A DNA stretch of 64,000 nucleotides from Polytrichum commune. Its lineage: Eukaryota; Streptophyta; Polytrichopsida; Polytrichales; Polytrichaceae. Under the pieces are notes generated by a model. It had not been told where the DNA came from, did not search any database, and worked only from the letters and a program-made list of their open reading frames with translations. This document shows, in pieces, positions 1 through 64,000 of this stretch. The position numbers and the translations under genes were made by a program. The stretch's first letter is position 1, and each line of letters begins with the position of its first letter. The DNA is taken from the NCBI GenBank assembly GCA_950295325.1, contig OX485808.1, forward strand, positions 26,866,527-26,930,526, given 5' to 3'.

Positions 1-1220
1 AAAGCTAACTGATAGCATCCTTTGACATGCATGTCAACATTTTATCTGAAGTTAGATGAAATCTGAAGGTAGACCTTATCCTAAAGTACACGTAGCAACA
101 TGCCAAATGTGATATTTTATCTTCCACTCAAAAAGGCGGAGAATCAGTTACCTAGTCAGACTCACACTTGCAGAGTTTTGATATTGGAGCCTGGCAGGAC
201 TCGACAATCATGCTTTACCTATAAGCTATACATATGTTTCATGCCAAGTCTTTAACAACAGTGGCAATGCCGGTTTGCACTTTTGGAACTTTTTGGGGGA
301 AGTCGCATTTTTTCTTTCCTCTGGAGGGCTGCGGAAAAGGTGCAAGGATACTGTGACACATTTGCAAATTGCTGAAGCAGAGTTCCATTTTCAAGCCATG
401 TTTTTGATTTTGTACTTTTGCACGCTGTTTGTTTTTGGCAGTGTTGTGCAAATTACAGCAGTACTGAAGTTTGACATACTAGTTGAATCATCTTTTGCAC
501 GTTGACTGAGCTTGATCTATTGATAATTCTGGGAGTGTGTGCATTAAATTTACTGCAATTTTTGCATCATCCTGAAATGTGCAGGAGGATAGATTGAAAT
601 GTCTTCCTCCTGAGGGAGCAAGTATAATTTTTAGAGCTTCTTCGTCCACATGTTACCGTCATCTTTCGGTGGGGACTCGGAAGTAAGTGGGTGAACAATC
701 TATGCAGATGAGACTTAGAGATGGAGATAGATATTAGATATCCAGATCTTAGATGTTGATAGATTTGAATACCTAAATTTACCTTGTAGTGACATAGAAC
801 AAGTGGCAAGGACCCATGATCCTTGTCATCGTGGTGGATGCGAGATTATGGAAAGGGTTTTCAAGGTAGTGTGGGAGTGTGAGGGTGAGTTTCCATGTGT
901 GTTGTTCACCCACCATACTCTAGGAATAGGAACAAATGTAGATGAAATATGGTGGAGTAGGGTTCATACGTGCCAGTTGGCTATTGTTATTTTAAGTGTT
1001 TTGTGGATGCATGGTCACGTCCCCTCCACTTTCAACAGGAGACCAGAATGTGATCGGTTGGTTGCTTTTGTTTATCTTCACGAGAACACATCCAACCCAC
1101 AATTATCTAGAATCTAGTGGGTCAGCTGCAGACATGGAAACCCATCCTAAGAATCACCTCGTTGCGTCGCAAAATCTGCAGGCATAGATTGCTTTCTTTT
1201 GGAGGTCAGGAAGGGCTGAA
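1..1220. other. No gene seen
   Basis: Only short frames on both strands with no recognisable family. An earlier gene relic cannot be excluded. Confidence 0.4.
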
Positions 1221-1440
1221 TCATGTCACAATTTCCACACTATAAGCACTGCAAAGAATCACTTGTCCGTGTTGGTGAAATGTGGCGGCGTTTCGACTTA
1301 GTTCTGTACGTAACTTGAAATGTGTTTGATTGCAGTGCTCATAATGTGGAAACTCTAATGTTTCCACTTAGCTCTGTATGATAACTTGCAATGTGTTTCT
1401 TTGCAGGGCTTATAAAATTACGTGGAAATCACATTCCAGT
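1221..1440. repeat. Small tandem and inverted repeat cluster
   Basis: Two 70-bp tandem units begin at 1291 (tttcgacttagttctgtacg) and 1361 (tttccacttagctctgtatg), each with aatgtgttt then ttgcag. The block near 1225-1250 (atttccacactataagcact) is an inverted copy of the end of the first unit, allowing a stem. Confidence 0.55.
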
Positions 1441-1922
1441 TGTATTAATAAGGTTGTTAAGATTTCAAAGTTTTTGTGCTCCTGTGCATTCAGATGATGA
1501 TACTGGCAGTATTGACATTGTTGAACTGTATTTGTAGGTTTTATGCATTGACTCCGCTTGAATCCGCTTGAATGGCAAGGTTCCTCAAGCAAGAAGATGA
1601 CCAGTTTTACTTCTATGCTTCAGTTCTCGAGGGCACCTTGTGGTCACCTACATTCGTACATGGTGATGCAGTCACTTAATTCCACAATTTGTAATGTCCT
1701 TCACTCGCCGATCACCTCACCCATGTGCTTCGGAAGCTCTTTGTAAATAGCTTATGTCCACTCACCTTGTTATTGTTCTACTCGAACTGACTTTACAATC
1801 TTGTGCAATTCTACTTCTTTGCTCAAGAATCGAGCACAGTTGTCCTTTACTCATCTTCTGACGATCTTGTGCTATTATAGTGATTTCACGATCAAAAGTT
1901 TGTGATACCGTGCATCACCGAC

Positions 1923-2110
1923 AGGATCAGGACCGGTATTGTCTGTCTTACCCACACGGTACGCCCCGTGCGGTGAGTTCATCGATTCTTGTGCACTTGG
2001 CGGTGATTCGACTTGGTCATTGAGCAAGCGCATTCGCCGATCGGATTCTGGCGGAAGACCTATCCTTGAACAATCAGTACCAGCCGATTTAAGAAACGGC
2101 GCAGGAATCC
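1923..2110 (+). other. GC-rich island, possible isolated exon
   Basis: A stretch clearly richer in G and C than its flanks, open on the plus strand (reading ...LSVLPTRYAPCGEFIDS... to ...PADLRNGAGIR) and also open on the minus strand. It is preceded by an acceptor-like ccgacag and followed by a donor-like ggtatgc, so it could be an internal exon or a fragment of one. No family was recognised and the neighbouring exons were not found. Confidence 0.25.
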
Positions 2111-2339
2111 GGTATGCTTCACATCTCAATTACCTTTGCATTGACATATCTTGTTTCTTTCAATCTTGCTAATCCTGTCGCACTCTCTTTGAAGAATGAC
2201 CTGATTGTGCAAGAAAAGTTCATTTGCTTGAAAAGAAGAACAAAAAAAGAAAGACCTAATTATTCTCCTGGTACTTGATCAAATCTTACTTGACGTTTCC
2301 GTTGTCTGTCGTTCCCATACGTATCCTGCAAGAGTATTG

Positions 2340-3715
2340 ATCGTCGCATAATTTTTTCGAAGACGTCAATTTTTTCGTAAGGTCGTCGCATACTCCGAAA
2401 GTAATGCGTCTTTTGTCCTTCAAAGAACAAATTGCCAGAGCTGCTATGCTGTGGTGATCTTTGGTTTTGTGTGACTTGCTGGTTAATACTTTATTCTTAT
2501 ACCTGTTACTTCGAAGAGCATACTGCACAATGGCAAAATTTATGGCGAATTGTAGCAGTCTGAGACTCTCATCAAAGAAGTAAAATTTCAAGGATTTTTC
2601 CTGATCTGACATGAATTGACGCCGTAATGTACAAATCGCCGAAAGTAACGCCAAATTTTGTCCTTCCAAGCACACATTTCGAGAGCAACTGGCAAACACA
2701 ACTGCTGTGATCTCGGTTCCGTAACTTGCGGCTCAGTAGTTATTCATGTGCCTGTTGCTTTGAAGAGCATTCAGGACAGTAGCAAAATTTGCGGCAAATT
2801 CTATATCGGCAGTGGAAGAGGGATGGCAAATTGCCATTGCCATGCCTGATGGAAGAGACTGTGCAGTACCCTGAGACTTCACATTGAAAATGTGAGATGA
2901 TAGGGATTTTTCCCTTATTCCGACATGAATTTGAGGCCGAAATGCACAATTCGCCGAGAGTAACGCATGTTTTGTCCTTCAAAGAACAATTGTCCAGAGC
3001 TGCTGGCGAACTTAAAATGATGTGTTCTTGGTTCTGTGTGGCTTGCTGGTCAGTACTTATTCAGTTGCCTGTTACTTCGAGGAGAATACACGACAGTGGA
3101 AAAATTTGTGGAAAATTCCATGTCTGCAGTGGAAGAGGAATAACAAATTGCCATATCCATGCCTGATGGAAGAAACTGTGCAGTACCCTAGGGTTCAATC
3201 TGGACTCAGGAACTTGGGACCTAGTGTCTTCCGAACTAGAGCAGTCTGAAATCTCATTGAAAATGTGAAAGGATGCTTTTGTTATTCCGACATGACACGA
3301 GGCCGAAATGCACAAATCGCCGATAGCAACGCATTTTTTGACCTTCAAAAAACAAATATCCAGAGCTGCTGGCGAAATTAAATGCTGTGCTCTTGGTTTT
3401 GTGTGACTTCCTGGTCAGCACTTATTCATGTGCCTGTCACTTCGAGGAGCATACAGGACAGCGGCAAAATTTGTTGCAGATTCTATGTCGGCAGTGCGAG
3501 ATGGCAAACTGCCATCGTCATGCCTGATGGAAGAGTTCGTGCAGTATCCTCGGGTTTTACCCATTTTCAGGAACTCGGGAGATATGTAGTATCTTCCGAA
3601 GCAAGAGTAGTGTGCAATTCGCATTGAAAGAATTAAAATGCATGGACGTTTTTTTCTCTTTATTCAGACATGTATTGATGCCGAGATTGCATAAATCGCC
3701 AGATCAATCAGCGCC
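2340..3715. repeat. Diverged tandem array, about four units
   Basis: The anchor ttttgtccttcaaagaac (with changes) occurs at 2411, 2656, 2970 and 3336, giving unit lengths of 245, 314 and 366 bp. Each unit repeats gcacaaatcgccgaaagtaa-like sequence, a tgtgacttgctggtcagtac block, a cttcgaggagcatacaggac block and, in the longer units, tggcaaattgccat and atgcctgatggaagag. Short plus-strand frames recur in units 2 and 3, but not in unit 1, so coding is not supported. Confidence 0.75.
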
Positions 3716-3721
3716 ATATCC

Positions 3722-3886
3722 ATGGCTCATCTCCTGTACATCGGCCACATGCCAGAGGACAGCGCTCTTGCTGCGGAGCTAGCGATCGCACTAGGTGATT
3801 CATACCGCCTCACAACGAATTTACAAGACTCCCCCCACATTGACGTTGCCTTCTTTCTCCTCACACATGCCTACATTGTCAAGTAA
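3722..3886 (+). CDS. Small ORF, 54 aa, unrecognised
   Basis: ATG to TAA with codon-like composition in a locally GC-rich stretch: begins MAHLLYIGHMPEDSALAAEL and ends FFLLTHAYIVK. No family recognised. It follows the tandem array and could be a gene relic, a first exon, or chance. Confidence 0.2.
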   Translation: MAHLLYIGHMPEDSALAAELAIALGDSYRLTTNLQDSPHIDVAFFLLTHAYIVK

Positions 3887-3889
3887 GCC

Positions 3890-6800
3890 CGCGGGGAAGA
3901 AGCCCGATGCCCATAGCACATGCTCACTGGACTCTGGTGGCATTTGTTCTGTCTATTTTTTCAACAAGAGTTACATCTCAAAATGGGCTCAAAATGTAGT
4001 GACCAGCATCTAATGCGGAGTCAGTGTGGATATAGATCTTCCAGGGTTTGATAACTTCTCGGTTCTGACTCAACATCTAGCTAATGATTCATCCTTCAGG
4101 TCTTGCAACTACAAAATACAGAAACAAATGATTGGAACGGCAATCAATGTAGTTCCATGACATCATCAACTCCCAAGATGTGTTGAATCAAATTCGAACG
4201 ATCACTCAACGGTGATATATAGTTGCTATCTACAGATGTCTCCACAACATTCATTAACATCTTTGTCTGCCTTGCCATTGTTGGGCAGTTGGGATCAGGC
4301 CACTAATCATCTGGCCCACTAGCCCCAAGAATCCTTCAACCATCAGAACTTCTTGTGGCATCAGCTCCAAAACAAAAATTTCAGCTTTGTTTTCATGTGG
4401 AAGTTCAAGCTGGCCGGGTGAAACTTTATTGGGTTTGGTCTTAAAAGTGGCTGTTTATGTTAACTACCTCGCAAGCCAGTCATGTTTAGTCTTCAAGGTC
4501 TAAACATCTAAGGATTTTGATCGAAGAATCTCAATGTCATGTGCGATCAAAAACGACAAAAAACAAAACACATATTTGTACGTGTTGTCCTTCGCACAAT
4601 TGTCCATTTGAATGTGTAGAATTGGAGGCAATGTTTTGCCTTCAACTGGAACTAAAAGCTTGCTTGGTAATGAATTTTTACAAATATCACTTTCCTTCCA
4701 TAATTGCTTTACAAAAATGCATACTCCAGGAACACTGCTAATAAACTTGCCAAAATGGGAGCCAACAAACCATCACAACAGACCACTTCCCCAAAACATA
4801 CCACCCACGCCATCTCCTTTTGGTGCTCCAAAACACTTACTACACACCCCCACAATACACCCATTTGACATCTCAAATCGTATGTAGAAAGAATTCACAT
4901 GCCTACTTCCAAATACAATCGTCCCCCGATATCCATATGTGGCGAAATGGTTCAACAATCCCCTAGTATACTCAAACATTTCCAACTACTTTTGGTCTTC
5001 CCCAAAATGCACCAACACTCAAATCACTCAAACACACAAAGTACAATACGGTCAATACATGGATGATTAAAGAAAGAACATCATTTTTGGACCCTACCAC
5101 AAGAAACCTACACTAACCCAACTAGGCTAGTTATAGGATAGACAACTAAAATCGAACCCAACACATGTTGAAATCAGTTTAACCACCTTGCCAACAGAAC
5201 ATCCAACCCCATGGTGATCATACAAACACACAACCTACTAATACACCACCCCCTCCATGTATCATGGATACCAAATAGGAGCCACCTCCAACATGAGGTA
5301 GTAGCATTTGTCTCATAGCCCTGCTTAATATACCCACTTCAAGTTTACATATGAGCTTGCTTCTTTGATCAAGGTGAAGCATCCCTCTTTCATGCTAACA
5401 AGGTTGGCGTCGTCTCACTCGTCCTCTATCTCTACTACGTTTGCTAAAAAAATTGTATATATTAACATAAATTTATAGTCATACCCATGGTCATACCCGA
5501 ACACACATGCCAAAAACCAACAATTGTACACATAACATATGTAGCAAAATAGATAACATAATTCACTTCAATCTAGTAGTTAACGCGACCCTAATTTCCA
5601 AACATATATCATAACCATATGAGAACCTTTCTACGCCACCGTAAGCAACCTACAACCATATCCTCCCTAAAGGAACACCTAAATCAAATTCTTGCAACCT
5701 TATCCCACTACAACATAGATAAATAATGATTTAAAATTTTGCATTGCAAATGGTAGGGGTTGAAACTTGGTAAGACAATTCCAATAAGACATTGCATGTC
5801 ATTACCTAGAGCTCATAAACACTAAAACTTCCCATTTGATCTATTCAAACAAACCCATATGAACACAATTTTTACATCATAACCTCAAATCATGCTATTT
5901 AAGGTTTGAGGTTCTTCCCAATGTTCAAGTGGCCACAAAAAACAACTACTACTAATATTCACAAGGTGCATGCCTCTCCAATAATTCAAGTTTTTCCTAT
6001 AAATAAGTGCACTTTCATCATATTGCCGTATTCACAAAATCTGACTCATTTATCAATAAAAATACTCCTAGATGCATTTCATTTGGAGCTTTCAAAAAAG
6101 GTCATTTGGTTGCATGACATCTTCAAAATCTAGGGTACATACTTGATCCCTTTCTTGGTAAGCTATGTCTTTCCTAATGCCCAAATAATGGTAGGTGTTA
6201 AGTACCAACTATGATACTGATAAACCTATTTTTCATCAATAAGGGACTCGATGTGAACTCTAAATTTTTTTTTAACACTTTCCTCTTAGGAATTGATTGG
6301 ACCCTATGTTCCAATCCACTGCATTTCTTAACTTTCTAAGTGCCCGCCTCAAGGGATAAACCCAAAGGTTGGACTTTTCATACCATGTATGAACTAGCGT
6401 GAGTGTAAGAAGTGGGTATCATTTGAGGCATTTGCATAAATAATATACATAAAAGAGAGGTATTATTTTTCTATAGTGTGTACATTTAAAAGGGCTATTA
6501 AGAATGTTGAAGTAAAGTTAGATGTACAAAAGGGGGCCCTAGGGTTTAGAAAAAAAATGACAATAAATGTGTTAGTTTCATTTAATTTACATATTTTTTT
6601 CATATAGCAATAATGCTCAACGACTACCTTGCCCATTCTTTGTGTGAGTTTTGCATTTGGGTTTTAGGTTCTGACAAACTGGAGGCTTTTGGAGTGCTTG
6701 TGGACTTCTTTGAGTTTTCCTCTTTAAATTATGGCTAAGTTATTGTTTGCTTGACATAATCATTGATTAGCATGCTATGGATGACAAAATATTCAATGAC

Positions 6801-7566
6801 TTTCTCATTGGAAAGTGAAACTGAATTTTATATGTAATAAATGTTTACTTAATTTAAAATTTTATTTTTGTATATGTAGTAGAGGCATTTACTACATCAC
6901 ATTGAAAAACTCAGTATAAATAAATGAGTTCATTTTGTAGCCTACCTTTAGTACTTCTGCATTTGTTTTTCTCCATACACTTCTCGTACATGGGGGGTTT
7001 AATTTCATAGTGACCATGTGCGCATGTCATTATGGTACATTCAAGAGCTCTATTTATTGAAATATAGAAAGAAAGAATACTTCAATGCATTAAGAATCTA
7101 TTCTAGTATGTTGTGACAACCAACACGTAGATAATAAACCTCTTTCCATTCTTAGAAATATTCATTTTGGTCTTTCAAAAATGGCTACATTGATCATAAT
7201 GTGATAATTATCATGAAGAAATTCATTGTATTGATCATTGTTTTGAATACCGATTTGAAAGCACACCATTTTGAACTTTGGTCATCATGGCTACTTTATA
7301 GTTTCTTGAGGTCTCCTTTCCCATCCATGCACCCAAGATAGTATGAATCACGTGCCCTCTCAACTAACATAGATCCATTAAACTATGTATAGGATATAGG
7401 ATTTCTGAATAGGGATAGAAAATAACGTCTTTGAAGCACCCAAGGTGAAGTTTTTCGCCCAACTATCGGTAACTTGTGAGAGAGCATTCAATGCATGAGG
7501 AAAAGGTATTGACCATTCTTCACCTCGTGCTTAGCTATGAAGTTGAATGGATTTTTGAGCAATGTG
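3890..7566. other. AT-rich intergenic, no gene seen
   Basis: Frames are short, most use non-ATG starts, and none shows a motif. Confidence 0.45.
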
Positions 7567-7660
7567 TCTACTTGACTTACTAAGAGGATTCTTGAGCAGG
7601 GTAGGGTCAATAGGCTCAAATTCATGTCGGATTATCCGACGTTATTTATTTATTTATTTG
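7567..7660 (+). repeat. SINE 3'-end fragment
   Basis: The stretch aagaggattcttgagcaggg through caaattcatgtc and ccgacgtt matches the 3' part of the SINE at 13873-13935 with few differences and ends in ATTT repeats. The tRNA-related part is absent. Confidence 0.7.
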
Positions 7661-10600
7661 ACTATAGAGCGTACATTTGAGGTGTCCGATTTACATGTGC
7701 AGTAGATAGGCTGGACTCTGGTGAACCATATAGGTTTACCTAAGTTTTTAAATGTACTTATAATAGGTACACACATAGAAGAAGAACTAAAACTTGTTAC
7801 ATGGTAGTTGAGCCTAGTATGGTTGTTTCCATTAGCTTTGGCATTTTTAAATATATTGTAATAAATTGGAAATTTTTCGTGTCAATCTACTGTCATAAGG
7901 ATGAAATCAAGGTGCCGAAATGTCAATTTACGACAAGTTTTCAAAGCGTAGATATGCGAGATATGTGAGGATTCTTATCTTATTTAAGTGATTCAATTGT
8001 GTTAACAATTACCTAGAATGGTGTCTATATTTCCAACACATGGTTCAATCTCATTGAACCACTTGCCAAAAATCTACACTTAGGTCACACTTCCATGTGC
8101 CGCTCATTCCATCAAAGCAAAATAGAGCTTGCACATAGCAAAGCTTTCACCAATATGTTCAAGCATCTTGTTGGCCCGAGCACTTTCATGTCAAGTCAAA
8201 GCACAAAGGGGGAATGCTATCATTTGACCTGTGAACGAAAAATAACAACATGGATATTGGGGAATTTGTACCCTATACTCGTGGATGACCGGGACATTAT
8301 GGGAATGCACATAGAAATTAATAAGCCCAAATCTCCCTCACATGTAGGAATCTAAAACTAACAAATGGATCGCACACCATGCAATAGGGAACAAATTGTG
8401 TCATATGCAAGGAATGAGAGAAATGGTGAAATACCACATTTCATATGAAATCAAAAACCTAAACACCACACAAATATTAAAATAATGGTTGTTCTAATGT
8501 CACGCTAAGTAGAATCTTGTGTTGAAGCACCGGTGCTATCCATATCCTCTTCTATTCCCTCACCCTCCTGAGAGCCTCTCTACACATCATTACACTTACT
8601 TGCTATATCATCTACAAAAGATGGCTACTCAAACGTCCAAATTTGAGTCGAGGTTTAGGTGTAGATGTCTCTGCCATAACCTTGGTTGTAGTTTCAGCAT
8701 ACATAGGAATCCCCACCACCCTAGGAAGAGATTCGATGGACATCAACATTTTGCAAACACAAAATCTAATAGTTAGGTGCCAGAACAAACAAAAACATGT
8801 TGCATACCGGTATGCAATAAATAATATTTGGTAGCCTTACATCACATGACAAACTTACTTACTAATGCGAGAGCACTTAGCCACCTTCCGAATTGGTGCA
8901 TATTCATCAGCAAGGGAGTGTGAATGAGCCCCACTAACAAAATAGAGAGGAGTAGGAGGTGCATCACACAATGGAGCAAGAACAACATTATAAATTGCAG
9001 AATCTCCCTCATAGGCTACGAGGTGACAAACGCTCCACCTACACGCATGGATGGACACACCTGCAAAGTTTTAATCAATTAAAATTTTAAAATAATTTAT
9101 TTTAAAATAACAAATTACATTGCTTGGGTTGATATGTGAGTGGAAAAATGCAGCACATGTGGACACATATTGCACATGTTGGCAACAATCTTCAATTATT
9201 TGACTACAAAGGTAGTGAATCCAAAAGACATACAATGGATGAGGAAATTCACTATAGAAACACTATGCATATTGGAGGCGTGGTTGCCTCCAGCTTCCAA
9301 GGATGTAATGTCCCATGTTTTAGTACATCTTGTGGACTAATTGCAGTGGTGTGGACCAGTGGCTTGCAGGTGGATGTACCCACTTAAGAGGTACATGGCT
9401 ATGTTGAAAACCCGGGGGGTGCACCTACACTTGATTTATGTATACACGTGCGAGAACCCCCTATTTAATTGGGGGGGGGGTAATTTACCTTCCTTCATTG
9501 AATATTTTCCACCCTATAAGTAGTTAAATTTCTACTGGATGGTATTTTTTAACACCCTATCATTATATAAAAAATTTAGAGTCGCATAATTATAATCACC
9601 CTTCTCGTATTTATAAGTAGTAAAAAATTTCTCTTGAACAATCTGCACATACATTACACATACGATACACTATACATACATTATGCTGCGCAACTATTAC
9701 TCTGCACATTACACATACAACCATTATACTATAAACTTTAGCATCCAACAACATAGAAACAACATACATAGCAATTAAGTAACTTCGACATACATAACAA
9801 ATCAATACCACAATACATAAACCTTCAACAACAACAAAGAACATTACATCTTCAACTTTAATATATACCTTCAAATATACACTTAGGGATTGAACTCTAA
9901 CATTACCAATATCGATGAACTTTATCATAGCCATTTGATCAACATGTTCATGCACTTTTAGTCCCATACGCCTCCTAACTTTGCAACCTTGGAAATCAAT
10001 TTCATGTAAGTTGGGCTAGATTTGTTTAAGAGGTACATTGCTCTGCAAGATATGCATGCCAAAGAGCAAAGAGCATTGAGGTGGAGAGGAAGAGGAAGAC
10101 ATGGCCTTGCTCGGAATGCACATGTGATTGCAAGGCGGGCATTACCAAACTTTTTTGAGTGGTAGTCCAATGATGTGAGGGAAGACATGGCATAGGGAGT
10201 GGATATAGCTAACGATATCATGGCCATAGGTTTCCCTCCTAAGAGGCATAACACCTTATGCTGCATCACGGAACACCATGATCAGCATTAGGTTAACAGA
10301 CTCACATTCACGCCAGTACCTAGCTACGGGTGCTACTTTTCTTTTGGCCATAAGCTTCTCATCAAGTAGTGAGGCTTATGCTTACAAAGCCCTTAAAGTG
10401 TATGGTTACCTCTTTCGTGTTTGTGATGTGGACGGACGTTGTAGTCACAACATATTTGATTACATAATTGCGAATATGTATTGGCAAGAGTGTAGGAGCA
10501 TTGTTTGCAACAAGTACATTGTGAATGGGAGATTGAGTTACATGGGAATACCCACAAAGTTATTGCAACTAAGTTACAAGGACGTACACGTGTTGTTGTT

Positions 10601-12408
10601 GAAGGCACGGTGAGTGCAACCCAATAGTGTTGGCCGCGAGTCATTGAGGCAAGACAAATATGGGTATTTGATGGCCAATATTGATTGCTCATAGCCAATA
10701 AATTGCAAGCCTTGTGTTTTTCCCACCATGGTGAAACATTTTTTCTTTAGTGGTGATCCAATTCATATAGGCTAGAAAATTATTCTTGCCAAAGAAGCAC
10801 GAGTAGTGAGGTGCATGGCATGTGAAGAGGGGCCACCGTTGGATCTAAATGCGTTCGCAGCAAGAGTCCAAGGTGAACCCCACATCCTTCAATATACGTC
10901 CACACAAGTAATGGCAAATAGCATTGTGGTAATAGAAGAATTTGTTCCCACATATGACGTGGGATGTGGAGATCATGGACCTTCTACTGCCACGGGTGCA
11001 AGTGGATGGGCAGAGGGGTCAATTGACGAAACCATATTATGCCTCTAACCATTTATACAATGGAAAAAGCCCAAGTAGGGATTAGAGTTTTTTTAGATCT
11101 TGTGAGGATTAGAGGATCTTCAAATCTTGTCCCAATTGGGCATGTGGAGTAAAACAAAAATTGAGTCGATATTTCGTGTGTACATGTGGTTGTGCAATGC
11201 AAATATTGACACAAGCATTCTTACATGACGTGATGTTGTTGTCTCTCATGGTAGAGTATGCACCACTTAATGCACGAAACCAAGTTGTTGTTTTGGTGTA
11301 TCCGAAACTCTTCATGGTCGTTGGATGTGTATACCGCCATTAATCTTCTAGTCCAAGGTTTTAAGCTAAAATTGTCCATGCAAAAGTTGAAGGACTGTGT
11401 GCTTATTGTGGGCAATCCTTGGTGGTCACTACAAACCCACAAGTTCTCCCTAGTGGTCATTACATGTGTGTGACTATTTTGAAAGTTTTTGAAAAATTGA
11501 CAATATTGCATGAGCAATATTGTGTGTACAATGAATTATTGGAATTCTTGGTGAGTTGGCACATTTTCAACACATTTTCCTCCAATGTATTCACTTTTAA
11601 ACACCAAACAGTGGGAATTCTAGTGAAAACATAGTCTCAATGGTTGAGTCCAGTGGCCACGTGTAGCGAATAAGTCAAATACTATTCGGGAACAATACCA
11701 TGATTATTCTTTTGCCCAACAATATTCTACGAGATTTAGCCTCATAAACTTGGGTGAAGCACCAATACAATAAATTAGAATAGAATGGCTAATAAAAACC
11801 GAATAATGATATGATAAATTAAACTCTAAGCCCTTATAAATTATGCATACAATATCCAACATATCCGTTTGCTTAGTGCGTTGAATTCCTCATGGTCTTG
11901 CAAAAAGGGAAATATGCAAATTTGAGCATTATCATAATAGAGAATATGCTCAATGCTTAGTTATTTTTGTCGATTTTAGGTGTGCTTGCCATGCATAGGT
12001 GCAATTTTGAAGCAAAAGATATAGGATAGAATGCAAGGCCCTAAAAATACATTACATGTACTTTGTAAGGACAACTTTTTGTTGGGCTGTTACTTTTATT
12101 TCCTCTTTGCAACACTATGTGGCACATAACCTATAGTTATTTCCTCTTATTTAACATGTGGTCCCAACAACATGACCTATGCCAAAAGTGAGGTGCCATG
12201 ATTGTTGATCGTCATGGCCCAAGATTTCTAGGAAGACATGATTGCAAAGTCCACAAGTATAACACCTCACACCTTGTTTCCACCACACCAATTATTGGAT
12301 ATTATTATGTGGGTAGAAACTTAGAGCTCCTAGAACTATGCGGAAAAATTCCACGCTAATCCCAATCTTGTTGAGTTTTAATTTAGGTTTTCACACAACG
12401 TCACGTGC
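7661..12408. other. AT-rich intergenic, no recognised gene
   Basis: Contains several 60-118-codon frames, for example 9611-9967, 10278-10613 and 10806-11048, none with a motif. The stretch 10000-11050 looks slightly more coding-like and may be a decayed element. Confidence 0.4.
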
Positions 12409-12577
12409 ATAACATTATTCAGATCCATAACAGTGTTCCGTGGAACTGACAATATTCCATGAAATATTCCCAAATATTCCCCACATTCAGTCCGAATGTG
12501 GGAGAATATATTATGAATATTCTATGGAATATTGTCAGTCCCACAAAACACTATTCTGAATTTGAATAATATTATGT
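12409..12577. mobile_element. Hairpin (fold-back) MITE
   Basis: The whole 169 bp folds back on itself: left arm includes gtggaactgacaatattcca and the right arm gaatattgtcagtcccac, meeting at a ccccacattc/gaatgtggg centre, with outer ends aacattattcag and attcaaataatatt related. The duplication at the target could not be decided. A second, half copy lies at about 57985-58070. Confidence 0.65.
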
Positions 12578-13686
12578 AGATACGTTTGTAATTTTGTGAA
12601 TATAGTTTTATTTTTTAATAACGTGATGATATAATATTTTACACTAACCAATGTGATTGAGATTTGGTGTGGATTTTGTATAAGATGTCACTTTGAGTTC
12701 CTCAAGGATTATTCAAAGATCCGTGCACTCATCATTACGGTGGGCCACACTAAAGGTGTTTTGTGGTGTAGCATTAGATGTGGGTCAAAATATGGTAAGA
12801 TACTATTTACATGCAACTTGGTTGCACGGCTCTCTCCTTTCAACCACTTAAGTATATTCCATGTACCCATTTATGTGCCATACATCTATCTAGCGTCAAC
12901 CTTTTGCCATTTGTTAATGGTCGCATCGTGTGGGATATATAGATGTGACCATCTTCTCACTTCCACACTAGATTGTTGACATAGTTCCCAATATCATATT
13001 GTCAACGCTTCTTCCCTCAATTGAAGTTTGCAACAACAAAAAACAACTAACACGTAGGACCAAACCAATCATAATGGGGGGTGGCTACTAACATGGTTTC
13101 TCCTAGTAAGAGCAAACCAAGGTAGTTATTTCTTCCTTTACGTTGACCAACCTAGCCAAATTGAAAGGAGCTTGAAATAGTGGCTACCAACTTCATGGTT
13201 GATTGCTTTAACCGGTACTTAATTACCTCTTTGAAGGAGTGTATATGAAAGCCATGCATTTGCAAAATGTACACTCCGTTGGAACGCTTATAAACTATAT
13301 AAGCAAATGAAATGTACTTACTTTCATCAACAACGCATTCCTAGTGTACATTCAACTTCATATTTGCAACATCCATGAGCGAAAGAAGACTTGGATATTA
13401 ATCGTGTGTTTGGTAGGAGGTGATCATTCCCATCTAAAACAAATTACACAAGGTGTCATCATATTGTTTGGGATGGCACTCTAATATACTTGAGGTGTTG
13501 GTTCACATTACTTACCTCACATGAGGGGCTTGTGTGGTAAAAACACGCGTCTTTCAAGTTTGTTGTTAATTTGCTTCAAACATACTTCATTAGACTACAT
13601 TGGATTCTTGGACTCAAATTTAAGAGCCAACTCATTTCAAAATAAACCCACCAAGATGTGCAGTGTGTATCTATGTTTTCACCCTC

Positions 13687-13941
13687 AGGTCCTAGGTGAC
13701 CCTAAACTACCAAGTGATAGTGGAGAGGTACCCAACTCCGAATGGAGTGGTTGGCGGTTCGATTCTCACTGTGGCATCTTCTCTCTACTTGACGGGGAAA
13801 AAACAAACTAGGTAGGTAGGAAGCCAAGAACCCATCCACTGCAAGGTAGGCAGTAAACCCCCACCCTCCACCAAGAGGATTCTTGAGCAGGGTAGGGCCA
13901 ATGGGCTCAAATTCATGTCAGATTGCCCGACGTTGTTATTT
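13687..13941 (+). mobile_element. tRNA-derived SINE, full copy with target duplication
   Basis: Flanked by the 11-bp direct repeat ttttcaccctc (13676-13686 and 13942-13952). Box A-like tagtggagagg (13718-13728) and box B ggttcgattct (13756-13766) are spaced as in tRNA genes, as expected for RNA polymerase III. The 5' part (to about 13800) is shared with the SINEs at 47.1 and 52.7 kb; the 3' part (13873-13935) is instead shared with 7582-7660, and the copy ends in a T-rich tail. Confidence 0.75.
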
Positions 13942-14036
13942 TTTTCACCCTCCCTGGGCACGGTAGATGTCACCAATCTTTACCCATAAATTTCTTTGTT
14001 GAATACTATGTTTTTGCAACTCAAAATGTAAATATG

Positions 14037-14060
14037 GGTGTGTGTGTGTGTGTGTGTGTA
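14037..14060. repeat. (GT)n microsatellite
   Basis: A run of about eleven TG units followed by atatatat. Confidence 0.85.
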
Positions 14061-14700
14061 TGTTATATATATAGGATTTTTGTGGTACCAAAAGGCTCCA
14101 ATGCAAAGTCAGCTTGTTGGATGATGCATCCAAAAGACCCGTTCAAAATTGCTTACAAGCCAATTGGCTGCCATGATCACGATACTCCACAATGTCACAC
14201 CATATCTCACAAGCGCTTCAATTTTTAAAACTTAGAAAAGGGACTTTGAAGTTGGGAAGTGGAAGAGACTTTGGAAATCCATGGAAACATAACGAATTAA
14301 AATGTTGAAGTCACAAGTCAACTTGAGATGTGAAGATGTCCGGGCATCCGGAGTAGGTACGTACTTATTCGTTTACTTTTGAGAGAATATTTCTCATTTG
14401 TGTCAATGCATGGGCTCATTTCCCCAAATGGCATGGTGTGTTGACAATATTCGTGTTTGACATTGGTGGCCGGTGGTGAATTTTGGGCAATTCACATGGG
14501 CAACAATTAAAAGGGCAATCCAAGGGACGACTAGGTTAACAAGGAAAAACCTACAAACGTCCTTTTACTACACAAACTAGAATACTAGGTCAAATGATTA
14601 TAGAGACGCTTATTTTCGTTGGGTCCCGTTAGCAATTGATCTCAAAATGCATCAACTAGATATCATATGTATAGGTTATGAATTTTAAAGTTGTGTTGGG

Positions 14701-15206
14701 GTGCAAGTATGGTAAAATGGACCACTCTTGATCCTTGCACATGTTTAAGTGAAAGTGATTCAAAACCATATATTAATTTTGAGTTTTGCGAAAAGAAAGA
14801 TCATTAAGATTTAAAAAACGTAATGATCTACAAAGTCAAGTATTTTATGTTAACCAGAAAATTTCAAAAATAAAAGTCTATATATTGTAGAAGATGGTGC
14901 AAGTGATGATATCAAACAAGTAATTTTCAAAAAAAAAAATTAAAAATGATCTCAAAATAGTTAAGGTCATGAAATTTACGTCTTAAACCAGATCTAGCCA
15001 TTTGCTTTTGCACATAACTTTAATTGATAAGTTTGAAGATCTCATCTTGATATTATACATTTAACTGCTTAACCCAAGAATAGAAGTCGCCATGAAAAAC
15101 ATCCAATTCAAAAAACGTTTTGCTACTACTTTTAGACGTTTGACAAAAAAAACTATGGTTTCAGAGATACAAGAGCACTTTTTGGTCCACTTTACCATGC
15201 TCGCAC
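14701..15206. mobile_element. 506-bp TIR element, superfamily unknown
   Basis: Ends are GTGCAAGTATGGTAAAATGG and, read inward from the right, GTGCGAGCATGGTAAAGTGG, each followed by acca (24-bp repeat, 3 mismatches). The target duplication is unclear. Related copies lie at 41281-42760 (interrupted) and in part at 56502-56590. Confidence 0.6.
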
Positions 15207-16139
15207 ATGTTGCCTACTTTAGTTGATACAACCTAAAATCGACCCCATGCGTGCCTGGGCTCTTGTAGGTTATCATGTTACGATCGTGTGCATCTTGGTA
15301 AATGGGTATGTAGGCTATAGGGTCACTTATTGGCCAAATTATAAGGGTCACTTTTGTGTCAAGAATACTTTTGGGCATTTTTACCTTATATAATACACAA
15401 ATATGCCTTTTTGAGCAACGACAAAAAGCTCCCAAAAACACAACTTACACTACATTGAACTGCTGAAGCCTTAGGAACTCTAAACAATTTGCAAACTATC
15501 CCAGAACTTGGAATTTTTGCAGAATGGGTCTGTTGTCGCCAAGGTAGAGGGTGCTTAAACCAACACTTTAAGCTCTTGCACATACATATGGCTACATGGT
15601 CGATAAAAAAAATACATATTCATATTTGCCTTTTTTCTTAAAATAGGTATAAAGAAAGAAAAAATATTTTTAGCCTCAATTATATATTTGATGAATATTC
15701 GAAGTCAAAACCACTAGCTTTCTTAAACCAATATGTAGGTCCCATGTATGACGACCTTGGATATGATGAGGACCCCCACCTTCATTGCCTAGAACCAACA
15801 CAACATAGTTGGGTACTAGACCCAAGCTAGATCAAAGATCAATTGGTAACGCTGCACAAAGCCACATGGCCACCCACCTAGTTTGCTTGCAAAACCATCA
15901 CCTTGCATCATGAGTATCAACCCCCCTTTGTGCTTTGTGGGCCTACCTCCGTGACTTTATGAATAGAATGGTTATAACCCCCCCCCCCCAGCCCCGCCCT
16001 TGCAAAAGAGGCATTGACAAGCCACCCAGTAGTTAGGTTTTGGATTCTCTTAAACAACAAAAACCCAGGGAACAAGGTCTCCAGGAAGACTGAACTAGTG
16101 TCTATAAGGGTTAATGTCACATTGGATTAAGGTTCTTAA
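15207..16139. other. Intergenic, no gene seen
   Basis: Short frames only; a run of ten C near 15979. Confidence 0.45.
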
Positions 16140-17580
16140 TAACATTGTGGGGTAAATTCTTATTCTTTATCTCCTTCCGTCTTGACTTATTTCATTCTTA
16201 TTAGTTCATACGTGATGGTTTCGTCGTGAGTGTGGTCAGTCCTATCTTCAGGTAGGTACTATCACTCTAAGGTTCAGACCTAATTCCGTCGTGAAGCTCA
16301 TAGCTTGGCAAGTGGTCAACTAACTCTTAGGCAGGACTACGCGTCCAAAACACGTCTTTTGAGTAGTCTTCTTTGTCCTTATTTGTGATGTATTATGCTT
16401 GCAATCAATTCAAATTTTTTATTCTTAATTCATTCACAATTACCAGGTAAATCTTCGGAAACTGTAACTTCCATCTTCATCCTTCGACAGACCTGGCCAT
16501 GCATCTCAAAGAACATCCATCTTGTTAGTACACCAAATGTGCATGTATGTTTATCAGGCTAAATCCCTTAATTTGTTACTTCATACCCTTCAAAAGGATG
16601 TACAAGGTAGTCAGTCTTATCCCTTGCGGTATTTTATGGCTACCCAGGTTAGTTTTCTCTCCAGTCTACATGCTATCCTTTGCTCTAGCTGGCGATATTC
16701 TGTTGACTTGCCCATGCGATATCGATCCTATTGTGGGGAAACTACCCTAAGGTGAGGTCAGTTCTCATCCTCGGACTCGGCTGTAACCTCTCGTTTTCTC
16801 TCCTGTAAAGTCTTGCCCTTCCCAGGCCTCTCAGTCAATAACGCTCGCCTAATAAACTCTCTGTCTTCTCTCACGGCGGTCTAAGTCTCTCAGGCTATGG
16901 CCCTTTCGTCTCTCCTTAGACTAATAGCTTCGACCTGACCACTCCCTGGTCTCGCCTTCATCCTAACGGCTCTAGACCCTTGCTTAGGACTATGGCTATC
17001 CCCCAGTACAATCCATTCTCAGTCTTTCTCCCTCAGAGTAAGTGGCTATGCTCTCAAGAGTATCGCCATTTGCTATCTCTTTCTCTCGCCTCTCACTCTC
17101 TGTTCTTCTCCAATCTTTATCTCTAAATTCTGTCTTATGGCCTCTCGCCAGAGACTCTGACTCTACCAAGGTGCGGTCACTCACTGGCCTGATACCTTAA
17201 CTCACCACTACATAGAGTCTTGTTGATCTTTCTGCCCTTAGAGACTATCGCCTTGCATAAGTCTCTCACATTCTGACAACATCATTTCTCTCTCTCTCGC
17301 AGCATATCGCCTTGATACACCTCTCCGAACTTAACTTGGCCTCTTAATAACCATGCTTCCATTCTCGGGTTCACTAATACTCAGATTAATCCTTCCTCTT
17401 ACTTCACAAGACTTGATACCACTCCAGATTGTTTTTATTCTCCGACTATTTCGCCCTCTTGGCTGGTTTCATCCTAGAATGCTCATTTTACTGCCTGTCA
17501 TTATTCTTGACTTCCCTTGCCTCCACTTCAGACAACTCGCCCTGATATCACAACCATGACTCTTTCTTAATCACTTATTG
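16140..17580. other. Pyrimidine-rich tract on the plus strand, no gene
   Basis: An unusually C/T-rich stretch with recurrent ctctc, gcct and tatcgcc words and no long frame. It differs from the AT-rich flanks and could be the non-coding part of an unidentified retroelement or an old microsatellite. Nothing was recognised. Confidence 0.35.
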
Positions 17581-18297
17581 CCAATACAATCACATTGCAC
17601 AACCACACGACTAATACTCATCAAAATCATACTTGTATTCAATAGTAACATTGCCAAAGACTGCATCACACAGTTCTTCTTTGCCTATTGCTAAAACTCC
17701 TTCTCGGAGGAAACTAATGGCGCTCAGACTCAATCACTGAGATCTAATGTGCCTGAGCCTATTGCTAAAACTAGGAGGCTATGTCAGATTCTACAGTTGC
17801 AAATAGCCTGCCTATTGCCTGGTTCGCCTCCTCCTTGAGCTAACGAGGGAGGAGGAGTTAGTTGGAAGTTGTAACCGCTTCTTGCCGGCCATTGCCTCCT
17901 AATGCCGCTACAGATGCCGCTTAAAGTCTATTCGCCGGATGAATCTTATTTGAATTGGCCTAATTCGGCCAGACGATAGCCAAAAATCGGTCTCACACAC
18001 CCTAGACCCACCTTGAAGCAACCTGAGATAGAGTGGAGCCCGTTACCTGCCCTACATGAAGGTAGTGGAGGTCGCTATGAGGTGGCGCCACTAATGGCAC
18101 CTAAAAATGTCACTCCGTGGGCCCATACACTCCTACACCATGGGGAGCACTTCAAGGTAGTAGAGTGTTGGTGATTGGGAGGCGTTTATAGGTGTTCGTT
18201 TTGGGGGGTGGGGTGTCGGTTTTAGCACCCTCTACCTTACATCATGGTGGGTTTTGTCCATGTCCAATATTGGAACACTTTGAACTACACTAATGTA
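17580..18297. other. Intergenic, no gene seen
   Basis: Somewhat GC-richer near 17700-18200 without a long frame; possibly an old element remnant. Confidence 0.4.
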
Positions 18298-18603
18298 CCA
18301 ATTAGTGAGGGTGGTACTAGTGCAAGTCACATGCATAATCTAGCCAAATCTCAATGTTGTTGAGGGCTGAAATTTTGATTGAGTGACACTAAACTCATGA
18401 ATACATTCTCATTTACCACAAATTTTAAGAAATTTAATGGGTGCCATATGTTTGTTAGTGAATAGTGCCATGTGCCGGTACTTTCAATAAATATTGTGGA
18501 GTGTCGGGATGAACAATGCTTTCTAGTCCTTTTGGTGACACTAATTTCATAGTATGAAAGGCTTTAGTATCACCTTCACTAATTTTTGACACTCACTAAT
18601 TGG
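18298..18603. mobile_element. TA-flanked MITE, 306 bp
   Basis: Terminal inverted repeat CCAATTAGTGAG at both ends with TA on each side (18296-18297 and 18604-18605). Inside, gtgacacta-type words repeat several times near both ends. The TA duplication fits the Tc1/mariner/pogo superfamily. It lies 57 bp from the Tigger-like element. No coding capacity. Confidence 0.65.
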
Positions 18604-19106
18604 TATATTGAGGAGCTTATTTTAAACAAGAGGTGGGGAGAAAGCAACTTTAACAAATATCGTTCTCCCTCTTTAGTATGACACATTTGGGAAACACACA
18701 AAAAGGTCGAATTATCAAGGTGTCATCTTCTCATTAATATGACAAATGGCGTAAAGTTGTTGTATTATTGAGGGAATACAAAAACATAAGTAATATGAGC
18801 TTTAAAATATATAAAATGAGTTAAAGAAATATAAATGGTATGAAGTAATATTTATAACTCCAAACAAATACAAATATTCTCAGGAACTCTTGAAATAAGA
18901 GTTCAAAGATCTCTGGTGTTGACTACCCAAGTTAGGAACTGTCATCTTATCTGAATCCCTCATTAATTTTTAAAAACTAGTAATTCCATTAACACCAAAA
19001 CATAAAGAGTTCTCTAATAAGAAACTAGACAACAATGATACATGACATTTAGCATCACTAAGCTTTCCCGTACTAGGTGGAGCAACACCATCCACATCTA
19101 TTGAGT

Positions 19107-19412
19107 CTAGATCAACATTAAGATCAAACTTTTGTACAAAATTGGATCCAAAGCAACATCCACCAACTCATCAATACTCAATTCTAGCTCTGTAATCTCT
19201 TCCCCTTCCATCTGAATGTAAGTCTCAATTGACATCTCATCTACATCCAATTGCAACTTTGAAATCAAAGCACCAAGTTCATTGGATTTTTTTTTCATTC
19301 TATTCTTCTCCCTTCCATCAACGAGGGCAAAATCGACATTCCATGTTGCAAGTAATATACGCGCCATCCTCCACCAATTCATGCAAGAGAGAGTACACAA
19401 GATACTAGTCAT
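19107..19412 (-). pseudogene. C-terminal fragment of Tigger/pogo transposase
   Basis: A 101-codon frame ending at TAG. The sequence WWRMARILLATWN resembles the tail region after the DDE domain of Tigger transposases. It is followed by a charged segment (DGREKNRMKKKSNELGALI) and an acidic segment with EGEEITELELSIDELVDVAL. The catalytic region is absent, so the fragment cannot act. Assignment rests on family resemblance plus the matching TA-flanked terminal repeats. Confidence 0.6.
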
Positions 19413-19585
19413 ACTATATCACCATGAGTACAAGGCAACATACTAGGCAAGAGGCCACGCTAACCCTAACCATGTCCATTCTACACTAGTAATCCTAATT
19501 CTCATTAAGTTCCCACGTGAAAATGGATGCATTTCAGATGTACATAACATAGATGAAATGAATTTTAGCATTAACTACCTCTTTA

Positions 19586-19806
19586 TGTAGAGGGTAAAAC
19601 ATTAGATTGCTCATAGTCAATAAAAATATAAAGGAAGAAGCATGAGATAAGAGTTATCCCATATTGTTTGTGTGAACCAATGAACAGAGGGAAAAAAATA
19701 AAAGGCAAAGCAAGGAGAGCATGAGATCATCTCACTCCAAACATTGTTCATATGTTTTTGTATAGACGTCTATGCTTGTGCAATCTTATTTTTATTGATT
19801 CCAATA
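19586..19806 (+). repeat. 5' LTR of copia element
   Basis: Starts TGTAGAGGGTAAAACATTAG and ends ATTGATTCCAATA, matching the 3' LTR along its length except for an internal deletion of about 45 bases and scattered substitutions. Confidence 0.85.
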
Positions 19807-19821
19807 GGTTATGGGCCCACC
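19807..19821 (+). promoter_or_regulatory. Primer-binding site for half-tRNA initiator Met
   Basis: The 15 bases right after the 5' LTR, GGTTATGGGCCCACC, are exactly complementary to the anticodon stem-loop of plant initiator tRNA-Met (GGUGGGCCCAUAACC, from established knowledge). They do not match the tRNA 3' end. This is the half-tRNA priming arrangement known from Drosophila copia, not the usual TGGTATCAGAGC site of many plant copia elements. Confidence 0.8.
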
Positions 19822-20129
19822 ATACAAGTGAAGTGCCTAGAGATTTGATTGCATTTGAGAAGTTGGCGTTTCGGAGCGTTGGAGGTGTCTAAAGGAGCAT
19901 TTTGTTGTTTTAAGTATTTTTTGGTTTTTTTTCTTTGGTTTTTTACTTGAATGCATGTTTGATGCAAGAGCATGTGATTTGAGTTTCTTGAGTGCCGAGA
20001 AATTTATTTGAGAGGTTTGGAGATGTTTAGACTTTAAAGCAATTGACTTGAATGTTTTAAGAATTCAAGAGTTTCTTTGAGAACTTTGAAGGTGTTTGGA
20101 CTCCAATAACACTTGACTTGAGAGGCTTG

Positions 20130-20480
20130 AGTTTTGAGAAGATTTTTTGAGAGTGTAAGATGCATTTGAATTGAAGAGATCTCATTTGAATGATTTGAGT
20201 GTCCTTAGAACTCTCTTGAGGTGTAGAAAATCTTAATTGAATGATTTGATAGTGTAAGGCATTTGAGATGAAGGAGATCTTATTTGAATGATTTGAATGT
20301 CTTTCGAACTTTCTTGAGGTGTAGAAAATCTTATTTGAATGATTTAAGAATGAAAGACATTTAAGGTGAAGGAGATCTTATTTGACTTATTTGAGTGTCT
20401 TTTGAATTTTCTTGAAGTATAGAAGATCTAACTCGACATATTTGAGAATGTAAGGCATTTGGGATGAAAAATATATTGTT
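20130..20480 (+). repeat. About 98-bp tandem repeats in the copia leader
   Basis: Three imperfect units. The word gagatct recurs at 20176, 20274 and 20372 (98 bp apart), each followed by atttga-rich sequence and a ttcttgaggtgtagaaaatc-type block. The wider leader from 19880 on is also built of related ttgagtg/atttgaatg words. The array lies between the primer-binding site and gag. Confidence 0.75.
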
Positions 20481-20508
20481 TGAATGTTTTGAGCATATAT
20501 CCTAGCGT

Positions 20509-21170
20509 ATGATAATATCATTTGAGAGCAAGGTGGCTAGAATCATTAATAAGATCAATGAAGGGAAGTTCAAAATCGAAGTGTTGTTGACATCCATGGA
20601 TCTTTGGGATATTACGAACGGATCCGAAGAACCTCCACTTTTCAATGCGGATTCCAAAATGTTAAAGGAGTACCAAAGACACGTCAAGAATGCCATATCC
20701 ACCATCGGCCTCAACTTGGCAGACAACTAACTTGCGTACATCAAGAGTTGCAAAAAACCTACAGAGGCCCTTTACAACATTTATGAGACGAAGAGTTTAT
20801 CCAACATCCTCTACATTCGCCACAAGTTTTTCACGTGTAAGATGTAAGAGGGCAACAACTTGTTGGATCACATCAACAAGAACAAGGCGCTCATGAATAT
20901 TTGATCACTATCATGGAGACGATGCCGATGAAGGAACTTACCATATACTACGTGACGGTGCGTTTAATGCACAAGATGTCGAAGCGCAAGGAGAAGAAGC
21001 TCCAAAGTGAGCATGCCGCCATAGTGTTGCAACAAGGTAATCGCGGCAACTCATTTCCGCCCCAAGGCACAAAATTGTGTTTATATTGTAGCAAACTGGA
21101 CCACATTGTATATTTTTGTTACAAAACAAAACAAAAAATGAAAACAAGTGAATATTGCGAAGGACGATGA
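20509..21170 (+). pseudogene. copia gag remnant
   Basis: The first part (20509-20730) encodes a Gag-type segment with FKIEVLLTSMDLWDI and NGSEEPP, then a stop and frameshifts follow. Near 21075-21115 a CCHC zinc knuckle reads C-LY-C-SKLD-H-IVYF-C (CX2CX4HX4C), typical of copia nucleocapsid. Coding is broken between these pieces. Confidence 0.75.
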
Positions 21171-21199
21171 CGACATACATTTGTAATACGCAATGAAGT

Positions 21200-24100
21200 A
21201 CAATCCAAAAACATATGCAAGTGGATCATGGATTCGGGAGCCTCTAAGTACATGACTTCGCATAAGGCCGAATTTGACACGTATCAAATAATCATTTCAT
21301 GCAATGTGCATTTAGGTGATAATAACATTGTTCAGGCTATTGGAATGAGATCCATTATTGTGGAAGAAAACTTGGAAGGTGAAATCAACTTATTTCGTAT
21401 CAAATATTTTATCTACGTACATAATTTGCATGCCAATTTGCTATCGGTGAGCAAACTTGTGTCGAACGGTTTAAATGTCCAATTCAACATAAACGAATGT
21501 ATTGTCAAATTTTAGGATTGTACAGCCATTGTGATTGCGCCATACGAATGGAATTTGTACGAAATTAATTTTGTGAAGGTGTACGAAGCGGAAATGACCA
21601 ACTTTGTGTAATCTCTAGCGGTAGATGGCGCGCTCAAATTTTGGCACTACCGCCTTGGCTATTTGAACATGAAGGGTGTTCATACCCTCCAAAACATGGT
21701 GAGTGATATGAATCTTAAGAAAAAAAATTTGCCCCACATTTTTGTTGCTTTATGAAATGTGCATCGAAGATTAATAACATAGGGTTGTGTTTCTAAACGA
21801 GGGAGAAGAGGCGAATAACCAAGCCTTTGAAAATCGTGCATTTCAACGTGTATGGTCCCATGAGGACTATATTTATGGGCGGTGCAAGATATTTTATAAC
21901 TTTAATTGATGATTTTTCAAAGAAGGTGTGGTTGAATGTGTTGAAATCCAAAAGGGATTGCTTTGAGAAGTTCAAGGAGTTCAAGGCACTTGTAGAAATG
22001 CAATCGGAGTACGTAATCAAGACATTTTGGTCGGATAATGGTGGGGAGTTCGTTTTCAAGGCATTCAATCATTTTTTGAAGGATTATGGTATCGAGAAAC
22101 AAACGTCTACCCCATATACGCCTCAACAAAATGGAGCGGTGGAGCGTACGAATCATACCATCATGGAGATGACAAGGAGCATGTTTCATGCTTAAAACCT
22201 CGATAAATTGTTTTGGGCGGAAGCAATGATTAGTACTATTTATACGGAAAGTCGTTATCCAACAAGGGCATCGGATTTCATTACGCCCAAGAAAGCGTGG
22301 AGGGGAAGGAAACCTTGCATTGTACACATGCGTATATTTGGGTGTGTCGCCTACGCTATGGTGCCGAATGAACAAAAGGGTAAATTTGATGCAAATGGTA
22401 CAAAGTGTTTGTTTGTGGGTTAAAGTGAGGGGACTAAGCCTTATAGGCTAATGTGTTTACAAACCAAAAAGATCATAAAAAATAGAGATGTGGTATTCAT
22501 AAAGGATGACATGAGTGTTAAAAATGATTTGGGAATGTGTCCAAGGGGGAGGAAAAAAAATCCTATGGGACCTTCCAAATCATCTTCATATGATGATGGT
22601 GAGGAGTGAGAGGAACAAGTGGGAGATCATTTGGTTGCAAATGAGGAGGCAATTAAAATTCCCGTGAAGAATGACGGCCATGTTGAGAGATTCAACAAGG
22701 ATGGAAGATATCATAAGAGGGGTGGCATCTGCCCAGAGAGTGGTGGAGAAATCACATTTTACGCCAACACGGTGAAGAACTAGCCAATGTGACATTGTTG
22801 GATGATCATTTGAATTTGTGCGAAGCGTTGAGATCCGAAAATGCAAGTAAGTGGAAAGGCTGCAATGCAAGAGGAATATGACTTACTTATAGGCAATGAT
22901 ACGTGGAAATTGATCGAGCTTCCAAAGGATCGCAAGAATATAGGATGCAGATGGGTGTTCCACACTAAGAATAATTTATTGGATGAAATTGTTAGGTATA
23001 AGACACCGTTAGTAGAAAATGGATATTCTCAAATGGTTGGAGTGGATCTTAATGAGACCTTTGCTTCTGTGGCCAAATTTATCACCATTAGATGTATTTT
23101 TGCATTAGGAGCGGCCATGGATTGGGAGATCCATCAAATAAATGTAAATATGATGTTTTTGATAGAATATTGGAGGTGGAGATTTATATGGATTAACCGG
23201 ACAATTTCGTACAAGAGGGGAAAAAAAATCTGGTGTGTAAATCCAAGAAAGCTTTGTACGGGCTCAAGCAATCGCCAAGGACGTGGTACCACCACATCGA
23301 CTCATTAGTCATTAACGAGGGCTTTTGTAGGAGCCAAGTGGCTCAAATCGGAGCTCGAGAAGGAATTTGAGATGAGCGATCTCAGAGAATTACATTGTTG
23401 GCTAGGAGTGAAATTTGAGAAGAACAGAGAAGTTCGTACCATTACCATGAATCAAAGGAGCTACATCGCAGAGATCCTCAAGCATTTTAACATGGAGAGA
23501 TGCAAACCGGTTGGAAATCCATTCAATGTTAATTTAAAATTGTTAAAACTTTCGGATGAGGAATTTGTAAATGTGCAAAGGGAAATGGAACATGTTTCAT
23601 ACAAGGCCGGAGTAGGATCTCGCATGTATGCAATGGTGGCCACGAGGGCCGATATTGCATTTGCAATGAGTACGATGAGCTAATTCATGGCGAAGGATGA
23701 TCTTCCACATTGGATGGCCGTAGAACGCATCATAAGGAATTTGAAAGGCATTTTAGACTTCAATTTATGCCTCGGAGGCAAGGATATTGTCTTGAGAGTT
23801 TTTTGCAATGCGGAATGGGTGGGAGATGCAAACAAGGCGACCCACCACAAAGTATGTGTTTTTTTGTTGGCGTTGGAGTCATTTCGTGGAAATGCAAGAA
23901 ACAACCAACCATTGCATTGTCTACGACGGAGGCGGAGTACATGACTACTAGCCATTGTACTAAAGAAGCAGTTTGGCTTAGGCAACTTTTGGCGGATGTG
24001 GAATATGTGCAAGAAGGACCGACATCCATCATGTGTGACAATCAAGGATCGATGCATAACACTTGCAAAGAATCCCACACACCATTCTCGCACCAAACAT

Positions 24101-24290
24101 ACCGATGTATAACATCACTTCATTAGAGAGAAAACTAGAAAACCAAGAGATATGTTTAGAATATTGTCCAACAGAGGATATGATAGTGGATGTGCTAACC
24201 AAACCACTTGCAAAGGATAGGTATCAAACATTAACAAAGGCAATGGGTTTAGAAGCCTTTGACTACTCACAAAGTGGGAGTGTAAAGGGT
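21200..24290 (+). pseudogene. copia pol remnant (protease, integrase, RT, RNase H)
   Basis: In order: the protease motif WIMDSGASKYMTS (about 21220-21255); a pre-integrase segment (FWHYRLGYLNMKGV, about 21635); and the integrase core with FWSDNGGEF and NGAVERTN (21827-22195), where the usual first catalytic Asp (H-x-D-x-x-GP) is Asn. Reverse transcriptase follows (22841-23310), starting WKLIELP and NIGCRWVFHTK; its HQMDV Asp is Asn. Sequence with the YVDD motif is missing between about 23330 and 23345, where the frame jumps to the later RT part (FEMSDLRELHCWLGVKF). RNase H (23800-24040) includes ALSTTEAEYM, and the end reads DVLTKPLAKD. Many stops and shifts make it non-functional. Confidence 0.85.
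24271..24280 (+). other. Polypurine tract of copia element
   Basis: Purine-rich aaagtgggag abuts the TG start of the 3' LTR, the expected position for plus-strand priming. Confidence 0.7.
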
Positions 24291-24546
24291 AGATCATTAG
24301 ATTGCTCATAGTTAATAGAATTATAAGGAAGAGGCATGAGAAAGAATAATGTTAGAATAAGGCTAGTATGTTAGTCCGAAGAGGGATATGAGTTATTCCA
24401 TATTGTTTGTATAAACCAATGAAGAGAAGAAAGACAATAAAAGGCAAAGCAAGGAGAGCATGAGATCATCTCACTCCAAGCATTGTTCATATGCCTTTGT
24501 ATAGGTGTCTATGCTTGTGCAATCTTATATCCTATTGATTCCAATA
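24281..24546 (+). repeat. 3' LTR of copia element
   Basis: Starts TGTAAAGGGTAGATCATTAG directly after the purine tract aaagtgggag, and ends ATTGATTCCAATA. At 266 bp it is the more complete LTR. Confidence 0.85.
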
Positions 24547-25180
24547 TTTTAATATGACAAAATGGAGATTCTAAATGTTGCATTATCGACTATCGTAGTT
24601 GCATAAAAGAGGGAGTTTTGAACTAAAAGGTTTGGTCTCACAAAAATGAGTCGTAATACCAAGGGTGTCGTATTAATGAGGTTAGACGGTATTTACATAT
24701 TTATGATGTTGGCCCATGAGCCGGGGCTCCCACTCTAGATCCAGTTAGCCAGGGGCCTTTGGGATGGTGTCCCTAGTGCCCTGGATGGGCGGTTGGATGG
24801 CCAACTCATGGTCTGGGGGGCCTGCACTGGCTGGACCCCTCAGTGGGGCTAATATAAGAGTTTGGTGTGGTTGCTTTATAGCTATGTTGGCTACATGCCA
24901 AGCTCTAGAGGACTGGCATGTAATGTGGGTTTTGGTGCTTTCCAACAAGGATGCCACCTACGATCAGTGAACACTTAGTGAATAGGTGGGAAACTTGATA
25001 TAACCTAATGTAACTATTGTTTAAAAGTGCTCAACTTAGGGTTAGTTGAGAAGGGGGCATGATGTAGATGGTGCTAAAACCATATGTTTAAGTGTTGACC
25101 ATACATACTATTAGTATATTAAATTATTTACAAACTATTAATCTCATTAATTGACATGGGACTCATTCCAATGCACTAAA

Positions 25181-25360
25181 GTATGTGTTATTTGAATTCC
25201 ATATGCAAAGGTTATAAAGGTTCAAATTTATATTGGTAGATGATCCAAACCAACATGAGAGATAGATGTAAAGGTGGTGGACATTCTTAAAATCAATATA
25301 AAATTCTTGTGCAAAATTTGAAGATGTTGGTTTTAGGTGGGTTGTTGGTGTTACCACCAC
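25181..25360 (+). repeat. Dispersed repeat copy (pair with 29.2 kb)
   Basis: Blocks tatttgaattccatatgcaa, tggtagatgatccaaaccaa, tggacattcttaaaatc and gttggttttaggtgggttgt occur in the same order near 29240-29425. Nature unknown. Confidence 0.5.
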
Positions 25361-25379
25361 CTACCTTAAACACTTGATC

Positions 25380-27560
25380 TAGTATGATAGTAGAATTGTT
25401 TTGCCATGTTAATCGAAGTGTTACAAAGTGCCATGTTACACCATCTCTAGATAACACCTAGTGATTGCAAGGCAATTAATGTGGATCAATGATTAATAAT
25501 GTGGGCCACACTAAATAGGATATGAAGTGTAGTTGGGTCATGATTTCTCCTAATGTGGACCTATTGTGGGCACTTCCAACTCCACATACATTTTGGACCA
25601 TTGGGTCAAAATGATTCTTGGTTCATCCAGGTAGCGATTGCGAATCACATACTAGATTGTTATCTCAACTTTAGAATAACATAATTCAAATGCAAATTTA
25701 GGTATAGGCTGTCAAATTGAAGATCCATGTCTCTTTCATGGGTCGCATAGTTAGGCTCTCCCAACGATATCACTCCATTGAACCCATAGTAGTTGATATA
25801 TTTTGCACATATACTCAATTTATCTCATTATAAGTCTTTATGACAACCCTTTCAAAGTACAAGTCTTGCCATATACGTCCACTAAAATAAATATATGAGT
25901 CCAATTCACATAGATAGATATAAACGCTAGCCCATGAAAGTGCAAGCAACGTGTCCAAAATAGTAACATTGTCAAGCTCCTCCTTGGGCCAACCCTAGAT
26001 GAGGAACTACAAGTCATTGCAATACAAATAATGGGCCGATTCTAGATGCATTAAGGTTGAATCTAACTAACATAGGACTAATGCTCGTCCAAAATATGCA
26101 ATCTTGCCTAGGGTTCATGCTTAAGCAAAAGGGTTAGCATACCTAGGTCTTAACAATGTCAAGATTTAAAGCATACATGTTTTCAAACATGTCCTACTTT
26201 GGGGTGCAAAATGGTACAATATACTTTTAATATGAACACGTTTGATATTATTACGAGGACTAATGCAACGGCTCATTGACTGAGATAGTTGTAAGTTAAT
26301 GCTTAACACTTGTTCAACATTAACCACTTTAGGCACACCGATATGGTACCAAAAAAAATTGTGTTTATGTTCTTTAAAAATTCATCACATTTTGAGGTTC
26401 AATCACCTTAGTCTTGTTCTGATGACATTGGATTCGTACATGATTTGCTAATCAAATCAGTTTTTGTTCCAAGATTTATTACACATCATAAATTGCCTAA
26501 CCTCCTAGAGTTAACCGTGAGAAGAGCGACCACATACAACCCACATATGTGCCTTCCTTATTTTTAGAGAACCATATTCTCATCGACGTGGCATGTAGTT
26601 GGTTTCCAACAAGGACACTTGCTCATTTGTCCGTGTCCAATGGTACACCGTCTATGGTATTCACTGTCACATGTGTAATAATGTCACTTACCCTATTTTG
26701 AGGCGAATGCTAGGTTAAGTTAATGATTAACAACTTCACCATAATTGTCATCTCATGACACTTGGCGTTCAAGTGTGCTTTCTTAATATCTTGGCATGAG
26801 CATATTCAATAGTGTCATGAGGTGCATGCCTCTATTACACAATGATCTACAAGTTGACTAAAGTGTACACAAATGACACTTGGCATTACACTAGTGGGCA
26901 TTAGTATGCTCAAAAAATATCTTCCTCTTGCATACTAAAATGTGAACACATGGCACTTGCCATTAGTACGCTAAAAATAATCTCTCCCTTGCATACTAAA
27001 ACACAAGACTATCATCTAATGTATCCCAATGTGCTACTATAAATGTCATTATGTAGATATTTTTTCACTTAAAGAAGTTACTTATGTGGACGAATGGAAT
27101 CATATTGGCAATTAGCGAGTGTTACATTTTGAGACCTCTAGACATCTAGTCTAAGCCTTTCGCAAATGTTATACGTAACACTAAATACCATAAATGGTGT
27201 ACTAAGGTAGCTCAACCCAACACCAACACCAAATGTATGACCACCCAAATGAAGGCTTCTTTTTAAAACACAAATCTAAGGACACTCAAGGATCTCTTGT
27301 TACCTAACACTCTCATAAATGGTCTAATTAGTGTGGGTTACCATTCAAAATTATGTGTTGCTATAACTTTGTACCGACATCACCGTTTTTTACCAACTAA
27401 ATTACATCATATTCTTCAGTGTGCAACCTAACTACTGTACTTATGTAGTCTAGGTGTAAAAAATGATATCCAATGGAATGTCATAGCAATGTGTAACTCC
27501 AAATGGTGACCCACACTAATTAGACAAAGCAATGCAGTTGTTGTGTATGTCACTGCAATC
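25380..27560. other. AT-rich intergenic, no gene seen
   Basis: No long frame. A short tandem pair near 26900-27008 (agtatgctc..., ttgcatactaaaa) is the only structure noticed. Confidence 0.45.
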
Positions 27561-27563
27561 TTA

Positions 27564-28462
27564 GGGCCGCTTTACACCTAGAGGCCCGGCCAATTCCCCT
27601 TGAGGTTGATTGCATGAAATTTCAACCCCTTTTGGGTTGGAGGCCGGCTTCAACTACACATTATAATAATATTATAATGGGGGCCAATTTTTCCACATGT
27701 AAAGGCCTTAGGGCCATGAAGCTAGGCCGATTCAATAAATCTAGCAGAATCCAATGGATCTAGCATAATCTAGCATAGAGCTGTTCATATTTCCACATAA
27801 TCCAATGCATATAGTTTGCTAAAAAAATCATATTCTATTAAAAAAGGTTTTTATATTGAAATGTGGCATTGGCACCGAGGCTAAGGGCCGGTTCACACTA
27901 TGCCCAAGTCGAGAGGAGAAGCGTCACTTTTCTAGCCCAAACTATGTCGAGAGGAGAAGCCTTTGGGTTGAAAAAGTATATTAAAATAATCCACGGCTAA
28001 AAATGCTCGGCCTCTCGACGGAAGTTTGGGTCGAGCATTTTGCTCGACCCAAACTTGGCTCGAGAGGCCGAACTCTTCCCGCCATATTTTCCTAAAAGTG
28101 TCGCCACCTAGGCTCTTTTGGAGGCGACGTCCTTTGGACTTCGGCCTCTAGTGTGAAGGCCGAGAGGACGAACTTTGGACATTTATGCATTTTCATTGGT
28201 CGAAACGCTTCTCCTCTCGAAGTTTGGCCATAGTGTGAACCGGCCCTAAGAATTGGCCCTCCGTTTCCGGTGCACCCAATTCAACGAGCTCGGGCCGTGT
28301 CATACGAAACTTTTTTTGATTAAAAAATTCATACCACCAAATCAGCCCGGCCTCTAGGCGTAAAAGGGTTGGAGCTGATTTCAACCTTTTGACCAATCAC
28401 AAGTGAGGATTTCAAGCCTCTTACACAACGAAATGGCCTGGGCTCTAGGTGTAAAGCGGCCC
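27564..28462. mobile_element. PIF/Harbinger-like MITE (outer), 899 bp including a nested element
   Basis: Terminal inverted repeat GGGCCGCTTTACACCTAGAG, continuing imperfectly for about 30 bp, with TTA on both sides (27561-27563 and 28463-28465). A 3-bp TTA/TAA duplication and a GGGCC start fit the PIF/Harbinger (Tourist) group. No transposase. Without the insert it would be about 534 bp. Confidence 0.8.
27885..28246. mobile_element. PIF/Harbinger-like MITE nested in another, 362 bp
   Basis: Terminal inverted repeat GGGCCGGTTCACACTATG, extending with one gap through a cgagaggagaagcgt block to about 40 bp, and flanked by TAA on both sides (27882-27884 and 28247-28249). Its centre is a strong hairpin: 28022-28037 (aagtttgggtcgagca) pairs perfectly with 28041-28056, with further pairing of cggcctctcga outside. 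It inserted into the outer MITE. Confidence 0.85.
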
Positions 28463-29239
28463 TTAGTCATATAATTCATTACTGCGGTAGGTACTAGGCA
28501 AACTACCAAAAAGGTCTCCAACTTCCAAACTTCCAGCTCCCGAGCTTGGCAATTGCAGGTGGAGCACTCTAGCAACTGCACTCTTCTATTCCTAATAAGC
28601 ATCGTCAAATGTCGGCTATGACTTTGTACAAAGAGGTGGTTAAGGATGGGTCAAACAACAAAAGGCCCCACAAATTCTTAGTCTTTTGCATATGCATATA
28701 TATAGTCAATGTGCACATTGTGGCTGTAAATATTCGGATTTGGATTTAGAGAAAATTGTTGTAATTAGTTGCGGCCGCAAAAAAAACTTCATATATATAC
28801 TTCTATATATATATATGCATGCTACACATAATGCCCTCCCCAAGCAATGTGGTATGATATAGAGCCTACTGAAAAGTCGGTTGAAAAGGGAGATAGATTC
28901 TGGTGGCTCCGGACAGATATTCAAACACAGTCATAATGCCTCGTAGTAAAGGTGGAATAGTCCAATGCTTGTGCCATAAGGTAGACTATATATACTGAAA
29001 ACCGACACTGACGAAGCTGAGTGTATCTTAAACTGATACACTACCAATACAGTATACGAGTCCTAAGTGATGGTTTTGTGGCGGTGCCAAATCCACCATG
29101 GTGATAGATTCACAATTTTTCTAATGATTCTAATGATACAGTAGGACGATTTCTTAGTGGTGTGTGATTCCTTAGGACTTGTATGCTTGCAGTTTTAGGT
29201 GTTTGGCAATGACAATTGATAGGAGATTCTAATAGTTTC

Positions 29240-29425
29240 TATTATTTGAATTTTGGTATGCAGAAGTGATTATGGTTCAAAGTACTATGATTGGTGGATG
29301 ACCCAAAACCAACACATGAGCTTGGCATTCAAATGGTAGACATTTTTATAATCGATATGTACTCATATTGCAGGATTTTAGGTCTTTGGGTGGGGTGTTG
29401 GTTTTAATGTGTTCTATCTCATAAC
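29240..29425 (+). repeat. Dispersed repeat copy (pair with 25.2 kb)
   Basis: Contains tatttgaattttggtatgca, ggtggatgacccaaaaccaa, tagacatttttataatcg and gggtggggtgttggtttta, parallel to 25181-25360. Confidence 0.5.
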
Positions 29426-29655
29426 GCATGACATGACAAGATTTACACTTCACTTGGACATGTGAGCCTTGAATTTATTTGAGAGAAGCGTTAAAAGTTA
29501 ACTCTTAAAAGGCATGGGATGTTTTATATGGGATATACGATGATTTGTATAAATGTCCATAAATGATTGAAATCCAAATTTAGCACAACTAAGTGAAAAG
29601 AGGAAGCGCAAAAAAAACTTATATTTTGCCAACAATGATTAGATATATGTGATAT

Positions 29656-29683
29656 GTATGTATGTATGTATGTATGTATGCAA
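29656..29683. repeat. (GTAT)n microsatellite
   Basis: About seven tandem gtat/tatg units. Confidence 0.85.
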
Positions 29684-31582
29684 TTGTTATACTAATGCAT
29701 TTGATAAACAATTTGTTTTTAGATAGAATCTCTTTAAACATTTTAAGCTTGAAATATTAAAAAGTTGTTTAAAGCCTTATGTATGACACCTTAGGGCTCA
29801 AAATGGATCACTTTGACTTTAAGGGTTGAAGCAAGTTTTTTCAATGTTTACTTGAACTAGAGTCTACCAAAAGTTAAATATATGTGGTTGAGATGCATGT
29901 AGGCTTGCTACTAGCTAGTTTGGGCCCTTGCCGTTTAGGCCCATTGCACCCGTGCATATGATTTTTGAATCACTTTAACGTGCCCCTGGGTTGTCTGAGC
30001 CTCCACCTTGCCATTTATGTCCATTGGTCTTCGAATGGTTGAAAACGTTGGGACAAATGGCCCCACCGCCACCACATTGTATGTTGTGGTGTAGGTGTTG
30101 GCAAGACTTTGTGGTTCCTAGGGTCCATATTTGGTTCACCACTGCATTGTAACTCTCAAACAAACACAAATGTAATGAATATGATGGTTCTAAGGTTTGT
30201 GAGTATTAGATGTACTCATGTATGACAAGGCTTGTTGTTAGAAACTAGACACCGAAAAGGTATATACAACATTTAAGTTTGATCATTGGACCACAATTAC
30301 TCAAATATATCAACTATTCTAGGTTCCGGACTCAACACAATTGGATGGGTCTATGTGTTTTGAAAGAGAAGGAGAAACTCCAAATTGAAACCTGAAATGA
30401 AAGTCTCCATGGTCCGCAATTGTTAACCAAAATGAAACAATTTTTGATCTAATCCAGTGGCCAAGATTGTGTCATATGAAGTTGCAAGCGCCCAATGGCC
30501 AATGCCACACTATGACCACATACCGAATGTCATGTCCCACATCAAAGTAATCCAAAAAAGTCAAACACCATGAGTAGACGTACAATAAGCATAATGGTAT
30601 AATGTACCTTGAATTGACTTGGGGTTCGTAAAGTCTATGTAAACCCATCCATCATGAATAAAGGGGCTCTAGTAAAAACATGTCCTCAACAAGTTAAAGA
30701 CCGATTAATTCCAACGAAACTACACTAGACTAATTCAATGTCACTGAGGCCAAATTCGGAGTTATATTGTTTAAAAATAGACATTCCCAGTATAAATAAT
30801 AGTCTGCTTAATTTGTCTTCACCTTCCAAAATAATGGATGAGTTTATGTAGAACCAGGAATCCTTGGTCCCTTGAAATTTATTCATGTAAAATATTAGAA
30901 TGATAAGAGTTGTGGAGCAACATCATGACCTACTCATAATCTGTATCTCCTGTCAAGAACGGAAACTGAACCTGAATTCATGAGGTGTGCAAGTACTGCA
31001 ATATTGAAATCTTTTGTGAGATTAATCCCTAATAAGACCAAAATATTTGTCTTTAGACTTTTCATCTCTATCCCCATCTCTGTTGACTTGAAATCATATA
31101 ATCGACAGATTTAGACGATTTGGAGGAGGAAATCATTGATCTTGCCAAGAAATGTCTGCGTAAGTGACTGTAAATTCTGAACATAAATCTTATTACTGGA
31201 CCCTAAATATACAAGCTCTACTGAAGAGGCAGCAATTAAGTCAACAAAGTCGCATTTCAAGGAATTTTCGATTGTCACTGTCACCAAGAGATGGAAAATC
31301 TGAAAATAGTAACAATGTGTATTTTCCACCTGTGAGTGGCGATCCATCTTGGGGCTGAACAACGCCAGAAAAAACTTGTTAGTGGCCAGTTCGATTCGGT
31401 ATTGCTAGAAGGATTCACCAAAGTTGCACATCAATCTACTCATTCATTTGAGTGATTGATGTGTGCAAGGGTCAATTAGGCGAAGGCGAATGTCTTTTCC
31501 AGCTGCGCTTCTCGAGGCGCAGAGGTGTTGGAAAAATTTCAATCGAGATTCAAGATCACCTTCTTTGGCAATGACAACTAGG

Positions 31583-34500
31583 TTATGGCTTGGGATCTGC
31601 AGTCGGCAAGGGCGATTCCATGAGGGAACTCCACAAAATGTGATCTTGATGAAAACCATAATGTTGCGAGCTTTCATGTACTAGTACTTCGGCATCGTCG
31701 CGACCACCTTGCATTATATGATGGCCTTGGTAATGTAGTTCCTCCGAGGTTGAAGGTCTCGGTGGAATGGCCATGTTGGCCATGGAGTTGCTCAAGTTAA
31801 AGCTATGCTCGATCGCATCCGAATCGTTACACGTCAAGTTCGAGGTTACCGAGGGCCGTCGGCCTTCATCTTCCTCTTGATCTTCTTCTTCTTCTTCTTC
31901 CTCGTCTTCCTCTCCCTCTTCTTCTTGGCTTAGTTCGTCGCTCGTGGATCTCGTGGCACTCTCTCCCAATGTTTCTCGAAGCTGATCCGTCCACGACTTG
32001 TCACAAGAGATCACTGTGGCTTGAAGCTGATGATGTTCTCCATGAGATGCTAATTCATCGCTTCCGACACTGTCCAACTTTACATTCTCAGGTGATGGCG
32101 AAGGGAAATGATCTGGGGACAATAGAGCCGCCTCTTCCACCGGTCCGGTTTCGAATTCTTTTTTCAATGTTTGGGGGGTTTTCAGCTTCCGGGACCGGCT
32201 CCGGGGTTGCGAAGTGCTGGAGCACGTGTGTTGTCCAACATAAGTGACCTCGAACATGTTCGGATCCTGGTCCGTGGGTTGCACCATCTTCTTCGCGTTG
32301 CAATCCTTCATGCTGCATTTGTAATATCCCCTGCAATTATTTCCATGGTTACACAAAATTAAGTCGAGTTAAGTCCTAAATGCAGATAAGTGATAACTAA
32401 AGCAGATCTGTAAGCCCCTAGTATAGTAATTAACTGACATTCGAACACTTCAGACAAGTTTTAACACGCTCACAACAATTCACATGGAAAATTTCAAGGA
32501 GGCAATCAAGAAGGAGGGACATGCAGCCTAGGTTACAGATTTTCAACATCGTGTGATTTAGATACGATTGAACATAAAAGTCAAGGATTCTTTGCAACCT
32601 ACAGTGGTTACATGGGGCCCTCCAAAAGGAAATAGCGTTGAGAGTTGACTTTTTTGTCTCTACCTTAGCCAATGACTTGGTTTCGTTAATAAAAATTTTA
32701 GAGGAATATTGTAAGTAAATTCATTTCAAAGTACTTAACTACCCACTTTGAAAACCAATAATAGGAGTCCGACCCAATTGGGTCAATGAGGAAAATTGGG
32801 TGCTTCTATGTAACATGTTACGTACTCATAATCATCACTCTAGATGAATCTCCTGCTAGGGCATATTCGGTAAAGATTGTTCGATACACGCAAAGAAATA
32901 AGTTAGAAGCCTCAATTCCATCAATGACTCGATTCGGACATGTACTTTGTGGTCAACCACGCACCCATGAGTACTTCAAAGAGCACTTTGAATAATAGTT
33001 TACTAAGGATCAAGAGTGCCTCTCATTTGCTTGATATAGACTAAAAGTCAACGATCGTCACCATCCACTTTGGAAGGACCTATCTAACCACTTTAGATCA
33101 CCAAAAAACTTTAAAAACTGTAATAGATCGTATTTAAATTAGACGATATCCAAATTCCAGGAACTCAAGTGCATGAGAGTCATGCATCAGGTAAACTATT
33201 GAAACTTTTCCTGAAAATATTTGAGCATGTTAAGGATCTCAAGTGCTCAAATTGTCCATTATAGGCATGGGATAGGCATGTGCACCTTAATATTCTAGTA
33301 GGATATGGACAGATCAAAAACACACCTGCAGTAGTTGGAGTTGTGGATTGCCTTGTTGCCATACTTCTTCCACCCTCGATGGCCATCCTCCGGAATGCCC
33401 CTCTTGGAGTCACTGCCAGGCCTCAGAGGCTGAAAAACCACCACAAGCTTTGCATCTTCACCATTCAAGTCCCTGAATCCGAGGATCCAAAACCAGTCCA
33501 ATACCAAATGTTAACTTACAGAAGTCAACACACTTTTCACCATCATGTAGTTCCACTTCTTCTAAACACATGACGTGATCATTTTGATGTCTGCTCTTAG
33601 ATGCACGCCTAACCACACACTGGCCTCAAATATAGGTGCCAAATAGATGATAGTAGACTAGATCCCATCTAGATCCAAATTTCTCCAAGACTAGCCTGCT
33701 ACACGATGGCTTCTCAGTTCTTTTGGATTCCTCTAAATTAGCTGGTGATTTGCCTAATTTCTCGAACTAAACCAGCTCACTTGTAACTAACCACCGGATC
33801 TCCCCATTCTTAGTGTTCCATCAAGATAAGTAGTCAATTTTGACCCATCTACTTTCAATACCTTCAATTTTAAGCAACCTCTGGAGCACATCTAAGGAGC
33901 ACATGCATCAGCTTGTACACATTCTGCAGAAAGTCAAAATTGGTCAACTTCACGGGTAGGCAGGCAGTTCATCTGGACATGCTTCTTCTGAATAAAAGTG
34001 ACCTCTATATTAACCATAAACATTTATTGGTGACATGGGGTGAAAATGGTGAGCTACACACCTGTCACGTTTTTGGCCGCATTTTGACCGAAGTGCACGA
34101 GCAGCCACCGAATTCATGGTAAGATTAATACAAGCCTCATTCGTGCCACTTTTAGATGAGTCATCAACAAGTGATTTGCGCAGGTCGCCCAACTTCATTG
34201 GACAAGTTGAGGAGCTGTGGTGGGCAATATCGCTAATTGCTGTCATGGAGGTTGAACCGGGCAGGGTGGGTTCAGAAGGAATGCCAGCTGAAAGTTCGGC
34301 CACCATGTTCCAGTCAGAATCCAAACCTAATGCGGAATTCATCGAACTCGTGAAATTTTGGCCTTCCTGCAGACTCTCGACTGTTACATCGCCTGAAGAG
34401 CTCAGGATATTATTGTTCATGGGCTGTGCCGGCCGAGTTAATGCATCACGTTCACCTGCATATTAATTCTCCCGGCTGCCACAATTAGACAGTCCACTAG

Positions 34501-35556
34501 TACAGTACTCTGCCTATTGCAAGCTACTAGTAGTCTTGGAAAATTTCCTACTTCAGAACCCTGGGAATTAAAAGAAAATTAGTGCATTGCAGGGCATTTG
34601 GGCGTCTCCACTCTAAGGCCCTCATTGCACCAGAGCTCCAGATTTTGCCCCAAGAGTTTGTCTAAACCGACCAAGAGACCAATGGATCCCTCAAAACAAT
34701 ACGATCCCTCTAAACGTTGTAAACCTGGTGAATGTATTCAAGCTCTCAAGTTAACGCGCAAGTGTAAAGTGGAGTTGGATGAACGAGGCGCCATGTCATA
34801 AGAGGCTCCCTGCCGCCAACTAGAAGGCTCCTTTCTTCAATCTTTGAGCTCTCAAACTCTCAATCTCACTATCTGTATAAAGGGGGCCTGAGGCCCTAAT
34901 TAAGATCTCCGGGTACTTGAGAGAAAAGATGACCAATATGGAATCTGTTGCAAATTAGTACCTGTAATTTGCACTGGAGCAGGGAACTGTTGATTAGTCA
35001 TATTGTCACCAAATAAGAAGCTTCTGGGGCTCCACAAGGTGGCGACACCACTGCCCTGCATCAAATTATTAGATCCTGCTGGTGTGGGTGGGTTCCATTG
35101 CTGTGGATTAACATGCAGAGGGCTCAAAGGAGTCGGCAACTTCAACCTTGGAGAAGCATTTGCAGAAGGAGCTTTCAAGTTGATCAGCTTCCCCCTTGAC
35201 ATCAATTTAGAGGAAGAATCGTTTGAGGAATTATTATTAGCGTGCAAAATTATCTCCTTGAGGCGGCAGAGGGCTAAGTGGCACCAGTCCATGGAATCCT
35301 CCAGCTTGGCTTTCAGGGCTCTCACCAAAGGGAGGGAGATTGTGTCCACAGCCATCATATTGTCTCCTCCACCTTGCATTGAGTTAGCCTCACTTTCTGG
35401 TGAATGGATCATCAGCAAAGCCCATAGATCCTCTTGCTTCAGAATAGCTCTGCTCAACATCTCCTCTACCTTCTGCACACTCTGGGTGGAATTAGCCCAT
35501 TGACCCCCCCTCTGAATTCTTCCCATGCCTTGACCCAAGGTATTCCCCCCCTCCAT
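31583..35556 (-). CDS. WRKY transcription factor, atypical group III-like, 4 coding exons, 627 aa
   Basis: Coding exons on the minus strand are 35556-34962, 34455-34062, 33472-33326 and 32330-31583. All introns are GT-AG, phases (1, 2, 2) join in one frame, and the total is 627 codons plus stop. An in-frame TAA lies 18 bases before the ATG. Residues 360-415 form a WRKY DNA-binding domain: the heptad is WKKYGNK (364-370) instead of WRKYGQK, and the zinc ligands are C384, C389, H413 and C415. The last intron falls before GYYKC, splitting an Arg codon, which is the conserved R-type WRKY intron site. The NMFEVTYVGQHTC end resembles group III. The N-terminal third is helical and Ser/Asn-rich. A basic stretch (422-436) could be a nuclear signal, and residues 513-534 are almost all Glu/Asp. 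WRKY proteins bind W-boxes; with this heptad, binding may differ. Exon choice is inference, but very well constrained. Confidence 0.88.
33735..33812 (+). repeat. Partial CCGGTT-family repeat in WRKY intron 2
   Basis: The stretch ctcgaactaaaccagctcac, then ttgtaactaaccaccggatc and tcccc, matches the 3' end of copies A and B. It lies wholly in an intron, so it does not touch coding sequence. Confidence 0.5.
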
Positions 35557-35604
35557 GCCTCCGCTATCGACTTAAGCTTGCGCCCACGCGGCCTCAGAAT
35601 TAGT
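35557..35604 (-). other. Probable 5' UTR exon piece of the WRKY gene
   Basis: Just upstream of the ATG a good acceptor (pyrimidine-containing run ending TTTCAG at about 35605) precedes 48 bases with an in-frame stop. This suggests that the 5' leader is interrupted by an intron. A GTAAGAG donor-like site occurs near 35860 on the minus strand, so the leader exon may lie in the duplicated GA-rich block upstream. This is inference from splice-like motifs only. Confidence 0.35.
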
Positions 35605-35746
35605 CTGAAACATACACAATGATCAATTCAATGTCAACCCGAATTGTAAGAATTACGAAGCCACATAATAAGCCATCTCAGAGGTCATGAAACGAAAATA
35701 GGTAGTATGGCATGAATTCGGTGGGTTTCTGTAACTCCGTGGCTAG

Positions 35747-35839
35747 ACTAAGGGAGAGAGGACACCACGTCCTCGTACGTGCATAATTTGTACATTTTCG
35801 GTAGTGATGCCGAAAGGAAGGTGTCCTCTCTCCCTTAGT
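35747..35839. repeat. Perfect 20-bp inverted repeat upstream of WRKY
   Basis: Arms 35747-35766 and 35820-35839 are exact reverse complements (actaagggagagaggacacc and its complement) separated by 53 bases. Part of the right arm recurs in the second unit of the local tandem duplication. It may form a stem in the transcript leader or be the end of a small element. Confidence 0.7.
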
Positions 35840-35916
35840 TGTCCTGAACTCTACTCTTACGATAAGGCACGGAGGGAGCTACAAATTGGCAGATCAGAGG
35901 TAATAGAGTTGAGGAA

Positions 35917-35947
<31 letters not shown>

Positions 35948-36302
35948 GCGTGCTTCCCCTCCTGCCAAGGTGGCTCAAGGTTAGGAGGTTAACTTGCCTA
36001 ATTCTCAAACGAATACACACTCCAAAGGTGTGGTGAATTGTCGCAATACCACGTAACATGAATTTCTCGTAGACACGTCTGCTTTTCACATCACGCTGTG
36101 CTGCAGAGAGGAAGGGTGTCCTCTTATCCTGAGCTCCACTCTTGGCGGTTAAGATAAGACACGGGGGAAGCAAAGAGGCTACAAAGAGGCCGTGAGATAC
36201 TAGAGCTGAGCACTGGGTGTCTCTCTCTCACAGGATGAGTGCTTGCTTCCTCTCCTGTCACGGCTCATGGTTGGGACGTTAACGTGCCTAATTATCACAG
36301 TA
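35812..36302. repeat. Diverged tandem duplication (about 290-295 bp period) upstream of WRKY
   Basis: Unit A (about 35812-36010) and unit B (about 36105-36302) share a series of matching blocks in order: ggtgtcctct, a ctctactctt/ctccactctt block, ataaggcacgg/ataagacacgg, a CT-repeat (26 bases in A, shorter in B), gtgcttgcttcc-type sequence, and ttaac(t/g)tgcctaatt. Offsets between units are 290-295 bp. On the minus strand the CT run reads as a (GA)n tract, common in plant promoters and leaders, so this duplication probably lies in the WRKY promoter or 5' leader. Confidence 0.65.
35917..35943. repeat. (CT)n microsatellite
   Basis: An uninterrupted CT dinucleotide run of about 13 units, (GA)n in the direction of WRKY transcription. 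Confidence 0.9.
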
Positions 36303-39300
36303 CGCAATTGGTCCCGAATCGTAACAAAATTCACTCGATTCGCACCTGCTTTATATAAATGTCTAAACCAAGTGATGATTCCTGAAGTGGAGGCAGATTC
36401 AATCGAAGTTCTACGGACTCGATTGCTTATTGCAGTAAAGGCCAGTAAAACCAGATTTGAGGATTGATCGGTCGATCAGCTGTCCAGCACACTAAGATCA
36501 ACTTGTACATATGAACCTGTCAGACAATCTTCCCGACGTTGTAACTGCCTCTGCACACTCACCATGCATTTATGGCATATTTATTCACATCAACATCGGA
36601 ACCTCACTGATCTATAAGGCCGATCACTGCCATCACAAAATGTTTGGACTAATACTGGGTACCGCTATTGCTCCTACTACTAGTACTACTTCAAGAACGG
36701 CATTCCCCACGCTTGCAGGCTCTCTGATGTCCACAAATCCAAATGGCGGTTTTCTTGTTGTCTCTGAGTCTCAGCTTTGTGTTTCTCTGCTCTCGTGGCT
36801 CTACCCAACGCCACCGCCAAGCGATTGATTTGACTATTTCTTACCCAACCTAGCTAGATGAGGCATTCCCCATCAAACCTATGAAACTAGAATTGATGCG
36901 CTAGCTAGCTAGCTAGCTAGCTTATAGGTACTGCATACCAATTTCTAAGTCCACCCTGGACCCCACACAGGATGGTGAAAGCGTAGAGAACTGTTCTAGA
37001 GCGCATAAATTACACTATACCACTTAATGATTTGACTGCAGAAGAAACCTCTGAGACTCAGATTAGTCGGTCGGATTGAACCGGCGTTAATCTGGAAGGG
37101 TTTTGACTAGAGCCACTACATGCACCATATACTACACAAAGTACCCCAAGCTTTTGCATTCCGATTTCTAATCCGTCCTTGGACCCCACATGCTCATGTT
37201 GACTGCTGCTGCTGCTGCTGCTACACCTCAGCACCACCGCGGAGTTGCGAATAAAGTCGCCTCCTGACACATGAAAATGTGGGCAAAAAAACACGTGATT
37301 TGCTTCGGATTACCCCAAAGCGAAAGGAGGGGAGGCCCCGAAGGCCAGGGGGAGCTTGCAGTCTGTTGCCTTATTTTATTGGTTTTTGGTGCCAGGAATC
37401 TGCTTTTCTTTGAAGCTGTCACAGTCTGCTTCGCTCGCACGCTCGATGGTGCAAAACAACCGAAAAAAAACTAGTCAAAATCGGATCGTTCAAACCTCGG
37501 ATGCATACTAGATAGGTGGATATAAATAGTGGGAGCACAAGTACTAATGTTGTACGTAGCCCTCCACATAACATTATTAAGAAGTGTGCGTTCATTCGTT
37601 CATGTGGGCCCTGAAAATCTAACCATGGGATGCCCCAACCTAGTGCAAGGAGACACTCATGCCCCAATCACACCAAACTTTCCGTCCGGTTCCAACTTTG
37701 AAATTGTTGGGGATTATGTTCAGAAATAGATGTTGGCCCACCACTTTTCACACTATTACAGTCGGAGATGCCGACAGATGGTGTCAAAATTGGCCGATGT
37801 GATCAACCCCTCAGATTAAACCTTGCACAAGGTTGGAGAATCCCATGGTTATATTCTCAGGGGCCATATGAACAAACACACATCGCTTAATGATGCTATG
37901 TGTGGACTCCACATACAATTTGGACTGTCATATCAAATCAAGAATCGCCTCATTCAGTTAGCAATTGTAAATTGTGCGTATTGTCATTTTGAAGTTTAAG
38001 AATCGGGGCTGAGAAAGCAAAAGGTAGAGGAGGTCAAAACAAACTTGAGTCTCATCTTTAAAGAATCACAATGCAGGCCCTCTCAGGTTTGTTAGCTCCT
38101 AAACCGAGTTCCATTAACTCTCTTTTGGCTTACATGTTGAACATAGTGCAATCTCATCGTAACACATCTCCTTGTAGTGAATGTTCTTAGATTCAGGTAT
38201 TGCCTTATTCCACTCATATACAGGCGTCCAATTAAGAATAGTGACCTTAAAAGACCCACACACGTTAATTTTGCTTTTCACACCACTTGAGGCAAATCAA
38301 AGTTGTGATTAATGTGTATTAACTAACTAAGTCATCTGACAACCTGGTGAAAGGGTTCATCCAAGTTCATGAATGATTGTGATAATTAGTGTAGCCACAT
38401 TAATTTCTAACTCCATGGCATATTTATGTGCAAGTTACTTGTGTGTCAAACTGTGTGCAGAGGAATAGTTTGCCACATCCAAATAACATGCCTTGTGTTT
38501 GAAACTTTGTCAATGCTCAGGCAACACGTTGGATATATATGAAAGTGACTCCAAACAAAATTGGCAGATGTGACAGAAGGGGACAAGACAGTCGTCAAGG
38601 AGCCGTCCCATGTGACAAGATGGGGATGAAAGTATGTGTTTTTTTTAGAACCGGTGGATCATTAACCCTTAACTTCCTAGAGCATGTTGTGGTTTCATTA
38701 GAACATTTAGAAAGTAAGCTTTCTAGAGCTCAATTTATATTACCTAAGAGAAAAGTTAATTATTGCTAATGATTTTAGGATCTCATCAGTACTGTAGCAA
38801 TATTTAGTAGTTCTCATGAATTGGTTATAATGAATTAAGAATCATTAAACTACAAGAACTTGTGGTAAATAATTGCCAAAAAAAAAAAAAAGTCCGAACT
38901 TTCAAGATTATACTAAGATCAGATATACAGTTTGAGATAGTTTATAGAAAACTGACAAATTTCAATCAATATGATATGAAGTTATTATATATAATAACAT
39001 GCCAACAAAAAGGAAAAGTTAGGTCATTTTTTACTTTTAAAGTTATTTGAGAACAATCATTTTTTTCATATTGGAATGGCATCATCGCCATTGACAAGAA
39101 AATCCCATGAGGAACACAAGGATTCCTAGTGTGACCTTCCTAGCACCTTCCTTTTGGATGAATTTTCCTTCAAGAGTCATTCATAAGCCCAAAACAAGAC
39201 TCTCGGGAAGTTAAAGATTAAAGACAGCTGGGAAAACCAATTAGCCGGATTTCCTTTCCTTCTTTGGGTCGATCCGTTGAGCTAAGGTGGAGTGATTTGA

Positions 39301-40433
39301 GATACATAATTGACTTAGAATTTGAGGTTCACTAGGTTGGTCACTATATGATCAAAAACTCAAGGTGAATTGATTGGTCGACTATTTTTCTTTTCCTTTT
39401 TTCCTTATTTTCTAGGCATGCTGCAAGTTTGGGCTGCTCAAGGAGTTAACTTAGAAAATTTGGCAAAATAAAAAAAAGTGGAAACAAATATATGTTGGCA
39501 TTTATCACATGTGAATAAAGTTTAGAAAACTACCTAGAAAAACAAAGGGTACTCCGAAATGGCAAAGATGAAATATAATTAAAATGGGGGTGTGAATAAG
39601 TCAGGAAATTATATTTCCCGAAGGAGCAATATAGGATTTCCAATAATGAGTGTAAAAAAATCACATTTTGGTGCAAATGTGAAATTTGGGTTGGGTTGAA
39701 AGGAATGGATGGACTATTAAAGTTATGTCCATTTTGGATCTGTAAAGGGTGGATGACGAGGGTCTAGTTGTCAACATCTTTTCCCTCTTTCATTGTTTTC
39801 TAGGGTTTCCAAGTTTCCCCTACATTGTGGTTGAGGGTTTTGTTTTCGCTTGAGATTGTTGGTGTGGTTGCAGATTTTGTTGTGAGAAAGGATTTTAATT
39901 TTGGTTTAGAGCATTGGAGTGACTGGAGGTATTGTTTTCATCAAGGGTTTGGTTGTTCGCTTGGAGTGTTCTTACACCCAAAGATTCTTTTGTGGCTGAG
40001 GGTTCTCATTGTGAACATTGTGACTACATTGTGGCCAAGGTTGGAGGGTTGTGCATTTAGGACTTCAAATATGTGAAGTCTTAGATGGTTGTTGTTGTGC
40101 CAGTGAACAAGGTGGTGATGAAGATCAAACTCTCAATTGCCAAAGACAAGGGCGCAACACCTACCCACTTTGGTTTATGAGCTTTGAGCAACTTGATGCA
40201 TGCTCAAAATCTTTGTGTCGCTCTCAAGTCAAAGGGTGTTTTTGACTGGCCGTTTGGTTTTTGGGACAAAGATGAGAACCCCCAAGCTCAACACGTTGCC
40301 GCACACCATGGTTGATGATGGTGGGTTGCGTGTAGTTGCATTGCCTATTATCTTCAATGTTTCATCCCGGGCTTGAATGCATTGCTTTGGTGCTGAACCA
40401 TTTTGATAGATGAAGTACATGCTAGGGCAATTA
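36300..40433. other. Intergenic, WRKY promoter side; no gene seen
   Basis: About 4 kb with short ORFs only. It contains a TAGC tetranucleotide run (36902-36921), a GCT run (37204-37221), and a short direct repeat containing ggaccccaca (about 36960 and 37177). Nothing else was recognised. Confidence 0.5.
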
Positions 40434-40790
40434 GAGCATCCTCAGCCCACACAAGGTACTCGCCCGGCATCAAAGTTTGCAGGGAGCCCGGCGAATGGGA
40501 GGGAGGAAGAGGCGGGAGGGGGGTCCAGCCCTGCGCCCGGCAAGCGCCCCCAGCACACAAGCTTCTACACAAGCTTCGCTCCTCCTCATGCCATGGTGGC
40601 CTCTGCCAGTACAGTAGCGGGAGGACAAATTCTCACTGCAAACTCGAAAAAAGTGCCGAGAGCGGGAGTGCTTTTGACGGGACCCGCTCCATAACGGGAC
40701 GGGTAGCGAGGCCGTTGGCCCGAACCCCGGGCACCCTAATCCCGGCAGTTACCGTTGCCGGGAGAACACCATGTCCAACTGAGGATGCTC
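40434..40790. mobile_element. GC-rich PIF/Harbinger-like MITE, 357 bp
   Basis: Short terminal inverted repeat GAGCATCCTCAG with TTA on both sides (40431-40433 and 40791-40793). The interior is strongly GC-rich, unlike the AT-rich flanks. GAGCATC-type ends with a TTA/TAA duplication are common in plant Harbinger MITEs. Open frames crossing it have no family signal. Confidence 0.7.
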
Positions 40791-41280
40791 TTAGGAGACT
40801 CAATGGACATTTTGGAACTTGCAACATTTTGTAAATGCTACATTTTGGACCCAATGTTCCACCATTTGTTTTTGTGCTTTTTAAAGCCCTAAATTATAGA
40901 TAAGTGTAATGTACCCCAATTTTTAAAATCTCTCAAATAGAATTTCGTTTAATTAATTTGTACCTAGTTTTGTGCTTTGGATGTAGATTAGATTCTCACT
41001 TTTTTGTTGTATTATGATCATGTTGAGTTAAACATCATAAAGAAATAATTTGAGATCAACAAAAGAGGTCTTCCATCCATTTTGGTTTCTACCCTTGGAA
41101 GGTTTTCACCATGTGCACGTTATGTATGTGAACGTGAATGTTGTATTGTTGCTATCTCAGTTATGGAGTTGGTTGGACCTCATAGTTCTAAACTCAATAC
41201 ATTGTATGTGTGTGTGATGATGTTGACAAAATGTTGGTGTTTGTTGTTGTTCAAGTTTTTGAATTAGATAATTCATTATT

Positions 41281-42760
41281 GGGTGCAAGCACGGTCAAGT
41301 ACACAACGCCATTACCCAACATAGGTTTAGTTAAAAGTAGTTCAGAACTATATACTAACTTTGCATTTTGTGAAAGAGAAAATCATAAACATTTGAAAAA
41401 TACATTGATCTACAATGCCAAGAAATTCATGTTGACAAAAAAATTTCAAGAAAATTCTACATATTCTAGAAGATGGTGCAAGTAGTGTGCAAGTAAGTAT
41501 ATTGAACACGTAATTGTCCCTTTTAAAAAAAATATGAAAACAATCACATTAAATCGATGGTTTTCAACATCAATAAATAAGTTTATAGTGGTGCCCTCAA
41601 GTTTATAGTAAATTCAACAAATATAAAGAAAAATAATTTAACGTCAAAATATTTAAGGTCACGAAATCTACGTCCAAAACCAGATTTAGCCATTACCCTT
41701 GGGGAGTTCACTGCGATAATATTAGAAAACAACGTGCGGGAAAATATAGGGTAATTTATATTCACAAAAGGAAAAACTTAGAATTTTCTTAGAAGTAATA
41801 TAGGTGAGTATGTATGATAAAATTTGTATTATAAATAATATAGGCTTGATACAAATAACGCATATTTTAAAAATATTTGTAAAAATATACCGTAGGATTT
41901 AAGGATCCTAGGTTTTTTTTTGAAATAGGGTGTCCTTTGTGTTTAGAGGCGGGAAGATTTTGGATGAAAAACTACGTCGATTCAGTTGAAAAAATGGGAT
42001 TGATGAGGGTGGATGACGGATTCCTGGGTTTAGGATTAAAGGCATGCATTATTTGTTGATTATATACTAGTGTTCGTAAAAGCTAAGAATTGTTTTGCAA
42101 GATGAACATGACATCTTTCATTTGATATGAACGGTTTTGCTAGTATTTTTAAATGCTAGAAACAATTTCTCAAGATAAATTAGAGGAGTTTTGGTTGGTC
42201 TTGTGTTTGTCTGCTTCAAGCAAGATGTTGTAGTATTAACTCTATACCCTTCTACATTATTGCATGGACCCTATTTTTGCTTGCTTTGTTGTTGGTGTTT
42301 AAATTGTTTTTTTTTACACTCACTACCGTTGTGTTTAATTGTGTAACTTGATTGAGGAACATGGGCTGATTTTGTTGTTTGAAACTCTTTATGAACACTC
42401 TTAATGTAAAACCTTGTTGTGCCTTGGATTTTGGTGACTTAGTACTTTGAATGCTCTTAAACCCTTTGGAGCAAAATTGAATAATTATAATGAACATACC
42501 TAGCTTAAAATTAGAGCTTCATCAAATTTAAAAGTAATTATAGGGTCATTTAAAAAACAATAAATTAGAAAATTATATAATAATACGGTACAAAAAATTA
42601 AGGATGGATAATTAAATACCCCTTGAATAAATACCCTTGTCACGCACGTGTATACATATATACATGTCTAGTGAACTCCCCGAGCCATTACCTTTTGAAC
42701 AATAACATTAATGATAAGTTTTGAAGATCTCATCTTCATATTCAAAATTTTAGAGATAGG
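41281..42760. repeat. Second copy of the 14.7-kb element, interrupted
   Basis: Starts gggtgcaagcacggtcaagt and keeps blocks found in the first copy in the same order (attctagaagatggtgcaag, ttaaggtcacgaaatc, then, after a 987-bp insertion, aatgataagttttgaagatc and tcatcttcatatt). The right terminal repeat is not recognisable. Confidence 0.6.
41698..42684. mobile_element. 987-bp TIR element inserted in another repeat
   Basis: Ends CTTGGGGAGTTCACT (left) and, read inward, CTCGGGGAGTTCACT (right), with looser similarity further in (acgtgcg, then gggta-ttta words). Flanked by ccattacc on both sides (41690-41697 and 42685-42692), and joining the flanks recovers the related empty sequence near 14995-15015. 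The 8-bp duplication suits a hAT; a 9-bp reading (gccattacc) would suit a MULE. Inside is AT-rich without a long ORF. Confidence 0.7.
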
Positions 42761-42834
42761 CTCGAAGTGGTTTTAGTTCTTCTTCAATTGTCAACATCCA
42801 AAAACACATGAATGGATGAAATTGGTCCTTTTCT

Positions 42835-42920
42835 CTAAGGTTCATGCAACTATGCCTAGAATGGCCTTATCACTCCCGAGACACACATGATCATAAAGCA
42901 ACAAATATGTGTGTACGTGT
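42835..42920 (+). repeat. Dispersed repeat copy (pair with 51.0 kb)
   Basis: The stretch gcaactatgcctagaatggc, then atcactc and cacatgatc, matches 51005-51080 (gcaattatgcctagaatggt). Its nature is unknown. Confidence 0.4.
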
Positions 42921-44722
42921 ATCTCCCAAGTTACACCTGAATCTTTTTATCACTCACTATAATCTCATTCTCATTCTTTCAATGTATTTAGTGTGGAAAC
43001 AAGCTAAATACTGCGGCCCACATGCACTATTGACCATGAACATTGAGGCTAACCACAAAGAGAAGTGACCATATAAGACATACCTTAGGTGGGGAAAGAT
43101 CATATTATTTGTGCCAAAGCATGAGTGCATGATAGTGCACCGAGGAATCATGAGTGTTTTGTAACTCTTGAAAGCCTTATCACCCATGAATCAATGGATG
43201 ATATGCTTACGGGTCCATGAACGATATTGGTATCCCATCATGGATTTCATCACTTTCCAAGTATGCCATTACTATTGTCATGTACGATATTAGTTAGTAA
43301 TGCAATATACTAAAAGCTCAGGTCGGTAGTATGTATGTAGCTTCATCACATGATGATGAGTTGTGTTCAACTGCGTTGACTTCATATTCACTTTGAAGCA
43401 TTGGGATTTCCGCATTTGGAGGCTTTATTCTTGAATCTACTGTACTATGGAGTCAATGAACGCAACTTATTAGCTGAGTCATGTTGTGTATTCATCCAAC
43501 ACAATTTCCAAATTAACTATGGTAAGAGGATTTATTCTTTTGCCTTGCAACGTTGTTCCATCTTTTTGCTAGTAGAATAAAGTCTATAATTTATGATAAG
43601 AGCTTATGGTGGCCGTCTGTTTATGTATTTCCTTCAAGTGCACAATCTGATGTACTATATAGAGGACAATGGATATTAGATCAACTGTTTAATATTCAGA
43701 TTTTTTTGTAGTAGATTCTCAACCATTAATGCATAAATATTACAACTCAAACATCATGTTGATGGATGATAGTCCTTTCGATTCCTTTATAATTTACATG
43801 CCATGCAAACCGGGTCGAATCTTACAGGTGCAGCAAAGGGACAAAACAAATGCATGCAACTCGATTGGGATTTTATGGTTTATGTTGGGATGCCACATCT
43901 AGAAATTTCTTAGGTGTTTTTTTTTCTATTAATTGCAAAAGACTTATGGAACTAGAACTACACCAAGATATTGTCTCCAAAGGGTGTTGAAAAGGCTAAA
44001 TTCCTTAGAGTAACAGAGTGTAGTAACCTTTGTGAGACAGTGGTTAAAATCACCTTGATGGTCCAATAGGACAAAAGACTCGAGATTGTCTAACACTTCA
44101 TTTTGAAATAAAGAAAAGAAAAGAAAACCTTATTTTTCATGGTTGTAGAGGGGACACTCCATGACAAAATGTACTTCAAGTTTTTGGCATGAAGGTAGTC
44201 AAGTTTCTTTCCTTTGAGTTGGAATGAATTCCATTCTCAAGCGAGAAAGGCATACTTGAGAGCATCAAATATGATTTTTGTTGATGTTGCGATGTCATGG
44301 ATTTCCTCGTGTGGTATATCCTATGATGCCTTCCAAATGATTGTCGTCTTGGCAGGACACTAGACACCCCCCAACCAGCTTTGGCCAGGGGGTGTCAGAG
44401 CCGTAGGGAGCGTTGGAGGACCCCACGTTCAAGCTACTCAATCTCTTTCCGATGTTGCCCCTCTTTCCTATTCTCATTCTTCAATACTGATCCCATAAGG
44501 ATGCATCATGTGCTGGGCACCTCTTTCTCTATATAATGAAGCATTTGCACACTCACCCTAGCAATGCGTGCACTGTCATGTGCAGCAGCTTGATTTGGAC
44601 TGGGGCAAACCAACCTGTACACTGGTTCTTTGGAGGCAAGGGTTTTGGCATCTGACAACGAACAAGTGTATGGGTTGGTTCACCCAAATCCTTTGAATTG
44701 TAGGATTTGAAGAACAAGTTCA
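42921..44722. other. Intergenic, no gene seen
   Basis: Short frames only. Near 44130-44170 the minus strand reads HFVMECPLYNHEK, which recalls the zinc-finger end of LINE reverse transcriptases, but it is too short to call. Confidence 0.4.
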
Positions 44723-45416
44723 CTTTTCATCTGAAGTTGCTTTTGTGTACAACCTAAATATAGCTTCAATGTAACTCAGAAATTCACATTCAAGATGAAA
44801 GTTTATCCCCAGATTGCACTAATCAAGTGCATATTAAGGTTTTTTTAACCAGAAATTCATTTCATGCTGTAAAATTGAAGACTAAATCTCACGATTTTCA
44901 CCACAGTAACTGGAGTGAGTTGCATGTACAAGCAGAAGTGATGAAATGAAATAAAAGCATTCTCAAACTTGTCGCATACTTACAAAGAGCACATGACTCC
45001 AGGAGCTCAAAATACACCTCTGTTCTTTGATTGTTGTATACTAGGTAAAACTATATCTTCTATCCAGACTTTTGGGTTGTGTTCATCAGTTCAAACTGCA
45101 TATCAGATTTGCTGCAAGATAATTTATGGAATGAATACACATAATTCATATTATAAGGTCGAGGCATCCATAGTCGACCAGGTCCATTTCACCGCTTATT
45201 AGGGTTATGTAATGCCGACGTGGATGAGATCTATATTTTTTAAGCAAAGAAAGCTAAGGTTTATGTGGCGGTGACTTGTGATTGATTACTCTCATAAGAG
45301 TTCTGTTATAACTGAGTATTAGAATTTAAATGAGTTGTTATGGATTAACCTATAGATCAACTATGTGTTACCCTAACTTTACAACCTTAAAATTTGTAGC
45401 AATTCCCATATCCATG

Positions 45417-45453
<37 letters not shown>

Positions 45454-45758
45454 TGCATTCTCCTTAGAATTTGTTTCTCTTCGTAAGGAAAACAATTCCC
45501 CATTATTACTCCTAAACAGATGCAAACTCTCTTATGTTATCTGTTATAGATGCCTCAACCTTAATGATGCAAGAACTTAGATTTGCATGAAGTGAACTTG
45601 TTACCTCAAAGTTAGATTCGCGTGGTAACTTAAGTGATCTCTTCTGCTCAGGTAATCGTTTAGTGCAATCTGAGGATAAACTTTCATCTCGAAAGTGATT
45701 TCTGAGTTACATCGAAGTTAGAGTCAGGTTGCACAGAAAAGCAACTTCAGATGAAAAG
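44723..45758. mobile_element. Element with about 100-bp inverted repeats, 1.04 kb
   Basis: Left arm 44723-44825 and right arm 45660-45758 are reverse complements over most of their length: cttttcatctgaagttgctt, then caacct, gtaactcag, gatgaaagtttatccccaga and ttgcacta. An AT microsatellite lies between them. No transposase frame. Superfamily unknown. Confidence 0.55.
45418..45445. repeat. (AT)n microsatellite
   Basis: About thirteen AT units, between the arms of the 44.7-45.8 kb inverted-repeat element. Confidence 0.85.
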
Positions 45759-46596
45759 CACCACATTATACACGCTAAATCACCACCATTATAGAATACT
45801 AGTACATGTTCTACCAACAACATTATATTCTGTCACTGCTCACATGATACAATTCCCCCATCTTGCCCACTCTCCACTTGAGATACCCACCAAGCATATG
45901 GATCACTATCACTGCCAATAAAAGTTACACGTGAAGTCCTTCAAAGAGAGAAGAGTATAGTCCCGTTTTTGAGAGGACTTCTTGTATTAAGCTCGTCGTG
46001 TGTTAGAGCTTGATTGTGAAAGTCGAGTGAAACTCCTTCAACTTCCTCTTTCAATCCCAAAAACTCTAGAAAAATCGAAGGATTGTCATCAATATACGTC
46101 ACCTAAATCCCAGATCAGCTTGGGCAAGAGTAGCTTGGTCCACCCATCCTAGCATGGTAAGCTATAAAGACCAATGTTTATAACTCAACACCACTCCTTC
46201 AGCATGTTAAATGAAGCCTTTAGACACATGGATGAATTTACAACTACTCTTCAAACTCACGTTTTAGCCAACTCACCCAAAGTTTGATCCGGAGACTTTA
46301 TGGACACCTTTGGTTGTTGGTGCCATCACTTTGACATTGTTATATTGAAGCCGTACATTCGCCCACTAAGTCCAAAATAGGTACATAAATATATATATCT
46401 TCCCTTTCCTGAAGACCAAAACTGGGCGTGGCAGCTTTAATACCAAGTTGCACGAGACCCACACACATGTTGTTGTAACTTGACATGCAAAGAATCTAGT
46501 AGAAACATGTATGTGAGTCACCTTAGGAACCTCCTTCGCTAACTCACTGACCCCTCTATATATCTGGAGGCTTTTGGCCCAGTGATGGGGGAGATT

Positions 46597-46797
46597 TTTG
46601 GGCATAATCGGTTGAGATCCTAGTGTTTGCAAGACTAACCGGTTACATGTTGACATCCTCCGGTTTTCCTTTATTAAATTGGGGTATATTCTATAAATTC
46701 TTCTAAAATGATCGGTAATTCTCCTACAGACTTGAACTTCAACCAGTTATTTTTCAAATTCAACCGGTTCATTTGTAACTAACGGCCGGTTCTCCCC
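46597..46797 (+). repeat. CCGGTT-family repeat, copy A
   Basis: About 200 bp from gggcataatcggttgag through aatgatcggtaattctcct and gaacttcaaccagtt to taactaacggccggttctcc. The same ordered blocks occur in copies B, C and D. No terminal inverted repeat, coding frame or RNA gene signal was seen. Confidence 0.65.
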
Positions 46798-46842
46798 AAT
46801 CATTGTTTTGGCCAAGGGTTCAATGCGGTGCCCGGGAAGCTT

Positions 46843-47036
46843 TTGAGCATATAGAGTCGGTCAAGATCCTAGTGATTCTAAATCCAACTAGTTACATTTT
46901 GCTTTCATTCATTGGAGGTATATTCCATTATAGATTCCTCTAAAATGATCGGCAATTGTCCTGAAGTCCTGAACTTCAACCGATTATTTCTCGAACTCAA
47001 TTGGTTCATATGTAACTAACCGCCGGTTCTTCCCAA
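46843..47036 (+). repeat. CCGGTT-family repeat, copy B
   Basis: Tandem to copy A about 45 bp later, with aatgatcggcaattgtcctg, gaacttcaaccgatt and taactaaccgccggttct blocks in the same order. Confidence 0.65.
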
Positions 47037-47049
47037 GCAGTGGTTCGAT

Positions 47050-47437
47050 GAACAAGGAGAACCGACCTTTAGTTATGGATGAGTCGATTGAGTTTGTTTT
47101 TTTTGGGGGGGGGGATAGGAGGCACTTGACCACTTGGCTAGTTTTCCATCAAGTGCAAAGATGATTTCACAACCGGGAATCGAATTGCCAACCACTCCAT
47201 CTAGTCTGAGTACCTCTCCATTATTATTTGGTAATTTAGGGTCATCTCGGACCAGAACCGATTGAGTTTGAGGAATAACCAGTTGAGGTTCAAGCCTTCA
47301 TGAAAATTACCGACCATTTTAGAGGAATTTAGATAATATACCTCAGATTAATGATTAATAACCAAAAGATGTTGACGTATAGCCTATTGGACTTGGAAAC
47401 ACTAGGATCTCGACCAATTATGCCCAAAAAATCTTGG
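47050..47437 (-). repeat. CCGGTT-family repeat, copy C, split by a SINE
   Basis: The inverse of copies A and B: gagaaccgacctttagttat, then a SINE with its duplication, then gttgaggttcaagcc, accgaccattttagagga and gaccaattatgccc. Confidence 0.65.
47097..47258 (-). mobile_element. tRNA-derived SINE inserted in a CCGGTT-family repeat
   Basis: On the minus strand it starts ggtccgagatgaccctaaat, has a box B-like caattcgattccc, and ends in an A-rich tail (cccccccaaaaaaaacaaac). It is flanked by cgattgagtttg (47085-47096 and 47259-47270), and the host repeat continues on both sides. Confidence 0.75.
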
Positions 47438-47977
47438 CAACAATTGAAACTTGCCAATTCCTTAATCCAAGTTAAAGGTCACCAGGTGTTCCTTGAAGGT
47501 GGGATAACTTAAGATGAATAACTCTTAATGCTCGAATGTTGTTCACACAAAAAGGAAAAATTGCTATAAAGCACAAGAAACCCATATATTAAGATTTAGA
47601 TCCAACATCTTGACATAACTTGATTTCATGTATAAGATTGTGATTATATATGTTCATAGACATGTCATATTAAGATGTTATATAATGAAAGTATGTCTGA
47701 AGGTTCAAATTAACTATTGTGAAACATAGTTTGAAGAATAGGAGAAATAACAATCACATTTAGAATCAGTGGCTGAAAATACTATACAATGCATAAAATT
47801 GCGCATTGTACATTGTGTTTTCACCGTATTTTTGATACATTTCTTCAATCGGAGAGGCTCACTGTAAGAATAAAGTTGTGTAAATAAGGTTTTTTTTCAA
47901 GAAAAATGACTAATAATGAAGTTACCAACAATAAAATTGTTAAGCAGATTTCGTCCCCTAGTCTTCATTTACTGGTA

Positions 47978-48460
47978 CACCCTAAACTCCATAATATCAA
48001 CCTCCATAATTTCACACACTCTTTAATATCCCGAAACCCTAGGGAACGGATGTTCATAGTTCAAATCTCACTCCTTATTGTCAAAGTTCTCTCCCTTATA
48101 TCACGAAATTTGTCATTAATGCAAACCACCAAAGAAGTCAACCCACACCGTCTCATTGCGCCATGTGTCAACATGTGGAGTGTCACCTTCGTATTCTTCT
48201 TCTTCTTTTTCTTATGCCACTGGTGAATGTTGGTGCATGTATCCGCCACATCGCCTGGGAAGGCCAAGTGAAGTGAACCACACTAGCATAGGTGACGGAA
48301 GAACGAATTCAAATCGTCCTCACATCTCCTTCGTATTATTCCATAATGCCACATGCTACACTAATTCTATAATATCACGCATCCATGGTAACACTACAAA
48401 ACTCCATATTATCACGTGCACTTTGGTTGCCAAAGGTGTGATACTACGGAGTTTAGGGTA
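47978..48460. mobile_element. TA-flanked MITE with repeated ATAATATCAC motifs, 483 bp
   Basis: Ends read inward are CACCCTAAACTCCATAATAT (left) and TACCCTAAACTCCGTAGTAT (right), each flanked by TA (47976-47977 and 48461-48462). Inside are many ccataatatca, ttatatcacg and ataatatcacgc words. Layout matches the Tigger-like ends here (terminal repeat followed by repeated TCAC-containing words). Confidence 0.65.
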
Positions 48461-48870
48461 TACATGGAGTCATCTATCAAACACAACTGCATGGTAGCGG
48501 CCCCCCATCTAGTACTAAGGCCAATTGATGGAACCATGAAGATCTTGCCCCATGCCTTGCCCTTCACGCAAGAGTATTGGCATGTAACTAAAGAACCCTT
48601 TTAACAAATAGTGTAGTGAGACAAGGGTAGGCTCCAAGAAACATAGTGACATCCTAGAGACATTATAGGCCAAGGTTGCTTGTCCCCCAAGTAGTGAAAT
48701 AATGTTAGGATTTTGACTTTTAGGAAGAGCTAAAACCTCTTTCCCGCATATATATGGGAAGGGTGTCTTATTACAATGGTTGAGATCAAGTTTAGGAAAT
48801 ACAGACAACTATCAAAGATGGGTGACCCTCTCAAGTGCTTAGAGGTTTTTTGTTTGAGATAGAAGACTAA

Positions 48871-49371
48871 GGGCCACTTCACACACAAGCCAAGAGCCGT
48901 GACCATGAAATTGTGAGAGCCCAAAGAAAGTGTCCTAAGGCCGTCCCAACACACCTCCAAATCATGTAGTGTGGTCACGGATCCTCAAGTGTAGTGTGGA
49001 GCCATATGTGACCGGGTCCTCAACCAAATGCTACTAGAATGGATTTCTATTTATGCCGGTCCTCAAACATGATAAAATTAAAATAAATCAATGGTTGTGA
49101 GCATTCGGAGTGCCATGGTCTGCCGGTTTTGTGTTAGGCCTACCTTCAAGAGATTGTTCTTGAAAATAGTCCAAGTGACCATGAAATATGATCCATTCGA
49201 TGCCATGTAGGAATCCATGTAGACTTTACATGCATCTTGCATTCACATACTCAGTTGGTCCCTCAAGCGTAGTGTGAAGTAGCGAACTTGGACCGGCTTC
49301 GCCTTTTCCACCAATGAGAGTGCTTGAAGTGTACTGGTCACGGGCTCTCAGTCTCGTGTGTGAAGTGGCCC
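48871..49371. mobile_element. PIF/Harbinger-like MITE, 501 bp
   Basis: Ends GGGCCACTTCACACACAAG (left) and, read inward, GGGCCACTTCACACACGAG (right), with a cgtgacc-like block inside each arm. Flanks are TAA and TTA, a 3-bp duplication with one mismatch. It resembles the MITE at 27885 in starting GGGCC followed by TTCACAC. Confidence 0.7.
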
Positions 49372-50378
49372 TTATTGTAGAGCAAAAGCAAGGCCCAACC
49401 ACTCCCTAAGTGATTGTTTAGAAATCTTGAGAATATACACATATTGAAGAGGGTGGGAAAACCAGCCATGAACACATGACTGGTCTACCAACCATTGGAG
49501 ATGACATGTGGGTCACATTAAGGGGGTAGGAAGCCCCGTTTACGAAGTCCCGTTAACGTTTAGTTTACAAAGCTCTCTTAAGAATGACTTTTAATGTGAG
49601 TACCACTTTTATAAAGTTGTGTTTTGACTCTAAACTTACTCATAATGGTGGAGAATCTCCAAATAAAACCCATGCATGTCACCGTTATGAGAGGTGCGTT
49701 TGAATATACAAGAGAATGTTTTTTGGACAATATAGAAAACATTGACTTATCATGCTCACTCATTCATTTATTCATCAAGACCCTCCGTCTCAAGGAATAT
49801 CTAAACATGTAGTCTTATATGGTTGTCTTCAATACTAGGGAATGTTGGATTTAATTCGGGCCAATAATTGATACACATTCACCAGTATCTCTACAAAATA
49901 CCTATTGTCTTCTCACAAATTAATGTGGTTACAAAATGTTGTTGTACTTATATAAGACATGGATTACATCTTCTATAGTGTTGTGGTTTGCATATATAAC
50001 CTATTCAGTGTTTAGGTGCTATAGATAATAATTCATATTATGTGTTATTTAAATTTTGTTATTATTAGTAGTAATCAACAATTTATAGTGAAGTCATTTG
50101 GAATCCTTTGTGAAAGTTTGAATCACATATATTTTCAATAAATTCATATTGGTCACTACTAGTTATTCACTTTAGCCTTACCCCCTCAGTTCCAAATCTA
50201 GTCCAGAGCTCCCTTGTGTCTATACTCCGTATTGCTTCCTTGGTTGCGGCGTTGTTCAGGAGCTGTGTGTGGACAACCATCGCACCCTAAACCCTAAACC
50301 TTGGTTTCAAAAAACTTGCCGCACCTAGGATCATGTAACAAGGTTATTAGGTAGACTACCTACACCCTGGTCCATGGC

Positions 50379-50627
50379 ATGTCATCCCATGCCCACTATG
50401 TGGTGCAATCCACCACTACACCATGTGCATTGGGCGACTACGTTTACAATGACATGGGTGTGGAAATGTGTGCGGATAGAGGTCCCCCTCAAGGGGATGA
50501 CGACATCTACCACACGACGGTCCATCAGTTGACGAGGGGCGAGTGGTTCACTGGACACATGGCTGTAGACATGCATAGGTTCGGGAAACCTATTGGGTCG
50601 CATAGAACCGGTCCGATCCAATTGTAA
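50379..50627 (+). CDS. ORF, 82 aa, unrecognised
   Basis: ATG to TAA in a locally GC-richer stretch, with a mixed amino-acid composition (MSSHAHYVVQSTTTPCALGD at the start, ending HRTGPIQL). No motif or family is recognised. The opposite strand is also open, which lowers confidence. It follows two CCCTAAA units near 50285. Confidence 0.2.
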   Translation: MSSHAHYVVQSTTTPCALGDYVYNDMGVEMCADRGPPQGDDDIYHTTVHQLTRGEWFTGHMAVDMHRFGKPIGSHRTGPIQL

Positions 50628-51113
50628 TGGGAAAGAAAAATGATATGCATGGAAAGGCAAAAGAGGGTGCCCAACGATGGTGGGCTTGACAACTGAGGAG
50701 CCCTAGAAAATGCACATGGTATGGTAGTGAATTGAAGACGTATGCTACTAGTAATGTGAAGGATTTTTGTGTGCGTCTTTGGGTGTCATGTACAATAGGT
50801 AAAAGAAAAAAAATTGTTGCATTCAAATGACTAAGCTTGTTTTAAAAGTTTGCCTTATGAAGCACATGTTAGATGCATGAAAATGATCCCAAAATGGTTA
50901 CAAAATGAGATTGTACATATGAGTGTAAGCAATGTCATTGTGACTTTTCTTCAAGTACTAGCATCAAGTTCCACAAATGAAAGTTCACATATGCTCCAAC
51001 ATTTTGCAATTATGCCTAGAATGGTCTAATCACTCATGATTCAAATGCACATGATCGCACTTTGGCTAGTTAGTATGTGCTTAAAATCCAATTAACACCC
51101 CAAACTACATTAA

Positions 51114-52303
51114 TATGTGCAATTAGGTTGCCTTCACAAACATATTGCATCTTTACCCATGCAAATTATTACCTTGGGTCAAAACCGTACCACAAAACCT
51201 CTAACCCTGTCAAGTTTATTTTATACAACAACATTTAATTTTTGTATTTTTTCAAACTATGGTAGTAAATATCCAAAGTACTTTGGGATGTCGATAAATA
51301 AGCATGCGATAGTAGGAAAGGGGGGGGGGGGGGTTAGCAGGTTTACCACGGAATGACAAGGTTGCGAATACACTCATGGTGCATGATTACGCAAGGTGTA
51401 GTCTCAATGCTATAACTATTTAATGAGAATGTAATATTCTACCAAGCAAAGTCATTTATGTTCTATAATATCCGAACAACCTATTCAACTTCATTTAGTG
51501 AAAAATGAACTCATGAGTAAGATGTTACTACACTGCATAACTCCGAATAGTTATACGCACTAATTTGGATAATTAGTGTAGTAGGAAAGGGGGGTAGTGG
51601 AGCACTTGCAAATGACAAGATCTCCAACTGATTCATTGTCATGACAACAATTGGTCAAACAACGACTCGTTTATTCATTTGTGGTTTGCCCAAAGTATAT
51701 TTGAGCTACATGCTTTCACATTCGGCTAATTATGTTCAAAATAACCGTGTATGAAATCAACTCATTCACCGAGTGCATTTTTCCACTCGGTTTGAAAAGT
51801 GCACTTGAAGAACAAGTTAATTTAAGATAGGGTCATTTTTGACACAATTGAGTAACATGGAAGTTTGTTACTCAAATATTTAGTATAGTGATCATCAATG
51901 TGACAAATGTCTATGCTTTATTTTCTACCTGACATAAGATAGTGTACTCCATATCATTTGAAACCCACTTAAATCTAATTCACATAAATTAAGACTTGTT
52001 GATGACTCATAGAAACTGTGCATACATCACTTGGACGTTGAGAAGTTATTCACAAGCCTTCACTAAGAAGGCTAACTACACTGATTTGTGCAATTAGGTT
52101 GCCCCATGCTCATATATCAACATTCCACATTATTTAAATAATTACTACAATAGTAAGAAAATCTAGTAACTACTAAAATTTATATTAAAGTTTGTGTACG
52201 GATGAATGAACAAAGTAATACATTTTTGTAATATGATTTTGACCCAAGGTAAGTGCATGGGTAAAGAGGCAACCTATTTGCAAAGGCAATCTAATTGAAC
52301 ATA
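51114..52303. mobile_element. Element with about 190-bp inverted terminal repeats
   Basis: Left arm (51114 to about 51310) and right arm (about 52108 to 52303) are diverged reverse complements over their length: tgcaattaggttgcc, ctttacccatgca, accttgggtcaaaa, then a ctatggtagtaaatat-like block. The arms flank about 800 bp with no long ORF. Long arms suggest a MULE or fold-back type; the target duplication could not be identified. Confidence 0.6.
51320..51333. repeat. Poly-G run
   Basis: Fourteen consecutive G. Runs of 9-12 G or C also occur near 9472, 15980 and 47107 and at 58490; length may be unreliable in sequencing. Confidence 0.8.
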
Positions 52304-52317
52304 CTAGTGCAATGAAT

Positions 52318-52532
52318 GTGGAGAACCGACCGCAAGTTATAGATGAACCAATTGAGTTTGAGGAAAATCTGGTTGAAGTTCAAGGCTTCAGGAAAATTGC
52401 CGACCATTTTAGACGAACCTATAAAATATACCTCAAATATACCTAAAGAAACACTGAAAGAACACAACATGTAACCAGTTGGACTTGGAAACACTAGAAT
52501 TTTGACCGATTATGCCCAAAATCCTCCCTAGA
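52318..52532 (-). repeat. CCGGTT-family repeat, copy D
   Basis: gagaaccgaccgcaagttat, a ccgaccattttagacgaa block and gaccgattatgccc match copy C; no SINE interrupts it here. Partial relatives lie at 33735-33812 (WRKY intron 2) and 62540-62605. Confidence 0.65.
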
Positions 52533-52654
52533 CACTTGTACAAGTGTACAAAGGTTAAGGAGGTCCAAGCACTTAACTATGTGATATATGTGATAATATA
52601 GTTATTTATAAAAAAATTGGCATGGTGTGGTGTCTAGGCTAAGGCTCCCATTTG

Positions 52655-52820
52655 TTTGTTTGTTTGTTTTGTTTTTGGAACATAAGAGGTGCTTGACCAA
52701 TTAGCTAGTTTTATGTCAAGTGAGAGACAATTTCACGGCCGGGAATCGAACCGCCAACCACTCCGTTTAGTTGGGTACCTTTCCACTATCATCCAGTAGT
52801 TTAAGGTCATCTCGGACCAT
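52655..52820 (-). mobile_element. tRNA-derived SINE with 16-bp target duplication
   Basis: On the minus strand: ggtccgagatgaccttaaac at the start, gatagtggaaaggtaccc (box A region), ggcggttcgattccc (box B), and a tail of CAAA repeats. The perfect direct repeat ctaaggctcccatttg lies at 52639-52654 and 52821-52836. The matching duplication and tail mark retroposition by a LINE-type machinery. Confidence 0.8.
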
Positions 52821-52837
52821 CTAAGGCTCCCATTTGA

Positions 52838-54060
52838 GCACCAAGAGTTACCAAGCTCAAATCTCGGGGCTCATGATCGAGCATGTTATAGTAATTCTTT
52901 GTGTCTCCATTGTGGACAATTAACTGAGACTGGAAAACTTTACCTAGTACAAAGCAAGGCAAACTACTCACCGAGCTTTTGAGTATTTTGAATAATTTTC
53001 ATTTTGAGAGGTTTGATTAGACACCCGACACCTTTTGGTTTGTAGGGGTCTAGCAATATATCGCGTCGAGGATGACACCACTTCGACATGACCAAGGCTA
53101 CACCCGCGTGGAATTTTGCACATGTTAAATGAACCATAACGGTGTCATTTCAATATCATTCCAGTGTCATGTAGACCCACCTTTCCTGGCAATGATGGGG
53201 CAACCTAATTGCCATATCGGTGCAGCTAGCCTCATAAGACAAGCGAGCATATAAGACACAACATACCTTAGCATCTCAGCACTTGTAGTAGATGTGCATT
53301 GATCATCATTGCCAATTTATTGCATTTAATGGCCCAAACCATTAAACACATTTGATTCGGTGTGACACATTGAGAGAGCCGACACATGCATTGTAACACG
53401 GTGCACACATACGTTTCATTCTCCATAGAATGTGGCAAACAGATGGATTAATATTAATGAAAAGAAAGCCAAGACACCAACAACGCACTAACATACAACA
53501 TGATAGCCAAAGTCGTTTTATTGGCAATGTGCCAACTAAAATATTGTAAAGGCCGAATCTAGATTGACCGATAATAATAATAATAACATGTGTATCACGA
53601 GTCTATCTCAAAACATCGACATATGATATATATGTATATATAAGTCTGCCAAGCTAGCATGTAATCGGGTATAGGTACCAAGGATACATTTAAAAATTGG
53701 TGAGCTTACATAAGAGCAACAAAGTACTACCCTCCGATTATTTATACTCCACGGTCACCTTCTTGGTATTTGTGACCAAATGACTCCCCAACTTCTAAGT
53801 TGGAAACGTAAACCATTGTACACATGAAGATAAGCTTATTGTGGAAAGTCCACTTCTTTTAAAAGAATCGTAGAGAAATGGTAAACCATGGTGATGTCAA
53901 AGAGTGGTAGGCAAGTGTGAAGAGGTTCGAGGTTTGTAGTCTACCTTGTATTATTGCGCACATGTGACAAAACAACATGGGATGAGAGGAAAACCACCTC
54001 TAAGTTTTCTACGGTCTAGGAGACAAGACTACAACTTTGTCTTTTTCATTAAGGACTTTC
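52838..54060. other. Intergenic, no gene seen
   Basis: Only short frames and an ATA-type microsatellite near 53570. Confidence 0.45.
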
Positions 54061-54396
54061 TCAAGGGAGATAGCTAGGCCAACAACGGTTTCCCTTCCAC
54101 CTAACGGCCTTCATGGTTCCCATGAGTTCCCGACCGCGTTCTCGGCAAGTTCGGTGCACGTCCCTATTACCCGACGCGGCAACTTGTGCAACTCCACCTA
54201 ACACTAATACGATGCCTAAAATGGAGTTTACGAGTTCATTTTTGGATCCTACCATAGGGGTCTCTAACAAACTTGCAAAAGCACACATGCACAAATACAC
54301 CCCCATTAAACTATCTCTTGCATTTTGCACAGCAGTAATTGTAGATAATTTTATAGTGTCGGCACTTCCTGGAAAGTAGAAACTACGTGCGGTCAA
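54061..54396 (-). pseudogene. Unrecognised 111-codon frame, faint DUF599-like look
   Basis: An open minus-strand frame ending just before the Tc1 element, without a clear ATG at its start. It contains AVQNARDSLMG, GSKNELVNSI and a hydrophobic ILGIVLVLGGVAQVAA segment. The AVQ-x-x-R-x-SLM pattern followed by hydrophobic stretches recalls plant DUF599 membrane proteins, but the match is from memory and weak. Flanking exons were not found. Confidence 0.25.
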
Positions 54397-54420
54397 GGAT
54401 AGAGTCTCTCTAAATAATTA

Positions 54421-56011
54421 CACAATTATGAGCAAAACTAAGTACACTTTGAACATACTCATCTTCAACAGACAACCACGAACAATTCACATGCTTTTTT
54501 TCATATTTGAAAATTGGATATGATATTGCATAGACTTGTGCACATGTATGCAAATTTTCACATTAGATTAATAGTAAGAAAGTACGTTGCAAAGCCAAAT
54601 GAGAAACTTCATACATATACTCAGCTTTGTTCAAGTTGCCTACAAAATCTTTAGTAAGTGGTCGAGTGATCCCTACTCTTCAACACATCGTCAATTCTTC
54701 ATGGCATACTCTCATAAAGCGCCATGTAATCATGTTCAGTGAAATTGGGATACACCAAACACACGCGCTCCCACAATTTTCGGATACCTCTTGGAGGTGT
54801 CCTAAATTTGTTCAAGGCGTCGTTTGAGAAGTGCCCAGAAGTGTTCAATGGGATTCAAATTCAGAGATTGTGCAGGCCTAGGAAGGAGTTGAAATGAATG
54901 TGATGCCAACCGTTCATGTACGATCTTGCTCGTGTGCTTGGGATCATTATCATGTTGAAAGACCAACCTACTTGGATCCACGTTGTAATTCTTGTATAGT
55001 GGACCACAAGAAATTTTCTAGAATAAATTTGTACAAATGCCTATCCATCCTACCTTCAATTTTGTACCATGCTTCTAGCCCAAAAGTTGGCATGCATCCC
55101 CAAATCATCACCGACCTGCCACCATGCTTCACAGTCTGATGGACATGTTGAGGTCCAACGCGTTTGCCATCTCCAATCCAACACTGTCACCTATCATATG
55201 AGTTTAAACCTATATATCTTTGTTTCATCGCTGAAAATTACGTGTTTTCAATCATCAATGGTCCAATTCTCATACCTTTGAGCAAACCTCAGGCATGCAA
55301 GAACATGATTACAACTCAAAAAAAAATCCTTTGCTGCACTTATGCACCCAATCCAACCTTTCTCAAAGCACGCCTCATAGTTCTGTCAGACAACAATTTA
55401 CATGTTTCAGATTGAAATTGCTTTGTTGTCGCAAATGCAGTTCCAAGTCGACCTTCAGTAACAAAAGTGACACAATGCCTCTTCTCTTGGTCTACAAGAA
55501 GCTTTGGACGCCCTACTATTTGTTTCTCAATCTCGTCCCCTACATCTTTCCTTAGATGCGCTACAAGAAATTGGCTCATGCCCACTAAAGCAGCAACTTT
55601 GCAAGTATAAACATTGTTTCTAAATTGCACCAAAAGCTTGGTGCTCCTGTTCTTGAGACAACAGAGGCATATGGCTACAAACGATTCTACAAGACTCACG
55701 TACTATGGAACCAAGGCTACACAATGCACCAAAAATCTCACGACATTCTCAACTACGCAATGCACATAGAAATGTCGATGTTGGAAGAGTGGTGGCAAAC
55801 AAAAGCGAGTATTGTAATCCTAATGACTTCAACCTTTCCTATTTTAGAAACCCTAAATCCTTTTCGTTTTTTCATTTTCACATTTATGCAATTGATTACT
55901 TGGACTCTTGTTGTGATCACTTCATCACTTTGTTTTCTTATTTGAATCGGCTAACAATGGGAGTTGAAGTTGAGTTTGTGTACAAAGTACTCAGTTTTAT
56001 TCGTGATTGTA
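54421..56011 (-). mobile_element. Tc1-like DD34E transposon, decayed, 1.59 kb
   Basis: The ends form inverted repeats of about 50 bp: left cacaattatgagcaaaacta and right, read inward, tacaatcacgaataaaactg, both followed by agtac and a ctcatcttcaac-like block. TA precedes the left end; the right flank has a one-base difference. The transposase reads leftward on the minus strand. Length is typical of Tc1 elements. Confidence 0.8.
54640..55699 (-). pseudogene. Tc1-type DD34E transposase remnant
   Basis: The N-terminal part (55699-55340) is an open frame with two helix-turn-helix-like segments and the GRPKLLVDQEKRH linker, ending in SDRTMRRALRKVGLGA, as in Tc1 families. Downstream, over several frames, are IFSDET (first Asp, 55227-55229), VKHGGRSVMIWGCM, FQHDNDPKHT (second Asp, 54949-54951) and NLNPIEHFWALLKRRL (Glu, 54844-54846). 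Exactly 34 residues separate the second Asp and the Glu, so the type is DD34E. Stops (for instance within the segment before SDET) and frameshifts have killed it. Confidence 0.85.
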
Positions 56012-56501
56012 TCAAAAAATTGAAGTGCTTCCAAGATAGAACATGCCCCACACAATATGTGACTTTGAGTTCTGAATAATGTAAGGTGTCATGGATTCTA
56101 TGAAATTAGGCTTATTTTATTTCTAAGATATCGTGGTATAATTTTTTTGCAAAAGGATTATAGTGGTATACATTCCCCTATCTTGTCCATAGTAGATGAA
56201 AATTTGTCAATGGATGAAACAAATGGTTGCAGAACATTGGATGATGGGTTTAGATAAGCATCGTGGGAAAGATTGGTTTTGGTCATGGCATTGGATTATG
56301 AGAGTTGGTGTTTTGTTGGCATCTTCAAATTGTATTCCTTTTAACAGTTGAGTGTTGGCACACTTGTATTTTTGCTTTCTCACATGAATAAAAATGTAGT
56401 AGGATTTCCATCACTCTACTTGGGGATACCATCCGTTTGTGTTTCCGCAATAAATACAATTCATGTTGCTCTTGAGTGTGTATCAATTTTGTGCATGTAT
56501 G

Positions 56502-56590
56502 AGTGCAAGCATGGTAGAGTATTGAACTCTCGATCCTTGCACATGATTCATTTTTCAACCCATTTTTCATCAAAAAATTGAAACTATGCT
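56502..56590. repeat. Partial third copy of the 14.7-kb element
   Basis: The stretch gagtgcaagcatggtagagt, then actctcgatccttgcacatg, matches the left end of the copy at 14701; similarity fades after about 90 bp. Confidence 0.5.
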
Positions 56591-57465
56591 TTAAAAAAAT
56601 TCAATAGCAGTAAAAGTCATTTGTGCCTAAAAGCTCAAATCCATGGGTATTTTGCGCCTAAAAGTTCCATATCTAAGGATGCGGTTGACAATCTTCATTT
56701 CCAAATTGGCTTCTATGGGATGAACGTGTGTGCATGTGTTTCCAACTCGTGACTCAAACTCCTACAGAAAACCAAATCGACGACTCTGGAAGGGCTTTCT
56801 TATGATGAGTCACATTGTGATCGCCATTAAAGCTTAGTTCCCACTTTGTTTATTTGAAGCCATATCTTTACAAATGTCATGTTACACTTGATTCCGAAAT
56901 ATCTTAAGAAAAGTGAGCCCTGCGGATCGAGCTGCACTTTTCCTCTTATATTTGATCCTTCAGTGCTTTTTCTTCTTTATTTAGCCTGCCAAAGGAGGGC
57001 CTTCTTCCTATTCAAAAATCATGTTTAAATTCACGCATTTCTACACAAACTTATATAAGTATGTAGCAAAAAGAAAATGTGAAAAATCAGCCGAATCGAT
57101 GCATGTTAGCTCGTCTAGCTAGTTGACCTCCCGGGTCAACTTTTCTTTTCTTTTCTAAATATAGAAAGAAGACTTTTGTAGATTTGGTTTAAGAGCGGAC
57201 TTGGCCAGTTGACTTTATATTACTAGGCAACGTGTGTCGAGTGCTTAGATTTTCCCGATAAACTAATACAATCAACAAGTGGAATAGGTTTGCAAAAAGG
57301 GATTGTTTATACCCAAGGACAACTGGCCTCTCAGTTCGGTCGTGTTTACATTGACAGCCTTGCATTACCCAATCTACACAAAACTACGTGCAATCTATTT
57401 CACCAGAATTCAACAAAATGGAAGGGAAAAAAAACAAAAAAATTAAGGCCTCTTATGTTGTAGGC

Positions 57466-57804
57466 CCTGGGCTAGATCACATCTTCATTCGGCTGGGCTC
57501 CACCCCTCTCATGCCTTCTTCCTGTCCGCACTTGCATGGGAACTCTTATCCGATGGGTACCAATGTGACAATACCCGGTCACTTAAGCCATTGAGCTTCT
57601 TTGGCATATGAAAGAACTTCATCAATTAACTTGGGAATAATAAAAGCGATGTCACTTTGAATATTTGAGATTTTGACCAGGTATTGTCACATTCGTTCCC
57701 AACGAGGAAGAGTTCCCATCCAAGTGCAGGCAGGAAGACCGGACAGTGAAGGAGGCGTTGGAAGGGCGGGGCCCAACCAAATGAAGATGTGATCTAGCCC
57801 GGGG
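57466..57804. repeat. Inverted repeat with about 120-bp arms
   Basis: Arm 57466-57582 (gggctagatcacatcttcat, then gcacttgcatgggaactctt, ending aatgtgacaataccc) is the diverged reverse complement of 57673-57804, with a 90-bp spacer. The open frames across it are side effects of the structure. Confidence 0.6.
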
Positions 57805-57984
57805 AGTGTTGTAGTGGCGTCTGATACACCCGAGGTCTACCGCTGCCAATGCCAAGCCCCCATAAGCCAAGTCTAGCAAAATTGGGAAGGTATATTGGTA
57901 CAACAGAGGTTGAGAAGCCACTGTAATTTTTTTTTTTAAAATACAAATAAAATGAAAAAAATCTAGAACACAACATTTTTCATA

Positions 57985-58070
57985 TTCACGTTCAAATTGA
58001 ACGTGAAGAATATTTTGTGGAATATTGTCACTCCCACAAAACACTCTTATGAATCTAAATAATGTTATGA
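57985..58070. repeat. Half copy of the 12.4-kb hairpin MITE
   Basis: The stretch gaatattttgtggaatattg, a tcactcccacaaaacactc block and taaataatgttatg match the right arm of the element at 12409-12577. On its left is a short palindrome (attcacgttcaa and its complement) instead of the other full arm. Confidence 0.55.
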
Positions 58071-60383
58071 AAACCTTTGCATTGAATTTATTTGAGGTTT
58101 TGAAGGGGAGGAGGGGAGTTCGACCATCACTTGAGTACATTTTGGCAACTCGACATGCCAGGATGCACTTGACATCCCATGCACCTTCCACCAAAATGAG
58201 CGTTGCCCTTGAATGTAGAGAATTAACAAATATATCGCATTGCGAAGCCGGGTACATCTAGCTTTTGAGGTTTAGAGTGCTCCTCTTATGGAGATATGTT
58301 GGATTGCAACGCCAACAAATTTCCAACTTATTATTGTAATACTTGGCCTTTCTAATAACATTGTTGCAATCTAGGGGTTCAATTGTTTGGGACAATGTCA
58401 ACCACACTTGAATCTAGGATTTGGCAACGTTTGAGTCGTCATGTACAATTCCAACATCTAGAGATACAAATCAATCCATCATCAATCCCCCCCCCACCCA
58501 AACAAACAAATAAATAAATAAATCTCAATATTGTGTATTGTTCACATAAAACAATTGAGCAATGGTATAGATTACACTCAGACAATGAGGAGCGGAGTTC
58601 ATATTTGCAAATTGTGAACATTGGGTTGTGGGCAACTGCTATGAACAATTTAATCCTTGGAATAAGAATCCTAAACCTAATTTTAATCCTTGAGGGAATT
58701 GTGAAGGCCATTTTGAGCAACATGGGACCCATCATCAAGTTGTCACCAAGTTCTCCACAATCCCTTGAGGTGGTGTCTAGGTAGGAGAATCACATGAGAC
58801 GAGGAAGCAAGTGTGTTTTCCAAGACAACCTCCTAGGTTTGTAATAACAACAATGTCAAAGGGGAGGAAGAGTAAGGAGTGAGCCCCGGTAGGATCAATC
58901 CACAAGTGGCTTGCCTAAGTACGGTGAGAGTCATTCTCCTGTCATCTTTCACTTTGGTGATTCAAATAGTGTGATGCAAGGATTTTAATGAGAGTATGGT
59001 GGTAGTGGGAATTTTGTCTGTTGTAATCTCGGATCTTGGTTGAGGTAGTTTGTTGTCTGAGCATGAAGATGTCAAGAAGATTGTGCCTAGAGGTCTCTAT
59101 GATGCACTACAGGATGTGTCTTTGGGTTTGATGGTGATATCAAGGAGGAAACATGGCTCCAAACATTGCAACAATCATGTGCTCTTTTGAAAGACTGCCA
59201 TAGTTTCATTCTTTTGAGCAATTTGGTGTTCATTATGGAGTAACACCCATTGGTAAGGTAGATTTGGTGTTAGAGTGCAACGCAAGTGGTAGTCATCGTA
59301 GGTTGTGCATGAGGATTTGGTAATTGGAAAAAAAATTCTACAATCTCACACAATGTTGGGATGATCATTCTGATAAGATTGATCCAAGTGCAATAGATTT
59401 TGGAACAAGATTACTAAGAAGGCAATATGAATAGATAATATTGCTATTCCATGATTATATATTGAAATGCATGATTGCATGATTAAAACCTTTTCCTTGT
59501 AAGTGCACTCTTTTGAGTGTGTGGGTGTCCCATTTTTTATTGCCAATCTCATGCTTCACAAAGTTCTTGGAACCAAATTTTGCTCAATGTTTTCCTTGCC
59601 TCGTTGGTGTTGGATTCTAGACACTTGGTGTTGGTTCATGAAAGTTTCATCTTATTTGACTTTACAAGTTTGGCCTTTAAAAGTCAAAAGGTGTTTTATA
59701 AGTGATTAGATGACTTACGATGAAAGCTTGTTATTCATTCTCAAGTGTGGTTTACACTAGGGAATGTCTTTATTACAAATTACTTAAAGATCACATCAAT
59801 ACCATCTATGGTTGATGAGATGAGGTAGTTTGTTTGTCTTGGTTATATCTTTGGCACTAAAAGATTTAAAGTGTTGATCGTACTTTTTGATTGTCTTCTT
59901 TTGAATCCTTTTTAGAATGAATTGAGCATAATATCACAAGTCTAGAAGAGTATCACTCAACAAGGATATCAAATGGAAGAGTGGGAATTATCACATATGA
60001 GCATACCTCTCATCCATCCAACTTAAAAACATGACCCCTATAAGTTTGTGGCTGCTATATCGCATATGACTTGGACTAGACTAAATCACGCTCTTTAAAG
60101 CTAATTTCAGTTTAAGATAAATAAAAAAATAGCAATCATGCCATTCCATGGCTTTTCTATGGGATGAGTGAGAGATATGCTTAGTGTTCAAGATTGAAAC
60201 CCTCATGTGAGTTTCATTTTAAAAGGCTTACAAATTTCAACCCTTCAGTTAAAGGGCTTGTTCAAATCCAAGACATCAATCCAAGAATATAGAATTTTTT
60301 TTTAAAAAAAAAAAAAAACTCATACTAAACTTGTGCATGAATTATGTGGTACATGCTTATAGTACAATGTGAACAATTAAGAA
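58071..60383. other. Intergenic, downstream of the hAT fragment
   Basis: Short frames only; an A/T homopolymer pair near 60295-60320. Confidence 0.45.
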
Positions 60384-60925
60384 TCAACCATCTAAATCCA
60401 CTTCATGTAGTGACAATGCCCTACGCTTGTTGGTTTTTGTGGCAGTTTTCCAAGATTCAAAAATGCCATTCCAATCCATGAATTCAACTCCAAACCCATC
60501 TAGATTTACCCTTATTAAAGCATCTTGTGTGTCAAGGTTGAGTCTAGTTCTCTTTTTGAACTTGACCCAATTCTGCTTCAAAAAACCACACTCACAAACA
60601 ACAGTGTTAGTTGGGATCACAAGTATGGCTTGTCATAGCGACATTAGAGTTGGCCAATTAATCATGAACTCATGGTCATTGCCACAAAAAACCCAAGCTT
60701 CATGCATACCTCGGTGTTCACAAACAAAAGACAACATCTCCATGAATCCTAGTAACTCTGCATTGCATTGATTGACAAGGTCATCTCTCCAACATAAATG
60801 TGTTACCAACCAGTTCAGCCATTGCTTGGTTAATGTACCTCTATCCAATTCATCTACGGGATAGTGCTTCGGGCTAAAATGCTTGGCCACATTGAATAAC
60901 GTCTCGTAGTTAGTTCTATCTATGC
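60384..60925 (-). pseudogene. hAT-type transposase, C-terminal part with one in-frame stop
   Basis: One frame runs through this stretch. It begins TNYETLFNVAKHFSPKHY, passes WPTLMSL, then TGA (60635-60633) where a Trp codon would fit, then QAILVIPTNTVVCECGF and a segment with RTRLNLDTQDALIRVNLDG. This pattern (xVPTSTAxCERGFS, then RNRL and LDALMRI) is the hAT dimerisation region as seen in ZNF862-like hAT genes. The BED finger and catalytic half are not found upstream. Confidence 0.65.
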
Positions 60926-61382
60926 ATGTTCAACATTCTCTTGAACTCTGATACTACAAAATCCTTTAGCATGGTTACTTAAATAAACCCAGACCCTCTA
61001 ACCCTTATAACCATCATTGATGCATGTTTACAAGTGCCCATCAAAGGACGATCCACAACATAGCAATAGCGTTTGATCAAATTACACGGTGAAGAAAGCA
61101 TCCTTACAAGCATCCTTACAACTGTTGATCCTCCCCTCCTACTACTACTGCTAATACTCCACCACATTCGCCCTCACCCCAAATAATTCCAAGCTGATCT
61201 CCGAACCTCCATCCCAAAACTAATAGAGCAGATTAAGCAGATACTCATACAACTACCCATCTGAACCTAGTTCTAGATTCCACCTCAAACAAGAAAGCCT
61301 TGAATTTGGAAACTCCTAGATCTAGTTCCCGATTTCAGTCCTTGCATTAGCAGTTGAGCATTTAGGCTTGTGGTAATCCACT

Positions 61383-61435
61383 AAACCTAAACCCTAAACC
61401 CTAAGCCCTTCGGATCCAGAGGAGAGGGGCATCCG
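61383..61435 (-). other. Telomere-like CCCTAAA units and an adjacent hairpin
   Basis: About three CCCTAAA units (telo-box-like, TTTAGGG on the minus strand) are followed by a perfect 10-bp stem (cccttcggat/atccgaaggg). On the minus strand this reads like the GC-richer 5' leader of a plant gene, upstream of the hAT fragment, but no such gene could be built. Confidence 0.3.
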
Positions 61436-61973
61436 AAGGGAGTCTAAGAGATCACAAGTTCAGGGACGGAGGTGGTAGCGAGAAAGCAAAGGGAGCAACT
61501 CTCGACTCTCGAGTCTCCGCTCTCCAGGGGCGAATGAAACGTGACTGATCAATTTCCGTATGAACAATGCTTGACTAGCAAATTATATTGAGGACTTCAA
61601 GTGACGTCTTCATTTTCAATTTGGGGCTGCGTTTTGAAGGGTTGTTTTGAGAGAGGTACATTTTGAAAGGCCAAATCGCGTTTGAAGGGCATTGAAGACT
61701 TCAATCTGGAATACTGCGGTATATATGCTCATATGCGATAAAGAGTCACTCTCTCCTAGCAAATAGTGGATTTGACTTCCAGTCTTAAAAAACAAAATAC
61801 AATATAATAAGTGTTGACCAAACAAAGCATTTCATAGAACATCTTCTTTCATAAATATCAATCCAGCTATTAACGCATCCAATAGTCAAACGTCTATAAT
61901 GCTAAAGTATGAGACTTGGGATCATTGAAAGGAACAAATTAAACCATGTTGCATCAGGAGACCCATTAATATA

Positions 61974-62156
61974 CAGTCTAACCTTGATAATGTCACCCTT
62001 GTTAATAGAACACCTTGATATTGTCACCTAAAAGTTTGAAATCGATTTTCATAGTGTAAAACTCCCTCGTTATTATCCCTATCACCCTTGATAATGTCAC
62101 TATTTTTTTTCAAAATCCGTAGTGTAAATGTGATAATATCAAGTATGGATGGATTG
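61974..62156. repeat. Tigger-like subterminal repeat block or 183-bp MITE
   Basis: The block holds four or more copies of TTGATAATGTCACC-like motifs. Its right edge, read inward, is CAATCCATCCATACTTGATA followed by TTATCAC, a possible inverted partner of the left end, and it is followed by TA (62157-62158). Either a MITE or the binding-site array of the larger element. Confidence 0.55.
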
Positions 62157-62432
62157 TATGGGTGGGCATGGGTTCGATATTATTGTTCATGGGTGAGCAT
62201 GGGCTAAAGCAAAGCATATTGGGGGTCATTGAATGAGCTCTCATTCAATGCTTTCGGCATAGTGGGATGCCTTGTGTAATTTCAAATTTCAAACGTGTTT
62301 GGGAGTCCAAATGCTCAATTCTACATACTCGTAGTTGTCTGTAAGTTGAGGCCAAAGGTGGAAGTTCACAAACACACATATACACTTCCTGCTGATTTTT
62401 CCTGTTGCTGATTTTTCGATTCACAGCAACTT

Positions 62433-63074
62433 GGTGGTGGTGGTGGGTTTCTTCCCCTTATAACTTGCATTCCACGAATTTGAATGTTTGGTTCTAAGTT
62501 ATGTCCTTGCTCTTGCTTGTAAATATGTTGATATCAGTAATTTTCCTGAAGTCTTGACCTTCACCTGTTCATCTGTAACTACCAGCTGGTTAAATTCAGA
62601 TGAAGTAGTGCACCAATTTAGCCTAAATACAGTGCAGTCCCAAGCAAGTCATTGAATTAAGGGCTTTGAAGTCATTTTGGTGGGCTTTGTGAAGCATAGG
62701 AGCATATGGACTCTGCTCACTGAATTTGCAGATTTCTAGAACCTTAGAACTATTTGAGATTTCTATAGGATATTCTTGAGTTGAGTTTTTTTGTCACCTT
62801 TTATAGATTCTGGGCACTGAATCTGCAAACTTCTATCCTACTTTGACAGTAAACCCCCCCAAATGTTGCGCAGTTTAGTTATTTGACCTTAAAACAAATT
62901 TTTGACAATACTAGGCACTTGGTGGTGCCTAGTTCTAAGTTCTGTCCTTGGTGGTGGTGGTGGGCTTCTTCCCCTTATAACTTGCATTCCACATCTTTGA
63001 ATGTTTGGTTCTAAGTTCTGTCCTTGCTCTTGCTTGTATATATGTTGATATCAATAATTTTCCTGAAGTCTTGA
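62433..63074 (+). repeat. Pair of about 125-bp direct repeats before the transposase
   Basis: Copies at 62433-62557 and 62950-63074 (517 bp apart) start with ggtggtggtggtggg, run through cttccccttataacttgcat and a tgtttggttctaagtt block, and end with ttttcctgaagtcttga. They differ at few positions, so the duplication is recent relative to other repeats here. Confidence 0.8.
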
Positions 63075-63311
63075 ATCCATATATTTCTTTGCTCATTTGG
63101 AATCGTGGGACCATTGGTCATAATTCTCTGCAAATTTGTTGTGATCACCACATTAGAGCACACGGTGAATTGAGTGACTAGAGAACCAACAATCAAACCT
63201 CAACATCTACTAGAAGAATTATTTAGCAATTTACCTTCAAATTTTGAAACAAATCCTGGGATTTTTGAGTGCTCATTTGGGGGAATGGTTTGGCAAAAAT
63301 AGGTACTTCCA

Positions 63312-64000
63312 ATGGCAAGTAAATCCACGCGCAAACGAGTAGATTTATCAACCTCTGATAAGAGGAAAATTTGTGAAGTCCACAAAGCTCATCCAGGTTT
63401 GAAACATGAAGACCTTGCACAGTATATGGTGGATCAACATAAATTCAAGCTTGTGGATCGGACCACTATTTCCAAGATTCTTCGTTCAAAAGAGAAGTGG
63501 ATGAACATGGATACATGTGTGCGTGAAGGCAATGTACGACGCGCTCGAGTTGGAAAATGGCCTCAGCTTGAAAAAGCTTTGGTTTTATGGTTTGGACAGG
63601 TCAGAGCACGGAGGGGAGTAGTAACTGATGATGTCATTATGCAAAAGGCTAAGGAATTGAGGGATTCATTTGGCATATCTGATACCGAGTTCAAACTTTC
63701 TCATGGGTGGTTGCAAAATTTCAAAACTCGACATGGAATAAAGTGTTATTATCTGCATGGAGAAAGTGGAGATGCAGATGGAGTTGGAGTTGCATTGGCC
63801 ATAGCAAAGATCCCATTCATATTGAAGAAATATGATCCAAAAGACATCTTCAATTTTGATGAGACAGGTTTGTATTATAGAGCCTCTCCTTATAAGACTT
63901 TGAATATTGGGAAGGCGAAAGGAAATAAGAAAAAGAAGGACCGTGTGACATTGGGGCTTTGCACTAATATCTCAGGGAAGGAGCGATTGAAGCTTGTTTT
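63312..64000 (+). CDS. Tigger/pogo-family transposase, open to the window edge (3' part outside)
   Basis: From ATG 63312 the frame stays open for 229 codons to the window end, with an in-frame TAG 12 bases upstream. Residues 10-62 form a CENP-B-type N-terminal helix-turn-helix (DKRKICEVHKAHPGLKHEDL, then VDRTTISKILRSKEKW). Residues 77-145 form the second DNA-binding domain (Tc5/CENP-B type) with LVLWFGQVRARRGVVTDD and LSHGWLQNFKTRHGIK. The DDE catalytic domain starts near 165, with FNFDETGLYYR carrying the first catalytic Asp (183), then KKKKDRVTLGLCTNISGKER. Family members cut and paste at TA sites. No lesion is visible in the part seen, in contrast to every other transposase here, so this copy may be young or have been kept for another use. 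CENP-B-like domesticated genes share this architecture and cannot be excluded. Confidence 0.85.
   Translation, partial: MASKSTRKRVDLSTSDKRKICEVHKAHPGLKHEDLAQYMVDQHKFKLVDRTTISKILRSKEKWMNMDTCVREGNVRRARVGKWPQLEKALVLWFGQVRARRGVVTDDVIMQKAKELRDSFGISDTEFKLSHGWLQNFKTRHGIKCYYLHGESGDADGVGVALAIAKIPFILKKYDPKDIFNFDETGLYYRASPYKTLNIGKAKGNKKKKDRVTLGLCTNISGKERLKLV

Follow-up and report, generated by a model that had tools for sequence, protein, structure and literature searches.

A complete single-domain WRKY gene with the heptad WKKYGNK and a mixed zinc finger, probably of the moss Group III-like kind

The stretch of 64,000 nucleotides that was analysed here as a whole, called the window below, carries on its minus strand a complete and intact gene for a single-domain WRKY protein. 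This gene probably encodes a Group III-lineage transcription factor that belongs with the moss Group III-like proteins PpWRKY35-38 and would have retained a W-box-like binding with a retuned affinity. Many Group III WRKYs are immune regulators in flowering plants, and the origin of the group is disputed between moss Group III-like genes, an angiosperm-only origin and an ancestor common with groups IId and IIe. In the relevant statements of the literature, a paper on retrograde signalling describes Group III as exclusive to angiosperms, and another published view gives it a shared ancestor with IId and IIe. The gene would contradict an angiosperm-only Group III if its plant is no angiosperm. 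Its product is a candidate intermediate, which joins the phylogenetic signal of Group III and an H-X-C end to a first spacing of group I length and a moss heptad, and its DNA preference lends itself to a direct comparison with that of WRKYGQK domains.

The gene model starts at 35556 and stops at 31583, so that the span 31583-35556 given in the earlier note matches the stop and start codons exactly. Its four exons (35556-34962, 34455-34062, 33472-33326 and 32330-31583, joined on the minus strand, with a sum divisible by three) amount to 1884 nt and 627 amino acids; GT-AG borders are present at all three introns, each of which contains stops in all frames. The start ATG occupies 35556-35554; five codons upstream of it stands a TAA in the same frame. 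The features of the gene and of its protein are the following:

34962 to 35556, minus strand: exon 1, residues 1-198 and the first base of codon 199, donor GTACTAATTT
35221 to 35493, minus strand: two predicted long helices, residues 22-112, from a single-sequence model of low confidence
34062 to 34455, minus strand: exon 2, acceptor ending in AATATGCAG, donor GTGTGTAGCT
33326 to 33472, minus strand: exon 3, DLNGEDAKLVVVF...EDGHRGWKKYGNKAIHNSNYC and the first two bases of Arg 379, acceptor ending in GATTCAG, donor GTGTGTTTTT
33352 to 33372, minus strand: variant heptad WKKYGNK, residues 364-370, with EDGHRG before it
32331 to 33325, minus strand: intron 3, at the PR-intron site, codon of Arg 379 split AG/G
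32222 to 32317, minus strand: zinc ligands C384-X4-C389-X23-H413-X-C415, residues 384-415
31583 to 32330, minus strand: exon 4, with the zinc half of the WRKY domain, the basic tail RSRSRKLK, the acidic run and the stop TAA
31862 to 31924, minus strand: acidic run, residues 515-535, 18 of 21 being Asp or Glu

At its 3' end, exon 2 encodes a basic segment, SKCGQKRD, together with two bases of the Arg 330 codon, and retention of intron 3 leads to a stop ten codons further on. The PR intron lies in the Arg codon, which places intron 3 at the PR-intron site. An intron at this Arg codon, ahead of the zinc half, agrees with Group III and is not specific to it: Rinerson et al. (2015, PMC4350883) describe the PR intron, and a figure legend there gives it as common to groups I, IIc, IId and IIe. 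Near the start, the sequence TGTATGTTTCAG (35605-35616, minus strand) resembles by eye a 3' splice site, and the gene may have an intron in its 5' UTR.

The only Pfam match above the cut-off in the 627 residues is the WRKY domain (PF03106), with 70.3 bits for a gathering cut-off of 21 and an E-value of 1.6e-19; it covers residues 359-415 and positions 2-58 of the 59 of the profile. This single WRKY stretch is what Group III presents. Since the best solved relative, OsWRKY45, also matches with an E-value of 1.7e-13, chance does not explain the WRKY identity. Inside the domain, the heptad is not WRKYGQK but WKKYGNK, as the earlier note had read it, and published work accepts heptad variants in the family. 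The other peculiarities claimed there are borne out as well: EDGHRG is one residue longer than the DGxxW found before the Trp in solved WRKY domains, CR stands in place of PR at residues 378-379, and the zinc ligands at 384-415 form the hybrid C-X4-C-X23-H-X-C. The C2HC finger with its H-X-C end (H413-T-C415) is that of Group III, whereas the first spacing is C-X4-C instead of the C-X7-C of this group, and we therefore file the gene as Group III-like rather than as Group III proper. A different splicing that would restore WRKYGQK can be discarded within the window, since the heptad lies entirely in exon 3 and a six-frame scan for W[RK]KYG or WxKYG gave no second match.

Outside the domain, the acidic run announced earlier does exist, with a length of 21 residues and not of 22. 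The run falls on a CTT/AAG trinucleotide repeat (31864-31926), and a part of its length may thus be due to repeat slippage rather than to selection. For residues 22-112, the best of the models reached a mean pLDDT of 68.0 with a pTM of 0.40, the remaining four lying between 43.6 and 48.3.

The placement among the WRKY groups was studied by similarity and by phylogeny. Among the solved domains, the top phmmer score is that of the Group III protein OsWRKY45 (54.8 bits), followed at 2.1 bits by the IId protein GhWRKY17 (52.7 bits), while raw identity slightly favours IId, with 30/60 for GhWRKY17 versus 26/56 for OsWRKY45. Maximum-likelihood trees were built with 11 rows, namely the window protein and 10 solved WRKY domains, over 60 columns, or 38 after masking of all columns up to and including the heptad, of the inter-cysteine loop and of the HXC end. 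The grouping of the window protein with Group III obtained a support of 99/97 with 8 rows, of 93/94 with 11 rows and of 97/96 with 11 rows and the variant columns masked, which is the phylogenetic position of Group III with respect to these 10 references. A clade with IId was rejected by the AU test both with the variant columns (p 0.021) and without them (p 0.011). The branch joining the window protein to OsWRKY45 alone is weak (81/77 with 11 rows), and an arrangement in which the two angiosperm Group III rows stand together without it is not rejected (p 0.186). From these two results, the window protein may sit outside the angiosperm Group III, as expected of a moss-type gene.

How such a domain would meet DNA can be estimated from mutants of solved proteins. 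Alanine mutants of GhWRKY17 are published in which binding is abolished at Y252, Q254, K255, R264, Y266, Y267 and R278 and nearly abolished at W249, R250, K251 and P256. By reading of the alignment, 7 of these 11 residues are identical in the window protein (W249, K251, Y252, K255, R264, Y266 and Y267), three are replaced conservatively (R250K, Q254N and R278K) and one is different (P256A). Both the heptad Tyr and its second Lys, termed crucial to W-box recognition in the published description, are kept. The replacement of the heptad Gln by Ala is reported to kill binding in GhWRKY17 and in AtWRKY1-N and to be tolerated in AtWRKY1-C. Given the contact residues kept and this tolerance, binding to a TGAC core with a changed strength or flank taste seems the likeliest behaviour, and a changed specificity or affinity for DNA, as first proposed from the heptad, is plausible. 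In the mechanism that we propose, the protein would enter the nucleus through its basic stretches and insert the strand bearing WKKYGNK into the major groove. The TGAC-core W-box would then be read by the residues retained in the heptad, Lys-Tyr-Gly and the final Lys, together with the Arg and the Tyr-Tyr of the next strand. The exchanges of R to K and of Q to N would shift the affinity or the flank preference and would not abolish binding; the acidic run toward the C-terminus may serve activation.

Other explanations can account for a part of these data. The protein could be a WRKY neofunctionalised in its own lineage, with a new DNA specificity, distinct from the W-box, that would result from the altered heptad and finger. 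The Arg and the Gln of the heptad contact DNA in solved complexes, AtWRKY11 and AtWRKY50 are described in a review as trading their binding behaviour upon a single Q/K exchange, and the window protein shows in addition an extra residue ahead of the Trp and the loss of Pro at two sites (P256A, and CR instead of PR) that neighbour DNA contacts. We nevertheless consider this unlikely: K for R and N for Q are conservative substitutions, the Tyr and second Lys crucial for the W-box are retained with the Arg, Tyr and Tyr of the next strand, and a heptad described as conserved across four moss proteins points to an old character and not to a newly drifting one. We give little credence to an origin from a Group IId/IIe-type WRKY whose HXC end was gained through one substitution. 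GhWRKY17 is indeed the closest protein by raw identity, and GYYKCS and the short spacing of the cysteines resemble IId and I, but the AU test rejects the IId clade whether the variant columns are in or out, and the end is HTC where IId has H-X-H. The motif GHARF or HARFR is characteristic of IId proteins, and a scan of the window protein for these two strings found neither.

Even less credible to us is a decaying gene or a non-DNA-binding decoy in which the fold would be kept and the binding to the W-box lost. Several residues that are invariant or nearly so among the solved domains are altered together, and alanine at some of the altered sites deprives GhWRKY17 of binding in the published mutants. 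The four exons are however open with GT-AG introns, all four zinc ligands are retained, and a match to a heptad conserved in mosses is not expected of a decaying gene. The preferred reading thus remains that of an intact Group III-like factor of moss type with a retuned W-box-like binding. A more far-reaching scenario, possible in our opinion and on the whole rather doubtful, is that the protein has kept the ancestral finger of Group III: the H-X-C end would have arisen through a change of the last His to Cys while the spacing was still C-X4, the C-X7 loop and WRKYGQK known from Group III of vascular plants would have come later or been regained, and the K/N heptad would mark an old non-vascular branch with a DNA preference of its own.

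W-boxes were also counted in the gene itself and upstream of it. The introns concerned are these:

32331 to 34061, both strands counted: introns 2 and 3, with five W-boxes (TTGACY) each, a weak and post hoc observation

The three introns contain 10 W-boxes (0, 5 and 5) versus 3.1 expected (P 0.0015, for a region picked after seeing the counts), and the scan statistic is 0.2, 0.022 and 0.056 for 1, 1.5 and 2 kb, respectively. The best of 59 motifs of the same composition reaches 9 in the W-box-rich intron stretch. In the 2 kb upstream of the gene there are 5 W-boxes versus 3.0 expected, with none in the first 1 kb. Autoregulation through these boxes might be considered, as a lead only.

The surroundings of the gene present several repeats and remains of mobile elements. 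A perfect inverted repeat of 20 nt (ACTAAGGGAGAGAGGACACC) with a spacer of 53 nt is located at 35747-35839 and begins some 190 nt ahead of the start codon. The folding energy of the minus strand of 35740-35846 is -52.3 kcal/mol (z -7.9), and the repeat may represent a small hairpin element or give rise to a hairpin RNA. Upstream of the gene, 35839-36000 and 36124-36290 form a diverged direct duplication, with a local score of 83, where 200 shuffled versions of one copy score 25 at most, in a comparison for which the stretch ended at 36000. Two inverted arms of 56 nt (37595-37650 and 37821-37876, 86% complementary, 170 nt between them) possibly belong to a small MITE-like transposon. Farther away, a degraded element of Ty1/copia type at 21171-23305 shows Pol_BBD (21171-21512) and RVT_2 (22832-23305) in separate plus-strand frames, a frame for a Tc5/pogo-like transposase (63303-63998, HTH_Tnp_Tc5, E 1.3e-15) begins and is open at the end of the window, and a tandem duplication occupies 2592-3189 (period of 317 bp, 1.9 copies, 80% matches). 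Of 282 stop-to-stop frames of at least 60 residues, 10 chosen by eye were scanned with Pfam, and the 3 that matched were all transposon parts. Neither a tRNA nor an Rfam match at the gathering score came out of scans of the window.

Among the known systems, the window protein probably belongs with the moss proteins. A scan of IMG/VR for relatives gave 6 stretches that fit a pattern, none of which was confirmed. The heptad WKKYGNK is already published and hence not new, with two papers containing it among those searched: a figure legend of Rinerson et al. (2015, PMC4350883) gives it as the conserved heptad of the Group III proteins PpWRKY35-38 of Physcomitrella, and the introduction of another article (PMC5453597) mentions it as occurring in some members. 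Section 9 of the former paper swaps the moss and the fungal heptads with respect to its own legend; we read this as a slip, since in section 6 the text and the legend alike give WKNNGNT as the fungal motif. Because WKKYGNK was published for four moss proteins, the altered heptad looks like a lineage character and not like an isolated change. The same paper states that moss Group III-like genes have features that the Group III genes of more advanced plants lack, and that the finger and the signature of the spike moss are already like those of flowering plants.

The zinc pattern C-X4-C-X23-H-X-C is printed for the peanut protein AhWRKY71 and for Group III of strawberry and Arabis (PMC7144997, PMC4854424, PMC10649556), and it appears as a general definition in one further paper; the general definition of Group III in the strawberry and Arabis papers may be loosely written. 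In contrast with the probable moss type of the window protein, these are angiosperm proteins. The IId proteins GhWRKY17 (9m0k) and AtWRKY11 (8iex) share with it RGYYKCS, a short cysteine spacing and 30/60 and 29/61 identical residues, and differ by C-X5-C, an H-X-H end and the rejected clade. OsWRKY45 (Group III, PDB 6ir8) resembles it by the H-X-C end, the tree position, NS in the loop that follows the heptad and the end VTYxGxHTC, and differs by WRKYGQK, C-X7-C, PK where the window protein has CR, and the lack of the extra residue. Finally, PpWRKY35-38 of Physcomitrella patens have WKKYGNK and the Group III class in common with the window protein, a likeness based on this shared heptad and class and on the published remark about the difference from later Group III rather than on a sequence alignment.
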